Assembly: GCA_035546775.1 (NCBI GenBank)
Contig: DASZWD010000055.1
Span: forward strand, 1-50,817
DNA: 50,817 bases
Source of the DNA: Acidimicrobiales bacterium
Lineage (GTDB): Bacteria > Actinomycetota > Acidimicrobiia > Acidimicrobiales > JACCXE01
Direction of reading: 5' to 3'
The translations under genes were made by a program, and so were the position numbers. Of the stretch, positions 1 to 50,817 are shown piece by piece. Below the pieces are notes generated by a model. The model was not told the origin of the DNA. It ran no database searches and saw only the letters and a program-made list of their open reading frames with translations. Each line of letters begins with the position of its first letter. Positions within the stretch are counted from its first letter, which is position 1.

Positions 1-70
1 TCTTCGGACGCGACACACTGCGCGCCGAGTCGGTTGGTCGGTGCCACCCGCACGGGCGGTGGCTGGAGTG

Positions 71-85
71 GCTCGCCTAGCGAGC
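71..85. terminator. small hairpin downstream of the lipoprotein gene
   Basis: GCTCGC (71-76) and GCGAGC (80-85) form a 6-bp stem with a 3-base CTA loop, just past the stop of the minus-strand lipoprotein gene. No T-run follows, so it is at best a weak terminator. The remaining bases at the left edge (1-70) hold no gene I can support; another 6-bp stem (43-48 with 58-63) lies there. Confidence 0.3.
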
Positions 86-87
86 GA

Positions 88-588
88 CTACTTGCCGGCG
101 CCGCAGTGCTGCTGGAAGTACGAGTCGATGTGCTGCACCGCGGCCTTGAAGTCATCCGAGGACATCTTCTGGGCCAGCGACTGGAACTGCGGGTTCTGGG
201 CGACCTCCATGTAGTTACCGTTGGCGCTGGCGAACAGGTCGAGGTACGCGCCTTCGGTATCGGCGACGAGCTGGAAGTCGGCCTTGATCTCCGACGGCGC
301 CGCGGCGGCGTCGGTCTTGAGGACCTGCGACATCGACTTGAAGTCCGTGCCGGCGCTGTTGGCCGCGGCGGTGGCGGCGGTCGCGGCGAAGGCGATCGCC
401 GCGCTGCTGTCGCACACCTTCGACGCGGCGAGCGCCGCGGCTGCGCCCGACAGGTGGCTGCCGGCGCTGGTGTTCGCCTTGGCGTTGGCGTTGACGTTCG
501 CGCTGGCGTTGTCGTCCTTCTTGCCGTTGCAGGCGCCCGAGGCGAGCAAGGTGACGGACGCGAGGATGACGAGTGCGAGCTTGCGCAT
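88..588 (-). CDS. putative secreted lipoprotein, unknown function
   Basis: A 166-residue protein that I do not recognise. The start is the ATG at 588 (MRKLALV), because a type II signal peptide follows at once: basic n-region, hydrophobic core, and lipobox A-S-G-A-C near residues 16-20. AAGGGG lies about nine bases upstream as a ribosome site. A longer reading frame upstream has no signal-peptide logic. After the lipidated Cys comes a Lys/Asp/Asn/Ala-rich linker, then an Ala-rich helical domain with two Cys (in KVCDSS and QQHCGAGK) that could form a disulfide. It is probably anchored on the outer face of the membrane. It lies 31 bases downstream of the aldolase gene on the same strand and may be cotranscribed with it. 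Confidence 0.75.
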   Translation of the reverse strand: MRKLALVILASVTLLASGACNGKKDDNASANVNANAKANTSAGSHLSGAAAALAASKVCDSSAAIAFAATAATAAANSAGTDFKSMSQVLKTDAAAAPSEIKADFQLVADTEGAYLDLFASANGNYMEVAQNPQFQSLAQKMSSDDFKAAVQHIDSYFQQHCGAGK

Positions 589-619
589 GATGTTGTGCCC
601 CTTGGTTACGTGGTGTCGG

Positions 620-1387
620 TCAGTCGAACAGGTCGGGCTGCTCGACGGAGATGCGGTCGAAGATCGGTTGGAAGCTGAGCCAGCCGGCGAAGTGACCACC
701 GACCTGCGTCTGCGTGATGGCCGCCATCTCCGGATCGATCGAGATGGTCGGACCGGCGGCCTCGGCCAGCAGCTGCGCCTGGCAGGTGCGCTCCATCGTG
801 ATGAACCACCACACGGCTTCGTCGACGGAGTGGCCGACGGTCAGCAGCCCGTGGTTGCGCAGAATGACCGCCTTGGCCTCGCCGAGCGACACGGCGATGC
901 GCTTGCCCTCGTCGGTCGACAGCACGACGCCGGTGTAGTCGTCGAACAGCTCGTGGTCGCCGTAGAAGGCGCACGCGTCCTGCGTCAGCGGGTCGAGCTT
1001 CTTGCCCAGCGCCGAGAACGCCTTGCCGTACAGCGAGTGGCTGTGCGCCGCCGCGATCACGTCGGGACGCGCCGCGTGGACCTGCGAGTGAATGGCGAAG
1101 GCGGCGCGGTTGACGTCGTACTTGCCCTCGACCACCTCGCCCTGGTCGTTGCACAGGATCAGGTCGGACACGCGGATCTGGCCGAAGTGCATCCCGAAGG
1201 GGTTCACCCAGAAGTGGTCGAGCAACTCGGGGTCGCGGGCGGTGATGTGGCCGGCGACGCCCTCGTCGAAGCCGCACTTCGAGAACATCCGGAACGCCGC
1301 CGCGAGGCGCTGCTTGCGGTGCAGACGCTCCTCTTCGACGGAGTTGAACGTGGGCAGGTCGTGGAGCATCTTCACCTGATTCGCCAT
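620..1387 (-). CDS. class II aldolase/adducin family protein
   Basis: A 255-residue protein of the class II aldolase/adducin fold, the family of fuculose-phosphate aldolase and ribulose-5-phosphate 4-epimerase. Expected zinc-site segments are visible: the AHSHSLYGKAF segment near residue 117 and RNHGLLTVG in the C-terminal half, plus EGVAGHITARDPE near the N terminus. The closest-looking relatives are the adducin-domain proteins annotated only as class II aldolase; the substrate cannot be told. ATG at 1387 is preferred over a TTG six bases upstream because a TAGGAT hexamer sits exactly six bases before it, as in several leaderless starts in this window. Confidence 0.88.
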   Translation of the reverse strand: MANQVKMLHDLPTFNSVEEERLHRKQRLAAAFRMFSKCGFDEGVAGHITARDPELLDHFWVNPFGMHFGQIRVSDLILCNDQGEVVEGKYDVNRAAFAIHSQVHAARPDVIAAAHSHSLYGKAFSALGKKLDPLTQDACAFYGDHELFDDYTGVVLSTDEGKRIAVSLGEAKAVILRNHGLLTVGHSVDEAVWWFITMERTCQAQLLAEAAGPTISIDPEMAAITQTQVGGHFAGWLSFQPIFDRISVEQPDLFD

Positions 1388-1393
1388 GCCCAA

Positions 1394-1399
1394 ATCCTA
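1394..1399 (-). promoter_or_regulatory. -10-like TAGGAT, probable leaderless promoter of the aldolase gene
   Basis: On the minus strand TAGGAT is followed by six bases and then the ATG at 1387, so transcription would start at or next to the start codon. No Shine-Dalgarno sequence is visible. Seen in sequence; promoter activity is inferred. Confidence 0.45.
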
Positions 1400-1413
1400 C
1401 GCCCGCCGCCGGG

Positions 1414-2466
1414 TTAGCCGCCGTCGGCGAGGGGGTGGAGACGCATGGCCGCCGCGATCTCTTCGTCGGCGACCTCGGTGTAGATCTGCGTGGTCGCCAG
1501 CGACGCGTGGCCGAGGGCGACCTGGAGTTGGCGCAGGCTGAACGCGCCCTCCCGCAAGCCGAGGGTGGCGAAGGTGTGCCGCAGCGCGTGGACTCGTATG
1601 CCGGGCCGGCGGGCGCCGATCATGCGCAGCACGCGGTCGACCACGTAGACGACCGATTCTCGTGACGCTTCGACCGTGCGACCCACCACGCGCCCGTCGC
1701 GGGCGCGCACGTCGCGGGCACGCGACGAGATGATCACGGTCTGGGCGTCGAGGCCGAGTTCGTCAAGGCGCTTCTGGCGGCTGGGGAAGTAGGCGCGCAG
1801 CGCGTCGGCCACCACCGGCGGAACCCCGAGGCGGCGTTCCTTGTCGCCCTTGCCGCGTACCACCATGGCCGCCGGGGGGTCGCCTTCGAGGTCGACCATG
1901 CGCAGCCCGGCGATCTCGGCGAGACGCAAACCGCACGCCAGCGCCAAGGCGAGGATCAGCGCGTCGCGTTCAGGCCACTGGCTCTTCTCCGCCGCGTTCG
2001 ACAGCGCGCCGCCGGCGAGGGTCTGCTCGAGCGCCCGCGGCACGCGCTTGCGCCGCTTCGGGGGCGACAGCAGCGCGGCCGGGTCCGCCGGGATGCGTTG
2101 GGTCTTGTACGCCCAGGCGAAGAACGAACGGATGGCCGAGGTGCGCCGGGCGATGGTGGCCGGCGAGCGCTCTTCGGGAGCGCGCTCGGGATGGGTGGAG
2201 AAGCGCGGGTCGGGACGGGTCCGGAACTCGGCGAGGGCGGCGTCGAGCATGTCGGGGGTGACGTCGCCCAGCTCGATGCGGTCGTAGGCGGCGAGGACCG
2301 CCGCGTCTCTCTCCGCTGGATCCTCGGGCAGGCGCGATCGCAGCGGCAGCAACCCGAGGTCGGCGGCCACGTCGATCATCGTGTCGTCGAGGTCGGCGCG
2401 GTAGGCCGCCAGCGTCGACGATGAGCGCCCCTCGTTCGCCAAGCGCTGCAAGAAGCGCTCGAGCAT
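1414..2466 (-). CDS. tyrosine recombinase, XerC/XerD type
   Basis: A 350-residue tyrosine recombinase. The N-terminal SAM-like core-binding domain spans roughly residues 1-140. The catalytic domain shows the family pentad: Arg in ACGLRLAEIAGL, Lys in VRGKGDKERR, HxxR in HALRHTFATLG, then LGHASLATTQIYTEV with the second His and the nucleophilic Tyr. Xer proteins resolve chromosome dimers at dif. At 350 residues it is longer than the usual 300, with an insertion in the N-terminal half, so integrase or XerC cannot be separated from sequence alone. No dif-like site or integrated element is visible nearby, which favours a chromosomal Xer role. Start chosen at ATG 2466 (MLERFLQRL); upstream in-frame codons would overlap the divergent EamA gene. 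Confidence 0.9.
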   Translation of the reverse strand: MLERFLQRLANEGRSSSTLAAYRADLDDTMIDVAADLGLLPLRSRLPEDPAERDAAVLAAYDRIELGDVTPDMLDAALAEFRTRPDPRFSTHPERAPEERSPATIARRTSAIRSFFAWAYKTQRIPADPAALLSPPKRRKRVPRALEQTLAGGALSNAAEKSQWPERDALILALALACGLRLAEIAGLRMVDLEGDPPAAMVVRGKGDKERRLGVPPVVADALRAYFPSRQKRLDELGLDAQTVIISSRARDVRARDGRVVGRTVEASRESVVYVVDRVLRMIGARRPGIRVHALRHTFATLGLREGAFSLRQLQVALGHASLATTQIYTEVADEEIAAAMRLHPLADGG

Positions 2467-2515
2467 GACGGCGTAAGTGGCCCCAGGCACGCGGCTCAAC
2501 CTACAAAGATGCGCC

Positions 2516-3346
2516 ATGGGCATCGTGTTGGGGCTCGTCGCCGCCATCCTCTACGGCAGCGGCGACTTTGCCGGCGGGCGCGCCGCCGAAGGCGTCGACG
2601 TGCGCCGCGTGCTTCTGGTGTCCCAGGCAACAGCCGCGGTCGGGTCCCTCGTCGCGTTGGCGTTCGTGCACGGCGTGGCGGTGGGCGCCGACCTCGGCCG
2701 CGGCGTGGCGGCCGGGCTGCTCACCGCCGTGGGTCTTGGTCTGCTCTACCGCGCCCTCGCCATCGGGCGCGCCAGCGTGGTGGCCCCGCTGTGCGCCGCC
2801 ACCGGCGCCGTCGTGCCCGTCACGTGGGGACTGGCGACGGGGGAGCGGCCCGGGGCCGTCGCCCTCGTGGGCGTGGTGTGTGCCATCGCGGCCGGCGTGC
2901 TGCTGGCGCGGGGTGACGAGGGGAGTGGTGCATCGGCCGACGGTGTACCGATCGCCATCGCGGCGGGCGTCGCCCTCGGCGCGTCGTTCGTGTGCTTCGC
3001 CGCGACGACCGACGCGTCGGGACTGTGGCCGGTGGCGGCGTCGCGCCTTGCCGGGGTGCTCGTGGTGGCGCTGGCGATCTCGGCGCGCCGGCCCGAACGC
3101 ATCGCTTTGCCCGCCGACGTCATGCGGATCGCGGTCATCGCCGGCGTGTGCGATGTCGTGGCCACCGTGGCTCTCGTCGCCGGCCTGCGCGCCGAGCTGG
3201 CCGTCCTCGTCGCCGCCCTTGCCGCGCTGGCGCCGGGCTTCACCGTGGCGTGCGCCTGGCTCTTCGCCCGCGAGCGCGTCGGGCGCGAGCAACTCGTCGG
3301 TGTCGGCTTGGCGCTGGTGGGTCTCGCGTTGATCGCGGCGCGCTAG
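2516..3346 (+). CDS. EamA/DMT family transporter
   Basis: A 276-residue, highly hydrophobic protein with about ten predicted membrane helices arranged as two repeats, the layout of the drug/metabolite transporter (EamA) superfamily. The start MGIVLGLVAAILYGSGDFAGGRAA enters the first helix directly and carries the small-residue pattern common in the first EamA helix. The C-terminal repeat ends in ERVGREQLVGVGLALVGLALIAAR, which matches the typical last helix. The substrate is unknown. It is divergent from the recombinase gene with 49 bases between starts, and 15 bases precede the oxidoreductase, so those two may form an operon. Confidence 0.88.
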   Translation: MGIVLGLVAAILYGSGDFAGGRAAEGVDVRRVLLVSQATAAVGSLVALAFVHGVAVGADLGRGVAAGLLTAVGLGLLYRALAIGRASVVAPLCAATGAVVPVTWGLATGERPGAVALVGVVCAIAAGVLLARGDEGSGASADGVPIAIAAGVALGASFVCFAATTDASGLWPVAASRLAGVLVVALAISARRPERIALPADVMRIAVIAGVCDVVATVALVAGLRAELAVLVAALAALAPGFTVACAWLFARERVGREQLVGVGLALVGLALIAAR

Positions 3347-3361
3347 GCGAGACTGACCGCC

Positions 3362-4459
3362 GTGCCCGTCGCCCTGCCGATCCCGCCCGACCGCCCCATC
3401 CGCCTGGGCGTGGTCGGCCTCGGCCAGATCGCCGAGCTCATGCTGCCGCCGTACCTGGCGCACGCCGAGGTGGAGATCGTCGCGGCGTGCGACGCGTCGG
3501 CCGAGCGCCTGGCGCGCTGGGCGCCGCTGCTGCCCGCTGCCGCCCTCACCGAGGATCTCGACACGTTGCTGGCTCGCGACGATCTCGACGTCGTCGACGT
3601 GCTCGTCCCGACGCCGAAGCACGGCGACATCGGCCGGCGCGTGCTGGCGGCCGGTCATCACCTGCAGATCCAAAAACCGATCACGCGCTCGCTGGAGGAC
3701 TGCGACGCATTGCTCGAGGTGGCGGACCGCGCCGGGGCGCTGGTGCGTGTGCTGGAGGACTACGTGTTCTTCCCGCCGCTGGTACGCCTGCGCGAGGTCG
3801 TGCGCTCGGGCGAGCTGGGGGAGCCGGTCGGGCTGCACATGAAGGTGGTCAACACCGGCCGTGGGGGATGGGACGTGCTCCCCTCGGCCTACGAGTGGCA
3901 GCTCGAACAGACCAAGGACGGCCGGGGCATGCTCGTGTTCGACCACGCCTGGCACCAGCTGGCGGTCGCCCAGTGGCTTTTCGGGAACATACGTTCGATC
4001 GTCGGCTGGGTCGGCCAGACCGAAGTCGCACCCGGGTTTTTCCTCGACGCGCCGGCGACGCTGGCGTGGGAGCACGCGACAGGCCTGCGCGGCGTCCTCG
4101 ACGTCACGCTGGCCATCGACACGTACTGGCGCAGCGAGTTCTACAGCTGCGACGAGCGGGTCGAGGTGACCTGCGCCCGGGGCTCGGCCCGCTGCAACCG
4201 GATCTCGGCGGCGGGGCGCCAGGAGCCGTCTGTGGAGGTCTACAGGGACGGCGAGGTGCGGTCGTTCCACACACTCGACGACAACGGCGACGCCGGGTTC
4301 AAAGCGTCGACCCAGCACTTCGTCGACGTGTTCCGGGGCCGCAGCGACGACGTCGTGATGGACGGGCCCACGGCCCGCCACGTGCTGAGGGCCCTGCTGG
4401 CGGCGCTCGATTCCAGTGCTGACGGCGTGCACTTGGTGAACGTACCTACAAAAGAGTGA
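3362..4459 (+). CDS. Gfo/Idh/MocA family oxidoreductase
   Basis: A 365-residue NAD(P)-dependent oxidoreductase. The N-terminal Rossmann domain shows RLGVVGLGQIAELMLPPYLAH near residues 13-33 (GxGxxA type). The family hallmark Lys-Pro follows in HHLQIQKPITRSLEDC, where the Lys is the usual catalytic residue. The C-terminal alpha/beta domain has a large sheet (YEWQLEQTKDGRGMLVFDHAWHQL) with a His at the expected substrate-side position. Members act on sugars, inositols or related cyclic alcohols; the substrate is not deducible here. The start is GTG at 3362. It lies 15 bases after the transporter gene, so a transport-plus-oxidation unit is possible. Confidence 0.9.
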   Translation: MPVALPIPPDRPIRLGVVGLGQIAELMLPPYLAHAEVEIVAACDASAERLARWAPLLPAAALTEDLDTLLARDDLDVVDVLVPTPKHGDIGRRVLAAGHHLQIQKPITRSLEDCDALLEVADRAGALVRVLEDYVFFPPLVRLREVVRSGELGEPVGLHMKVVNTGRGGWDVLPSAYEWQLEQTKDGRGMLVFDHAWHQLAVAQWLFGNIRSIVGWVGQTEVAPGFFLDAPATLAWEHATGLRGVLDVTLAIDTYWRSEFYSCDERVEVTCARGSARCNRISAAGRQEPSVEVYRDGEVRSFHTLDDNGDAGFKASTQHFVDVFRGRSDDVVMDGPTARHVLRALLAALDSSADGVHLVNVPTKE

Positions 4460-4469
4460 TTATGTAGGG

Positions 4470-4943
4470 ATGGTCAGGCAGGAACGCGGGTCACCGCCGG
4501 CGAATCTCTGTGGCGTGGGGCGAGGGCTGGTGCTTGGGGTGCTGGTCCTGGCCGCCGCAGCCATGGGGGTGCTGGGGAGGCCGGTACCCACACAGGCGTT
4601 CTTGGGCCGGGAGAACGCCAACAACGCGCGGGTCGATCGGTTCGTGATCCCGGAGCGCACTGTGCACGGCCTGCCGCCGTCGCCAGTGGGTTACGAACCG
4701 ACCGACCCGGCGTCCACCACCACGACCATCCCCACCCGGGTCGAAGCGGCCACGCTCGACCGCACGGACCAGACGCCGACGACGCTCAGCGAGACCGAGG
4801 TGTTCGAGGCGACGGCGGTCGCGCCCGTCAACGGCGAGCCGGCGTGGGTGGCGATCGTGGTCGTCGTCCTCCTGCTGTCGGGCCTGCGCGTCGCCGCCCA
4901 AATCCAGGAACAGCGGGCGGCTCGACGCGCCGAGGACGGGTAA
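4470..4943 (+). CDS. two-helix membrane protein of unknown function
   Basis: A 157-residue protein that I do not recognise. It has a hydrophobic segment near residues 18-35 (VGRGLVLGVLVLAAAAMGVLG), which could be a signal or anchor. A roughly 90-residue hydrophilic stretch follows, with a Thr-rich part (TTTTIPT near residues 77-83), and then a second strong helix near residues 125-140 (WVAIVVVVLLLSGL). The tail is basic and short (EQRAARRAEDG). Positive charges flank the second helix on its C-terminal side, so the middle region is probably outside and the tail inside. Ten bases separate it from the oxidoreductase stop. Start ATG 4470 is supported only by position. Confidence 0.65.
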   Translation: MVRQERGSPPANLCGVGRGLVLGVLVLAAAAMGVLGRPVPTQAFLGRENANNARVDRFVIPERTVHGLPPSPVGYEPTDPASTTTTIPTRVEAATLDRTDQTPTTLSETEVFEATAVAPVNGEPAWVAIVVVVLLLSGLRVAAQIQEQRAARRAEDG

Positions 4944-4973
4944 ATCCGCCCCGAGTTGTAATTTGGAACGCCC

Positions 4974-6518
4974 ATGTCCCGTCGCATCGAAATCGAACTG
5001 ACCAGCGCGCGCCCCGACGGCTCGTGGACGTGGCGCGCCGCCGGCGCCCGCGAGCCCAAGGGCGTGCTGACCGCCTCGCTGCTGCCGGCGGGCGCCAAGC
5101 CGGGCGACGTGCTGCGCGCCGAGGTCGAGCAGGAGATCGACGGCATCAACGTGGTGGCGATCCTGGCGTCGAAGGCGTCGTCTCCCCTGCCCGAACGCAT
5201 CGAGATCGTGGGCCGCGGTCCGGTGCAGGGCGGCGTGTCGAGCGAGCTGCGCCGTCCCCTGCGCGACGGCGACACACGCGAGCGCAAGCCCCGGCGCGAC
5301 GGCGACAAGCGCCCGGGCGGTGGCGACCGCAAGCGCCCGAGTGGGCCGCGGCCCGAAGGCGGCGACCGCCGGCCGCCGCGCGAGCGCGCCGAGCGGCCGC
5401 CGCGACGTGAGGCCCCGGCGCCCAAGCCGAAGCCCAAGCGCCTCTCCCCCGCCCGCACGCACCGCGACGCCTGGCTGGCCGGGCTCAACGAAGCCGAGCG
5501 CCGCATCGCCGAGCAGCTGATGACCGGCGGCATCAACGCCGTGCGCCAGTCGCTCGACGCCCAGAACCGCGCCCTCGAAGCCGAGGGCAAGGAAGCGATC
5601 GACCCGACGCCGATCCTCACGCTCGCCGACGACCTGCGGGGCCAGATCACCGCCGTCGAGTGGCGCGACTTCGCCGAAGCGGCGATCGCGGACGCCAACG
5701 AGATCGCGCTGCGCGACCTGCGCGCCGTGGTGACCAAGGCCGACAGCGCCACCCGTGACGACGAGACGCGCCTGCTCGCCGCGCAGCTGCGCGAGGCGCT
5801 CGACACCCGCCTGGCGGCGATGAAGGAACACTGGGTGACCGAGCTGACCGCGGCGGTGCGCGACGGCCGCCTCGTGCGCGCCCTCAAGATCTCGGGCCAG
5901 CCGCCCGAACCTGGGAGTCGCTTTCCCGACGAGTTGGCGACGGAGTTGGCCACCGCCGCCGGCGCGGCGCTCAACGACGAGACGATGCCCGATCGATGGG
6001 GTGTGCTCGCCGAAGCGGTCGCCATGTCATCGGTGCGCCGCAACGTCGTGCCGGCCGCCGCGCCCAAAGACATCACCGAAGAACTGAAGGCCGCCGTCAC
6101 GAAGGTGGCAGCCCGGGTCCCGGCCATCGCTGCCTGCCTTGGCATCGAGGTGCCGGCGTCGGCGAAGCCCGAGGGCAGGGCGCCGCGCCCGCCGCGCCAG
6201 CCCGTCGCCGCCAAGAAGGTGGCGCAGAAGCCGGCGGCACCCGCCGCCCGTGCGACGGCGGCGCCTGGTCCCCGGGTGATGATCGGCGGCCGCGCCATCC
6301 CGCCGCCTCCCCGCCCGACCGCCGCCGCGCCCTCAGAGCAGGTCGAGGATGTCGCCGGGACGCGCGGCGACGAGGTCGCCGGCGACGCGCTCAGCGCGAG
6401 CGTTCCACCCGGCAACGACGTAGCGGACACCAGCGAGCAGAGCCGCGCGCCGATCGTGGGCGGTGTCGCCGACGAAGAGCACGTCGCCGCTCCCGAGCCC
6501 GAGGCCGGACAGAACTAA
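4974..6518 (+). CDS. unknown protein: N-terminal beta domain, basic linker, helical domain, low-complexity tail
   Basis: A 514-residue protein that I cannot assign. Residues 1-75 look like a compact beta domain (alternating polar/hydrophobic, SRRIEIELTSA, GDVLRAEVEQEIDGINVVAIL), possibly OB- or S1-like. Residues 85-160 are a very basic Arg/Lys/Asp/Gly/Pro linker of the type found in nucleic-acid-binding proteins. Residues 160-395 are helical (NEAERRIAEQLMTGG, LAAQLREALDTRLAAMKEHW). The rest is Ala/Pro-rich. The last 62 codons run antisense to the 3' third of the HAD gene (see findings), so the true C terminus is uncertain. A TAATTT hexamer nine bases upstream of ATG 4974 may be its -10. A role in RNA binding is a guess from composition only. 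Confidence 0.7.
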   Translation: MSRRIEIELTSARPDGSWTWRAAGAREPKGVLTASLLPAGAKPGDVLRAEVEQEIDGINVVAILASKASSPLPERIEIVGRGPVQGGVSSELRRPLRDGDTRERKPRRDGDKRPGGGDRKRPSGPRPEGGDRRPPRERAERPPRREAPAPKPKPKRLSPARTHRDAWLAGLNEAERRIAEQLMTGGINAVRQSLDAQNRALEAEGKEAIDPTPILTLADDLRGQITAVEWRDFAEAAIADANEIALRDLRAVVTKADSATRDDETRLLAAQLREALDTRLAAMKEHWVTELTAAVRDGRLVRALKISGQPPEPGSRFPDELATELATAAGAALNDETMPDRWGVLAEAVAMSSVRRNVVPAAAPKDITEELKAAVTKVAARVPAIAACLGIEVPASAKPEGRAPRPPRQPVAAKKVAQKPAAPAARATAAPGPRVMIGGRAIPPPPRPTAAAPSEQVEDVAGTRGDEVAGDALSASVPPGNDVADTSEQSRAPIVGGVADEEHVAAPEPEAGQN

Positions 6519-6875
6519 CTCGAGGCTCTTCGGTCCGCCGAAGTCCTGCGCGAACAGCGCCACCTCCGGCGCCCAGCCGAGCGCCGTGAGTTCGGCCCGC
6601 GCCGTGGTGCGGTCCTTGTGCGACGCCACCGCCCAGCGGTCGAGCGCGCCCAGCAGTGCGTCAACGCCGGCGAAGGGCACGACCTCGCTCGGGTCGTAGG
6701 CAGCGAGGTACTCCTCGACGGCGAGGCCGAGCCGAGCGCACTCGTCGGTGATGAGATGGCCGAAGGTGACCGACTCGGCGGGGACGCCGCAGCGCACGAA
6801 GGCGTTGACCAGGGCGCGGTCGGAGTCGAGCAGGGTGCCGTCGAGGTCGAAAACGACCGCTTGGACGCGACTCAC
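6333..6875 (-). CDS. HAD-superfamily phosphatase, phosphoglycolate phosphatase-like
   Basis: A 180-residue HAD hydrolase. Motif I is FDLDGTLLDSD (nucleophile Asp10 and Asp12 from the chosen start). Motif II lies around VASHKDRTT, a Lys for motif III in FGGPKSLELVLSGLGL, and motif IV is FVGDTAHDRRAALLAG. Between motifs I and II there is a four-helix cap, the subfamily of Gph and beta-phosphoglucomutase. GTG at 6875 is chosen because it overlaps the stop of the upstream zinc-ribbon gene as GTGA, and because the longer frame adds a basic segment foreign to the fold. The 3' end overlaps the opposing 514-residue gene by 186 bases. Confidence 0.88.
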   Translation of the reverse strand: MSRVQAVVFDLDGTLLDSDRALVNAFVRCGVPAESVTFGHLITDECARLGLAVEEYLAAYDPSEVVPFAGVDALLGALDRWAVASHKDRTTARAELTALGWAPEVALFAQDFGGPKSLELVLSGLGLGSGDVLFVGDTAHDRRAALLAGVRYVVAGWNARAERVAGDLVAARPGDILDLL

Positions 6876-7129
6876 TCGTCGTGGTGGATGAGGAACGACG
6901 AGCGGCGGCTGCGGCCGCGGTACTCGCCGCTGGCGCGGTCTTCGTCCCAGCGCGCTCCGCAGGTGAGGCACTCGCAGCTGTCGAGGTTGCCGGACGCGAC
7001 GAACATGCGACCGATCTCGTAGCCCGAGCAGAACGGGCAGGCCAGGTGCGGTGCCCCCACCGCTCGGGAGTCATCCTCCCGACGCACGAGTTCTGAGGGT
7101 ATCGGCAAAGCTGCGCGCAGTGGTGGCAA
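6872..7129 (-). CDS. small zinc-ribbon protein
   Basis: An 85-residue protein (maximum length) with two CxxC knuckles, CPFCSG and CLTCGARW, separated by about 20 residues, giving a treble-clef or rubredoxin-like zinc ribbon. The C-terminal tail is basic (GEYRGRSRRSSFLIHHDE). The function is unknown; such proteins often act with nucleic acids or as accessory subunits. The start is uncertain: ATG 7129, GTG 7087 and GTG 7060 are all in frame and none has a clear ribosome site. The last would begin four residues before the first Cys pair. Its TGA overlaps the GTG of the HAD gene, so the two are translationally coupled. Confidence 0.7.
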   Translation of the reverse strand: MPPLRAALPIPSELVRREDDSRAVGAPHLACPFCSGYEIGRMFVASGNLDSCECLTCGARWDEDRASGEYRGRSRRSSFLIHHDE

Positions 7130-7161
7130 CTACGTTGCACCCGCGTCCTTGGGGCGCTCGC

Positions 7162-7167
7162 TACGCT
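7162..7167 (+). promoter_or_regulatory. -10-like TACGCT before the enoyl-CoA hydratase gene
   Basis: TACGCT ends eight bases before the ATG at 7176, fitting a leaderless start. The surrounding sequence has direct GCTCG repeats. Activity is inferred. Confidence 0.35.
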
Positions 7168-7175
7168 CGCCGCCC

Positions 7176-7937
7176 ATGGTCAAGTTCGACAAGAAGGGCC
7201 CGATCGGCATCATCACGATCGACCGGCCGGAGGCGAAGAACGCGGTCAACGGCGACGTTGCCAACGGCATCGAAGCGGCGATCGACGAACTCGAGGGCGA
7301 CGACGAGCTCTGGGTCGGCATCATCGCCAGTTCGGGCGACGTGTTCTGCGCCGGCGCCGACCTCAAGGCGATCAACTCGGGTCAGGCGGGCGCCTTGCAG
7401 ACCAAGCGCGGCGGCTTCGCCGGCTTCGTGCAGCGCGAGCGCACCAAGCCCGTGATCGCGGCGGTCGACGGACCCGCCCTCGCCGGAGGCTGCGAGATCG
7501 TGCTGGCGTCGGATCTCGTCGTCGCGTCGGAGATCTCGCGTTTCGGCATTCCCGAAGTGAAGCGGTCGCTGGTCGCGGCGGCCGGCGGTCTGTTCCGTCT
7601 CCCCCGGGCGATCCCGCGCAACATCGCCATGGAAGCGGCGCTCACCGGTGATCCGATCTCGGCGGAGCGGGCGCACCACTTCGGCCTCGTCAACGAACTC
7701 GTGCCGGCGGGCCAGGCGCTCGCGGCCGCCATCGCGCTCGCCGAGCGCATCTGCGCCAACGCTCCCCTCGCCGTGCGCGCCACCCGTGAGGTCGTATTGA
7801 AGGCCTATTCCGAGACGGACGAGGTGCTGTGGGGCATGAGCGGCGCGGCGATGGGCAAGGTCGTGGCCACCGAAGACTTCATGGAAGGCCCCCGCGCCTT
7901 CATCGAAAAGCGCGCCCCGGTCTGGAAGGGCAAGTAG
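7176..7937 (+). CDS. enoyl-CoA hydratase/isomerase (crotonase) family protein
   Basis: A 253-residue crotonase-fold enzyme. The two oxyanion-hole segments are clear: SSGDVFCAGADLKAINSG near residues 52-69 and DGPALAGGCEIVLASDLVVAS near residues 98-118. The active-site loop reads FGIPEVKRSLVAAAGGLFRLPRAI, with the first catalytic-type Glu present. The second position, normally Glu in PGAGGTQRL hydratases, is not obvious. It probably acts on an acyl-CoA ester in fatty acid or xenobiotic degradation, but hydration, isomerisation or another crotonase reaction cannot be separated. ATG 7176 is chosen over an upstream in-frame ATG because of its leaderless -10 and the usual crotonase N terminus (VKFDKKGPIGIITIDRPEAKNAV). 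Confidence 0.9.
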   Translation: MVKFDKKGPIGIITIDRPEAKNAVNGDVANGIEAAIDELEGDDELWVGIIASSGDVFCAGADLKAINSGQAGALQTKRGGFAGFVQRERTKPVIAAVDGPALAGGCEIVLASDLVVASEISRFGIPEVKRSLVAAAGGLFRLPRAIPRNIAMEAALTGDPISAERAHHFGLVNELVPAGQALAAAIALAERICANAPLAVRATREVVLKAYSETDEVLWGMSGAAMGKVVATEDFMEGPRAFIEKRAPVWKGK

Positions 7938-7981
7938 CGGGGCGCCGCTGTCAGCGGACAGCGCGAGGCGCCGTCACCTCG

Positions 7982-8392
7982 TCAAGCGAACAAGTCGATG
8001 ATGCGGTGGTCGGCGAGAAACTCCGCCAGCCCCTCCGACAGCGCGAGGTCGGCGACGGCGTGCAGGTCCACCCACGCTGCCTCGCGGGCATCATCGCCGG
8101 CGACGACGCCTTCGGTGTCGAAGGCAGTGGCGTAGAAGTCGTGGACGACGTAGTGCGCGTCTTCGCTGAAGATCTCCACGTGGCCGATGTAGTCGCCCAC
8201 GGCAACGTCGAGGCCGGTTTCCTCGCGCACCTCGCGCACCAGCGCTTCGACCATCGTCTCGCCGAACTCGACGCGGCCGCCGGGCAGCGACCAGTTGCCC
8301 GCGGCCGGGCCATGGCCCCGCCGGATCAGCAGCAGCCGGTCGTCGTCGAGGATGACCGCGCCGACGCAGAGCTCAGGGCGCGGTGGGCTCAT
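7982..8392 (-). CDS. Nudix hydrolase
   Basis: A 136-residue Nudix protein. The box GX5EX7REUXEEXGU is complete from Gly39 to Leu61, with Glu45, Arg53-Glu54 and Glu57-Glu58 as metal ligands. [10 protein letters not shown] is the typical entry. Before it comes [26 protein letters not shown], the usual start of ADP-ribose or MutT-like members. It hydrolyses a nucleoside diphosphate linked to another moiety; the substrate is unknown. Its 5' end overlaps the 3' end of the GNAT gene by 20 bases, so these are cotranscribed. It converges on the enoyl-CoA hydratase gene across 44 bases. Confidence 0.93.
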
Positions 8393-8876
8393 CCAACCGG
8401 TGGCTCACCGTCAGCAGCCGCGCCTTGAAGCCCGCGGCCTCGAAGAAGTTCTTGGTGATGCGTTCGCCGGGGAGCGCGTAGGCGTCGATCGACGCGCAGC
8501 CCGCGGCGCGCGCCCAGTCGACGAGCGCGTTCAGCAACGCCTCCCCCACCCCGACGGCGCGGGCCGCTTCGTCGACGTAGAGCATCGTGACAACGGCCAG
8601 CAACGTGCCGCCCGTCAGCACCTCGACGTGCGCCGCCGCGGCGCCAACCGGGACGCCGTCGAGCACGCCGATGAGTACGGCCGCGTCACCGGCGTGGAGC
8701 CAGTCGACGATCGTGGTGGCGTCGGGCGGCGTCGACTCACGCAACAGCAGCAACTCGGCGCCGCGCGAGCCGTGCAGCGAGGCGGCGGCGGCCTCAGCCA
8801 ACGCGACGACGAACGGCACGTCGACTTCGAGCGCCGGCCGTACCCCCGGGGTGGGCACGACGGCGCCGGCGGTCAC
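8373..8876 (-). CDS. GNAT family N-acetyltransferase
   Basis: A 167-residue acetyltransferase. The acetyl-CoA-binding motif A is seen in [30 protein letters not shown] near residues 97-126; the loop is AVGVGEA rather than the common RGxGIG, a mild deviation. Motif B is [18 protein letters not shown] near the C terminus. The acceptor is unknown. Its start ATG overlaps the stop of the upstream helical protein by four bases (ATGA), and its end overlaps the Nudix gene by 20 bases, so the three genes form one tight unit. Confidence 0.87.
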
Positions 8877-9412
8877 CCGCGGAGTTGGGCGACGCGGTTG
8901 AGGATGGTGCGCCGGCCGCGGCCCGCAGCTTCGTAGGAGCCGATGGCCTCGAGCTCTTCGGCGTTGAGGCCGGCGAGGCGCTCGACGACTTGCGACGCCG
9001 ACAGGCTGTCGTAGCCCGGAATGGCGAGGCTCTGGGCGTCGTGCACCGTGACGGGCGTGCCGTTGCTCTCCGCGGTGGCAGCGGCGGGCGCCGGCGGAGC
9101 GGGCGGCGGCGATGCCGGGGCGGGCGGCGGCGTCTGCGTCGCCGGTGCCGCGGGCGTGGCCGCGGTGGCCACGGGCGACGACGCCGGGCGATTCGAGGCC
9201 GGGCGCTCGGCGATTTGCTTGAGGCGCTTCTCGAGCTCGGCGCGGCCCATCGTGACGGCGAATTGCCCCATCGTCTTGGCCATGGTCGCTTCCTGGTGCC
9301 CGCGCGCGACGAGCTTGGGAAGTTCTTCGCGCACCATCGCCGCAATGCCGAGCGGCGCGTAGAACGCGGTCTCGAGGAGGCGCTCGATCGGGGTCTTGTC
9401 GTCGTCAGCCAT
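8873..9412 (-). CDS. unknown helical protein with a C-terminal LPGYD-type motif
   Basis: A 179-residue protein. Residues 1-75 are amphipathic helices (PIERLLETAFYAPLGIAAMVREELPKLVARG) that could lie on a membrane. Residues 80-125 are an Ala/Pro linker. The C-terminal 50 residues read [48 protein letters not shown]. This terminal motif resembles the short conserved tail seen in several actinobacterial proteins, including mycobacterial lipid-droplet-associated proteins; that likeness is from memory and not tested. A link to lipid or membrane surfaces is therefore only a possibility. Start ATG 9412 has TAGGA about ten bases upstream. Confidence 0.7.
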   Translation of the reverse strand: MADDDKTPIERLLETAFYAPLGIAAMVREELPKLVARGHQEATMAKTMGQFAVTMGRAELEKRLKQIAERPASNRPASSPVATAATPAAPATQTPPPAPASPPPAPPAPAAATAESNGTPVTVHDAQSLAIPGYDSLSASQVVERLAGLNAEELEAIGSYEAAGRGRRTILNRVAQLRG

Positions 9413-9421
9413 CCGCGATTC

Positions 9422-9874
9422 CTACCCGTCCGTCGTGTGCACGATCAAAACGTCGCACGGCGCGCGGTGCGAAACCTTGTTCGGGACGTTTCCCTTGATG
9501 GCGCGTGTCGCCTGCGTAATCCCGCGATTACCTGTGACGATCAGGTCGCCGCCGGAGGACTCGGCCGCCTCGATGAGCGCCATCGCCGGGTCGGTGGCGC
9601 CGGTCACGATCTTGACGTCGGTCACGCCGAGCTTCTTCGCCAACGCCTTTCCCCGCTTGGCCCGGGCCTCGGCCTCGTTGACGTCCTTGGCCATCCACTG
9701 CATCTCGTCGGGCAGCGGCTCGGACTTGCGCGCTTCCTTGAGCTTGTCGTGCACGTACGCGGTGACGATGGTGAGGCGGGCGCCGAACGTCTTGGCCAAC
9801 GCCGCGGCGTGCGCCACGGCCTTTTCCGCGGTTTCCGACCCGTCGGTGCCCACCACCACGTTCCTGTAGCCCAT
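9422..9874 (-). CDS. universal stress protein (UspA family)
   Basis: A 150-residue single-domain Usp. It begins YRNVVVGTDGSETAEKAVAHAAALA, the usual first strand and ATP-side Asp. The ATP-binding signature G-2X-G-9X-G(S/T) appears in the C-terminal part as GNRGITQATRAIKGNVPNKV; the last position is Asn instead of Ser/Thr, but the spacing fits the ATP-binding subgroup. It ends in the dimer strand CDVLIVHTT. Usp proteins bind ATP or cyclic nucleotides and respond to stress or dormancy. GGGAGCGAGG upstream of ATG 9874 serves as ribosome site. It follows the acidic protein gene by 15 bases. Confidence 0.92.
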   Translation of the reverse strand: MGYRNVVVGTDGSETAEKAVAHAAALAKTFGARLTIVTAYVHDKLKEARKSEPLPDEMQWMAKDVNEAEARAKRGKALAKKLGVTDVKIVTGATDPAMALIEAAESSGGDLIVTGNRGITQATRAIKGNVPNKVSHRAPCDVLIVHTTDG

Positions 9875-9889
9875 CCGCCTCGCTCCCTG

Positions 9890-10354
9890 TTAGACGCAGT
9901 CGCGGCAGAACTGCCGCTTCGGATCCGCCAGCTGACTCGGGTGCTTCACCAGGAAGCACGACTGGCAGACGAACTCGTCGGGCCGCTTGGGCGCGACCTT
10001 GCCGCTGTCGCCCTCGTCGGCGCGATCGGCGGGTTCGTCGTCTTCCTCGTCGTCTTCCTCGACGACGACCAGACGTTCTTTGAGGATCTCGTCGAGGGTG
10101 GCCTCGACGTCGTGGTCGACCTCGAGCTCGTCCTCGTCGTCGTCTTCGGCCGACTTCTTGGCGGACGCGGCTGAGCCTTCTTCGTCGTCCTCCTCGTCGC
10201 CCCCGCCCTCTTCGTCGTCGTCGAAGGACTCCTCGTCGTCGTCGGCGAGGTCAGCTTCCTCGTCGTCGATCAGGTCTTCTTCGCCGAGTCCTTCAAGGTC
10301 CTCTTCGTCGATTTCTCCGGGCTGGTCGTCATCGTCGACGCTGTCGTCAGCCAT
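9890..10354 (-). CDS. DUF4193-type acidic protein with C-terminal zinc knuckle
   Basis: A 154-residue protein whose first 110 residues are almost all Asp/Glu with Gly, Ser and Ala. The C terminus is a conserved domain: PDEFVCQSCFLVKHPSQLADPKRQFCRDCV, with two CxxC pairs that should bind zinc. This matches the DUF4193 family of Actinomycetota, whose usual members are about 100 residues, so the acidic part here is expanded. The function is unknown; the charge would suit binding to basic proteins or mimicking nucleic acid. GGAAAGG lies upstream of ATG 10354. It is followed by the UspA gene. Confidence 0.82.
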   Translation of the reverse strand: MADDSVDDDDQPGEIDEEDLEGLGEEDLIDDEEADLADDDEESFDDDEEGGGDEEDDEEGSAASAKKSAEDDDEDELEVDHDVEATLDEILKERLVVVEEDDEEDDEPADRADEGDSGKVAPKRPDEFVCQSCFLVKHPSQLADPKRQFCRDCV

Positions 10355-10390
10355 GTGTGCCTTTCCGCTAGCAGGCCTGCGCGGCGGCGG

Positions 10391-10396
10391 AGAATA
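10391..10396 (-). promoter_or_regulatory. -10-like TATTCT upstream of the acidic-protein gene
   Basis: On the minus strand TATTCT lies 36 bases before ATG 10354, in the 62-base gap after the mce operon. With the GGAAAGG ribosome site this gives a normal leadered promoter. No convincing -35 is seen. Confidence 0.35.
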
Positions 10397-10416
10397 GCGG
10401 GTTCTGGCGCTCCGGC

Positions 10417-11037
10417 TTAACCAGCCGGTGTCGTCGTGGCTGTCGAGCCACCCGAGGAATCGTTGCCCGCGTTAATCGCGCTCAGGCTGTCGACCAGCCA
10501 ACCGCCGCTGCTATGCACGAGCGCGAGCTCGAAAAACGCCGTGCCGGGCCGATTATTCCCGCCGACGCCGGACACCCGGAAGTCGACACGCACGATGGCG
10601 GTGGCGTCGCTGCTGGACACGTCTCCGACGTACACGTCGACGGCCCGGACCTCGGAATGCTGCTTCGTGAGCTTGTACAGCTGGTCCAGGCCGCCGTCGA
10701 AGGCTTCGCGGTACTGCTTCTTGAATGACCCCGTCGCGAGCTTCACGACGCGCTCCTTGGCCTGGGGCAGGTGCTGGTAGTCGTAGGACAGCATGGCCGT
10801 GCCCATGGCGCCGGCGACACGCCGCACCGCCGCCGAACGACCCTCGGTGTCGCGGTTGTGGGCGCTCAGATTGGCGGCCAGCACGCTGAGCACGAGGCAG
10901 ACGCCGGCCAGCACCACCACGGCGATCTTGAGGCCGTTGTGACGCGCCTTCGGGGCCGTCTCGGTGGCCAGCGGTTCCGGCGGCTCCGCCGCCGCGGGAA
11001 CCACGGTCTCGTCCGGTGTCGCATCCTGCACGGTCAC
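10417..11037 (-). CDS. Mce-associated membrane protein
   Basis: A 206-residue protein with a short acidic cytoplasmic N terminus, one membrane helix near residues 40-60 (LKIAVVVLAGVCLVLSVLAANL), and an extracytoplasmic domain of the NTF2-like kind seen in Mam/Mas proteins (VVKLATGSFKKQYREAFDGGLDQLYKLTKQ, then sheet strands to SSGGWLVDSLSAIN). Such proteins sit at the end of mce operons and are thought to stabilise the Mce complex. GTG 11037 is chosen because it overlaps the mceF stop as GTGA; the longer upstream frame reads antisense-like low-complexity sequence inside mceF. Last gene of the operon. Confidence 0.85.
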   Translation of the reverse strand: MTVQDATPDETVVPAAAEPPEPLATETAPKARHNGLKIAVVVLAGVCLVLSVLAANLSAHNRDTEGRSAAVRRVAGAMGTAMLSYDYQHLPQAKERVVKLATGSFKKQYREAFDGGLDQLYKLTKQHSEVRAVDVYVGDVSSSDATAIVRVDFRVSGVGGNNRPGTAFFELALVHSSGGWLVDSLSAINAGNDSSGGSTATTTPAG

Positions 11038-12224
11038 GGCGACATTCTGCTTGCTGCCCGCACCACGAACAGCGCGGCGACCACGGCCATGCCGAGGCCG
11101 AGGCCCGCTCCCGAAGCCGAAATCGGCGTCTTGGCCGGCGCCGCGGCGCTCGACGTCACCGCCGCACTGGGCGGAAGCGTGCTGTTGCAGTTCGGTGCCG
11201 GGATGACCGGTGGCAACGGGCGCGGCGGGTCGAACTGCTTCGGCGTGTCGTTGAGCGGCGCCTGGATCGGCGACACCCGCACCCACACGCCGTCCGGCTC
11301 GATGTCACGGGTATCCCACACCGCGGCGAACGCGGCAGGGGCCCACGTCAGCAGGGCGCGCAGGCCGGTGAGCTGCTGGGTGGTCGAGGCGTGGTCGACG
11401 ACCACTTCGAGGACCTTGAGGTCGCAGTCGAGTTCGCCCTTGTGATTGCCCACCAGGGCTGTGACTTGCTCGAGCAGCGGCGTGCCCTGGTCCAGCAGCG
11501 TGGCGATGTCGGCCTTCGACGCGGCGAGGGCGGCGTTGATCTGCGCCAGGTTGTCGAGGTCGGCGCCGAGCGACGCCCGGTGCTGCGCCAACGCGTGCGT
11601 CAGCTTGCCGCCGTTGGCTGAGATGCGATCGAGCGCGGCGGTGCGGCTGGCGATCGTCGCCGTCAGCTTGTCGCCCGCGGTCGCCAGTTGCTGCAGCGAG
11701 TCGGCGCGGCCGTCGAGGCCGACCGAGAGGTTGTGCACGATCGTGTTGACGTCCTGCGGGTTGAGGGCGCTCAGGAGGGCGGATGCCGACCGTAAGAACT
11801 CCGAGAACTCGAGTGGCACCGTCGTGAGCGACTTCGGGATGTTCTCCCCCGCCTTGTAATACGGCGAGCCGGCGATCTGGGAAGTCGGCGCGTAGAAGTC
11901 GATGAACTGCTCACCGATGGCCGACTTGCGCTGAATGTTGGCCGTTGCGCCACGCGGGATGTCCTTGCCGCGGTCGATGGCCATCGTGACCCGCACGGCG
12001 TGGCTGGCGCGCTCGATCTGCACCTTGGTGACCTGACCGACGGGGACGCCGAGATACGAGACTTCGGCGTGGGGCAGCACGCCGAAGGCATTGTCGAAAT
12101 CCGCCGTCAGCTTGTACGGCTTCTCGACCTGTTTGAAGCTCACGACGTTGCTCGCCAGCCACACCATCATCACGACGAAGCCGATGGCGAACACGACGAT
12201 GTTGAGGTTGATCCGCCGCCTCAT
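11034..12224 (-). CDS. mceF: Mce family protein, sixth of the operon (MceF position)
   Basis: A 396-residue Mce protein. It has an N-terminal helix (residues 6-27) and an MCE/MlaD domain near residues 35-115 (YKLTADFDNAFGVLPHAEVSYLGVPVGQVTKVQIE). A long helical region of heptad-like repeats to about residue 260 would build the tunnel. A Pro-rich part with two Cys follows. Unusually, the C terminus ends in a second hydrophobic segment, GLGLGMAVVAALFVVRAA near residues 372-390, after an Ala/Ser/Pro linker. ATGA overlaps join it to mceE, and its stop overlaps the Mce-associated gene. It is part of a six-protein Mce assembly that moves lipids across the envelope. Confidence 0.9.
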   Translation of the reverse strand: MRRRINLNIVVFAIGFVVMMVWLASNVVSFKQVEKPYKLTADFDNAFGVLPHAEVSYLGVPVGQVTKVQIERASHAVRVTMAIDRGKDIPRGATANIQRKSAIGEQFIDFYAPTSQIAGSPYYKAGENIPKSLTTVPLEFSEFLRSASALLSALNPQDVNTIVHNLSVGLDGRADSLQQLATAGDKLTATIASRTAALDRISANGGKLTHALAQHRASLGADLDNLAQINAALAASKADIATLLDQGTPLLEQVTALVGNHKGELDCDLKVLEVVVDHASTTQQLTGLRALLTWAPAAFAAVWDTRDIEPDGVWVRVSPIQAPLNDTPKQFDPPRPLPPVIPAPNCNSTLPPSAAVTSSAAAPAKTPISASGAGLGLGMAVVAALFVVRAASRMSP

Positions 12225-13165
12225 GGCTTCTTCGCCCGGGGATCTTGCAGGTACGGGATGAGCCAGCCGATGACGTTGGTGAAGTCGTTCGGGATGGCCG
12301 AGGGCAGGCCGTAGACGAACTTGTCGAGCCAGTCGATGAGGCTCTGCAGCTCGCTCGACTGGCCGGCGAGCACGCGCAGGATGTCGTCGGCCTGATGGAT
12401 CTGCGTCTCGACGTTCGCCTGGTACTTGTCGAGCTCGGTGTTCTGAACCGCGGCGAGCCGGCTGAGGTTGCGCAGGATGGCGACGGCCTTGTCGCGATTG
12501 TCCGCCAGTGACTTGGTGGTCGTGGCGAGGTCGCTCAACAGCGCCGACAGCGACGCCCCCTCCCCCGCCACCGCCGCGATCGAGGTGTCGAGGTGGTCGA
12601 CGATCGCCCCGATGTTCTGCGTCCGCGTCGCCAGGGCAGTGCTGAAGGTCGACAGCGAGTCGATGAGCGTGCGGATGTCGTCTTTGCGGCCGAGCACGGA
12701 GGTGGCCCCGGTGTCGATGAGCGTCGCTACGTCGCCCGCGGTCACCTGGCCGAGCACGTCGACGGCTTGCTCGGCCACGAACTCGAGCTCCGGCGCCTGC
12801 TGCACGTCCTTGATCACGTCGCCGTCCTTGAGGAACGGACCCTGCGTCGGGTTGCCCCGCGGGCGCAGCTCGACGAACTTCTCACCCAGCAACGACGTGG
12901 TGCGCAACACGGCCGTGACGTTCTGTGGGATGTGATGCCCGGGGTTGATGTGGAGCGTGACGCGCGCCTTGAAGTCCTTGGTCAGGTGGATCGAGCCGAT
13001 ACGGCCGATGCGCACGTCGGCGGTCTGCACCGAACCGCGCGGTTGGAGGTCGCCGGAGTCGTCGAACACCACGGTGACCGTCGTCGAGTTGGTGGCGCAC
13101 GCCGACAGCATCGATGCCAGGAGCGCGGCGCACACCACGACGGGGATGAGGGCGCGGCGCTTCAC
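12221..13165 (-). CDS. mceE: Mce family lipoprotein, fifth of the operon (MceE position)
   Basis: A 314-residue Mce protein. GTG 13165 overlaps the mceD stop (GTGA) and leads straight into a lipoprotein signal: KRRALIPVVVCAALLASMLSAC, with lipobox L-S-A-C near residues 18-21. The MCE domain follows (TVTVVFDDSGDLQPRGSVQTADVRIGRIGSI), then TSLLGEKFVELRP and a helical region rich in regular Leu/Ile/Asp repeats. It ends near the membrane-like segment FTNVIGWLIPYLQDP. In mycobacteria the fifth Mce protein is the lipoprotein (Lpr), which agrees. It is short for an Mce because it lacks a long C-terminal tail. Confidence 0.9.
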   Translation of the reverse strand: MKRRALIPVVVCAALLASMLSACATNSTTVTVVFDDSGDLQPRGSVQTADVRIGRIGSIHLTKDFKARVTLHINPGHHIPQNVTAVLRTTSLLGEKFVELRPRGNPTQGPFLKDGDVIKDVQQAPELEFVAEQAVDVLGQVTAGDVATLIDTGATSVLGRKDDIRTLIDSLSTFSTALATRTQNIGAIVDHLDTSIAAVAGEGASLSALLSDLATTTKSLADNRDKAVAILRNLSRLAAVQNTELDKYQANVETQIHQADDILRVLAGQSSELQSLIDWLDKFVYGLPSAIPNDFTNVIGWLIPYLQDPRAKKP

Positions 13166-14298
13166 CCGAACACCGCGCTGATCGAGTCGATGACGCCGCG
13201 CACGACCGACTTGTGCTTCGGCCCGCTGGTGAGCGGTGTCGGCGGCAGGTCGGGCGGGATCGAGAGTCCGGTGCCCGGCAGCGAGCACTGCGTGGTGACG
13301 GGTTCGCACACGAGCGTCGTCGGCAGGCCGAGGGCGTTGAACACCTGCGCCACGTCGGGCGTCACGAGTGTCCGCAGGTCGAGGGCGTGGAGGTTCTTGT
13401 CGTACGACGCGGCGAGACCGGCCTTGCCGTCGAGGTTCTTGCCGGCGACGAGGATCGGCCCGGCGGCGAGCAGCTTGTCGACCTGGTCGATGTGTGCGCC
13501 CACGAGGCGCAACTCACGGCTGAGCACCGTGATGTCGTGGTCGAGCTTGGTTCCGTGCTCCTTCAGCAGGTCGAGCCCGTTGGTCGACAGCGACGCCAGG
13601 CTGGCGAGCAGCGACTGGATCGCCGTGCGCTCCTTGGCCAGGGCGTCAGTCGTGGTGGCGAAGTTGTCGAGCACGCGTCCGAGCGTTTGGTCGCGGTCGG
13701 CGAGCGTGGCGGTGAAGCGGTCGAAGTTGTCGATGATCGACGCGACCTGTTGGTCCTTCTCGCCCAGGGTTTCGGTGATCGTGCCGAGCCCGGCGATCGC
13801 CTTGTTGAGGTCGTCGCCCGTTCCGTCGAGCCCGAGCGCCAGGTTGTGGACGAGTTTCCCGGTGGCCTGCGGATCGATGGTGTCGAGGAGGTGCTTGAGC
13901 GCGGCAAGCGTCTCGTCGGGCTCGACGGGCACGCTGGTGCGGTCGAGATCGAGCACGGCGCCGTGCGGCAGTGTCGGCTCCCCCTCCTTCCACGCGGGAT
14001 ACAGCTGCACGTAGCGCTCGCCGATGAACGACAGCGGGATGATGGTGGCGCTGGCGTCCTTGGGTAGGGGGATGTCGTCGTGGATGCGCAGGACGACGCG
14101 CACCTTGTCACCCACGACCTTCACCGACTTCACGTGACCGGCGGGGAGGCCGAGGACGCGTACCTGCGACGCGCTGTACAGCGAGATCGCACTCGTGAAG
14201 TAGGCCGTGACGGTGTACTCGTCGGGGCCGCCTGGACCACAGGCGCCGAGGCCGGTCACGACGAGGGCGGCGGCGAGGAAGCCGGCGAGGCGCCTCAT
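13162..14298 (-). CDS. mceD: Mce family lipoprotein, fourth of the operon (MceD position)
   Basis: A 378-residue Mce protein. It starts MRRLAGFLAAALVVTGLGACGPGG, a clear lipobox (G-L-G-A-C, Cys20), so it is also a lipoprotein. The MCE domain follows (YTVTAYFTSAISLYSASQVRVLGLPAGHVKSVKV) and then the long helical tunnel region. Near residues 320-350 there is a Cys pair (LVCEPVTTQCSLPG). The tail is KHKSVVRGVIDSISAVFG. ATG 14298 overlaps the mceC stop as ATGA. Having lipid anchors in both the D and E positions differs from the mycobacterial layout, where D normally has an uncleaved helix. Confidence 0.9.
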   Translation of the reverse strand: MRRLAGFLAAALVVTGLGACGPGGPDEYTVTAYFTSAISLYSASQVRVLGLPAGHVKSVKVVGDKVRVVLRIHDDIPLPKDASATIIPLSFIGERYVQLYPAWKEGEPTLPHGAVLDLDRTSVPVEPDETLAALKHLLDTIDPQATGKLVHNLALGLDGTGDDLNKAIAGLGTITETLGEKDQQVASIIDNFDRFTATLADRDQTLGRVLDNFATTTDALAKERTAIQSLLASLASLSTNGLDLLKEHGTKLDHDITVLSRELRLVGAHIDQVDKLLAAGPILVAGKNLDGKAGLAASYDKNLHALDLRTLVTPDVAQVFNALGLPTTLVCEPVTTQCSLPGTGLSIPPDLPPTPLTSGPKHKSVVRGVIDSISAVFG

Positions 14299-15299
14299 GG
14301 CGTGGTACTCCCCTGCCCCGTCAGCGCCGCGAGCAGCGCAACGACGTCGGGGCCGAGCGAGCGCACGAGCACGTCACCCCACTCGCCGTGCGAGGACGCC
14401 AGGGCCAAGCCGTACGAGCCCTCGCCGATCCAGGCCAGCGCGCGATCGAGGTCGCCTTGATGGCGATCGAGGATGTCGACGGTCGGGTGCAGCGTCGACA
14501 GGATCGAGTCGAGATCGGCCTTGTGCGTACTCACCACGCCGGCGAGTTGGTTGAGGGCGATCGACGCCTGCTGGATGCCCTGCGCCACCGCGTCGTGCCG
14601 GTTGGCCAGGACCTTGAGCACGGCATCGCTCTGGTCGAGCAACGTCACGAGCGTCTGGTCCTTGGTGGCCAGGGTGCCGGAGATGGTGTTGGCGCGGTCG
14701 ATCAGATCGGACAACTGCGAGTCGCGCTGCGCGATCGCGTCGGACACCTGACCGATGCCATGGATGAGGTCCTGGATCGACTGCTGGCGGCCGTCGGTGA
14801 TCGTCGCCAGTTGCTTGATCAGGGTGTTGAGGTTGTCGTTGTGCGTTGCCTCGATCGCGTGGGTGCCCTGCTTGGCGATTTCGAAGATGTCATACGGCGT
14901 CGCCGTGCGGTCGTTCGGGATCACGGCGCCCTTGGTGAGCACGGGATCCTTCACCTCGCCGGCGAGCCGCACGTACTTGGAGCCGAGCAGCGTCGCGAGC
15001 GCCACCTCGGCGCGCGTGTCGGGGCCCAGCCGCACGCCGTGGTTGATCGTCATGTGGACGATGACGAGGCCGCGCTGGCGGTCGGGCCGCACCGAGGTGA
15101 CGTGGCCGACCTGCACTCCCGCGACGCGCACCGGTGCGCCCTTCGACACGCCCGAGCCGTCGGAGAACTCCGCCGCAATCGGGAAGTTGCCCCGCGACGT
15201 CACCGGCTTGATCAGCAACGTGCCCAACAGCACGATCGCCATGGCGAGCAACGAGAACAGCGCCACGAGGTACGGGTTGCGGTCGCGGAAGCTCTTCAT
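14295..15299 (-). CDS. mceC: Mce family protein, third of the operon (MceC position)
   Basis: A 334-residue Mce protein. ATG 15299 (MKSFRDRNPYLVALFSLLAMAIVLLGTLL) gives an N-terminal membrane helix and overlaps the mceB stop as ATGA; the much longer reading frame above it is a shadow of mceB. The MCE domain is near residues 42-120 (FPIAAEFSDGSGVSKGAPVRVAGVQVGHVTSV). A helical repeat region follows (LIHGIGQVSDAIAQRDSQLSDLIDRANTI), closing with SYGLALASSHGEWGDVLVRSLGPD. It is expected to assemble with the other five Mce proteins into the periplasmic-side tunnel. Confidence 0.9.
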   Translation of the reverse strand: MKSFRDRNPYLVALFSLLAMAIVLLGTLLIKPVTSRGNFPIAAEFSDGSGVSKGAPVRVAGVQVGHVTSVRPDRQRGLVIVHMTINHGVRLGPDTRAEVALATLLGSKYVRLAGEVKDPVLTKGAVIPNDRTATPYDIFEIAKQGTHAIEATHNDNLNTLIKQLATITDGRQQSIQDLIHGIGQVSDAIAQRDSQLSDLIDRANTISGTLATKDQTLVTLLDQSDAVLKVLANRHDAVAQGIQQASIALNQLAGVVSTHKADLDSILSTLHPTVDILDRHQGDLDRALAWIGEGSYGLALASSHGEWGDVLVRSLGPDVVALLAALTGQGSTTP

Positions 15300-16387
15300 C
15301 GCGACACCGCCAGCGAGAGGATCGAGCGGATCCCGGCGGCGCCCTTGAGGACGGACGCTTGTGAGCCGGCGATGCCGTTCATGTTGTTGCTCGGCTGGTC
15401 GAGGCACGGCGTCGACGCCAGCGCCGGGTAACCCACCCTGAGGCACACGATCGACTGGTCGAGCCACTCGCCGTACTGCGACACGTTGGCGAGGCGCAGC
15501 ACGCCGTCGTCGAGACCCGCCACGATGTGCTCGACCGTCGGCAGCTTGTCGCCCACGGTGTTCACCACCGTGGTGAGGTTCGTCAGGATGCCGTCGATCT
15601 GGGTGCGGTTGTGACTCAGAATGTCGGCGAGGTGGCCGTTGTAGTCGGCGAGTTCCACGCTGGCCTTGTCGAGGACGTCGACGTTGTCGTCGAACGCCTT
15701 GGTGATGAGCACGAGGTTGTCGAGGACCTGGCGGATCTCGCGATCCCGGTCGGCGACGGCGGCGGAGACGACGTCGATGTTGGACACCAACCGCCCGATG
15801 GCTTCGTCGCGTTCGCCGAGCGTCGCCGCAATCTTGGCCAGCGCGTCGAGGGATTCGCCGACCTTTGCCTCGTTGCCGTTGAGCGCGGCCACCACCGTGT
15901 CGAGGAAGTCGTTGACCTTGTTCGGGTCGATGGCCGCGACAATTGGACCGAGCCGGTTGAGCAATTCGCCGAGGTCGACGACCGACGTCGTGTGCTTGAT
16001 CGCCTCGCCCGGTTGCAGCGCCGTCGACGCGGTGCCGGGATACAGGTAGAGGTAGCGCTGGCCGAGCAGGTTGCGCCAACGGATGGCGGCCTCGGTGTCG
16101 ACCGGCAGCTTGAGCTGATGCTTTACGCGCATCGTCACGCGGGCCTTGCCGTCGACCACCTGAATACCGGTGACCTTGCCCACCTTGACGCCCGCCACTT
16201 TCACGTTGTCGTTGATCAGCAGGCCGGTGACGTCGTCGAAGGTGGCGGTTAGGCGGTACGAGTCGTCGAGCAACTGCACGGGCCCGATGCGCAGTGACTG
16301 CACGTTGCCGATGCTGAACACGAGCGCGACGGCGATCACGACGCACAGCGTCACGAAGGCGGTGAGCTTGATCAGGGTGGAGCGCAT
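15296..16387 (-). CDS. mceB: Mce family protein, second of the operon (MceB position)
   Basis: A 363-residue Mce protein with an N-terminal helix (LIKLTAFVTLCVVIAVALVFSIG). The MCE domain is near residues 38-115 (YRLTATFDDVTGLLINDNVKVAGVKVGKVTGI, then IRWRNLLGQRYLYLYPG). A helical region to about residue 290 follows, with repeats such as GERDEAIGRLVSNIDVVSAAVADRD. Near the C terminus SIVCLRVGYPALASTPCLDQ has a Cys pair at the usual place for B-type Mce proteins. One base separates its start from the mceA stop. Confidence 0.9.
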   Translation of the reverse strand: MRSTLIKLTAFVTLCVVIAVALVFSIGNVQSLRIGPVQLLDDSYRLTATFDDVTGLLINDNVKVAGVKVGKVTGIQVVDGKARVTMRVKHQLKLPVDTEAAIRWRNLLGQRYLYLYPGTASTALQPGEAIKHTTSVVDLGELLNRLGPIVAAIDPNKVNDFLDTVVAALNGNEAKVGESLDALAKIAATLGERDEAIGRLVSNIDVVSAAVADRDREIRQVLDNLVLITKAFDDNVDVLDKASVELADYNGHLADILSHNRTQIDGILTNLTTVVNTVGDKLPTVEHIVAGLDDGVLRLANVSQYGEWLDQSIVCLRVGYPALASTPCLDQPSNNMNGIAGSQASVLKGAAGIRSILSLAVSR

Positions 16388-16388
16388 G

Positions 16389-17543
16389 TCAGCCCAGCAG
16401 GCTCCGTAGGAGGGCCCGGATGCCCTTCACGCCTTTGACGGGCGGGTGCAGCGGGGCCGCGGTCGGCTCGACGGTGTTGCCGGCGTTGATGCCGCTGAGG
16501 ACCGGCGCGTGGTTCACGCTGTAACCGGCCGGGAGATCGGTCGAGCAGTCGGCCAGCGCCGGCTGGCAGGTGTTGCCGCCGACGAGCACCTTGATCTTGG
16601 CCACCGTGCCGCTGCCGTACGGGATGCCCGTCCCCGACTCCGCCAGCGTTTCGAGGAACTGCCGCAAGCCGACGACGGTCTTGGGCAGCTGGCCGAGTTG
16701 GGCGTCGATGACTGCCAGCGGCTTGCCGCCTTCGGTGACGAGCTTGTGCAGCAGCGGCTGGTTGTTCTCGAGGACGTCGGCGAGGTCACCCGACAGCGTG
16801 GCGAGATCACTCAACGCCCCCGTGAACTCGGCGGTGCGGTCGTTGATGACCGGCAAGACGTCGTGCGCGTCGTGGATACCCTGCGCGGTGGCGTCGGCTT
16901 TGGCCGCCAGCGTGTCGGACAGCGCGGCGAGGTCGTCGACGAACTGCTCGGTCTCCTTGACGTTGCCCGCCTGCGAGGTGGCGATGACGGCCAAGTTCTG
17001 GAGTGAGTGATTGACGTTCGGGCCCGTGCCCTCGCCGCCGCGGGCGAGCGTCTCGAGGATGGTGCCCAGCTCTTCGGGCTTGACCGCTTTGAGGATCGGA
17101 TAGGCGTCGGACAGCACCCGCTCCAGCTCGAAGCCGCCGAGGGTGTGCTTGATCGTGTCGCCGTCGCGCATGAACGGGCCGGTGGCTTCGTCGGCTCCCG
17201 GGTCGATGTCGATGAACTTCTCACCGAAGAGCGTCTTGGGGCGAATGATGGCGTGCGCGTCGACCGGGATCTTGTCGGACTTGTCGATGGTGAGGCGAAT
17301 GCGGGCGCGCCCGTCGACGAGCTTGATCGTCGAGACCTTGCCGATGTTGACGCCGTGGATCTTGACGTCGCTGCCCGACAACAGGCCCTGGCCCGCCGCG
17401 CTGAACGTGCCCTCGACGTGGTACACGGGCTTGGCCGCGCCCGACGCCAGCTTCGCCCCGGTGACGACCACCGACGAGAACAGCAGGACCGCAACCAGAC
17501 CGCTGAGAACCCGATAGGTCCGCTCAGTCACTCGTTCCGCCAT
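16389..17543 (-). CDS. mceA: Mce family protein, first of the operon (MceA position)
   Basis: A 384-residue Mce protein. An N-terminal helix (VLSGLVAVLLFSSVVVTGAKLASG) precedes the MCE domain (YHVEGTFSAAGQGLLSGSDVKIHGVNIGKVSTI, residues 41-115) and the helical region. Near residues 325-340 a Cys pair (GGNTCQPALADCSTDLPAGY) resembles other A-type Mce proteins. The tail is PLHPPVKGVKGIRALLRSLLG. Unlike the other junctions in this operon, 67 bases separate it from yrbEB, and its AUG lies within a perfect 8-bp hairpin (see findings). GAAGG immediately upstream is too close to the AUG for ideal ribosome binding. Confidence 0.9.
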   Translation of the reverse strand: MAERVTERTYRVLSGLVAVLLFSSVVVTGAKLASGAAKPVYHVEGTFSAAGQGLLSGSDVKIHGVNIGKVSTIKLVDGRARIRLTIDKSDKIPVDAHAIIRPKTLFGEKFIDIDPGADEATGPFMRDGDTIKHTLGGFELERVLSDAYPILKAVKPEELGTILETLARGGEGTGPNVNHSLQNLAVIATSQAGNVKETEQFVDDLAALSDTLAAKADATAQGIHDAHDVLPVINDRTAEFTGALSDLATLSGDLADVLENNQPLLHKLVTEGGKPLAVIDAQLGQLPKTVVGLRQFLETLAESGTGIPYGSGTVAKIKVLVGGNTCQPALADCSTDLPAGYSVNHAPVLSGINAGNTVEPTAAPLHPPVKGVKGIRALLRSLLG

Positions 17544-17556
17544 CCTTCGGATGGCG
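17538..17556 (-). promoter_or_regulatory. hairpin over the mceA start codon
   Basis: An 8-bp perfect inverted repeat (17538-17545 with 17549-17556, 3-base loop). On the minus-strand transcript it reads CGCCATCC-GAA-GGATGGCG, and the ATG at 17543 lies in the 3' arm. If formed it would hide the mceA start codon. It is seen in sequence; a regulatory effect is inferred. Confidence 0.45.
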
Positions 17557-17610
17557 CACCGAGCGAATGCCTCTTCGGACCGGCGCTCCTCGCTTCGCTG
17601 CGGTGCTCGG

Positions 17611-18447
17611 TCAACCCGCGATCCTCACGCTGTTGCCGCCACCCCAGAAGATGACCGAGAGCACCAGGTTGAGCACGACCACGGTCACGATGCTGAGCCG
17701 GATGGCGCGCCCTACCGCCACGCCGACGCCGGCCGGACCTCCCGACGCGTAGTAGCCGTAGTAGCAGTGGATGAGCGACACGACCACGGCAAAGATGCAA
17801 GCTTTGGCCAAGCTGTAGAACACGTCGATTGGCGGCAGGTACAACCGGAAATAGTGGTTGTAGACGCCCGGTGACAAACCGAAGAACTTGGTCGTGACCA
17901 GCCGCGTGGCGAAGAAGCTGGCGTAGAGCGAGAACAGGTACAGCGGGATGATGCAGATCAATGCCGCCACGACCCGGGTGCACACGAGGTACACGAAGCT
18001 CGGCACCGACATCACTTCGAGGGCGTCGATCTCGTCGGAGATGCGCATAGCGCCCAGTTCGGCGGTGAACCCGGCGCCCACCTGCGCCGCGAACGCCACG
18101 CCGGCGATGATCGGTGTGACCTCGCGGGTGTTGGCGAAGGAGCCGACGAGGCCGGTGAAGGCCTGCGCGCCGATCTGTTCGAGACCCTTGAAGCCTTGGA
18201 GGCCGACCTCCGTGCCGGTGAAGAACGACATGGAGAAAATCACGAACACCATGCCGCCACCGACGATGAGCGCCCCGGCGCCGATGGTGATGTCCGAGAT
18301 GAGCAGCGTCAGTTGCTTGGTGTAGCCGCGGCGGAACACCTGCATGGTGATCACGTCGCGCAGGATCCGGAGATAGAACTCCATCTGGCGACCGATCTCC
18401 TCGAAGACGGCCGAGACGCGGAGGCGAGCAGTGCGAACGGTCTGCAT
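17611..18447 (-). CDS. yrbEB: MlaE/YrbE family ABC permease, second of the pair (YrbEB)
   Basis: A 278-residue permease of the MlaE family. ATG 18447 (MQTVRTARLRVSAVFEEIGRQMEFYLRIL) lies two bases after the yrbEA stop; the longer frame above it is a shadow. About five to six membrane helices are visible. The conserved MlaE core is clear: EVTPIIAGVAFAAQVGAGFTAELGAMRISDEIDALEVMSVPSFVYLVCTRVVAA, where the acidic ISDEIDAL segment is the coupling helix to the ATPase. It pairs with YrbEA and the ATPase to form the import motor for the Mce tunnel. Confidence 0.93.
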   Translation of the reverse strand: MQTVRTARLRVSAVFEEIGRQMEFYLRILRDVITMQVFRRGYTKQLTLLISDITIGAGALIVGGGMVFVIFSMSFFTGTEVGLQGFKGLEQIGAQAFTGLVGSFANTREVTPIIAGVAFAAQVGAGFTAELGAMRISDEIDALEVMSVPSFVYLVCTRVVAALICIIPLYLFSLYASFFATRLVTTKFFGLSPGVYNHYFRLYLPPIDVFYSLAKACIFAVVVSLIHCYYGYYASGGPAGVGVAVGRAIRLSIVTVVVLNLVLSVIFWGGGNSVRIAG

Positions 18448-18449
18448 CG

Positions 18450-19241
18450 TCAGAATTTCTGCGGGACGACCGCGAAGTAGAGCGTCGTCATCACGAAGTT
18501 GACGAAGAAGATCAGGATGAAGCTGACGACCACCGACTGGTTCACGGCGTCGCCGACGCCCTTCGGGCCACCTTTGGCGTAGAGACCCTTGTAGCAGGCG
18601 ACCATGGCGGCCACGAGCCCGAACAGGAACGCCTTGGCGAGCGCCGACCACAGGTCGGCGAGCTGCACCAGCACGGTGAAGCCGGAGAAGTAGGCGCCGG
18701 CCGTCACCTTCTGCACCACGACGTTGAACACGAAACCGCCCGCCAGGCCGGCGAGGCTCACGAGGGGCACCAGCAGTACCGACACGGTGGCGGCGGCCCA
18801 CAGGCGCGGCGTCACCAAGCGGTGGATCGGGTTGACCGCCATCACCTCCATCGCCGCGATCTCGTCGCGGATCTTGCGCGAGCCAAGGTCGGCCGTCATC
18901 GCCGATCCGCCGGCCCCGGCGATGAGGAGGGCGACGGCGACGGGCGCTGCCTCGCGCACGATGGCGAGCACCATCGCCGCGCCGGTGTTCGACTCGGCTC
19001 CGAGCTGACGGCTGAACGAGCCCACGTGCAGCGCGATCACCGCGCCGAACGGGATGGCGATGAGAACCACCGGGATGCTGGTGACCTTGGCGATGAACCA
19101 GCACTGCTCGAGGTATTCGCGGCCCCATTGCCGCACGTCCCACGTCTTGCGCAGCGCCTCGAGGGCGATGGCGAACATGTTGCCGGTCTCGCGGACCAGC
19201 GTGACGGGCTTGTCGGTGAAGTCGCTGAGAGTCGTCGCCAT
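18450..19241 (-). CDS. yrbEA: MlaE/YrbE family ABC permease, first of the pair (YrbEA)
   Basis: A 263-residue permease. The family core reads EAAPVAVALLIAGAGGSAMTADLGSRKIRDEIAAMEVMAVNPIHRLVTPRLWAA, with the acidic KIRDEIAAM coupling segment. N-terminal amphipathic helices (RKTWDVRQWGREYLEQCWFIAKV) and five or six membrane helices match MlaE. Its first codon directly abuts the ATPase stop. It works with YrbEB in the permease of the Mce transporter. Confidence 0.93.
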   Translation of the reverse strand: MATTLSDFTDKPVTLVRETGNMFAIALEALRKTWDVRQWGREYLEQCWFIAKVTSIPVVLIAIPFGAVIALHVGSFSRQLGAESNTGAAMVLAIVREAAPVAVALLIAGAGGSAMTADLGSRKIRDEIAAMEVMAVNPIHRLVTPRLWAAATVSVLLVPLVSLAGLAGGFVFNVVVQKVTAGAYFSGFTVLVQLADLWSALAKAFLFGLVAAMVACYKGLYAKGGPKGVGDAVNQSVVVSFILIFFVNFVMTTLYFAVVPQKF

Positions 19242-20066
19242 CTAGACCGAGAGGATCTCGTAGGTGGTCTCGGAGCCGTCGTCCTCGTCGTCGTCGCTCG
19301 CCATCTCGTCCATGCCGATGGGACCCTTGGCCCGCCCGGCCAGGAACTGGCGGATGATCTTGTTGTCGGTCGTCTTCATCTCCTCTTTCGAGGCGAACTT
19401 CACGAGACCGGAGCGGAACAACACCCCGATGTACTCGGCGGTGCGCATGACCGAGGGGATGTTGTGCGTGATGATGAAGAACGTGGCGCCCGTCTTCTTC
19501 TGGACGTCGACCACGAGCTCGTCGAGATAGGCCACGCGGACGGGATCGAGGCCGGAGTCGGGCTCGTCGAAGAGCACGATTTCGGGATCGAGCACCAGCG
19601 CCCGGGCGAGGCCGGCGCGCTTTTTCATGCCGCCCGACACTTCACCCGGCACCTTGTTCATGTGGTCGAGCATCCCGACAAGCGCCGACTTCTCCATCAC
19701 GATCTCGCGGATCTCGCGCTCGGACTTGCGCGTGTGCTCGCGCAACGGGAAGGCGATGTTGTCGTACATGTTCATCGATCCGAACAGTGCCCCGTCCTGG
19801 AACAGCACGCCGAACTTGCGCCGCACGCGGTAGAGGTCCTTCTCCGACATGCCGACGGTCTGCTCGCCGTCGACCCAGATCTCGCCCGCGTCGGGGCGCA
19901 GCAGCCCGATGATGTTTTTCAGCAGCACCGACTTGCCGGTGCCCGACGGCCCCATGATGGCCGTGATGCGGCCCTTGGGCACGTCGAAGGAGATGTCCTT
20001 CAGAACGGTGTGGGAGCCAAACGACTTGGTGACCCCTCGCAGCGAGATGATCGCCTCTTCGGCCAC
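19242..20066 (-). CDS. mceG: ABC transporter ATPase of the Mce system (MceG/MlaF-like)
   Basis: A 274-residue ATPase. Walker A is GPSGTGKS near residues 39-46, the Q-loop FGVLFQDGALFGSM, the signature SGGMKKRAGLARAL, and Walker B EIVLFDEPDSGLDP, followed by the His switch in FFIITHNI. SGGMKKR and DEPDSGLDP are characteristic of the MlaF/Mkl group. The C-terminal extension after the ATPase core ends in an acidic stretch (ASDDDEDDGSETTYEILSV), as in actinobacterial MceG. GTG 20066 has AAGGGGG upstream. In mycobacteria mceG is remote from mce operons; here it is the first gene of the operon. Confidence 0.93.
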   Translation of the reverse strand: MAEEAIISLRGVTKSFGSHTVLKDISFDVPKGRITAIMGPSGTGKSVLLKNIIGLLRPDAGEIWVDGEQTVGMSEKDLYRVRRKFGVLFQDGALFGSMNMYDNIAFPLREHTRKSEREIREIVMEKSALVGMLDHMNKVPGEVSGGMKKRAGLARALVLDPEIVLFDEPDSGLDPVRVAYLDELVVDVQKKTGATFFIITHNIPSVMRTAEYIGVLFRSGLVKFASKEEMKTTDNKIIRQFLAGRAKGPIGMDEMASDDDEDDGSETTYEILSV

Positions 20067-20096
20067 TACACCCCCTTGGTCTGGAACGTACGGAAG

Positions 20097-20102
20097 ACCC
20101 TA
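20097..20102 (-). promoter_or_regulatory. -10-like TAGGGT, candidate mce operon promoter
   Basis: On the minus strand TAGGGT lies 30 bases before the GTG of the ATPase gene and one base past the ThyX-like stop codon, followed by the GGGGG ribosome site. It would give a short leader of about 24 bases. No clear -35. Confidence 0.4.
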
Positions 20103-20103
20103 G

Positions 20104-21714
20104 TCAGGCGTCGATCGATGCACGGCGCACTTCGGCGCGCCGCTCCGACTCCAGCCGTTCGAGGTCGTACGTCTCGTGGTCGACGTAGCGCATCATCTCC
20201 GCCACCGCGTGATGGCCGGCGCGCTCGGCGATCAGGTTGTGCATCTGCTGGCACACCTTGCGGTACGACGGGTGACCTTGGCGCTCGGTGCGCAGCTCGA
20301 GCATCTGCATGGCGGCCCGGGCGTTGAGCGTCATGGCGTAGCGGACCTTGTAGGCCAGGGCGACTGCGTAGGCGGCCTCGTGCGGGAAGTCGGCGCACAG
20401 CACGTCGTGCAGTTCGGCCGAGCGCTCCATCGACTCGTCGTAGGTCTCGGCGAGACCGGCGTCGGCGACGTCGGTCGGGAGTTCGTAGCCGAAGTGGGGC
20501 GTCAATGCCTGCCATTCGATCGTGAGCATGCGGTGCCGCTGCAGATCGCGGAAGGCGCCGTAGTCGCTGAGGATGTCGAAGCGGTACCAGACGTTTTCGA
20601 GGGCACGGCCGGGGCGGTGCCGGCGATTGGTGCGGTCACCGACGTAGGCGTGCACGACGCGCACCTTCTCGTCGGCCGACATCTGCGCCACGCGCGCCGC
20701 GATGGCCGTCTCGGGTTGGTTGCTGTACGGATACAGCATCGCGGTGATCATGCGGTCCTCGGCGTCGGGATCCCAGCGCACGAGCGTCACTTCGTCGGTC
20801 GCCGGCGGATCGCTGCCGGCGAAGAGTTCCCGGGCGACGGACTCCATGGCGTCGCGGTTGTCTTCGAGGTAGTGCGACCACCGCTGGCCGCGGTCTTCGA
20901 GGTCGACGCGGGTGAGAAACGACGGGATCACCTTGCGCAGTTCGGTGAGCATCATCTGGGCGTACTCACGCGCCTCGGGCAGCGGGTGGGCGTTCATGCG
21001 GATCAGCAGCTGCTCATAGGCCTGGCCCGTGCCGTAGATGCCGACGTTGGACAGCGACGCGGCGGGCAGCAGCCCGCGGATGGCGTCGAACGCCTTGGCC
21101 TTGACCGCCTGGTTCCACACGAAGTCCGAGTCGCCCGGCTGCTGCGGGTGCACCTTGCGATAGTGCTGCTGCATCGCCGGCACGAGTTCGGCGTAGGTGT
21201 CGAACATGCGGTCCATGTCGCCCACGTAGCGGGTGCCGTGCGCCGACTTCAGGATCGCCGGGTCGCGGTAGTAGCGGTAGCGACCGTTGCCGAGCCGGGT
21301 GTCGTAGGCGATGTAGCGGGTGGACTGCTCGAGGTAGGCCATCAGCCGGCCCCACTCGAGCACCTTGGTCAGCAGGTTCGACGACTGCTCGCAGGCGAGG
21401 TGGACGCCCCCGAGCTGGGCGACCGAGTCGTCGCCGTACTCGAAGAACACCTTGCGGTACAGCTCTTCGGCGCGGTTGAGGCCCATGGTGGCGTCAACGG
21501 TGAGGTCGCCGGTCATGTCGAGCTCGCCGACGAACTCGTCGAGGAACAAGCGGCGCAGGCTCTTCGCCGATCGGCTGTAGCGGGCGAATAAGGCGCCTTT
21601 GACCACTTCCGGCAGGTTCGTCAAGGCAAACACCGGCTGATCGAGGTTCGTGAAGTAGCGCCGCAGGATCACCGCCTCATCGGGCGTGAAGGTCTCTACG
21701 GCGTACCTCGTCAT
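20104..21714 (-). CDS. tandem ThyX-like protein with altered catalytic motifs
   Basis: A 536-residue protein, about twice the length of flavin-dependent thymidylate synthase (220-250). Two ThyX-like halves are visible. First half: SSNLLTKVLEWGRLMAYLEQ then STRYIAYD (residues 111-138) stands where ThyX has its RHR signature, and VGIYGTGQAYEQLLIRMNAHPLPEAREYA (224-252) matches the C-terminal ThyX helices. Second half: DLQRHRMLTIEWQALTP (390-406) keeps RHR but replaces the S-x-N-E-x-S-x-R part, followed by MTLNARAAMQMLELR (461-475). The known ThyX motif is RHRxxSxNxxSxR; neither copy has it intact. A conserved double-domain ThyX-like family exists in databases to my knowledge; dTMP synthesis by this protein is doubtful. 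ATG 21714. Confidence 0.8.
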   Translation of the reverse strand: MTRYAVETFTPDEAVILRRYFTNLDQPVFALTNLPEVVKGALFARYSRSAKSLRRLFLDEFVGELDMTGDLTVDATMGLNRAEELYRKVFFEYGDDSVAQLGGVHLACEQSSNLLTKVLEWGRLMAYLEQSTRYIAYDTRLGNGRYRYYRDPAILKSAHGTRYVGDMDRMFDTYAELVPAMQQHYRKVHPQQPGDSDFVWNQAVKAKAFDAIRGLLPAASLSNVGIYGTGQAYEQLLIRMNAHPLPEAREYAQMMLTELRKVIPSFLTRVDLEDRGQRWSHYLEDNRDAMESVARELFAGSDPPATDEVTLVRWDPDAEDRMITAMLYPYSNQPETAIAARVAQMSADEKVRVVHAYVGDRTNRRHRPGRALENVWYRFDILSDYGAFRDLQRHRMLTIEWQALTPHFGYELPTDVADAGLAETYDESMERSAELHDVLCADFPHEAAYAVALAYKVRYAMTLNARAAMQMLELRTERQGHPSYRKVCQQMHNLIAERAGHHAVAEMMRYVDHETYDLERLESERRAEVRRASIDA

Positions 21715-21742
21715 GGGACTCCGCAGAGTACGACCGCCGGGG

Positions 21743-22729
21743 TCACTTGTGGCGGATCACAATTTTTCCGGACTGCGACCCCGTTGCAAGTCGCTCGAGA
21801 GCCGCTGGGTAGGCGTCGAGGCCGTCGAAGACCTCGTCGATGGGCACGGGCACCCCGGCGGCCACGAGGTGCATCACGGCGTCGAATTCGGCATAGGAGC
21901 CCATGGTCGAGCCGATGATCTCGTGCTGCTTGAAAAACAGGCGCGGCAGGGAGATCTCGACGGTGCTGCCGGCGGTGCCGCCGCACGTCACGAGGCGCCC
22001 GCCGGGCTTGAGGGCCCGGATCGAGTTGTTCCACGTGGCGGCGCCGACGTTCTCGAACACGACGTCGGCCTGCACGGGCCACGGCGCGTTCGAGTCGAAC
22101 GCGGCCGCGGCGCCCATCTCGACGGCCCGCGTCCGCTTGGCTTCGTCGCGCGACGTGGCGTAGACGGTGGCGCCGCTGGCGACGCCGAGGACTAAGCCGG
22201 CGGTGCTCACCCCGCCGCCGACGCCGACGACGAGCATCGTCTCGCCGGCGGTGAGCCGGGCGCGGCGCAGCATGCGCCACGCCGTGAGCCAGCACAACCC
22301 GAACGCCGCCGCGGCGGGCCAGTCAAGCGACGCCGGCTTGGCCACGACGTTGGCCGCCGGCACGATCACATACTCGGCGTGCGTGCCCCAGCGGTGCTCG
22401 CCGAGGATGCCGAACTGCTTGCACAGGGGGCTCTCCCCCGCCAGGCAGTAGTCGCACTTCCTGCACGAAACGGCGGGGTTGATCACCACCTCGTCGCCGA
22501 CCGCGACGTTGCGCACCTCGTCGCCGATCGCATCGACCACGCCCGCGCCATCTGCGCCCGGTACGTGGGGCGTGTGTGGCTTCGGCATGCCCTTGGTCAC
22601 CCAGATGTCCATGTGGTTGAGGGCGGAGGCGACGACGCGCACGCGCACCTCGTCGCGCGCCAGCGGCGGCAGGTCGATCTCCCCGCGGCGGTAGCTGCCC
22701 GGCGACTCGTCGAGAATCCACGCGTCCAT
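21743..22729 (-). CDS. zinc-type alcohol dehydrogenase / quinone oxidoreductase family protein
   Basis: A 328-residue medium-chain dehydrogenase. The GroES-like part has the structural zinc lobe CRKCDYCLAGESPLC (four Cys). The catalytic-zinc region is altered: NHMDIWVTKGMP replaces the usual C-H-x-D, while GADGAGVVDAIGDEV is typical. The nucleotide-binding fold is MLVVGVGGGVSTAGLVLGVASGA. It ends GKIVIRHK as usual. It is probably an NADPH-dependent reductase or dehydrogenase of unknown substrate. ATG 22729 is chosen; GTG 22738, nine bases upstream, overlaps the previous stop as GTGA and is a fair alternative. Confidence 0.88.
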   Translation of the reverse strand: MDAWILDESPGSYRRGEIDLPPLARDEVRVRVVASALNHMDIWVTKGMPKPHTPHVPGADGAGVVDAIGDEVRNVAVGDEVVINPAVSCRKCDYCLAGESPLCKQFGILGEHRWGTHAEYVIVPAANVVAKPASLDWPAAAAFGLCWLTAWRMLRRARLTAGETMLVVGVGGGVSTAGLVLGVASGATVYATSRDEAKRTRAVEMGAAAAFDSNAPWPVQADVVFENVGAATWNNSIRALKPGGRLVTCGGTAGSTVEISLPRLFFKQHEIIGSTMGSYAEFDAVMHLVAAGVPVPIDEVFDGLDAYPAALERLATGSQSGKIVIRHK

Positions 22730-22734
22730 CGCGT

Positions 22735-23316
22735 TCACGCTATGACCCGCAGCGCGTCGGGGACGACCCGGATGGCGACGTGCTTCGCCACACCGGCGGG
22801 TTCGCCGTCGAGTTTCACTTCGGCGGGGCGCGGGAACTCGAAGGTCATGGCCTTCGTGCGGTGGCCCTCGATGCGCGGGTGCGGCAGGTGCGAACCGGTG
22901 CGCAGGCGCGCCTTGACCTGGCGCCACTCGAAGCGGTTGAGCTTGGCCTCGTAGACGTCGAGCACGCCGTCGTTGGGGTGTGCCTTCGGCCCGAAGTTCC
23001 ACTCCCCCATCCACGGCGCGTTCATGGCGACGACGAAATGGCGCCACCCGTTCGGCTGGATCAGCAGGTGAGCGACGAAGAAGTGCACGCGACCGTCGAG
23101 CAGGACCTCCCCCACGTCGAGCGGGAACGCCATCCCGGCCGCGCCACCGAGCGTGCGGAACAGATCCCCGCCTTGGAGGCGGAAGGTCGGCGGATCGGTG
23201 TGGCTGCGCCGGGCCTCCTCGACGGCACGCGACAGCTCACGGTCGGTGTGCACGACGACGGCGCCCTCGCCTTCCGTCGCCGGTTCGCCCCACGCCTGCC
23301 CCGGCTTAATCGTCAT
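22735..23316 (-). CDS. lone DAGK/YegS C-terminal-like domain protein
   Basis: A 193-residue protein resembling the C-terminal half of diacylglycerol kinase/YegS-type lipid kinases: VVAMNAPWMGEWNFGPKAHPNDGVLDVYEA near residues 96-125 corresponds to the family's N-x-x-x-x-G...P-x-A-x-x-xDGxLDV segment, and EVKLDGEPAG near the end to the usual terminal strand. The N-terminal ATP-binding half with GGDGT is absent, and no fragment of it lies upstream, where helY ends. It is therefore probably not a kinase on its own. ATG 23316 is preferred; GTG 23322 is in frame two codons earlier. It overlaps the helY stop and the dehydrogenase start. Confidence 0.7.
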   Translation of the reverse strand: MTIKPGQAWGEPATEGEGAVVVHTDRELSRAVEEARRSHTDPPTFRLQGGDLFRTLGGAAGMAFPLDVGEVLLDGRVHFFVAHLLIQPNGWRHFVVAMNAPWMGEWNFGPKAHPNDGVLDVYEAKLNRFEWRQVKARLRTGSHLPHPRIEGHRTKAMTFEFPRPAEVKLDGEPAGVAKHVAIRVVPDALRVIA

Positions 23317-25957
23317 CGGCACCTACGACCGACGAGGCGACGACGACGCCGCGGAAGATCGCATCGGCTGCCTGGTTCGCCGTCTTGGCGGTCGTCGCGT
23401 CGGTGGCGACGAGTGCGATCTGGCGCAGCAGGTCGACGAGCTGCTTGATGTTGCGCACGAAGTCGCCGCCGGTGATCCCGTCACCCAGCAACTCGTGCAG
23501 CGGTTCGCCCATGGCCCAGGCGTAGGCGACGCCGACGAAGCCTTCGTCGACGTCGCGGGTGATCGGCAGGTGCGCCCGCTTCTCCAGCCCGACGAGCCGC
23601 GCCAGGTGCGACTCGATCTCGGTGATGCGGGCGTTGAGCCCGGCCGGGACGGGCAGGAGGGCGACGTCGGTGCCGCGCGCCTCGAAGGTGAACACCGAGA
23701 CGAGACCGGCGAGCTCGGCGGGCCCGAGGCCGTCGAGGATGCCGGCCGTGACGCAGTCGGCGATCAGCAGGTCGCACTCGTGATACAGCCGGGCGAGGCG
23801 CTCGCCGGCGGCGGTCAGGGCCCATCCGTCGACGAAGCCGAGTTCGGCGAGCACGGTCAGCACGCGATCGAGCTGGCGGCCCAGCGACGCCTCGTCGTTG
23901 CGCCGCTGGCGGCGCTCGGCGGCGAGGCTGCGTTCGAGCCGGTCGACCCGCCCGAGCGCCCGCAGGTGCTGCGCGGCGTCGGGACACGCGGCCACCGGGT
24001 GCATCGTCGCCAGCCGTTCTGCGGGCGTCCGGCCGCGGGCGCGCGATCGACCCCCTTGCCACTTCGGGGTGTACGTCTTCACGTCGTCGGGCTCGACGAC
24101 CTCCGCCTGGCGCACGAGGTCTCCAGCGGCACGCAGGAACCGCGCCGCCGTGGGATCGAACGGCGTGGGCAGCTTGATGTGCCCGGCGCGCCGCGGCGGG
24201 ACGGGAAAGTCCTTCACCCGCAGCTGCAGCCGCCGCCCGTCGTCGGTGACGACGGGCAGGTGCAGCCCGCTGAGTCCCTTGCCGCGGGGCGGGCCGAGCA
24301 CGGCGACGCGTCCCTTGGTGCGATGGCTCGGCACGATCACGATGTCCCCGGGCCGGAGCCGGTTCATGGCGTCGACGACGAGGCGGGCGTCGGAGGGCGC
24401 GTCGCGGCGAGCCGCGTCGGCCTCGGCGACGAGCAGTCGGTACTCGCGGACGTCGCCGCGCTCGCACTCGGCCTGCGCCCGGGCGCGGGCGATGTCGTGC
24501 ACGAGCCGCTCGATGGCGGCCTCCTGCTGCACCACGACGCGGTCGGCCCGGTACTGCGCAAAGCTCAGGTTGAGCAGATGGCGCGCTTCGTCGGGGGCGT
24601 AGCGCCGGACGAGATTGGCCGCCATGTTGTACGTCGGGCGAAACGACGATCGCAGCGCGTACGTGCGCCGCGACGCCAGGGCCGCCACCTGTTCGAACGA
24701 CACGAACGGCGACCACAACACGACGGCGTAACCCACGTCGTCGAGCCCGCGACGCCCGGCGCGCCCGGTGAATTGCGTGTACTCCCCCGCCGTGAGCATT
24801 TCGTGACGGTCGCCGGTGAACTTCGTCAGCTTCTCGATGACCACCGAGCGAGCCGGCATGTTGATGCCGAGCGACAACGTCTCGGTAGCGAACACCAGCT
24901 TCACCAACGCGGCGGCAAAGAGCGCTTCCACGGCCTCCTTCATCGGCGGCACGAGTCCGGCGTGGTGCGACGCCACGCCCATTTCCAACCCGGCGAGCCA
25001 GGCGTCGTAGCCGAGGGCGTCGAGGTCGGCGTCGGAAAGACCGGCGAGGTGCTGATCGGCGACGGCGCGGATCTGATCGCGTTCGGTCGGCGACGTCAGC
25101 CGCAGCCCGGCGTTCACGCATTGGCGCACCGCCTCGTCGCAACCCTTGCGACTGAAGATGAAGTAGACCGCGGGCAGCATCTCGTGATCGTCGAGCACGT
25201 GGGCCACCTCGACACGCCGCGGCGTGTAGACCTTGCGCCGCCGCCCGCTGCGCTCGTTGCGGTCGGTGCGGCTGTCGAGACGGGCGGCGAAGCGGTTGGG
25301 CAATCCGTCGACGAAGGTCGGCACGAGGTGCATGCGTTCGGAATCACGCTCTCCCGCCAGGTACAGGTGCTCGAGTTGGACGGGCCGGGTCTCGTCGATG
25401 ATGGCGTCGGTGGCGCCGCGCACGGTGCCGATCCAGTCGGCGACGTCCTCGGCGTTGCTCACCGTCGCCGACAGGCACACGAGGTCGACCGACGTCGGCA
25501 GGTGGATGATCACCTCCTCCCACACTGCGCCCCGGTACGGATTCTGGAGGTAATGGACTTCGTCGAGCACAACCCAGCGCAGGCTGTCGAGGTTGCTCGA
25601 GCGGGCGTAGATCATGTTGCGCAGCACTTCGGTCGTCATGACGATCACGTCGGCGTCGGGCCGCACGACGGTGTCGCCGGTGAGCAGGCCGACGCGAGCA
25701 GAACCGTGGCGGGCCACGAGGTCGTTGAACTTCTGGTTCGACAGCGCTTTGAGCGGCGTCGTGTAGAACGCGCGCGCGCCCTCGGCGAGCGCGCACTCGA
25801 TGGCGTACTCGGCCACCACCGTCTTGCCCGATCCCGTGGGCGCGGCGACGAGGACGGAGTGGCCCTGGTCGATGGCGTTCATGGCGTCGGACTGGAAGGC
25901 GTCGAGCGCGAACGCCAGCCCCGCCTCGAACTGGTGGCGCACGCTCGCCGCGGTCAT
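23306..25957 (-). CDS. helY: Ski2/Mtr4-like DEAD/DEAH-box helicase (HelY)
   Basis: An 883-residue superfamily 2 helicase. Motif I is APTGSGKT (39-46), Ia TTPLKALSNQKF, II VVLDEVHYLQNP (DEVH), III CLSATVSNAEDV, and motif VI TGRAGRRGLDDVGYAV. The C-terminal third holds the DSHCT domain (LYHECDLLIADCVTAGILDGLGPAELAGLVSVFTFE). Proteins of this Ski2 group unwind RNA; the actinobacterial one is HelY, next to tatC in mycobacteria as here. ATG 25957 overlaps the tatC stop as ATGA; the longer frame upstream is a tatC shadow. Confidence 0.95.
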   Translation of the reverse strand: MTAASVRHQFEAGLAFALDAFQSDAMNAIDQGHSVLVAAPTGSGKTVVAEYAIECALAEGARAFYTTPLKALSNQKFNDLVARHGSARVGLLTGDTVVRPDADVIVMTTEVLRNMIYARSSNLDSLRWVVLDEVHYLQNPYRGAVWEEVIIHLPTSVDLVCLSATVSNAEDVADWIGTVRGATDAIIDETRPVQLEHLYLAGERDSERMHLVPTFVDGLPNRFAARLDSRTDRNERSGRRRKVYTPRRVEVAHVLDDHEMLPAVYFIFSRKGCDEAVRQCVNAGLRLTSPTERDQIRAVADQHLAGLSDADLDALGYDAWLAGLEMGVASHHAGLVPPMKEAVEALFAAALVKLVFATETLSLGINMPARSVVIEKLTKFTGDRHEMLTAGEYTQFTGRAGRRGLDDVGYAVVLWSPFVSFEQVAALASRRTYALRSSFRPTYNMAANLVRRYAPDEARHLLNLSFAQYRADRVVVQQEAAIERLVHDIARARAQAECERGDVREYRLLVAEADAARRDAPSDARLVVDAMNRLRPGDIVIVPSHRTKGRVAVLGPPRGKGLSGLHLPVVTDDGRRLQLRVKDFPVPPRRAGHIKLPTPFDPTAARFLRAAGDLVRQAEVVEPDDVKTYTPKWQGGRSRARGRTPAERLATMHPVAACPDAAQHLRALGRVDRLERSLAAERRQRRNDEASLGRQLDRVLTVLAELGFVDGWALTAAGERLARLYHECDLLIADCVTAGILDGLGPAELAGLVSVFTFEARGTDVALLPVPAGLNARITEIESHLARLVGLEKRAHLPITRDVDEGFVGVAYAWAMGEPLHELLGDGITGGDFVRNIKQLVDLLRQIALVATDATTAKTANQAADAIFRGVVVASSVVGADDD

Positions 25958-26700
25958 CGCTTCAGCAGACGCCCGATCAGGATCGACAGCTCGTAGAAGA
26001 GGCACATCGGGATCGCCATGCCGAACAGCGAGTACGGGTCCTGGCTCGGCGTGATCACCGCCGCGGCCACGAAGATGATCACGATCGCCGGCCGCCGCCA
26101 GGAGCTCAGCTTCTTGCTGGTGACGGCCCCGACGAGTTCGAGGAACACGAGGAGGACGGGAAACTCGAACGCGAGGCCGAACGCCAACATCACCTTCAGG
26201 AAGAACGAGACGTACTCCTTCGGGCTGAAGATCTCCTGGAGACCCGACCCACCGATCTGGATCAGGAACTGCAGCGCCTTGGCGAAGGTCAGGTAGCCGA
26301 TGAGGACGCCGAAGAAGAACAGCCCCGTCGACGCCGCGATGAATGGGACGGCGTAACGCTTCTCCTTCTTGTGCAACCCGGGCGTGATGAAGCGCCAGAT
26401 CTCCCACAGCACGACGGGGCTGGCGATCATCAGTCCGCCGTACCCGGCAATCTTGAGCCGGACCGCGATGCCTTCGAGCGGCGACGTGATGAACAGCTTG
26501 CAGTTGCCGTGGCGCACGGCGCAGTACGGATGCACGAGGAAGTGCAGAATCCGGTAATAGAGCAGGAACGCCACGACGGCGCCGACACCGATAGCGATCA
26601 CGGAAATGAACAGCCGCTGGCGCAGCTCCGTGAGGTGCTCCACCAGCGTCATGGCGGCGAAGTCGGTCTGGTCGGCGGCGGTGGCCGCCTCGTCGGCCAC
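25954..26700 (-). CDS. tatC: Sec-independent protein translocase TatC
   Basis: A 248-residue six-helix membrane protein, the receptor subunit for twin-arginine signal peptides. It begins MTLVEHLTELRQRLFISVIAIGVG, whose EHLTELRxR is the TatC hallmark, and shows SPLEGIAVRLKIAGYGGLMIASPVVLWEIWRFITPGLHKKEKRY, the conserved first periplasmic and cytoplasmic loops. FGLAFEFPVLLVFL (helix 4, conserved FxxExP) and RRPAIVIIFVAAAVITPSQDP are also typical. Start is GTG 26700, six bases after the tatA stop. It forms one operon with tatA and helY. Confidence 0.96.
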   Translation of the reverse strand: MADEAATAADQTDFAAMTLVEHLTELRQRLFISVIAIGVGAVVAFLLYYRILHFLVHPYCAVRHGNCKLFITSPLEGIAVRLKIAGYGGLMIASPVVLWEIWRFITPGLHKKEKRYAVPFIAASTGLFFFGVLIGYLTFAKALQFLIQIGGSGLQEIFSPKEYVSFFLKVMLAFGLAFEFPVLLVFLELVGAVTSKKLSSWRRPAIVIIFVAAAVITPSQDPYSLFGMAIPMCLFYELSILIGRLLKR

Positions 26701-26706
26701 GCGCGG

Positions 26707-27006
26707 TTACGCGATCTCTTCGCCGGATGAGGACGCCGGTGGTTCCGGTGGCAGCGCGGGAGGCGGTGCCGTCGGCGGCGTCGGGCTGGGGATCGCCGGT
26801 GGCCCCGGCGGTTCGGTCTGGTTGACCTCGTTTTCGAGCTGCGACATGGCGTCGCGCATCTCGGCCTGCAAGCCGCCGGTGACCTTGCGGAACTCCGCCA
26901 TCGCCTTGCCCATCGACCGGGCCGCCTCGGGCAGTCGGTTCGGACCGAGCACCAAGAGCGCGACGATGAGCACCACGATGATCTCGGGTCCTCCGATGTT
27001 TCCCAC
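26707..27006 (-). CDS. tatA: Sec-independent protein translocase TatA/TatB
   Basis: A 99-residue protein with the TatA/B layout: a short N-terminal membrane helix (PEIIVVLIVALLVLGPNRLPEAAR), the conserved FGP-like hinge (LGPNRLP), an amphipathic helix (SMGKAMAEFRKVTGGLQAEM), and a Pro-rich acidic tail. Glu8 in the helix (GGPEI) is the TatB-like feature, but the position before tatC matches mycobacterial tatA, so A versus B is open. The start is GTG 27006 with TAGATT six bases before it. Confidence 0.92.
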   Translation of the reverse strand: MGNIGGPEIIVVLIVALLVLGPNRLPEAARSMGKAMAEFRKVTGGLQAEMRDAMSQLENEVNQTEPPGPPAIPSPTPPTAPPPALPPEPPASSSGEEIA

Positions 27007-27012
27007 AGTAGG

Positions 27013-27018
27013 AATCTA
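27013..27018 (-). promoter_or_regulatory. -10-like TAGATT, probable leaderless promoter of tatA-tatC-helY
   Basis: On the minus strand TAGATT is followed by six bases and the GTG at 27006. There is no ribosome site. It would drive tatA, tatC and helY. Confidence 0.45.
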
Positions 27019-27056
27019 CGCCGCTGCTAGTGCGGCCAGATGATCACGCCGCCGAA

Positions 27057-27434
27057 TTAGGCGGCGTGGCCACGCTCGTCGCGGGCGACGAGCTCTTCGA
27101 CGGCGGCGAACCAGTCGTCGGTGCCGAGCAGATCGTGGAAGGCGAGAATGTCGTCATAGCTGATCGGATCGCCGGCGTGCTCTTCGGCGAGTTCGCTGGG
27201 CAAGCTCCAGTCGGTGAGGCTGATGCCACTGGCGACGAGCAGGTCGAGCAGTCGTTGGTCGGCCGGCTTGACGACGACGGTGCCGCACTCGGGGCAACCG
27301 AAGCTGTAAGAACCCTCACCAGTGGTCGAGCAGCGACGGGCGTGGAGCGCAGTGCCCGGCAGTTCGACGTCGCCGCACGAAGGACAGCTGGCTCGCACGA
27401 GCGCCACCAGCGGCTCGGTATTGCGTCCATCCAT
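27057..27434 (-). CDS. zinc-ribbon protein of unknown function
   Basis: A 125-residue protein. ATG 27434 is chosen because AAGGAG lies nine bases upstream, one of the best ribosome sites in the window; the longer frame has none. The N-terminal half contains two CxxC pairs, CPSCGD and CPECGT, about 40 residues apart, with an extra Cys in RRCSTTGEG, so one zinc ribbon is expected. The C-terminal half is acidic and helical (PISYDDILAFHDLLGTDDWFAAVEELVARDE). I do not recognise a family. A role as a small zinc-binding regulator is possible but unproven. Confidence 0.75.
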   Translation of the reverse strand: MDGRNTEPLVALVRASCPSCGDVELPGTALHARRCSTTGEGSYSFGCPECGTVVVKPADQRLLDLLVASGISLTDWSLPSELAEEHAGDPISYDDILAFHDLLGTDDWFAAVEELVARDERGHAA

Positions 27435-27464
27435 CGTGCGTCTCCTTGCGGGTTGTTGTTGCGT

Positions 27465-27480
27465 GATTGTTGAGACAATC
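27465..27480. promoter_or_regulatory. palindrome in the divergent region between zinc-ribbon and GDPD genes
   Basis: GATTGT-TGAG-ACAATC: a 6-bp perfect inverted repeat with a 4-base spacer, 31 bases upstream of the zinc-ribbon ATG. It may be an operator. The rest of the 120-base gap is AT-richer than its surroundings, as expected for promoters. Confidence 0.3.
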
Positions 27481-27554
27481 CTGTGCCGAATGCCCGATTT
27501 CTGGCTATGCCTCATCTGTGGGGTTTTGGACTCACCCGAAGTGACTAGTCAACG

Positions 27555-28265
27555 ATGGCGCACGTGGATTCGTTACAGCGCCCGCCCATAGCCTTCGCCC
27601 ACCGCGGTGCGCGCGCCCACGCGCCCGAAAACACGCTGGAAGCCTTCAAACTCGCACGAAAACTGGGTGCGACGGGCTTGGAGAGCGACGTGTGGGTGAC
27701 CGCGGACGGTGAGGTCGTCCTCGATCATGACGGAGTAGTCCGCGGCGGATTGCGCCGCCGCTCGGTGCGCGATGTCGTTCGCGCCGACCTGCCGGCCCAC
27801 ATCCCGACGCTCACCGAGTTGTACGAAACGTGCGGCACCGACTTCGAATTGTCCCTCGACGTGAAGGACGTCGCCGCCTTCGCCCGCACCGTCGAAGTAG
27901 CCGACGGGTTCGGGGCGACGGGGCGGTTGTGGCTGTGCCACCCGGACTGGGAGGTCGTCGCCCGCTGGCGTGAACACAGCGCCGCGGTGCGTCTCGTCGA
28001 CTCCACTCGGCTGCGCAAGATCTCCGAAGGCCCGGAGCGCCGCGCCGCCACGCTGCAGAAGGTCGGCATCGACGCGCTGAACATGCACTGGACCGACTGG
28101 AACGCCGGGCTCGTCACCCTGCTCCATCGCTTCGAACGTCTGGCGTTCGCTTGGGACGCTCAGCAACCCCGCGCCCTCGCCCGCACCTTCGCCTACGGCA
28201 TCGACGCCGTCTACAGCGACCACGTCGACCGCCTCATGGAAGCCCTAGCCGACCAACTCCGCTAA
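27555..28265 (+). CDS. glycerophosphodiester phosphodiesterase
   Basis: A 236-residue GDPD-family TIM barrel. The catalytic segment AFAHRGARAHAPENT gives His16 and Arg17; ESDVW gives Glu43 and Asp45; LDHDG gives His58. All five are the family's metal and acid/base residues. It lacks a signal peptide, so it is cytoplasmic. It would split glycerophosphodiesters to glycerol-3-phosphate and an alcohol. At 236 residues it is a normal length for the UgpQ type. It is monocistronic and converges on lepB across a 59-base gap holding a strong hairpin. Confidence 0.93.
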   Translation: MAHVDSLQRPPIAFAHRGARAHAPENTLEAFKLARKLGATGLESDVWVTADGEVVLDHDGVVRGGLRRRSVRDVVRADLPAHIPTLTELYETCGTDFELSLDVKDVAAFARTVEVADGFGATGRLWLCHPDWEVVARWREHSAAVRLVDSTRLRKISEGPERRAATLQKVGIDALNMHWTDWNAGLVTLLHRFERLAFAWDAQQPRALARTFAYGIDAVYSDHVDRLMEALADQLR

Positions 28266-28273
28266 CTGCTCGC

Positions 28274-28322
28274 AAACTTGTGTTCTGTGGCACCCGTTTC
28301 GGGTGCCACAGAACACAAGTTT
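28274..28322. repeat. 23-bp perfect inverted repeat between convergent genes
   Basis: Arms 28274-28296 and 28300-28322 are perfectly complementary over 23 bases around a TTT loop, filling nearly all of the gap between the GDPD stop and the lepB stop. Each arm begins or ends with AAACTTG/CAAGTTT, so both strands give a stem closed by T-rich ends. It could be a bidirectional terminator, but it is far longer than usual and the T-tracts outside are short. Confidence 0.7.
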
Positions 28323-28324
28323 GG

Positions 28325-28852
28325 TTAAAGGCCGCCCCAGCGGCTGGGGGGCCAGACGCGGAAGTAGGCGTGGCCGATGATCGAGGACTTTTTGATCGGG
28401 CCGAAGTACCGGCTGTCGCGGGAGTTGCTGCGGTTGTCGCCCATGACCCATACGTCGCCCTTCGGGATCGTCACCTGCCCGTCCATGATCGTCTGGGTGC
28501 CTGGGACGAGGTACGGCTCCTTGATGGCGACGCCGTTGACCAAGAGCTGGCCGTCGCGGGCGGAGACCGTCTGACCCTCCGTGGCGATGACGCGCTTGAT
28601 GAGGTCCTTTATGGCGGCGGCTTCTTCACCCGGAGGGCGCTTGAAGACGACGATGTCGCCGACGTGCGCCGACCTGTTGCGCTTGTTGACCAGCACGCGG
28701 TCACCGACGAGCAGTGTCCGCTCCATCGACACCGACGGGATGCTGAACGCTTGCACGACCGTCGCGCGCAGCAGCGTCGCCGCGAGGAACGCCGCGATGA
28801 TGACGACGGCCCATTCGATGATCTGGCGGCGGGTATTGGATCCGTCGGACAC
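28325..28852 (-). CDS. lepB: signal peptidase I
   Basis: A 175-residue type I signal peptidase. A single N-terminal helix (IIEWAVVIIAAFLAATLLRATVV) is followed by box B FSIPSVSMERTLLVGDRVLVNK with nucleophile Ser42, box D KDLIKRVIATEGQTV with general base Lys86, and box E GDNRSNSRDSRYFGPI. It cleaves Sec and Tat signal peptides on the outer membrane face, fitting the nearby tat genes. GTG 28852 is preceded at eight bases by TAGCGT, whose TAG is the stop of the upstream gene. Confidence 0.96.
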   Translation of the reverse strand: MSDGSNTRRQIIEWAVVIIAAFLAATLLRATVVQAFSIPSVSMERTLLVGDRVLVNKRNRSAHVGDIVVFKRPPGEEAAAIKDLIKRVIATEGQTVSARDGQLLVNGVAIKEPYLVPGTQTIMDGQVTIPKGDVWVMGDNRSNSRDSRYFGPIKKSSIIGHAYFRVWPPSRWGGL

Positions 28853-28860
28853 GGCGGCGC

Positions 28861-28866
28861 ACGCTA
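28861..28866 (-). promoter_or_regulatory. -10-like TAGCGT overlapping a stop codon, before lepB
   Basis: On the minus strand TAGCGT starts with the stop codon (TAG) of the DUF3866-type gene and ends eight bases before the lepB GTG. This allows a separate leaderless lepB transcript. Confidence 0.4.
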
Positions 28867-29877
28867 TCTGTCAACTAGCGCCGCGGCGTACGCGCCCGCG
28901 GCCGCAGCGAACTCGAACGCCCGCGGGTCGTCGCCGGGCGTGCGGCCCATGGTGGTGGGCGTGATGCCGCGGCGGTGCAGAAAGGTCACGGCGTCGGGCT
29001 CGTCGACGTCGGCGACGAACGCGTGCGGCCCCAGGTCCGGGAGGCCTTCGGTGCCCGACGGGACGGCCACGAACACGGGCGAATGCGTCGCGGTCGTTAG
29101 CGCGACGATGCTGTGGTCGCTCACGAACTGATGGCGCGGGCGAGGATCGGCGTCGGACACGCGCAAGGCGGCAACGGCGCGACCCCCCAGATCGTTCGTG
29201 GCGTCGATGATGCCCCCGACCTCGATGCCCGAGTAGCCGAGCACCGTGCCCGTCCCAACGGAGCCCGGACCCATGCCGGCGAGGATGACGTCGGCCCGCA
29301 GGCTGTGCTTCGCGACGGCCAGCCCCGAACGCACGTTGACCGCTTCGAGATCGCCGCCGAACGCGTGGCCGGCGGTCACCGTAGCGTCGACGACGCCTTC
29401 GTACACGAGGTCGGCGACGAGATCCGACAGCGCCAGCGGCAACGCTGCCGCGTCGGTCATCACGTAGACGACTCGCAGCCGCTCGTCGTACGCCTTGATC
29501 GCCGCGGCGGCGCACGCCAACTGGCTGTGCAGTGCCAGCGCGACGACCGGGGTGCCCTCGAGCGTCGGCGGTGCGTCGTCGCGTTCCTCCGCGACTCCAG
29601 TGTCGGCCTGCAGGCTCGTGTAGCGCAGCTTGATGACGTGGCCGCCGGATTCGGTGGCCACCGAGCCGCGCGCCAGATTCCAGTGCACGAAGTGCCAGCC
29701 GCCGGTGCCAAGGCCGAGTTCGACGGCGGTGGTGTTGACCACCACCTTGTCGCCGACGGCTACCTCACCTACGAGTTGCGTCAGGACGTAGGACGGCTCG
29801 CCGTCGACTTCGACGCGTTGCAGGCCGCGCCGGGCACTGAGAATTTCCGTGACGGTGCCGGTCTTGTACGACGGCAT
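28864..29877 (-). CDS. DUF3866-type protein
   Basis: A 337-residue protein that resembles the DUF3866 family of Actinomycetota and relatives. It starts with a small beta domain (YKTGTVTEILSARRGLQRVEVDGEPSYVL; VAVGDKVVVNTTAVELGLGTGGWHFVHWNL), then alpha/beta segments: VVALALHSQLACAAAAIKAY, VVYVMTDAAALPLALSDLV, and a Gly-rich loop ADVILAGMGPGSVGTGTVLGYSG. No signal or membrane helix is seen. The function is unknown. It lies three bases downstream of pafA and upstream of lepB. Confidence 0.82.
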   Translation of the reverse strand: MPSYKTGTVTEILSARRGLQRVEVDGEPSYVLTQLVGEVAVGDKVVVNTTAVELGLGTGGWHFVHWNLARGSVATESGGHVIKLRYTSLQADTGVAEERDDAPPTLEGTPVVALALHSQLACAAAAIKAYDERLRVVYVMTDAAALPLALSDLVADLVYEGVVDATVTAGHAFGGDLEAVNVRSGLAVAKHSLRADVILAGMGPGSVGTGTVLGYSGIEVGGIIDATNDLGGRAVAALRVSDADPRPRHQFVSDHSIVALTTATHSPVFVAVPSGTEGLPDLGPHAFVADVDEPDAVTFLHRRGITPTTMGRTPGDDPRAFEFAAAAGAYAAALVDR

Positions 29878-29880
29878 CGG

Positions 29881-31239
29881 CTACAACGAGGCAATGAGGC
29901 GATCGACGCGATCGTCCTTCGACTTGAACGGGTCCTTGCACAGCACGGTGCGCTGCGCCTGATCGTTCACCTTCAGATGCACCCAGTCGACGGTGTAATC
30001 GCGGCGGCGTTCCTTGGCCTTGCGAATGAAATCGCCACGAAGCTTGGCCCGCGTCGTCTGCGGCGGGTTCTCGCGGGCGTTTTCGATGTCGGCGTCTTCG
30101 ACCATGCGCTCTACGGCGTTGGCGTTCTGCAGTTTGTAGAACACACCGCGCGTGCGGCTGACGTCGTGGTACTGCAGGTCGAGCAGGGCGACGCGCGGGT
30201 GGCCAAGGGGTATGTCGTACTTGGCGCGGTACTTCTCGACGAGGTTGTGCTTGATCACCCAGTCGCACTCGCGGTCGAGGGAGAACGGATCCTTCTCGAG
30301 GCCTTCGAGGCAGTGCTTCCACATCTTCATCGCCTGGGTCTCGTGCGGGTGCAACTCATGCGTCTTGGCGTAGCGCTCGGCGCGGGTGAGGTACTCGAAC
30401 TGGATGTCGAGCGCCGATGCCTCGCGGCCGTTGGCCAGCTTGACGCGCCGGGTGCAGGTGATGTCGTGGCTGATCTCTCGAATGGCGCGGATCGGATTCT
30501 CGAGGGTCATGTCGCGCAGCACGACCTTGGGGTCCTCGAGCATGCGCAGCAGGATTGACGTGGCGCCGATCTTGAGGAACGTCGTGTACTCGCTCATGTT
30601 GGAATCGCCCACGATCACGTGGAGGCGGCGGTACTTCTCGGCGTCGGCGTGCGGCTCGTCGCGCGTGTTGATGATCGGGCGGCTGCGCGTGGTGGCCGAC
30701 GACACGCCTTCCCAGATGTGTTCGGCGCGCTGGGCGAGGCAGAACACGGCGCCCCGCGACGTCTGGAGGACCTTGCCGGCGCCGGCGTAGATCTGGCGGG
30801 TGACGAAGAACGGGATCAGGACTTCGGAGAAGTGACCGAAGTCGTCGCGTCGCGACGTCAGGTAGTTCTCGTGGCAGCCGTACGAGTTGCCCGCGGAGTC
30901 CGTGTTGTTCTTGAACAGGTACACGACGCCGCGGATGCCCTCCTGGCGCAGCCGCTGCTCGGCTTCGATCACGAGACCCTCGAGCGTGCGCTCTCCCGCC
31001 TTGTCGTGGATGACGAGATCACCCACGGTGTCGCACTCCGGCGTGGCGTATTCGGGGTGACTGCCGACGTCGAGATACAGGCGGGCGCCGTTCTCGAGGA
31101 ACACGTTCGAGGAACGCCCCCACGACACGACGCGCCGGAACAGGTAGCGAGCGACTTCGTCAGGGCTGAGCCGGCGCTGACCACGCAAGGTGCACGTGAC
31201 GCCGTACTCGTTCTCGAGACCGAATATCCGCCGCTCCAT
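29881..31239 (-). CDS. pafA: Pup-protein ligase PafA
   Basis: A 452-residue Pup ligase. It starts [20 protein letters not shown], with Glu9 as a metal ligand, and has [17 protein letters not shown] with Asp57 at the place of the catalytic Asp. [27 protein letters not shown] and [17 protein letters not shown] are nucleotide- and glutamine-synthetase-like elements. PafA joins the Pup C-terminal Glu to substrate Lys with ATP. It lacks the Dop loop, which separates it from Dop. A -10-like TACCGT lies eight bases upstream of ATG 31239. Confidence 0.96.
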
Positions 31240-31247
31240 TACCTGGA

Positions 31248-31253
31248 ACGGTA
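31248..31253 (-). promoter_or_regulatory. -10-like TACCGT before pafA
   Basis: On the minus strand TACCGT lies in the 19-base gap after prcA, eight bases before the pafA ATG. It would let pafA be transcribed separately and leaderless. Confidence 0.4.
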
Positions 31254-31258
31254 CAGAG

Positions 31259-31936
31259 TCATGAGAGCAGGGATGTGGCTTCGCCGTCTTCGATGCGACG
31301 AAACGCCCGGCGGGGAGCTTCGCGGTCGAGTACGGCGATCTCGAGGTCTTCGGCGTTGAGGGTGCGATCGGGCCCGGCGAGCGCCTTCACGAGGCTCTGC
31401 AACGCGGCGGCTAGCGGTGCTCCCTCGGTGAAGGACTCCTTGAGCCGTTCGGTGATCGCGTCGGAGTCGCCGCCGAGCACGGCGAAGCCGTCTTCGTCGG
31501 TCACGGTGCCGTCGTAGAGGATGTGGAACAGCTGATCGTCTGCGGGAGTGTTGCCGACTTCGGCGACGAGGATCTCGATCTCGAAGGGCTTCATCTCGTG
31601 GGTGAACACGAGACCGAGCTGCTGGGCGTACAAGTTGGCCAGCGCCCGGGCATCGACGTCCTCGCGGCTGTAGGTGTAGCCCTTGACGTCGGCGTGCTGC
31701 ACACCGGCCTGGCGCAACTGGTCGTACTCGTTGTAGCGGCCGACGCCGGCGAAGGCGATGCGGTCGTAGATCTCGGAGATCTTGTGCAGGTTCGTCGACG
31801 GGTTCTCGGCGCAGAGGAGAATGCCGCCCTCGAACACGGCGGCGACCGCGGCGCGCCCGCGGGCAATGCCCTTGCGGGCGTAGTCCGCCTTGTCCTTCAT
31901 GAACTGCTCGGGCGCGACGTAGAACGGCATGCTCAT
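31259..31936 (-). CDS. prcA: 20S proteasome alpha subunit PrcA
   Basis: A 225-residue alpha-type subunit. It starts [31 protein letters not shown], the usual bacterial PrcA N-terminal gating segment and H0 helix. [26 protein letters not shown] is the K-I-x-x-I-x-D region typical of alpha subunits. There is no propeptide or catalytic Thr, so it forms the outer, gating ring. It overlaps prcB by four bases (ATGA), and GGGGGG upstream serves as ribosome site. Confidence 0.96.
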
Positions 31937-32733
31937 CGGCCGCTACCCCCCGCGCTTTCGCTGAGGCGGGCGACCAGTGCGCTGAAGCGCTCGGCGACCT
32001 CGTTGGTGTCGACGTAGGTGAATCCGGACTCGGTGATCGTGGCCACGAGCGGATAGATGCCGCGCACGACGTCGGGGCCGCCCGTGGCGGAGTCCTCGTC
32101 GGCGGCCTCGTACAGACCCTGGACCGCCAGTTCGATCGCCTCGTCGCGGTTCATGCCGGGGCGCCAGCCGAGCTTGATGGTGGTGCGGGCGTCGCGCCCA
32201 CCGGAGCCGGTGGCGTGGAAGTCGGATTCCTCGTAGCGACCACCGGTCACGTCGTAGGTGAAGATGCGCCCGACGGTGCGGCGCGTGTCGTAGCCGGCGA
32301 AGAGCGGAACGACGGCGAGGCCCTGCATGGCCATGCCCATGTTGCCCCGGATCATCTGGGCCAGCTGGTTGGCCTTGCCCTCGAGCGACAGCGTGTTGCC
32401 CGACAGCTTCTCGTAGTGCTCGAGCTGCGTCTGGAACAGGCGCACCATCTCGACGGCGATTCCCGCCGCGCCGGCAATGGCGATCCCGGAGAAGCGGTCA
32501 GCCGGGAACACCTTGTCCATGTTGCGGTGGGCGATGTCGCTGCCGGCCGTGGCGCGGCGGTCGCCCGCCATGAGCACGCCGTCCTCGTAGCGAAGGGCGA
32601 CGATCGTCGTGCCGTGCGTGATCTTGTCGAGCCCGCCGCTCTCCGGGACGCGCGGCGCCAGACCGAGACGATCCAGCAAACGAGCGAAGTCGGGGCCCGG
32701 CGAGTCGGCCGGGCTGAACAGTGGAAGTGTCAT
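31933..32733 (-). CDS. prcB: 20S proteasome beta subunit PrcB
   Basis: A 266-residue beta subunit with a 41-residue propeptide ending THG, then Thr42 as mature Thr1 (TTIVALRYEDGVLMAGDRRAT). In mature numbering the active-site Asp17 is Asp58 and Lys33 is Lys74 (RNMDKVF), so the catalytic set is complete. It forms the inner proteolytic rings of the core particle. It lies 19 bases after pup, with a TAGCCT hexamer nine bases upstream of the ATG. Confidence 0.97.
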   Translation of the reverse strand: MTLPLFSPADSPGPDFARLLDRLGLAPRVPESGGLDKITHGTTIVALRYEDGVLMAGDRRATAGSDIAHRNMDKVFPADRFSGIAIAGAAGIAVEMVRLFQTQLEHYEKLSGNTLSLEGKANQLAQMIRGNMGMAMQGLAVVPLFAGYDTRRTVGRIFTYDVTGGRYEESDFHATGSGGRDARTTIKLGWRPGMNRDEAIELAVQGLYEAADEDSATGGPDVVRGIYPLVATITESGFTYVDTNEVAERFSALVARLSESAGGSGR

Positions 32734-32752
32734 TGGGCGCGCAGGCTATTGC

Positions 32753-32950
32753 CTACTGGCCACCCTTTTGCACGTACGAGCGGACGAAGTCCTCGGAGTT
32801 CTCCTCCAATACTTCGTCGATCTCGTCGAGCAGGTCGTCAATATCGGCCTTGAGCTTCTCGCCCCGCTCGGTTGTGGCCGGCGCTTCGTCGACGATTTCC
32901 TCGTCGCCTTTGGCCGGCGCCTGCTTTTTCTTGAGTTCTCGTTCAGCCAT
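32753..32950 (-). CDS. pup: prokaryotic ubiquitin-like protein Pup
   Basis: A 65-residue, highly charged, probably disordered protein. Start ATG 32950 (MAERELKKKQAP) has AGGAG about ten bases upstream; the longer frame adds unrelated residues. The C-terminal half contains the amphipathic ARC-binding segment EKLKADIDDLLDEIDEVLEE. It ends SYVQKGGQ, so the last residue is Gln and must be deamidated by Dop before ligation by PafA. It sits between dop and prcB, the standard place. Confidence 0.97.
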   Translation of the reverse strand: MAERELKKKQAPAKGDEEIVDEAPATTERGEKLKADIDDLLDEIDEVLEENSEDFVRSYVQKGGQ

Positions 32951-32963
32951 CGTCAGAAGTCTC

Positions 32964-34451
32964 CTAGGCGCCCAGTTTTGCCACAAGCTCGGCTGGTGTC
33001 GCGCATGATTCCAACAACGTATCCACGATCGCAGCTGTTCCCCGCAAAGGTTCCATCATCGGGACCCGGCGCAGGGGCTCGGCGCCGAGGTCGAACACGA
33101 TCGAGTCCCAGTTCGCCGCCGCCACCGAACTGCCCCACTTCTGGAGGCACTTGCCGCGGAAGTAGGCCCGCGTGTCATGCGGCGGCTCCGTCACGGCGGC
33201 GAGCACCTCGTCTTCCGGGATCAGCGTTTCCATCTTCAGCCGGTGGAACAGCGACGTCGCGGGGCGCAGGTCGTGGTACTGGATGTCCATGGCTCGCAGG
33301 CGGGCGTTGCTCCACTGCATGTCGTTCCGTTCACGGTAGGCGTCGATCAGCTCGAGTTTGGCTACCCAGTCGAGCTGCTTCGAAAGCGTAAAGGGGTCCG
33401 TCTCGAGACCGGCGAGCACGAGCTCCCAACGCTCGAGCACCGCCTGGCCGACGGCGTCGCCACCGATGGCGTCGAAGCCGTGCTCGTCGGCCCACTTCTT
33501 GGCGAGGCCGAGGTACTCCCACTGGATGTCCAGCGCGGTCATCGTGGTGCCGTCGTCGAGGGGCAACGCGTTACGCAGCGACAGGTCCGACGACACGTGG
33601 CGCATGGCGGCGACCGGCGCCGCGAGGTCGATGTCGCGGCCACCTCCTCGAACGTCGTCTTCGATGAGGGCGAGCACGATTGCCGTCGACCCGAGCTTGA
33701 GGAAGGTGGCAACTTCGGCGAGGTTGGCGTCGCCGCAAATCACGTGGAGGCGGCGGAACTTCTGCGAGTCGGCGTGCGGCTCGTCGCGGGTGTTGACGAT
33801 CGGACGCTTGAGCGTGGTCTCCAGCCCAACTTCCTCTTCGAAGAAGTCGGCGCGCTGGGTGATCTGGAATGCGGCGGCGTCGCCTCCGGGCGCCTCGCTG
33901 CCGATCTTGCCCGAACCCGTGAACAGCTGGCGGGTGACGAAGAACGGGATGATGCGGCGCACGATGGTGGCGAAGGGAATGGCGCGGTCCATGAGGTAGT
34001 TCTCGTGGCAGCCGTAGCTGTTGCCCTTGCCGTCGGAATTGTTCTTGTACACGGCGACGTGGGCGTCGCCCTGCAACAGGCTCGACGCGTACTCCATCGA
34101 CCGTTGCAGGATCACCTCGCCGGCGCGGTCGTACCGCAGCGCGCTCAGCGCGTCGCGGCACTCAGGCGACGAGTACTCCGGATGCGCGTGGTCGACGTAG
34201 TAGCGCGCCCCGTTGGTGAGCACCGCGTTGACGAGGTGCGTCTCGACTTCGGGGGGCCGCGCGTCGACGCGCGACGAGCCGCGGGCGTCGCGGCCGGGCG
34301 ACTCGTCTTCGAAGTCCCAACCGACCTGGCGGTGGAGATGCTGCACGTAGGCGTTGATCAAGATCGACGACGCCGCGATCGGATTGGGATCGCCGCCGCG
34401 CAGGGCGATCCCGTACTCCGTCTCGATGCCGCACACCTTGGGCACTGCCAC
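32964..34451 (-). CDS. dop: Pup deamidase/depupylase Dop
   Basis: A 495-residue paralogue of PafA. It starts VPKVCGIETEYGIALRGG and has the Dop-specific loop near residues 43-75 (WDFEDESPGRDARGSSRVDA). The catalytic Asp is Asp87 in [36 protein letters not shown] and [13 protein letters not shown] are shared with PafA. Dop turns Pup-Gln to Pup-Glu and removes Pup from substrates. GTG 34451 has TACCGT six bases upstream, pointing to a leaderless transcript for the dop-pup-prcBA unit. Confidence 0.96.
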   Translation of the reverse strand: MAVPKVCGIETEYGIALRGGDPNPIAASSILINAYVQHLHRQVGWDFEDESPGRDARGSSRVDARPPEVETHLVNAVLTNGARYYVDHAHPEYSSPECRDALSALRYDRAGEVILQRSMEYASSLLQGDAHVAVYKNNSDGKGNSYGCHENYLMDRAIPFATIVRRIIPFFVTRQLFTGSGKIGSEAPGGDAAAFQITQRADFFEEEVGLETTLKRPIVNTRDEPHADSQKFRRLHVICGDANLAEVATFLKLGSTAIVLALIEDDVRGGGRDIDLAAPVAAMRHVSSDLSLRNALPLDDGTTMTALDIQWEYLGLAKKWADEHGFDAIGGDAVGQAVLERWELVLAGLETDPFTLSKQLDWVAKLELIDAYRERNDMQWSNARLRAMDIQYHDLRPATSLFHRLKMETLIPEDEVLAAVTEPPHDTRAYFRGKCLQKWGSSVAAANWDSIVFDLGAEPLRRVPMMEPLRGTAAIVDTLLESCATPAELVAKLGA

Positions 34452-34457
34452 GACCTC

Positions 34458-34463
34458 ACGGTA
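34458..34463 (-). promoter_or_regulatory. -10-like TACCGT before dop
   Basis: On the minus strand TACCGT is followed by six bases (GAGGTC) and the dop GTG at 34451. It is the likely promoter of dop-pup-prcB-prcA. Confidence 0.45.
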
Positions 34464-34475
34464 ACCCGGTACGGC

Positions 34476-34506
34476 CCGTTATGGCACCACCTAGGGTGCG
34501 TAACGG
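34476..34506. promoter_or_regulatory. inverted repeat over the kinase promoter, opposite dop
   Basis: CCGTTA-TG-GCACC (34476-34488) and GGTGC-G-TAACGG (34495-34506) are complementary over 11 pairs, with a 2-versus-1 base bulge and a 6-base centre. A plus-strand -10-like TAGGGT (34492-34497) spans the centre and right arm, two bases plus the arm before ATG 34509. It is a candidate operator between the proteasome operon and the kinase gene. Confidence 0.5.
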
Positions 34507-34508
34507 CG

Positions 34509-35015
34509 ATGCGGGAGTTGTTCGTAGTTGTGTCCGGTGCACCCGGTTCGGGCAAATCGACCATCGCGCCGCCGCTGGCCCGGGCGCTGGACCTTCCGCT
34601 CCTGGAGAAGGACGTCATCAAGGAGGCGCTAGGCGACGTGCTCGGCGCCGACACCCTCGATGACTCGAAGCGCCTCGGGGCGGCGACCATGGCGGTGTTG
34701 CTGGCGCTGGCGCGGGCCAACGTCAGCGGCGTGCTCGAAAGCACCTGGATCCCCGAGCTCGCGCGCGTGCAGCTGGGCGACCTGCCGAGCCGGGTCGTGG
34801 AGATCTTCGTCGATGTGCCGGTCGACGAAGCCATGGCGCGCTACCGCGCTCGTGCCGGGACCCGGCATCCGGTCCACTTCGACCACCAGCGTCTCGCGCG
34901 CGCCGACTTCGTCACGCGCGGCACGCCGATCGGCGGCGGCTGGCCGGTCATCCGCGTCGACGGCACACGCGAAGTCGACATCGACGCGCTGGTGCGCCAG
35001 ATTCTCTCGGCGTGA
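34509..35015 (+). CDS. P-loop kinase, AAA_33-like
   Basis: A 168-residue P-loop protein. Walker A is GAPGSGKS at residues 10-17, followed by LDLPLLEKDVIKEAL, the zeta-toxin/AAA_33-type second loop (D-x-x-K/R). Further features are VLESTWIPELARVQLGDL, VEIFVDVPVDEAMARYRAR, and a lid with several Arg and His (RHPVHFDHQRLARADF). The group includes small-molecule kinases such as gluconate or APS-kinase-like enzymes; the substrate is unknown. The GTG of the sulfotransferase overlaps its stop (GTGA), so the two are coupled. ATG 34509 is chosen; the frame upstream is a dop shadow. Confidence 0.85.
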   Translation: MRELFVVVSGAPGSGKSTIAPPLARALDLPLLEKDVIKEALGDVLGADTLDDSKRLGAATMAVLLALARANVSGVLESTWIPELARVQLGDLPSRVVEIFVDVPVDEAMARYRARAGTRHPVHFDHQRLARADFVTRGTPIGGGWPVIRVDGTREVDIDALVRQILSA

Positions 35016-35839
35016 ACCGCATACTCGACCGGCCGGTGTTCATCATCGCGATGCCGCGGTCGGGCTCCACGCTGCTCTTCGACGTGCTGCGGGCCCACCC
35101 GGGAGTGCGGGCGTGGGACAACGAGGCCTACGCCCCCTGGGCCGCGGTCGATCCCGCGGTCGGCAGCGGCCCGCGCGGCGACGCCTTCGATCCCGAGGCG
35201 CTCGACGCCGACGCGCGGCGCCGCGCCGAGTGGTCACTGCACGAGGGCGTGATGCGCAAGGGCTGGTTCGAGCGGCGCGGGCGCGTGCGTTACCGCCTCG
35301 TCGAGAAGACGCCCCCGAACGTGCTGCGGGTCGCGGCGCTCGACAAGCTGTTTCCCGACGCGCTGTTCATCCACCTGACGCGTGACGCGCCGCCGAGCAT
35401 CGCGTCGATGCTCGAGGGCCGAGAGCGAGGCCTTGCCGTGCGTGAGTGGCCGCGCAAGCACGGCCACGAGTGGCACTTCCTCATGGCGCCCGGTTGGCTC
35501 GGCCACCTCGACGACTCCCCCGCCGAGCAGTTCGCCTGGCAGTGGCGCGTCGGCAACCAGGCCGCGGTCGACGACCTTGCCAACATCGCCGGGAGCCGGT
35601 GGTGCCGCATCAAGTACGAGGACTTCATCGCCGACGCCCCGCGCATGGTCGAGGACCTCCTGACCTTCTGTTATCTCGACCCGAGCCCGGCCGTAACAAA
35701 AGCCGCCCGCGAACTCACGCCGAGTGCCGTAACCCTGAGCGCGCCCAGCGACGACAAGTGGCAATCCCGCGCCAAAGAAATCACCCCGGCACTACGCGGC
35801 TTAGCACCACTCCGAAAGACGTTGGGCTACAGGTACTGA
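35012..35839 (+). CDS. sulfotransferase family protein
   Basis: A 275-residue PAPS-dependent sulfotransferase. The 5'-phosphosulfate-binding loop is [21 protein letters not shown] (residues 10-30). The 3'-phosphate-binding region is [17 protein letters not shown] near residue 115. [29 protein letters not shown] is the typical R-Y-E-D-L-like segment. It moves sulfate from PAPS to an unknown acceptor, perhaps a lipid or sugar. Its 3' end overlaps the convergent arc gene by 13 bases. Start GTG 35012. Confidence 0.9.
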
Positions 35840-37578
35840 CCCGTGGCGACGCGTTCGATGGCGCGGCCGCCTTCGGCGCTCTTGTTGCCGTCGTCCTTGG
35901 TGATGAGGGTGCGCACGTAGACGATCCGCTCGCCCTTCTTGCCCGAGATCTTCAACCAGTCGTCGGGGTTGGTGGTGTTGGGCAGGTCTTCGTGTTCCTT
36001 GTACTCCTGCTTCACCGACTGGATGAGGTCGTCGACGCGGATGCCGCGGCCTTCGCCGGCGATCACGCGCTTGATGGCGAGCTTCTTGGCGCGCCGGACG
36101 ATGTTCTCGATCATGGCGCCGGACGAGAAGTCCTTGAAGTACATGATCTCCTTGTCACCGTTTTGGTAGGTGACCTCGAGGAAGCGGTTCTCGTCGTCGG
36201 TGCGGTACATCATCTCGACGGTCTGCTCGATCATCGCGGCGACGCACTTGTCGCGATCGCCGCCGCCGAGGTTCTTCACCTCGTCTTCGTCGATGGGCAG
36301 ATCGGACGTGAGGTAGCGCGAGTAAATCTGCGCCGCGCTCGCCTCGTCCGGGCGCTCGATCTTGATCTTCACGTCGAGACGGCCCGGGCGCAGGATGGCC
36401 GGGTCGATGAGGTCTTCACGGTTCGACGCACCGATCACGATCACGTTCTTGAGCGTCTCGACGCCGTCGATCTCGGCCAGCAGCTGCGGCACGATCGTCG
36501 ACTCCATGTCGGAGCTGATGCCGGTGCCGCGGGCCCGGAACAGCGAGTCCATTTCGTCGAAGAAAACGATGACGGGCATGCCCTCTTCGCTCTTCTCCCG
36601 GGCGCGCTGGAACACGAGGCGGATCTTGCGCTCGGTCTCGCCGACGTACTTGTTCAGCAGCTCGGGGCCCTTGATGTTGAGGAAGTACGCCGTGCCCTTC
36701 GTGCCGTCGCCGGCCTTGGCCGCCACCTTCTTGGCGAGGGAGTTGGCTACCGCCTTGGCGATGAGCGTCTTGCCACAACCGGGAGGGCCGTAGAGCAGGA
36801 TGCCCTTGGGCGCCGGGAGCTTGTGCTCGACGAACAGTTCCTTGTGCAGGAACGGGAGCTCGACGGCGTCGGTGATCGCCTCGATCTGCGTGTCGAGACC
36901 GCCGACGTCGTCGTAGGAGATGTCGGGCACTTCCTCGAGCACGAGGTCTTCGACTTCGGGGCGCTCGAGCTTCTCCAGCACGAGGCCCGTGCGGCTGTCG
37001 AGCAGCACGGTGTCGCCTGAGCGGAGTTTGGTACCGACGAGGCCGTCGACGAGTTCTACGACGCGTTCCTCGTCGCCGCGGCCCACGATCATCGCCCGGC
37101 GCTCGTCGACCATGTCCTTGAGCGTCACAACCTCGCCGGCGATCTCGGGTCCGCGCGCCATCACGACGTTGAGCGACTCGTTGAGGACGACCTCTTGGCC
37201 CTTCTTCAGGTCGTTCACGTCGATCTCGGGATGCAGCGCGACGCGCATCTTGCGCCCGGCTGAGTAGACGTCGACGGTGTCGTCGTTGTTCGCTCCGAGG
37301 TATGTGCCGTACGCCGCGGGCGGTTGCGTGAGCTTGTCGACCTCCTCACGCAGCGCCGAGATGTGCTCGCGCGCCTCACGCAGTGTGTAGGTGAGCTTTT
37401 CGTTGTGGCTCACCGCTTGTGTCAGTTGCCCCTTGGTCTCGAGCAATTTCTCCTCGAGCGTGCGCACGCGCTTGGGCGCGTCCTGCAGACGACGGCGGAG
37501 GGCAACGACCTCTTCTTCCAGCGCCACGATCTGCTCGCGTGCCGCGGGCAGATCCATGGGTTCAAGATCATCGCTCAT
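35827..37578 (-). CDS. arc: proteasome-activating AAA+ ATPase ARC/Mpa
   Basis: A 583-residue ATPase. Residues 1-80 are a coiled coil ([22 protein letters not shown]), which binds Pup. Two OB-type beta domains follow ([34 protein letters not shown]). The AAA domain has Walker A GPPGCGKT, Walker [13 protein letters not shown] and Arg finger region [11 protein letters not shown]. It ends in GQYL, the HbYX-like motif that docks into the alpha ring of the 20S core. AGGAGG lies upstream of ATG 37578. Normally it is next to dop; here two plus-strand genes lie between. Confidence 0.96.
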
Positions 37579-37601
37579 CGGTACCTCCTGATTCCTCGTC
37601 G

Positions 37602-37607
37602 ACCCTA
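37602..37607 (-). promoter_or_regulatory. -10-like TAGGGT upstream of arc
   Basis: On the minus strand TAGGGT lies 23 bases before the arc ATG, with the AGGAGG ribosome site between. A TTTTGC at 16 bases upstream of it could be a weak -35. It gives a normal leadered promoter. Confidence 0.4.
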
Positions 37608-37672
37608 CACGCGCGTTGTTGCAGCAAAACTGAGTTTTTTCGTGAATTACCGTGGAAATGCCATGGATGCGC

Positions 37673-37678
37673 TACGAT
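37673..37678 (+). promoter_or_regulatory. -10-like TACGAT upstream of ferredoxin
   Basis: TACGAT lies in the 164-base divergent gap between arc and ferredoxin and would give a leader of about 58 bases. No clear -35. A 5-bp stem (37707-37711 with 37717-37721) sits in the leader. Confidence 0.3.
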
Positions 37679-37742
37679 GCGAATTCACTCCCGTTCGTGG
37701 TCCGTTGCTCCGGCTAGGAGCCTAAGTACAAGTGAGCGTTTG

Positions 37743-37985
37743 ATGGGTTACAAGGTCTGGATCGACCAGGATCTGTGCACCGGTGACGGGCTCTGCGAAG
37801 AGATCGCCCCGGCGGTCTTCACGCTGCTCGACGATGGCCTCGCCTACGTGAAGGAAGGCGACAAGGTCTTCTCTGATCCGGGCGGTCCCGAGGGCCTCGC
37901 GAACGTGCCGGGCGGCATGGAAGACGCCGTCGTCGAGTCGGCCGAAGAGTGCCCCGGCGAGTGCATCTTCATCGAAGTCGCCTAG
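37743..37985 (+). CDS. ferredoxin, single-cluster type
   Basis: An 80-residue ferredoxin. The Cys pattern is CTGDGLC near residues 12-18 and CPGEC near residues 69-73, so four Cys bind one 3Fe-4S or 4Fe-4S cluster. The body is acidic (KEGDKVFSDPGGPEG). Small ferredoxins of this kind serve as electron donors, often to cytochrome P450 or other oxidoreductases; none is next to it. ATG 37743 is taken; the longer frame upstream crosses the promoter region. A terminator-like hairpin follows 27 bases after the stop. Confidence 0.9.
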   Translation: MGYKVWIDQDLCTGDGLCEEIAPAVFTLLDDGLAYVKEGDKVFSDPGGPEGLANVPGGMEDAVVESAEECPGECIFIEVA

Positions 37986-38011
37986 CCACTAGCGCCATAT
38001 GAGTCTCGAGC

Positions 38012-38033
38012 ACGGAGCCCTACGGGGCTCCGT
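38012..38033 (+). terminator. rho-independent-like terminator after ferredoxin
   Basis: ACGGAGCCC (38012-38020) and GGGCTCCGT (38025-38033) form a perfect 9-bp G+C-rich stem with a TACG loop, followed by TGTTCATTTG. Its position right after the ferredoxin gene fits a terminator. It falls inside the first codons of the longest GNAT reading frame. Confidence 0.55.
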
Positions 38034-38040
38034 TGTTCAT

Positions 38041-38616
38041 TTGGCGCCCGAGTTGCACGGTCATGGTGTCGTGCTCACGCCGGCGACGACCGACGACGCC
38101 TTCGCCCTCGCCGAAGCGGCGGCGTCCTCCCCTGCCGACGCCTACCGCTGGACCTTCGTCGCCCGCAGCGCAGATGAGTGGATCGACACCATCAACTCGT
38201 GGCCCGCGACCGGGCGGTTCATCTACACGGTCCGTAACGAGGACCTCGACGTGCTCGGCATGACCGGGTTCTACGACCTCGAGTTCTGGGCCGATCGCGA
38301 CGCCCCCGACGCCTGCGAGGTCGGTCACACGTGGTACGTGCCATCCGTGCGCGGCACCAGCGTCAACCCGGCGTGCAAGCTGCTGCTGTTCACGCACGCG
38401 TTCGAGACGTGGCAGGTCGCCCGCATCGCCATGCGCACCGACGCCCGCAACCGCGCCAGCCGCGCTGCCATGCTCAAGCTCGGCATGACCTTCGAGGGCG
38501 TCCGTCGCCGTCACATGCCGGGGGCTGACGGCACCTTCCGCGACTCGGCGTACTTCTCGGCGGTGCCCGAGGAGTGGCCGGCGATCAAGCGCGCCCTCGA
38601 ATCCCGCCTGGCGTAA
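38041..38616 (+). CDS. GNAT acetyltransferase, RimJ/RimL type
   Basis: A GNAT protein of about 191 residues. It opens with HGHGVVLTPATTDDAFALAEAA, the usual RimJ/RimL start. The acetyl-CoA motif is altered: EVGHTWYVPSVRGTSVNPACKLLLFTHAFE stands where Q/R-x-x-G-x-G/A is expected. RIAMRTDARNRASRAAMLKLGMTFEGVRRRHM is a strong motif B. It ends with FRDSAYFSAVPEEWPAIK. The acceptor is unknown. An ATG at 37999 is in frame, but the terminator hairpin lies between, so TTG 38041 may be the true start; this is uncertain. Confidence 0.8.
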   Translation: MAPELHGHGVVLTPATTDDAFALAEAAASSPADAYRWTFVARSADEWIDTINSWPATGRFIYTVRNEDLDVLGMTGFYDLEFWADRDAPDACEVGHTWYVPSVRGTSVNPACKLLLFTHAFETWQVARIAMRTDARNRASRAAMLKLGMTFEGVRRRHMPGADGTFRDSAYFSAVPEEWPAIKRALESRLA

Positions 38617-38620
38617 CCGG

Positions 38621-39793
38621 TCAGCCGTTTGAGAGGCACTGGCCCGACGACTGGGCGACCCGGGGGCCGGCGAGTGCGGCGGACACTTCCTTCGACGTAA
38701 GGGCGTAGGCGGTGTTGGGCTGGTCCGGCGCGATGGCGAAGGCCATGCCGGTGACGCGCCCGTCGAGGTCGGTGAAGGCGGCACCGGAGTCGCCGGGGTG
38801 CAGCGTGGCCGCGAGGACGAACACGTCACGGTCGGTGCGGTGCGAGTCGTACAGGTCACGGCCGCGGGCCGTCACCTCCTGGCTGACGCGCGCCGGTGCC
38901 ACCCGTAGCTGGTCCTGCCCACCCGGGTGGCCGAACACCGCCCCGCGATCGCCCACGTGGCCCGTCGCCAGCGGCAACGGCGTGTCGCCCAACCCCTTGA
39001 CGCTGAGCAAGGCGATGTCGCGGTCGGAGTCGAAGTAGACGAGGGTCGCGGGCAGATGGCGGCCGTCGGGCTTGAGAATCGACGGGGCGCGTACGCCGGC
39101 GACGACGTGGGCGTTGGTCACGATGAGTTCGGGGGCCGCCGTCCACCCACTGCCCTCCTGGATGCGATGACACGCCTCGCCTTCGACCTTGACCGTCGAC
39201 AGCGCGATGCGTTCCTGCACCCCCGCCGCGAAGCCGGTCTCGGCCGGCGGCGGACCTGTCTCGGGTGCGGGTCCGAGCTTGTCGAACACCTCGGGAAAGT
39301 TGTGGTCGCCGATCAGGCGGCGCAGCGCCTGCATTTTGTCGGGCGGCGGCGGCGCGTAGCGATCGACGAGCTTGGCGATGGCCGACGAGCGGGCCTGTTG
39401 GGCCGGCCAGCCGGGGAGGTCCACCAGCCACGGCAACACGAACAGCCAGAAGCTCAACATGACACCGAAGACGCCGAGGGCGGCACCGACGCTGCGGTCG
39501 ACGAGCCGGATCGGTCCGATCGGCAGCACGCGGTGAATGCGGAGTCCGGCCATGAGGCCGACCGCCTGGCCGGCGAAGGCGCCGCCCAAGAGGATCAGCA
39601 CCGCGACCGCGGCGCGGTACGCGGGGTCGCTCGACGAAATGGCGCGCAGCGCGGGCGCCAGCAACTGGCTGGCGAGGTACACGCCGACGCCGAGGCCGAG
39701 CCACGAGAACACGCGGGCGAGGAAGCCGAGGCGCCAGCCGCCAAGCGCCGCGGCCAGGAGCATCACGATGACGATGAGGTCGAGCTGGTTCAC
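38621..39793 (-). CDS. MarP-like membrane serine protease (CvpA domain plus trypsin-like protease)
   Basis: A 390-residue protein with a CvpA-like N-terminal domain of about four helices (residues 1-125), then a trypsin-like protease domain. The catalytic triad is His229 (VTNAHVVAG), Asp259 (SDRDIALL) and Ser336 (HPGDSGAAF). Cys208 and Cys386 sit where mycobacterial MarP has its disulfide. MarP supports acid and oxidative-stress survival by acting on cell-wall enzymes. GTG 39793 overlaps the trmI stop as GTGA; the longer frame is a trmI shadow. It converges on the GNAT gene. Confidence 0.92.
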   Translation of the reverse strand: MNQLDLIVIVMLLAAALGGWRLGFLARVFSWLGLGVGVYLASQLLAPALRAISSSDPAYRAAVAVLILLGGAFAGQAVGLMAGLRIHRVLPIGPIRLVDRSVGAALGVFGVMLSFWLFVLPWLVDLPGWPAQQARSSAIAKLVDRYAPPPPDKMQALRRLIGDHNFPEVFDKLGPAPETGPPPAETGFAAGVQERIALSTVKVEGEACHRIQEGSGWTAAPELIVTNAHVVAGVRAPSILKPDGRHLPATLVYFDSDRDIALLSVKGLGDTPLPLATGHVGDRGAVFGHPGGQDQLRVAPARVSQEVTARGRDLYDSHRTDRDVFVLAATLHPGDSGAAFTDLDGRVTGMAFAIAPDQPNTAYALTSKEVSAALAGPRVAQSSGQCLSNG

Positions 39794-40581
39794 GCGTCCC
39801 CCGAGAGCAAGCGCGCCGTGGTCAGGAAGCCGGTGTGGCCGACCATGCGGTGATCGGGACGCACCGCCGCGCCCTTGACGTACCACCCACGTTGGAGCAC
39901 CTCGTTCGTTTGGACCATGGCGAACGCGCTGTCGTCGAGCGCCTCGCGTAGCTGAGCGACCTGCACCGTGGATGGAACGTAGGCGAAGAAGATGCCGCCC
40001 ACGCGGAGGGCACCTTCGGCGTGCTTGACCACCTTCCACGGCTCAGGCAGGTCGAGGACGATGCGGTCGAGATCGCGCTCGTCGATGCCGTCGTACACGT
40101 CGCGCAACTCGACGCGGTAGCGCGCCGACGCCTCCTCTCCGAGGAACGACGCCACGTTGGCCCGCGCCTTGGCAGCGAAGTCCTCGCGCAACTCGTAGCC
40201 GACGATGTGGGCCCCGGCGCGCAACATCGCCATCGACAACGCGCCGGACCCTACCCCCGCTTCGAGCACGCGGGCCCCGGGATAGATGTCGGCCTGCACG
40301 AGGATCGCGCCGATGTCCTTGGGATAGATCACCTGCGCGCCGCGGGGCATCTCGAAGATGAAGTCCGACAGCGTCGGAGTCACCGCGATGTACGCGGCGC
40401 CGAGCGTAGAGCGCGCCAGGAACCCATCGCGCTGGCCGACGATGTCGCCGTGCGCGATGTAGCCGGCATGGCTGTGGAACGAGCCGCCCTCGACCAGCCG
40501 TACGAGGTAGCGGCGGTGCTTGCGGTCGACCAGCAGCACCAGGCTGCCGTAGGCGAACCTACCGGGTGACGCGGTCGTCAC
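39790..40581 (-). CDS. trmI: tRNA (adenine-N1)-methyltransferase TrmI
   Basis: A 263-residue class I methyltransferase that makes m1A58 in tRNA. The N-terminal beta domain (VLLVDRKHRRYLVRLVEGGSFHSHAGYIAHGDIVGQRDG) and the linker TPTLSDFIFEMPRGAQVIYPKDIGAIL are diagnostic. The SAM site is VLEAGVGSGALSMAML, followed by the acidic GYELREDFA and the catalytic-side IVLDLPEPWKVV. In mycobacteria trmI (Rv2118c) also sits next to the proteasome genes. Its 5' end overlaps the small membrane protein gene by 23 bases. Confidence 0.95.
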   Translation of the reverse strand: MTTASPGRFAYGSLVLLVDRKHRRYLVRLVEGGSFHSHAGYIAHGDIVGQRDGFLARSTLGAAYIAVTPTLSDFIFEMPRGAQVIYPKDIGAILVQADIYPGARVLEAGVGSGALSMAMLRAGAHIVGYELREDFAAKARANVASFLGEEASARYRVELRDVYDGIDERDLDRIVLDLPEPWKVVKHAEGALRVGGIFFAYVPSTVQVAQLREALDDSAFAMVQTNEVLQRGWYVKGAAVRPDHRMVGHTGFLTTARLLSGDA

Positions 40582-40765
40582 TGCAGGTGATCACGTAGCG
40601 CTCGCCAGGTTGCAACCTGAAGCGAGCCACCTTGGCCTTGGGCTCACGACGGGCGAGTTGCCATAGGCCGGCGATCGCGAACACCACGAGCCACGGGCCG
40701 CTGCCCCCGGCCACGCCGTCGCGCAGGCCGCGGCGCAGCGCCCATCGCAGGAGGGGTTCGAACAC
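40559..40765 (-). CDS. small single-helix membrane protein, unknown
   Basis: A 68-residue protein that I do not recognise. A basic N-terminal amphipathic part (FEPLLRWALRRGLRDGV) precedes one membrane helix (GPWLVVFAIAGLWQLA). A basic segment and a small beta-like tail follow (KAKVARFRLQPGERYVITCSDDRVTR). It abuts the stop of the 71-residue gene upstream and overlaps trmI, so all four genes are in one operon. A signal peptide is unlikely; the tail is predicted to be cytoplasmic by charge. Confidence 0.6.
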   Translation of the reverse strand: MFEPLLRWALRRGLRDGVAGGSGPWLVVFAIAGLWQLARREPKAKVARFRLQPGERYVITCSDDRVTR

Positions 40766-40981
40766 TTAGAGGCGGCGGATCTCGACGAAGGCGGACCTCT
40801 TCTTGCCCCTGCGCCGGCCAAGGAAGTACGCCAACGCGATCACGACCACGCCGGCGACGATGGCGATGACGATCCCTTGCGTCTTGTGTTCCTGGGCTGC
40901 CTCTTCGGTGTCGCCCTTCAACTGGCGCAGCTTGGTTTCGATGTCCTCGCGGGTGATGCGTGGCGCTTCTGCAGTCGTCAT
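40766..40981 (-). CDS. small single-helix membrane protein with N-terminal coiled coil, unknown
   Basis: A 71-residue protein. Residues 10-32 look like a helix or coiled coil (REDIETKLRQLKGDTEEAAQEHK). One membrane helix follows (IVIAIVAGVVVIALAYFLG), then a strongly basic tail GRRRGKKRSAFVEIRRL on the inside. ATG 40981 overlaps the stop of the holin-like gene (ATGA). The family is unknown to me; similar small proteins accompany holin-like genes in other actinobacteria, from memory only. Confidence 0.65.
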   Translation of the reverse strand: MTTAEAPRITREDIETKLRQLKGDTEEAAQEHKTQGIVIAIVAGVVVIALAYFLGRRRGKKRSAFVEIRRL

Positions 40982-41313
40982 TTGCCATCTCCTTGCTTCT
41001 TCCACGGCGTCCGCGTGACGGATCGCACCGATAACGCTGTCACGATTAGCACCCACGCGAGGGCGCCGGCGTAGGGCACCCAGGACCAGTAGCCCGTAAG
41101 GGCCGAGCCGGTCTCGGTCTCGAGACCACGCAGGACGGCGAGGGTCCCGAAGCCGGTGCCGAGGGCGAAGAAGAGCATGCCGAGTGCGCCCGAACGCATG
41201 AACGGACCGATGCCGCGCAGCGGAGCGGTGGTCTCCTGCTTCGTGTACCCGACGACGAGTCGCCATACGTCGTTGAGTTCTTCGGTGAATTCGGCGGGAC
41301 GGACCCGGGCCAT
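40978..41313 (-). CDS. putative holin-X-like (phage holin 3_6-type) membrane protein
   Basis: A 111-residue protein. An N-terminal amphipathic region (FTEELNDVWRLVVGYTKQETTAPLRGIG) is followed by two membrane helices (SGALGMLFFALGTGFGTLAVLRG and WVPYAGALAWVLIVTALSV) and a basic tail. This is the layout of the actinobacterial holin-X family (PF07332-like), which are mostly chromosomal proteins of unknown role rather than phage holins. GGAGG lies upstream of ATG 41313. It heads the cluster with the two single-helix proteins and trmI. Confidence 0.75.
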   Translation of the reverse strand: MARVRPAEFTEELNDVWRLVVGYTKQETTAPLRGIGPFMRSGALGMLFFALGTGFGTLAVLRGLETETGSALTGYWSWVPYAGALAWVLIVTALSVRSVTRTPWKKQGDGK

Positions 41314-41337
41314 GCGACCTCCGTGTGAGTAGCGGGG

Positions 41338-41343
41338 AGCCTA
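41338..41343 (-). promoter_or_regulatory. -10-like TAGGCT upstream of the holin-like gene
   Basis: On the minus strand TAGGCT lies 24 bases before ATG 41313 and upstream of the GGAGG ribosome site. It may drive the small-membrane-protein, trmI and MarP-like genes. Confidence 0.35.
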
Positions 41344-41353
41344 ACGGGACCGG

Positions 41354-41998
41354 TTACCCGTCCTCACGCCGGCCCAACTCCAACGCGAACATTTCCGCGG
41401 CATCGAGGGCGAGGGCGGCGATCACGTCGGCGCGCCGCTCGGCGTCGTCTTCGGCGAGGATGCGCTGGCGGTCGACGGGCCCGGCGGGCGTCACGCCGGC
41501 GAGTTGCCACTGCCGTGTCGCCGGATCGCCCACGAGCACGTCGTCGAGGGACGGTACCTCGTAGCCGAGCCGGGCGGCGAGACCCAGCGCCTGGCGCACG
41601 GCGGCTTCGGCCACGGCGTTGGCCTCCTCCGACGGCGCCGGACCGGGTGGCGGCGTTTCGACCAGCGCCAGCGGATACGGGTCGTCGGGCAGCCACGTGA
41701 CCACGCGGATGCGCTCCTCCCCGACGGCGAGGATCGCCCAGCGCCCGTCGTCGAACTCGGTTGCCTCGGCCATGCGCATGCGCGTGCCGAACGTGGTGCG
41801 CACCTCCCCGCCGCCGACTTCATGGCCGCGCTCGATCAGCACGATGCCGAAGCGGCCGTCGCCGCGCTGGAGGTCGTGGGCGAGTTGGCGGTAGCGGGGC
41901 TCGAAGATGTGCAGCGGCACCACCGACCCCGGCAACGCCACCGTGCCGAGGGGGAACATCGGCAGCGGGATCGCCACCAGCTCTTCGCCGTCGCTCAC
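41354..41998 (-). CDS. LON peptidase N-terminal (substrate-binding) domain protein
   Basis: A 214-residue protein made of the Lon N-terminal domain alone. The hallmark opening is AIPLPMFPLGTVALPGSVVPLHIFEPRYRQLAHDL, followed by RFGIVLIERG and the beta strands GRWAILAVGEERIRVV. The C-terminal helical part is ANAVAEAAVRQALGLAARLG. No AAA or protease domain follows, so it is a standalone protein of the type annotated as LON substrate-binding-domain protein; its role is unknown. Its ATG overlaps the DacB stop (ATGA). Confidence 0.9.
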   Translation of the reverse strand: MSDGEELVAIPLPMFPLGTVALPGSVVPLHIFEPRYRQLAHDLQRGDGRFGIVLIERGHEVGGGEVRTTFGTRMRMAEATEFDDGRWAILAVGEERIRVVTWLPDDPYPLALVETPPPGPAPSEEANAVAEAAVRQALGLAARLGYEVPSLDDVLVGDPATRQWQLAGVTPAGPVDRQRILAEDDAERRADVIAALALDAAEMFALELGRREDG

Positions 41999-43377
41999 GG
42001 TGCCAGTGTGTCCGCTGGCGGCGCCTCGGGATAGGTGGCGAGCGCGGCGACCAGGCGGTCCTGCAGCGCCTCGCCGCCGGCGGCGGTGAAGTTCCCGTTC
42101 GAGATGAAGGCGAAGCGCAGCTTCGTCGTCGCCTTCGGGTCGACGATGCCAACCAACGCGGTGACACCGTCGAGCGTGCCGGTCTTGGCCCGCAGTGTCC
42201 CCTTCAGCGGCGAGTCGAGGAAGCGGTCGTCGAGCGTGCCGGTCTGGCCGGCGACGGCGAGCATCGTGCCGAGGTCGAACCCACCGGGCCGGCTCGTGAG
42301 GGTGTCGAGCAGCGCGTCGCAGGTCGCGCGGTCGGACCGGTCGAGCCCCGAGCCGTCGATCGCCTGCACCTGCTTGGGGTCGATCCCGAGCGTGCGCAGC
42401 GCCGCCGCTCGCGCCGCCACGCCCGCAGCACGGGTGGCGGGGTGATCGCCGGCGCGCCGCGACAGCTCCTTCAGCAACAACTCGGCGGTGTTGTTGTCGC
42501 TTTCCGTCAGCATCTCCGTGACGACGTTGGCGTACGTAGCCGACTCGACGGAGACCTCCTCGACAGGCGCCGCCGGACGGCTGGCCCGCGTCGTGGCGCC
42601 CGCGACGGCGATGCCAAGTCCTTGGAGTTCGGCGCGCAGTTCGTTCGCCGCTGCTATGCCTGGATCGGGCGCGGCGACGAGGGGCGCGTACGAGCTGAAC
42701 CCGTCGTTCACCGCCAACGCGCCCAGCGGGCCGACGTCGCCGCCCGTGGTGTAGCCGCTGCTCCAGGTCGGGACGCGGCGCTCGTTGTCGTAGGCGTTGT
42801 CGACGACTTCGATGCCGCCCGTGACCCGCGTGATCCCGGCGGCGTGGAGCTTGGCCGCCAGTTGGGCGAAGTCGGTGAAGGGCTTCGGCGGGTGGCTGCG
42901 CGTGTCGACGTAGCTCTTGGTGGCGAGCAGTGGGTCGCCGCTGCCTTCGAGCGCCAAGAACGCCACGGCGCCCGACGCGTCCTGGCGCGGGAACCAGACG
43001 TGGGTCGTAAAGCGGCTGCGGCCGCCCGCCTTGGCGAGGAACGCAGCGGCCGTCGTGAGCTTCAGCGACGACGCCGGCATCAGCAGTTGGTCAGCGTGCA
43101 CCGCCAGGATCGGCGAATCGTCGGCGCGCACCTCGGCGCACGACGTCGACGACACCGAACGCATGAAGGCGCCGACGCGACTCGCCAGACGGGTGTCGGC
43201 GATCAGGTCGCGAAAGGCCTCGGGCGCGCGGCGCGGCGAGAGGACCCCGACCGCGGGCGACGGCGACGCGTCCCCAGCGGATCCGTCCGCCCGCGTGAGC
43301 GCCACCGCGGCGCCGCCGCTGACGAGGGCGATCAACACCGCGAGCACGACGGTGGTGCGGCGCTGCCGCGCCGTCAC
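41995..43377 (-). CDS. dacB: D-alanyl-D-alanine carboxypeptidase/endopeptidase, PBP4 type (DacB)
   Basis: A 460-residue class C penicillin-binding protein. An N-terminal signal or anchor (TTVVLAVLIALVSGGAAVAL) is followed by the transpeptidase-like domain. The active-site SxxK is PASSLKL (Ser103, Lys106), SxN is TESDNNTAE, and KTG is RAKTGTLDG. A large insertion between the first two motifs is typical of PBP4. It trims peptidoglycan peptides outside the membrane. It is linked by ATGA overlaps to both the Lon-N protein and the thioesterase. Confidence 0.94.
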   Translation of the reverse strand: MTARQRRTTVVLAVLIALVSGGAAVALTRADGSAGDASPSPAVGVLSPRRAPEAFRDLIADTRLASRVGAFMRSVSSTSCAEVRADDSPILAVHADQLLMPASSLKLTTAAAFLAKAGGRSRFTTHVWFPRQDASGAVAFLALEGSGDPLLATKSYVDTRSHPPKPFTDFAQLAAKLHAAGITRVTGGIEVVDNAYDNERRVPTWSSGYTTGGDVGPLGALAVNDGFSSYAPLVAAPDPGIAAANELRAELQGLGIAVAGATTRASRPAAPVEEVSVESATYANVVTEMLTESDNNTAELLLKELSRRAGDHPATRAAGVAARAAALRTLGIDPKQVQAIDGSGLDRSDRATCDALLDTLTSRPGGFDLGTMLAVAGQTGTLDDRFLDSPLKGTLRAKTGTLDGVTALVGIVDPKATTKLRFAFISNGNFTAAGGEALQDRLVAALATYPEAPPADTLAP

Positions 43378-43784
43378 GTGCGGTCGCGGATGAGATACGT
43401 CGAAGTCGCCCGCGCCACCAAGCGGCCATCTTGGTCGTGGACGTCGGCTTCGACGAAGTTCACCCGCGCGCCCGAGCTGATCGTCGTCGCCGTACAGGTG
43501 AGGAAGCTGTCCATCGGGACGGGACGTAGGAAGCTGATCTTGAGCTCGGCGTTGGCGCTGAAGATCTTGCGGTCCTTCGCCGCCGTGATGCTCGAGGCTC
43601 CCATGGCCGAATCGACGAACGCTGCGAGGAACCCGCCTTGGAGCATGCCGACGGGGTTACAGAACCGTTCCTCCGCTGTCATGGTCCACACCGTCACCCC
43701 GGGCTCGTCCTTCTTGATGCACACCATGCCGAGGGTCAGGTCGCACGGCGGCGGAACCTGCACCCCCGGAGTCTGGGGGCTCAC
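43374..43784 (-). CDS. PaaI-family thioesterase (hotdog fold)
   Basis: A 136-residue hotdog-fold thioesterase. [26 protein letters not shown] near residues 43-68 is the active segment, with LQGG in place of the usual HGG and the catalytic-type Asp in [60 protein letters not shown] gives the standard second half. It probably hydrolyses acyl-CoA esters. GTG 43784 overlaps the TetR stop (GTGA), and the stop overlaps DacB. Confidence 0.88.
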
Positions 43785-44392
43785 GGTTGCAGTGCGGCCC
43801 GGAAGAACGCCTTGACGTGGTCGAGGCGGGCCTGCACGGCTTCTTCGGCGAGCGGGTCGGAGCCCGTAAGAGCTTCGAGGAACGGCAAATCGCTGAAGTA
43901 CGTGACGATGAGGCCGTAGCCGGTGAGGATCAGCTGGAGCGGGTCGAGCTGGCGGAAGTGGCCGGCGTCCATTTCGCGCTGGAAGAACCCGCACACCAGG
44001 TCGACCTGCGGGCGCATGACCGCCGCGAACTCGCTGGCGATCTCGCTCTTGTCCTCCAGGGCCTCACGGCGGAACAGGCGGACGAACTCGGGATTCGCCA
44101 TGAAGAACTCGAAGCCGGCGGTGATGACGCGGTCCATCTGTTCGAAGCCACCGCGGGGGGCGTCGACCGCCTCGTCGATCCGGATGAACCAGTCGCTGAT
44201 CGAGCTCTCGAACACTTCGCGGTACAGGGCGTCTTTCGACGGGAAATGATGCAGCAGGCTGGAACGGCGGATTCCGACCGCTTCGGCGATGTCGTTGAGC
44301 GACGTGCCCTCGAAACCATGCTCGGCGAACAGGCGGCGGGCCTCTCCGAGAATCTGCTCGCGCGTGGTGGGCGCGGAAGCCGTGGCCGCCAT
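43781..44392 (-). CDS. TetR family transcriptional regulator
   Basis: A 203-residue TetR protein. The N-terminal HTH is [52 protein letters not shown] (residues 10-60). The C-terminal ligand domain is helical ([37 protein letters not shown]), of the TetR_C group common near fatty-acid genes. It is the first gene of the unit with the thioesterase and DacB, and is divergent from the small protein gene at 44416. It probably regulates one or both; with only 23 bases between starts, any operator must overlap the promoters or coding starts. Confidence 0.93.
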
Positions 44393-44415
44393 GGCGCAAG
44401 GCTACCTTCACCGTT
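44393..44415. promoter_or_regulatory. compact bidirectional leaderless promoter
   Basis: The minus strand has TAGCCT (44404-44399), then six bases, then the TetR ATG. The plus strand has TACCTT (44403-44408), then seven bases, then ATG 44416. The two hexamers share the TA at 44403-44404, centred in AAGG-CTA-CCTT. It is seen in sequence; function is inferred. Confidence 0.5.
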
Positions 44416-44802
44416 ATGCAGATCCTGGCTGCGTTGTTCATCGACACCATCGACTTTCGACAGGTCGAGGGCCCCGCGACACGCATCGACCTCGGTGGCG
44501 TGCAGTTCTCCTTCGTCTCGCCCGATCCGCTGCCCGTCCACCTGACACCGCATCTCGTCGTGCTCGTCAGTTGCGCGGCGGACGAACCGGGTACGGCAGC
44601 CCTAGTGGTTTCCTTCACCGACGAGGCCGGCAGCGAGATCGCCCGCAACGTCCAGCCGCTCCAAGTCGAGCCGGGCAAGTTCGGCTACCGGCTCGTGCGC
44701 GCCGAGCTGACGTGGGAGGCCTACGGCACGGTTTCGGCCCACTGCCGCCTCGACGACGGTCCCGAAACCGTGGTGCCGTTGACCTTGCTATCGCCCGCGT
44801 AG
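44416..44802 (+). CDS. small beta-rich protein of unknown function
   Basis: A 128-residue protein that I do not recognise with confidence. It is rich in alternating hydrophobic residues (MQILAALFIDTIDF, IDLGGVQFSFVS, HLVVLVSCAA, TAALVVSFTDEAG) and has no signal or membrane helix, so a cytoplasmic beta-sandwich is likely. The N terminus recalls small actinobacterial DUF6941-type proteins; this is a weak impression. It is divergent from TetR and followed by the transketolase gene with an overlapping stop/-10. Confidence 0.75.
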   Translation: MQILAALFIDTIDFRQVEGPATRIDLGGVQFSFVSPDPLPVHLTPHLVVLVSCAADEPGTAALVVSFTDEAGSEIARNVQPLQVEPGKFGYRLVRAELTWEAYGTVSAHCRLDDGPETVVPLTLLSPA

Positions 44803-44805
44803 GGT
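44800..44805 (+). promoter_or_regulatory. -10-like TAGGGT overlapping a stop codon, before transketolase
   Basis: TAGGGT begins with the TAG stop of the preceding gene and is followed by seven bases and the ATG at 44813. It would allow a leaderless tkt-tal transcript. Confidence 0.45.
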
Positions 44806-44812
44806 GGCGGGC

Positions 44813-46786
44813 ATGCCGACGGAGGACATCGAACAGCTAGGCGTCAACGTCATCCGCGGGTTGTCGATGGACGCACCCCAGGCCGCCAAGAACGGCCACC
44901 CGGGTACGGCCATGGCGCTCGCCCCCCTGGCCCACGTCCTCTACACGCGGATCATGGCGCACGACCCGACGTCGCCCGATTGGCCCGACCGTGACCGCTT
45001 CATCCTGTCGTGCGGGCACGCATCGATCCTTCAGTATTCGCTGCTGTACCTGTGCGGCTACGGCCTCACGCTCGACGACCTGCGCCACTTCCGCCAGGTC
45101 GGCAGCAAGACCCCGGGCCACCCGGAGGTGCACCACACCAAGGGCGTCGAGGTCACCACTGGGCCGCTGGGTCAGGGCTTCGGCAACGGCGTGGGCATGG
45201 CGCTCGCCGAGTCGTGGCTGCGCGCCACCTACGGCGCCGAGGTCTGCAATCACTACACGTTCGTCGTGTGCTCCGACGGCGATCTCATGGAGGGCATCAG
45301 CCACGAGGCCGCGTCGCTGGCGGGCCACCAGGGCCTCGGCCACCTGATCTGCGTCTACGACGACAACCACATCACCATCGACGGCGTCACCGAGCTCGCC
45401 TATACCGACGACAACGTGAAGCGCTTCGAGGCCTACGGCTGGCACGTCGAGTATCTCGGCGAGATCGCCAACGACCTCGACGCCCTCGAGGCGGGGCTGC
45501 GCCGCGCCATGGCGGTCGAGGACAAGCCGAGCATGCTCGTGCTGCGCAGCCACATCGGCTGGCCGTCCCCCCACAAGACCGACAGCCCTTCCGCCCACGG
45601 CAACCCACTCGGCGAGGACGAGGTCCGCGCCACGAAGGAGATCCTCGGCCTGCCGGCCGACGAGACGTTCTACGCGCCGATGCAGGTCGTCGAGCACTAT
45701 CGCCTCACGCAGGGCCGCGGGGCGACGGCGCGGCGCGAGTGGGAAGAGCGGGTGGCGCGCTACCAGGGCGACACCGACAGCTTCATGGCGGCGCTCGAGG
45801 GCCGGCCGCTCAACGGCTGGGCTGCCAAGCTGCCGACGTTCGAAGCCGGCACCAAGATCGCCACCCGGAACGCGCTCAAGAAGTGCCTCGACGCGGTGTG
45901 CGATGTCATCCCCGGCCTGATCGCCGGCGGCGCCGACCTCACCGACAACACCGGCGTGAATGTCGAGTCGTTCGACCCGATTTCCAAGGAAGACCGCAAA
46001 GGCCGCCTCCTCCACTACGGCGTGCGGGAGCACGGCATGGTGGCGGCCGCCAACGGCATGGCGATGCACGGCGGCGTGTTCCCGGCGGTGGGTACGTTCT
46101 TCGTGTTCTCCGACTACTGCCGCCCCTCGATCCGGCTGGCGGCGATGTCGGAGGCAAAGGTGCTCCTGGCTTTCACCCACGACTCGGTCGGCCTTGGTCC
46201 CGACGGGCCTACGCACCAGCCGATCGAGCAGCTCGCCTCGCTGCGGGCGATGCCCGGGTTGCGCGTCATCCGTCCCGCCGACGCCAACGAGACGGCGCAC
46301 GCGGTGCGCATAGCGGTGGACAGCAACGGCCCCACGCTGCTCGTGCTGAGCCGCCAGGACCTCGTGGTGCTCGACGGCACTGCCGATCGGTACGCGGATG
46401 TGGCGCGGGGCGCATACATCCTGCGCGACGTCGCCGACGCCGCGGTCACCCTCGTCGGTACCGGCAGCGAGGTCGCGGTGTGCCTGGGTGCGGCCGACGT
46501 GCTGGCGGCTGCCGGCGTCGCGGCGCGCGTGGTGAGCATGCCGTCCTGGGACCTGTTCGCCCGCGAGTCCGACGACTACCGCAATTCGGTGCTCGACGAC
46601 GCCCGCCCGATCCTGGCGGTCGAAGCCGCGTCGAGCTTCGGGTGGGAACGCTGGGCCGACGACTCGGTCAGCATCGACCACTTCGGCGAGTCGGGGCCGG
46701 GCGACGAAGTGTTGGCGAAGTTCGGGTACACCCCGGAGAACGTGGCGCACCGGGCCCGCACGCTGATCGAGGAGTGGTCGTCGTGA
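44813..46786 (+). CDS. tkt: transketolase
   Basis: A 657-residue transketolase of the pentose phosphate pathway, moving two-carbon ketol units with thiamine diphosphate. The N-terminal part has GHPGTAMALAPLAHVLY and HTKGVEVTTGPLGQGFGNGVGMALAE. The ThDP motif is CSDGDLMEGISHEAASLAGHQGLGHLICVYDDN. The pyrimidine domain has GVREHGMVAAANGMAMHGG, with the catalytic Glu, followed by DSVGLGPDGPTHQPIEQLASLRAMP. ATG 44813 is chosen over GTG 44804, which falls within the -10-like hexamer. Its stop overlaps the transaldolase start (GTGA). Confidence 0.96.
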   Translation: MPTEDIEQLGVNVIRGLSMDAPQAAKNGHPGTAMALAPLAHVLYTRIMAHDPTSPDWPDRDRFILSCGHASILQYSLLYLCGYGLTLDDLRHFRQVGSKTPGHPEVHHTKGVEVTTGPLGQGFGNGVGMALAESWLRATYGAEVCNHYTFVVCSDGDLMEGISHEAASLAGHQGLGHLICVYDDNHITIDGVTELAYTDDNVKRFEAYGWHVEYLGEIANDLDALEAGLRRAMAVEDKPSMLVLRSHIGWPSPHKTDSPSAHGNPLGEDEVRATKEILGLPADETFYAPMQVVEHYRLTQGRGATARREWEERVARYQGDTDSFMAALEGRPLNGWAAKLPTFEAGTKIATRNALKKCLDAVCDVIPGLIAGGADLTDNTGVNVESFDPISKEDRKGRLLHYGVREHGMVAAANGMAMHGGVFPAVGTFFVFSDYCRPSIRLAAMSEAKVLLAFTHDSVGLGPDGPTHQPIEQLASLRAMPGLRVIRPADANETAHAVRIAVDSNGPTLLVLSRQDLVVLDGTADRYADVARGAYILRDVADAAVTLVGTGSEVAVCLGAADVLAAAGVAARVVSMPSWDLFARESDDYRNSVLDDARPILAVEAASSFGWERWADDSVSIDHFGESGPGDEVLAKFGYTPENVAHRARTLIEEWSS

Positions 46787-47847
46787 CCAAGCTGCAAGAC
46801 CTTTTCACCGAGTGCGGGCAAAGCCCGTGGCTCGACGTGTTGTCCCGCGACAACATCCGCGGCGGCGAGCTCCAGGCGATGATCGACCGCGGCATCCGGG
46901 GCGTCACTTCGAACCCGTCGATCTTCGAGAAGGCGATCAGCGGCTCGACGCTCTACGACGACGACATCGCAACGCTCAAAACTCAGGGGTCGTCCGTCGA
47001 CGACGCCTACTGGGACCTTGTGATGACCGACATCCAGGCCGCGGCGGACCTGTTCGCCGACCTGCACAAGGCTTCGGGAGGCAGCGACGGGTTCGTGTCG
47101 GTCGAGATCGACCCGCGTCTCGCCGATGAGACCGACGCCCAGGTCGACGCCGGCAAGTCGATGTTCGCCCGCGCCAACCGTCCCAACGTGATGATCAAGG
47201 TCCCGGCGACCGCCGCGGGCGTGCCGGTGATCGAAGAGCTGCTGGCGGCGGGCGTCAACGTGAACGTCACGCTCATCTTCGGATTGCCGCGCTACGCCGA
47301 GGTCCTCAACGCGTGGAAGCGCGGCCTCGAGCGGGCAGCGGCGCAGGGCCTCCCGGCGCCCCACAGCGTCGGGTCGTTCTTCGTCAGCCGTGTGGACACC
47401 GAAGTCGACATGCGTCTTGAGGCGATCGGCACCCCTGACGCGCTGGCGTTGCGAGGGAAGGTCGCGGTCGCCCAGGCGCAGGCGGCGTACCAGCAGTTCC
47501 TCGCGTTCTGCCACGACGCGCCCCGGCCGTTGCAGCGGCCGCTGTGGGCGTCGACGTCGACGAAGAACCCCGCCTACTCCGACCTGCTGTACGTGGACAC
47601 GCTCATCGGCCGCGACACGGTCAATACGTTGCCCGAGGCGACCATCGAGGCGTTCGCCGATCACGGGACCGTCAGGCGCACGGTCGACGGCGACGTGGCG
47701 GAAGCGCAGGGAATCCTTACGGCGGTCGAGAACGTTGGTGTCGACATGGACGACGTAGCCGACGTGTTGGAACGCCAGGGCGTGAAGCAGTTCGCCGACG
47801 CCCACGAGAAGCTGCTCGCAGCCCTGACGCCCAAGCTCAAGGCCTAG
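46783..47847 (+). CDS. tal: transaldolase
   Basis: A 354-residue transaldolase of the actinobacterial type. GVTSNPSIFEKAISGS is the phosphate-side signature, and the Schiff-base Lys is Lys139 in NVMIKVPATAAG. AAGVNVNVTLIFGLPRYAEVLNAW and SVGSFFVSRVDTEVD follow, then RPLWASTSTKNPAYSDLLYVDTLIGRDTVNTLPEATIEAF, a conserved active-site stretch. It exchanges three-carbon units between sedoheptulose-7-P and glyceraldehyde-3-P. GTG 46783 overlaps the transketolase stop, so the two are made together. Confidence 0.96.
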   Translation: MTKLQDLFTECGQSPWLDVLSRDNIRGGELQAMIDRGIRGVTSNPSIFEKAISGSTLYDDDIATLKTQGSSVDDAYWDLVMTDIQAAADLFADLHKASGGSDGFVSVEIDPRLADETDAQVDAGKSMFARANRPNVMIKVPATAAGVPVIEELLAAGVNVNVTLIFGLPRYAEVLNAWKRGLERAAAQGLPAPHSVGSFFVSRVDTEVDMRLEAIGTPDALALRGKVAVAQAQAAYQQFLAFCHDAPRPLQRPLWASTSTKNPAYSDLLYVDTLIGRDTVNTLPEATIEAFADHGTVRRTVDGDVAEAQGILTAVENVGVDMDDVADVLERQGVKQFADAHEKLLAALTPKLKA

Positions 47848-47850
47848 GGT
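47845..47850 (+). promoter_or_regulatory. -10-like TAGGGT overlapping the tal stop, before fbiC
   Basis: TAGGGT begins with the tal stop codon and is followed by six bases and the fbiC GTG at 47857. It would give a leaderless fbiC transcript separate from tkt-tal. Confidence 0.45.
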
Positions 47851-47856
47851 CTTCCC

Positions 47857-50130
47857 GTGCACAATCTGGAGGGGCTGGGTCTCGACGAGCTGATGACGCG
47901 GGCGCGTATTCGCCGCTCGCTGGCCACGGGCAACCGCATCACGTTTTCGCCGAAGGTCTTCATCCCGCTGACGCGTCTGTGTCGCGACCGCTGCGGCTAC
48001 TGCACCTTCGCCACGGCCCCGGCGCGCGTCGAGGCGCCGTACCTGTCGCTCGAGCAGGTCGTCGACATCGCCCGCCGCGGTGCGACGACCGGCTGTCACG
48101 AGGCGCTGTTCACCCTCGGCGAAGCACCGGAGGAGCGCTACCCGGCGGCGCGTGACTGGTTGGACGCCAACGGGTACGCGTCGACCGTCGACTACCTCGT
48201 CGCCGCATGCGCCGCGGTGCGCGACGAGACGGGGTTGTTGCCCCACGCCAATCCGGGCGCGCTGTCCTACGACGAGATCGTGCGGCTCCGGGCGGTCTCG
48301 GCTTCCCAGGGGATGATGCTCGAGACGCTGCGCGCCGACCTCCCCTGCCATCGTGGCGCCCCGGACAAGACGCCCGAGCGCCGGCTCGCGACCTTGGAAG
48401 CGGCGGGGCAGGCGCAAGTGCCCTATACGACGGGCATCCTCGTCGGCATCGGCGAGACGCGAGCCGACCGCATCGAAGCGCTCGAGGCGATCGCGGCGTC
48501 GCACGCCCGCAACGGCCACGTGCAAGAAGTGATCGTGCAGAATTTCCTGCCGAAGGCCGACACGGCGATGCACAACGCGCCGGCGTGCCCCGAGGAGGAG
48601 TTCCTGTGGACCATCGCCGTCGCCCGCCTGCTCCTTCCCCTCGACGTGCACCTGCAGGCCCCACCGAACCTGAGCGACGACTTCGGTGTGCTGCTCGACG
48701 CCGGCATCGACGACTGGGGCGGCGTCTCGCCGGTCACGCTCGACCACGTCAACCCCGAGCGCCCGTGGCCGGCGCTCGAACTGCTGCACCGCGAGACCGA
48801 GGCCCGTGGTCTGCGCCTCGCCCCGCGTCTCACGGCCTATCCCGAGTTCGTGCGCGATCCGCACCGGTGGCTCGCGCCCGAGATGCGTACGCCGGTGCTG
48901 CACCGGGAGGACGCTGCGGGTCTTGGCCGCGACCTCGACGCGTGGGTGTCGGGAGGCGAAGCGGAGCCGCCGCACCTGCTGCCCGGCCCGGCAAGCGCCA
49001 GTGGCCCGATCGAAGCCGTGCTGTCGGGCGTGCTCGACGGACACGAGGTCGGCGAGGACGAAATCGTCACGCTGTTCGGGGCGCGCGGTTCCGACGTCGC
49101 CGCGGTGGCCGCCGTCGCCAACGAGTTGCGCCAGCGCATCGTCGGCGACGAAGTCACCTGGGTCTCGAACCGCAACATCAACTACACGAACGTGTGCACC
49201 TTCAAGTGCAAGTTCTGCGCGTTCTCGAAGGGGCCGCTGTCGCTCAACCTGCGCGGCGCCCCATATCTGCTGGAGCTCGACGAGATCACGCGCCGCGTCG
49301 CTGAAGCGGAAGCCCTGGGCGCCACCGAGGTCTGCTTGCAAGGTGGCATCCACCCCGACTTCGACGGCGACTACTACCTCCACGTGATCGACGCCGTGCG
49401 CGCCGCCTCGCCGACGATCCATATTCACGGCTTCACCGCGCTGGAAGTGAACGAAGGCGCCCGTCGCTCCGAGGTGTCGCTGGCGGAGTACCTGCAGCGG
49501 TTGATGGCGGCGGGTCTCAAAACGCTGCCGGGCACGGCGGCGGAGATCCTGGACGACGAGGTGCGCGCCGTCCTGTGTCCGGACAAGGTGAACACCGAGG
49601 AGTGGCTCGAGGTGCACCGCACTGCGCACTCGGTCGGGTTGCGCTCGAACATCACGATCATGTTCGGCTCGATGGAAGAGCCCAAGCACTGGGCGCGGCA
49701 CATGCTGCGCACCCGGGCGCTGCAGCGCGAGACGGGCGGCTTCACCGAATTCGTGCCCCTCCCCTACGTCCACATGGCCACGCCGCTCTACATCCAGGGC
49801 AAGGCGCGCCAGGGACCCACCTTCCGCGAGGCACTGTTGATGCACGCCGTCGCCCGCATCGTCTACGCCGACTGCATTCCGAACATCCAGGCGTCGTGGG
49901 TGAAGATGGGCGGGCGCGGCGCCGCGCAACTGCTCAACGCCGGCTGCAACGACCTCGGCGGCACGCTGATCGACGAGAACATCTCGCGCGCCGCGGGCGC
50001 AGCGCACGGTCAGGCGATGGACCAGGCCGGCTTCGCCGAGATGGTCGCCGCCGCCAACGCCATCGACGCCGGCACGCGACGGTTGGTGCAGCGCACCACG
50101 CTGTATGGCCGCGTCAACGCTTCCGTCTGA
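47857..50130 (+). CDS. fbiC: FO synthase FbiC (fused CofG/CofH radical SAM)
   Basis: A 757-residue fusion of two radical SAM enzymes that make the F420 chromophore FO from tyrosine and the flavin precursor 5-amino-6-ribitylaminouracil. The N-terminal CofG half has its cluster motif CRDRCGYC (Cys42, 46, 49); the C-terminal CofH half has CTFKCKFC (Cys447, 451, 454). GGIHPDFDGDYY and GTAAEILDDEVRAVLCPDK are typical of CofH. Mycobacterial FbiC is about 856 residues, so this one lacks some N-terminal and linker sequence. Start GTG 47857. The product implies F420-dependent enzymes in this organism. Confidence 0.96.
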   Translation: MHNLEGLGLDELMTRARIRRSLATGNRITFSPKVFIPLTRLCRDRCGYCTFATAPARVEAPYLSLEQVVDIARRGATTGCHEALFTLGEAPEERYPAARDWLDANGYASTVDYLVAACAAVRDETGLLPHANPGALSYDEIVRLRAVSASQGMMLETLRADLPCHRGAPDKTPERRLATLEAAGQAQVPYTTGILVGIGETRADRIEALEAIAASHARNGHVQEVIVQNFLPKADTAMHNAPACPEEEFLWTIAVARLLLPLDVHLQAPPNLSDDFGVLLDAGIDDWGGVSPVTLDHVNPERPWPALELLHRETEARGLRLAPRLTAYPEFVRDPHRWLAPEMRTPVLHREDAAGLGRDLDAWVSGGEAEPPHLLPGPASASGPIEAVLSGVLDGHEVGEDEIVTLFGARGSDVAAVAAVANELRQRIVGDEVTWVSNRNINYTNVCTFKCKFCAFSKGPLSLNLRGAPYLLELDEITRRVAEAEALGATEVCLQGGIHPDFDGDYYLHVIDAVRAASPTIHIHGFTALEVNEGARRSEVSLAEYLQRLMAAGLKTLPGTAAEILDDEVRAVLCPDKVNTEEWLEVHRTAHSVGLRSNITIMFGSMEEPKHWARHMLRTRALQRETGGFTEFVPLPYVHMATPLYIQGKARQGPTFREALLMHAVARIVYADCIPNIQASWVKMGGRGAAQLLNAGCNDLGGTLIDENISRAAGAAHGQAMDQAGFAEMVAAANAIDAGTRRLVQRTTLYGRVNASV

Positions 50131-50134
50131 ACCG

Positions 50135-50746
50135 ATGCACGCCCTCGACCACGTGATGGTGGTCGTCGCCGACCTCGACGAAGCGGCGCACCGCTACGAC
50201 TCCGACTTCGGACTGGTCGCAGTGCCGGGCGGTCGCCACCCGGGATTCGGAACCGCCAACTCCATCATTCCGCTCGGCGACGCGTTCATCGAGCTGGTTG
50301 TCGTGGAAGACGCCGCTGTCAGCCCACTGGCGGAGTTCTTGTCGGGGCGCCTCGCCAGCGACGGCGAGGGCATCGTGGGTGTGTGCCTGCGCGCCGCGGA
50401 CTTCGCGGCGGTCGCAGCGCGGCTCGACTCACCGATCGTGCCGATGTCGCGCACGCGCCCCGATGGCACCGAACTGCACTGGGAGCTCACCGGGATCGAC
50501 GGCGCCCTGGTGCACGGATTGCCGTTCTTCATCTCCTGGGCGGTGGACGAGGATCACCCCGCCCGCATGCGCGTGGGGCATCCGAGCGGCGCCCGGGGTA
50601 TCGCGTGGGTCGAGATCGGCGGCGATCCCGAGCGCGTGCGGAGTTGGCTGGGCGAGGACGAAGCGCCATTGCGTCTCGTGGGCGGCGATCCTGGACCTCA
50701 TCGCTACGCCGTCACAACCGCCAGCGGTGAACTCACGCTCTCCTAG
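50135..50746 (+). CDS. glyoxalase-like (VOC superfamily) protein
   Basis: A 203-residue protein with a VOC start, ALDHVMVVVADLDEAAHRYDSDFGLVAVPGGRHPGFGTANSIIPLGD. His5 and Glu47, in FIELVVVED, are the likely metal ligands of the first module. A second, weaker module follows (GARGIAWVEIGGDPERVRSWLGED). The pattern fits the Glyoxalase_3-like group of unknown substrates. ATG 50135 lies four bases after the fbiC stop; a frame starting inside fbiC is ignored. Its TAG overlaps the stop of the convergent gene at the right edge. Confidence 0.87.
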   Translation: MHALDHVMVVVADLDEAAHRYDSDFGLVAVPGGRHPGFGTANSIIPLGDAFIELVVVEDAAVSPLAEFLSGRLASDGEGIVGVCLRAADFAAVAARLDSPIVPMSRTRPDGTELHWELTGIDGALVHGLPFFISWAVDEDHPARMRVGHPSGARGIAWVEIGGDPERVRSWLGEDEAPLRLVGGDPGPHRYAVTTASGELTLS

Positions 50747-50817
50747 CGGTCCCAGTACTCCTCGCTGAGCTTGGCCTCGATCGAGCGGATGTTGTCGCGG
50801 ACGCACGCGACGCAGTA
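50743..50817 (-). CDS. 3' end of a minus-strand gene, cut by the window edge
   Basis: Only the last 24 codons are present. The frame is open to the edge and ends YCVACVRDNIRSIEAKLSEEYWDR, with a CxxC pair and a charged helix, so it could be the end of a zinc-binding or helical protein. Its TAG (50745-50743) interlocks with the TAG of the glyoxalase-like gene. Too short to assign. Confidence 0.5.
   Translation of the reverse strand, partial: YCVACVRDNIRSIEAKLSEEYWDR

Follow-up and report, generated by a model that had tools for sequence, protein, structure and literature searches.

The window analyzed here, a stretch of 50,817 nucleotides from an Acidimicrobiales bacterium, carries on its minus strand (positions 20104 to 21714) a gene with an ATG start that encodes a double-length ThyX-like protein of 536 aa plus stop. 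The Pfam profile Thy1 (PF02511) matches this protein in two stretches with 108.3 bits, above the cut-off of 24.8 bits, which places it in the Thy1 superfamily, while its score of 39.8 bits against the NCBIfam thyX equivalog TIGR02170 (cut-off 87.9 bits) leaves it outside the canonical equivalog. When the stretches were scored separately in the genome scan, both exceeded the Thy1 cut-off: residues 1-300 (half 1, the dUMP-loop half; 20815 to 21714, minus strand) with 51.5 bits and residues 301-536 (half 2, the flavin half; 20107 to 20814, minus strand) with 56.6 bits. Similarly, profile alignment (hhalign) to 19 canonical ThyX sequences gave a probability of 97.3 and an E value of 1.8e-11 for half 1 and an E value of 1.3e-14 for half 2. 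The 47 relatives that were aligned to the protein are 63-81% identical to it. A contiguous RHRxxS....SxR motif occurs in neither domain, the corresponding regions reading WGRLMAYLEQSTRY in half 1 and RHRMLTIEWQALT in half 2. The first-pass annotation had described two fused ThyX-like halves with neither catalytic motif intact, and this description stands, as both motifs that it had quoted are present in the sequence, LEWGRLMAYLEQSTRY as residues 119-134 of half 1 and QRHRMLTIEWQALT as residues 392-405 of half 2.

Immediately downstream, at a distance of 37 bases and likewise on the minus strand, lies a gene for an mce-type ABC ATPase (19242 to 20066), which is followed by further mce genes on the same strand. 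The location upstream of mce had been pointed out before and is correct; the link itself looks incidental, and we regard the ATPase as a neighbor only. Among the loci of 80 relatives the mce ATPase was found at a single one (L040, some 2.4 kb off) and, among the 51 that span at least 9 kb, at none, as opposed to 70 of 80 for a helicase-like gene located upstream, and a functional link to mce was rejected. This helicase-like gene (assigned by eye; present at 50 of the 51 longer loci) and a gene for a 195-aa protein (61/80) form a conserved pair at window positions 22735 to 26407 on the minus strand.

The distribution of residues over the two halves is best read against the canonical enzyme, whose active site, in passages of a published account (PMC6514825), lies between three subunits: in M. 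tuberculosis numbering, subunit A gives RHR 95-97 and Arg199, subunit B gives Ser71 and Arg190, and subunit C gives Arg87, Gln103, Ser105, Arg107 and Tyr108 of the lid (PMC6514825). The RHR of one subunit holds FAD and the S-x-R-Y of another holds dUMP at that site; the two motifs are neighbors within one canonical chain and yet serve two different sites. The residue equivalences of both halves were mapped by profile alignment to the 19 canonical ThyX sequences, which comprise 17 with the motif and two with the motif under longer spacing out of 26 fetched loci (seven were dropped); since these sequences were picked by motif, their 19/19 at the motif positions holds by construction. Half 1 carries E129-Q-S131-T-R133-Y134 (21313 to 21330, minus strand), equivalent to E86, S88, R90 and Y91 of the dUMP loop and lid in T. 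maritima ThyX, and E129, S131, R133 and Y134 correspond to Gln103, Ser105, Arg107 and Tyr108 of the M. tuberculosis enzyme. It further carries S97 (21424 to 21426, minus strand), the equivalent of T. maritima T55 and M. tuberculosis S71, a third-subunit FAD contact, and R213 of an R..LP motif (21076 to 21078, minus strand), the equivalent of T. maritima R147, which we take to contact dUMP. In place of the R-H of the canonical RHR, which is lost, half 1 has W121-G122 (21349 to 21354, minus strand). Half 2, in turn, carries the RHR motif with its FAD and dUMP contacts as R393-H394-R395 (20530 to 20538, minus strand), R475 (20290 to 20292, minus strand) at the position of T. maritima R174 and M. 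tuberculosis R199, and N464-A-R466 (20317 to 20325, minus strand), which corresponds to T. maritima N163 and R165, the latter being equivalent to M. tuberculosis R190, a third-subunit FAD contact. Like canonical ThyX/FDTS (PF02511; T. maritima TM0449, M. tuberculosis, H. pylori), the protein possesses Thy1 domains, the fold in half 2 and, each in one half or the other, equivalents of T. maritima T/S55, R78, H79, R80, E86, S88, R90, Y91, R147, N163, R165 and R174, which include the RHR and the E-x-S-x-R-Y loop; unlike the canonical enzyme, it consists of two fused, diverged domains between which the RHR...SxR motif is split.

This partition was followed over 95 double proteins, the present one included, 84 of which are of the actinobacterial type (the window, 47 of the 80 relatives' loci, 29 from the draw on the phylum, and L123, L126, L143-L146 and L155) and 11 of a phage or Bacillota-plasmid type (L124, L125, L156-L161 and L164-L166, with L124 and L156 nearly identical). 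The remaining 33 of the 80 relatives' loci, two loci with an insert (L162, L163) and L167-L190 stand outside this set. E-x-S-x-R-Y is found in half 1 of 95/95 double proteins and S-x-R-[YF] in half 2 of none; conversely, RHR is found in half 2 of 95/95 (as RHNR in eight Bacillota-type rows) and in half 1 of none. S97 is a serine and R475 an arginine in all 95, as is the R213 position in half 1, while half 2 has an arginine at the latter position in just 2/84 proteins of the actinobacterial type and 0/11 of the others. The earlier observation that one half keeps RHR and the other S-x-R-Y is thereby extended to the entire set. An alignment of 73 sequences, which also takes in L167 and L188 and in which nine rows are only 21-25% identical to the protein studied here, has 26 invariant columns: V28, E36, A44, S47, R48, G94, S97, V98, E109, E129, S131, R133, Y134, R213, L216, P217, G225, E247, P264, R393, H394, R395, G409, Y449, L474 and R475. 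That the protein is a decayed pseudoenzyme, as the lack of an intact motif in either half might imply, is highly improbable given that these columns include all remaining motif residues, and decay was rejected on this invariance. The split rather looks like a division of labor, because RHR and S-x-R-Y already serve different sites in canonical ThyX. Like halves of the actinobacterial and the Bacillota type match each other (half 1 to half 1, E 1.2e-24; half 2 to half 2, E 3.3e-17), whereas crossed halves do not (E 0.24 and 0.21), which suggests that double ThyX goes back to a single old event followed by specialization of the two halves.

Phages and plasmids contribute the most distant of these relatives. 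The double proteins Ma-LMM01 gp020, Tunturi_5 gp50, BONAISHI ORF269 and WP_080623771.1 of a Bacillus plasmid, annotated as 'thymidylate synthase' or similar, share domain order and motif partition with the present protein and differ from it in sequence, with 23-28% identity in BLAST pieces and an identity of 21-28% for the phage proteins. The Bacillota type differs further in having RHNR in half 2 and NGR, GHSS and an equivalent of Arg87 in half 1. Closer full-length relatives are located on plasmids of Euzebya (49% identical) and Miltoncostaea (44%) and are annotated as 'FAD-dependent thymidylate synthase'; the Euzebya plasmid copy has a dCTP deaminase gene three genes upstream. When the proteins of Tunturi_5, Miltoncostaea and Euzebya were used to search viral sequences, no relative was found. 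In two viral contigs with the Bacillota-type phage form (L162 and L163), the ORFs are 903 and 910 aa long and contain, directly before the serine equivalent to S97, an insert of 332 aa that is intein-like by eye; by pattern, both ExSxRY and RHR/RHNR are retained beyond this insert. A passage of PMC5050341 lists inteins in a ThyX-like protein of a mycobacteriophage.

Not all residues divide cleanly between the halves. The two third-subunit contacts are separated in the actinobacterial type, with the Ser71 equivalent (S97) in half 1 and the Arg190 equivalent (R466) in half 2 in 84/84 proteins, the position of N464 being an asparagine in 82/84; in the non-actinobacterial double proteins, R466 has no counterpart in half 2 (0/11), and 9/11 carry the arginine, and with it both equivalents, in half 1. 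Further differences from canonical ThyX lie in positions that are replaced in both halves, namely the equivalents of T. maritima H53 (D95 in half 1, P368 in half 2), N85 (L128, E400) and S83 (A126, T398) and of M. tuberculosis Arg87, a dUMP contact from subunit C (N113, which is N in 82/84, and Y385). The histidine at the H53 position is kept in half 1 of the 11 other double proteins, and the arginine at the Arg87 position in half 1 of the eight Bacillota-type rows; its absence from both halves here speaks against a clean partition. Nor is half 1 cleanly stripped, as it retains arginines at the positions of T. maritima R80 and R174, R123 in 84/84 and R239 in 82/84 of the actinobacterial type (the placement of R239 depends on one alignment gap), and the replaced positions are themselves near constant, with W121 in 72/84, G122 in 83/84 and Q231, which occupies the Arg190-equivalent position of half 1, in 84/84. 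Such constancy suggests a retained function, and it might be proposed that the protein is a ThyX-type synthase in which R123, R239 and other conserved residues of half 1 build a second working or regulatory site. We consider this unlikely, as none of the 95 double proteins keeps the histidine of RHR in half 1, 83/95 lack the first arginine there (it is kept in 12/84 of the actinobacterial type and 0/11 of the others), and half 2 has no SxR[YF] in any of them.

Structural modeling of the complete protein, which had been proposed as a check, was carried out with AlphaFold2. A model built from 48 close relatives had a mean pLDDT of 73.2 and was poor in half 1 (below 50 at residues 28-83 and 89-134); with the distant phage relatives added, giving 73 sequences, the mean pLDDT rose to 86.8, at a pTM of 0.85. 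In this model, residues 307-514 superimpose on T. maritima ThyX 1o26_C with a Z score of 16.5 and an rmsd of 2.3 over 189 aligned residues, and the top Foldseek match is likewise T. maritima ThyX (E 1.6e-06), so that half 2 as modeled has the ThyX fold. For half 1, the profile match (E 1.8e-11) and the Pfam Thy1 match suggest the same fold; here the assignment comes from sequence profiles because the list of structural matches is filled by half 2. The ThyX chains met among the solved structures are all single-domain proteins of 270 residues or fewer.

The genomic context of thymidylate synthesis bears on what the protein does. In the source genome (3.75 Mb, 97.5% complete), thymidylate kinase is present, and no other Thy1 protein, ThyA, DHFR or PF00265 thymidine kinase was found. 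Within the phylum, 88 of 296 genomes encode a relative of double ThyX, and a strong match to canonical ThyX (E 5e-32 or better) occurs, among the matches listed, in 0/88 of these as compared to 120/208 of the others (Fisher p 9e-26, with kinship ignored); this mutual exclusion at the genome level is confounded by shared ancestry. As a rule, the double-ThyX genomes show two weak matches in the canonical ThyX search, again among the matches listed, which is the sole argument against a divergent single ThyX having remained hidden. ThyA scores above 60 bits in 2/88 carriers (G129 and G199, both also with DHFR) and 32/208 other genomes, a third carrier, G230, has a partial ThyA match of 51 bits, and DHFR is present in 3/88 carriers (one match being weak) and 33/208 others. 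Since ThyX leaves folate reduced, frequent loss of DHFR is expected alongside it, as put forward in a passage of PMC9931769. For 23 of the 296 genomes, double ThyX, strong canonical ThyX and ThyA matches were all lacking; four of these have a permuted ThyX, and the 19 that are left show that the absence calls are imperfect. In a further 41 of the 296 genomes, likewise lacking double and strong canonical ThyX, the only match was a ThyA-like one below 60 bits, in several cases with a stop codon inside it, and one genome (G040) has two full-length double ThyX genes on different contigs (C5, E 2.3e-190; C71, E 2.4e-187).

The permuted form is a single ThyX of about 250-300 aa, apparently circularly permuted, that was observed in five genomes (L147-L151, from G051, G039, G009, G075 and G162). 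The signature THRxFSRNSxSSR lies close to its N-terminus, the piece with which ThyX normally begins is found at its C-terminus, and the second domain match is weak. The five genomes lack double ThyX and come from two families whose other sampled members have it. One copy (L148) is located between a dapA-like and a dapB-like gene (by eye), and a search of 50,697 phage records with the permuted sequence gave 1024 matching records at E 1e-3.

The first-pass annotation had suggested a new flavin- or nucleotide-dependent reaction, and had listed the lack of another thymidylate synthase in the genome, together with complementation of a thyA/thyX mutant, as observations that would speak against it; the former is what the genome search returned, with neither canonical ThyX nor ThyA found elsewhere. 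As the gene is the sole thymidylate-synthase-like one found, and a strong canonical ThyX accompanies it in 0/88 carriers among the matches listed, the suggestion is not borne out. A related possibility is that the protein, though akin to ThyX, acts on another substrate or serves another role, dTMP being made by a different enzyme. Precedents appear in the entry titles among the fold matches, which name the UMP/dUMP methylase PolB and a C. glutamicum ThyX reported as not required for thymidylate synthesis, and the low score against the thyX equivalog would fit as well. The same genomic findings count against this explanation, together with the failure to find a PF00265 thymidine kinase, as does the setting of the phage copy in Tunturi_5, which is found with dUMP-producing enzymes (it adjoins a dCMP deaminase gene, with a dUTPase three genes away), and we regard it as quite improbable.

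We consider it probable that the protein is the flavin-dependent thymidylate synthase of the organism in a fused, obligately asymmetric form, which would work as a dimer of fused twins with composite sites and the predicted activity of ThyX. The composite site is inferred from the sequence together with the published subunit roles; from the same basis we infer the quaternary structure, the number of live sites, the substrate and the activity. Two chains, and with them four ThyX-type domains, would form a pseudo-tetramer resembling the canonical ThyX homotetramer. In each working site, half 2 would give the FAD-binding RHR and the arginine at T. maritima position 174, and half 1 the dUMP-binding E-x-S-x-R-Y loop, the R..LP arginine and the serine that is contributed by the third subunit in the canonical enzyme. 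Such half-2/half-1 composites would amount to two working sites per dimer, while the two sites centered on the degenerate WGR of half 1 would not bind FAD in the canonical manner. The predicted reaction is that of ThyX, in which dUMP, CH2-THF and NAD(P)H yield dTMP and THF, a chemistry that fits life without DHFR. The first-pass annotation had left it at one site or none for the two halves together; the partition by subunit role in 95/95 double proteins argues for the former, to be read as one kind of site, and against the latter.

The double form as such has been noticed in print before. Valas and Bourne (2009; PMC3224940) mention, in the passages concerned, a domain-duplicated ThyX in Chloroflexi that has 'not been characterized'; the likeness to the present protein is one of description, and these passages contain no motif analysis or mechanism. 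An account of a split ThyX motif or its mechanism was not found in searches of the open literature, outside of which the subscription journals mostly lie, and the split-site account appears, as far as found, to be new. More tentatively, and a little short of an even chance in our estimate, double ThyX might represent an old, obligately asymmetric class of ThyX that is present in whole bacterial lineages and some of their phages, in which fusion allowed one domain to specialize on the flavin and the other on the substrate; catalytic sites would thereby be halved in number, and a second pair of conserved, non-catalytic pockets would persist that may be regulatory.

In many bacteria ThyX is an essential enzyme, and it is a drug target. 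A naturally split ThyX, on which large actinobacterial groups apparently depend as their sole thymidylate source, would reveal the residues that work in trans, and with one site per domain pair it would provide a system for dissecting the ThyX mechanism. Annotation that relies on an intact motif would wrongly label the double ThyX proteins as inactive.
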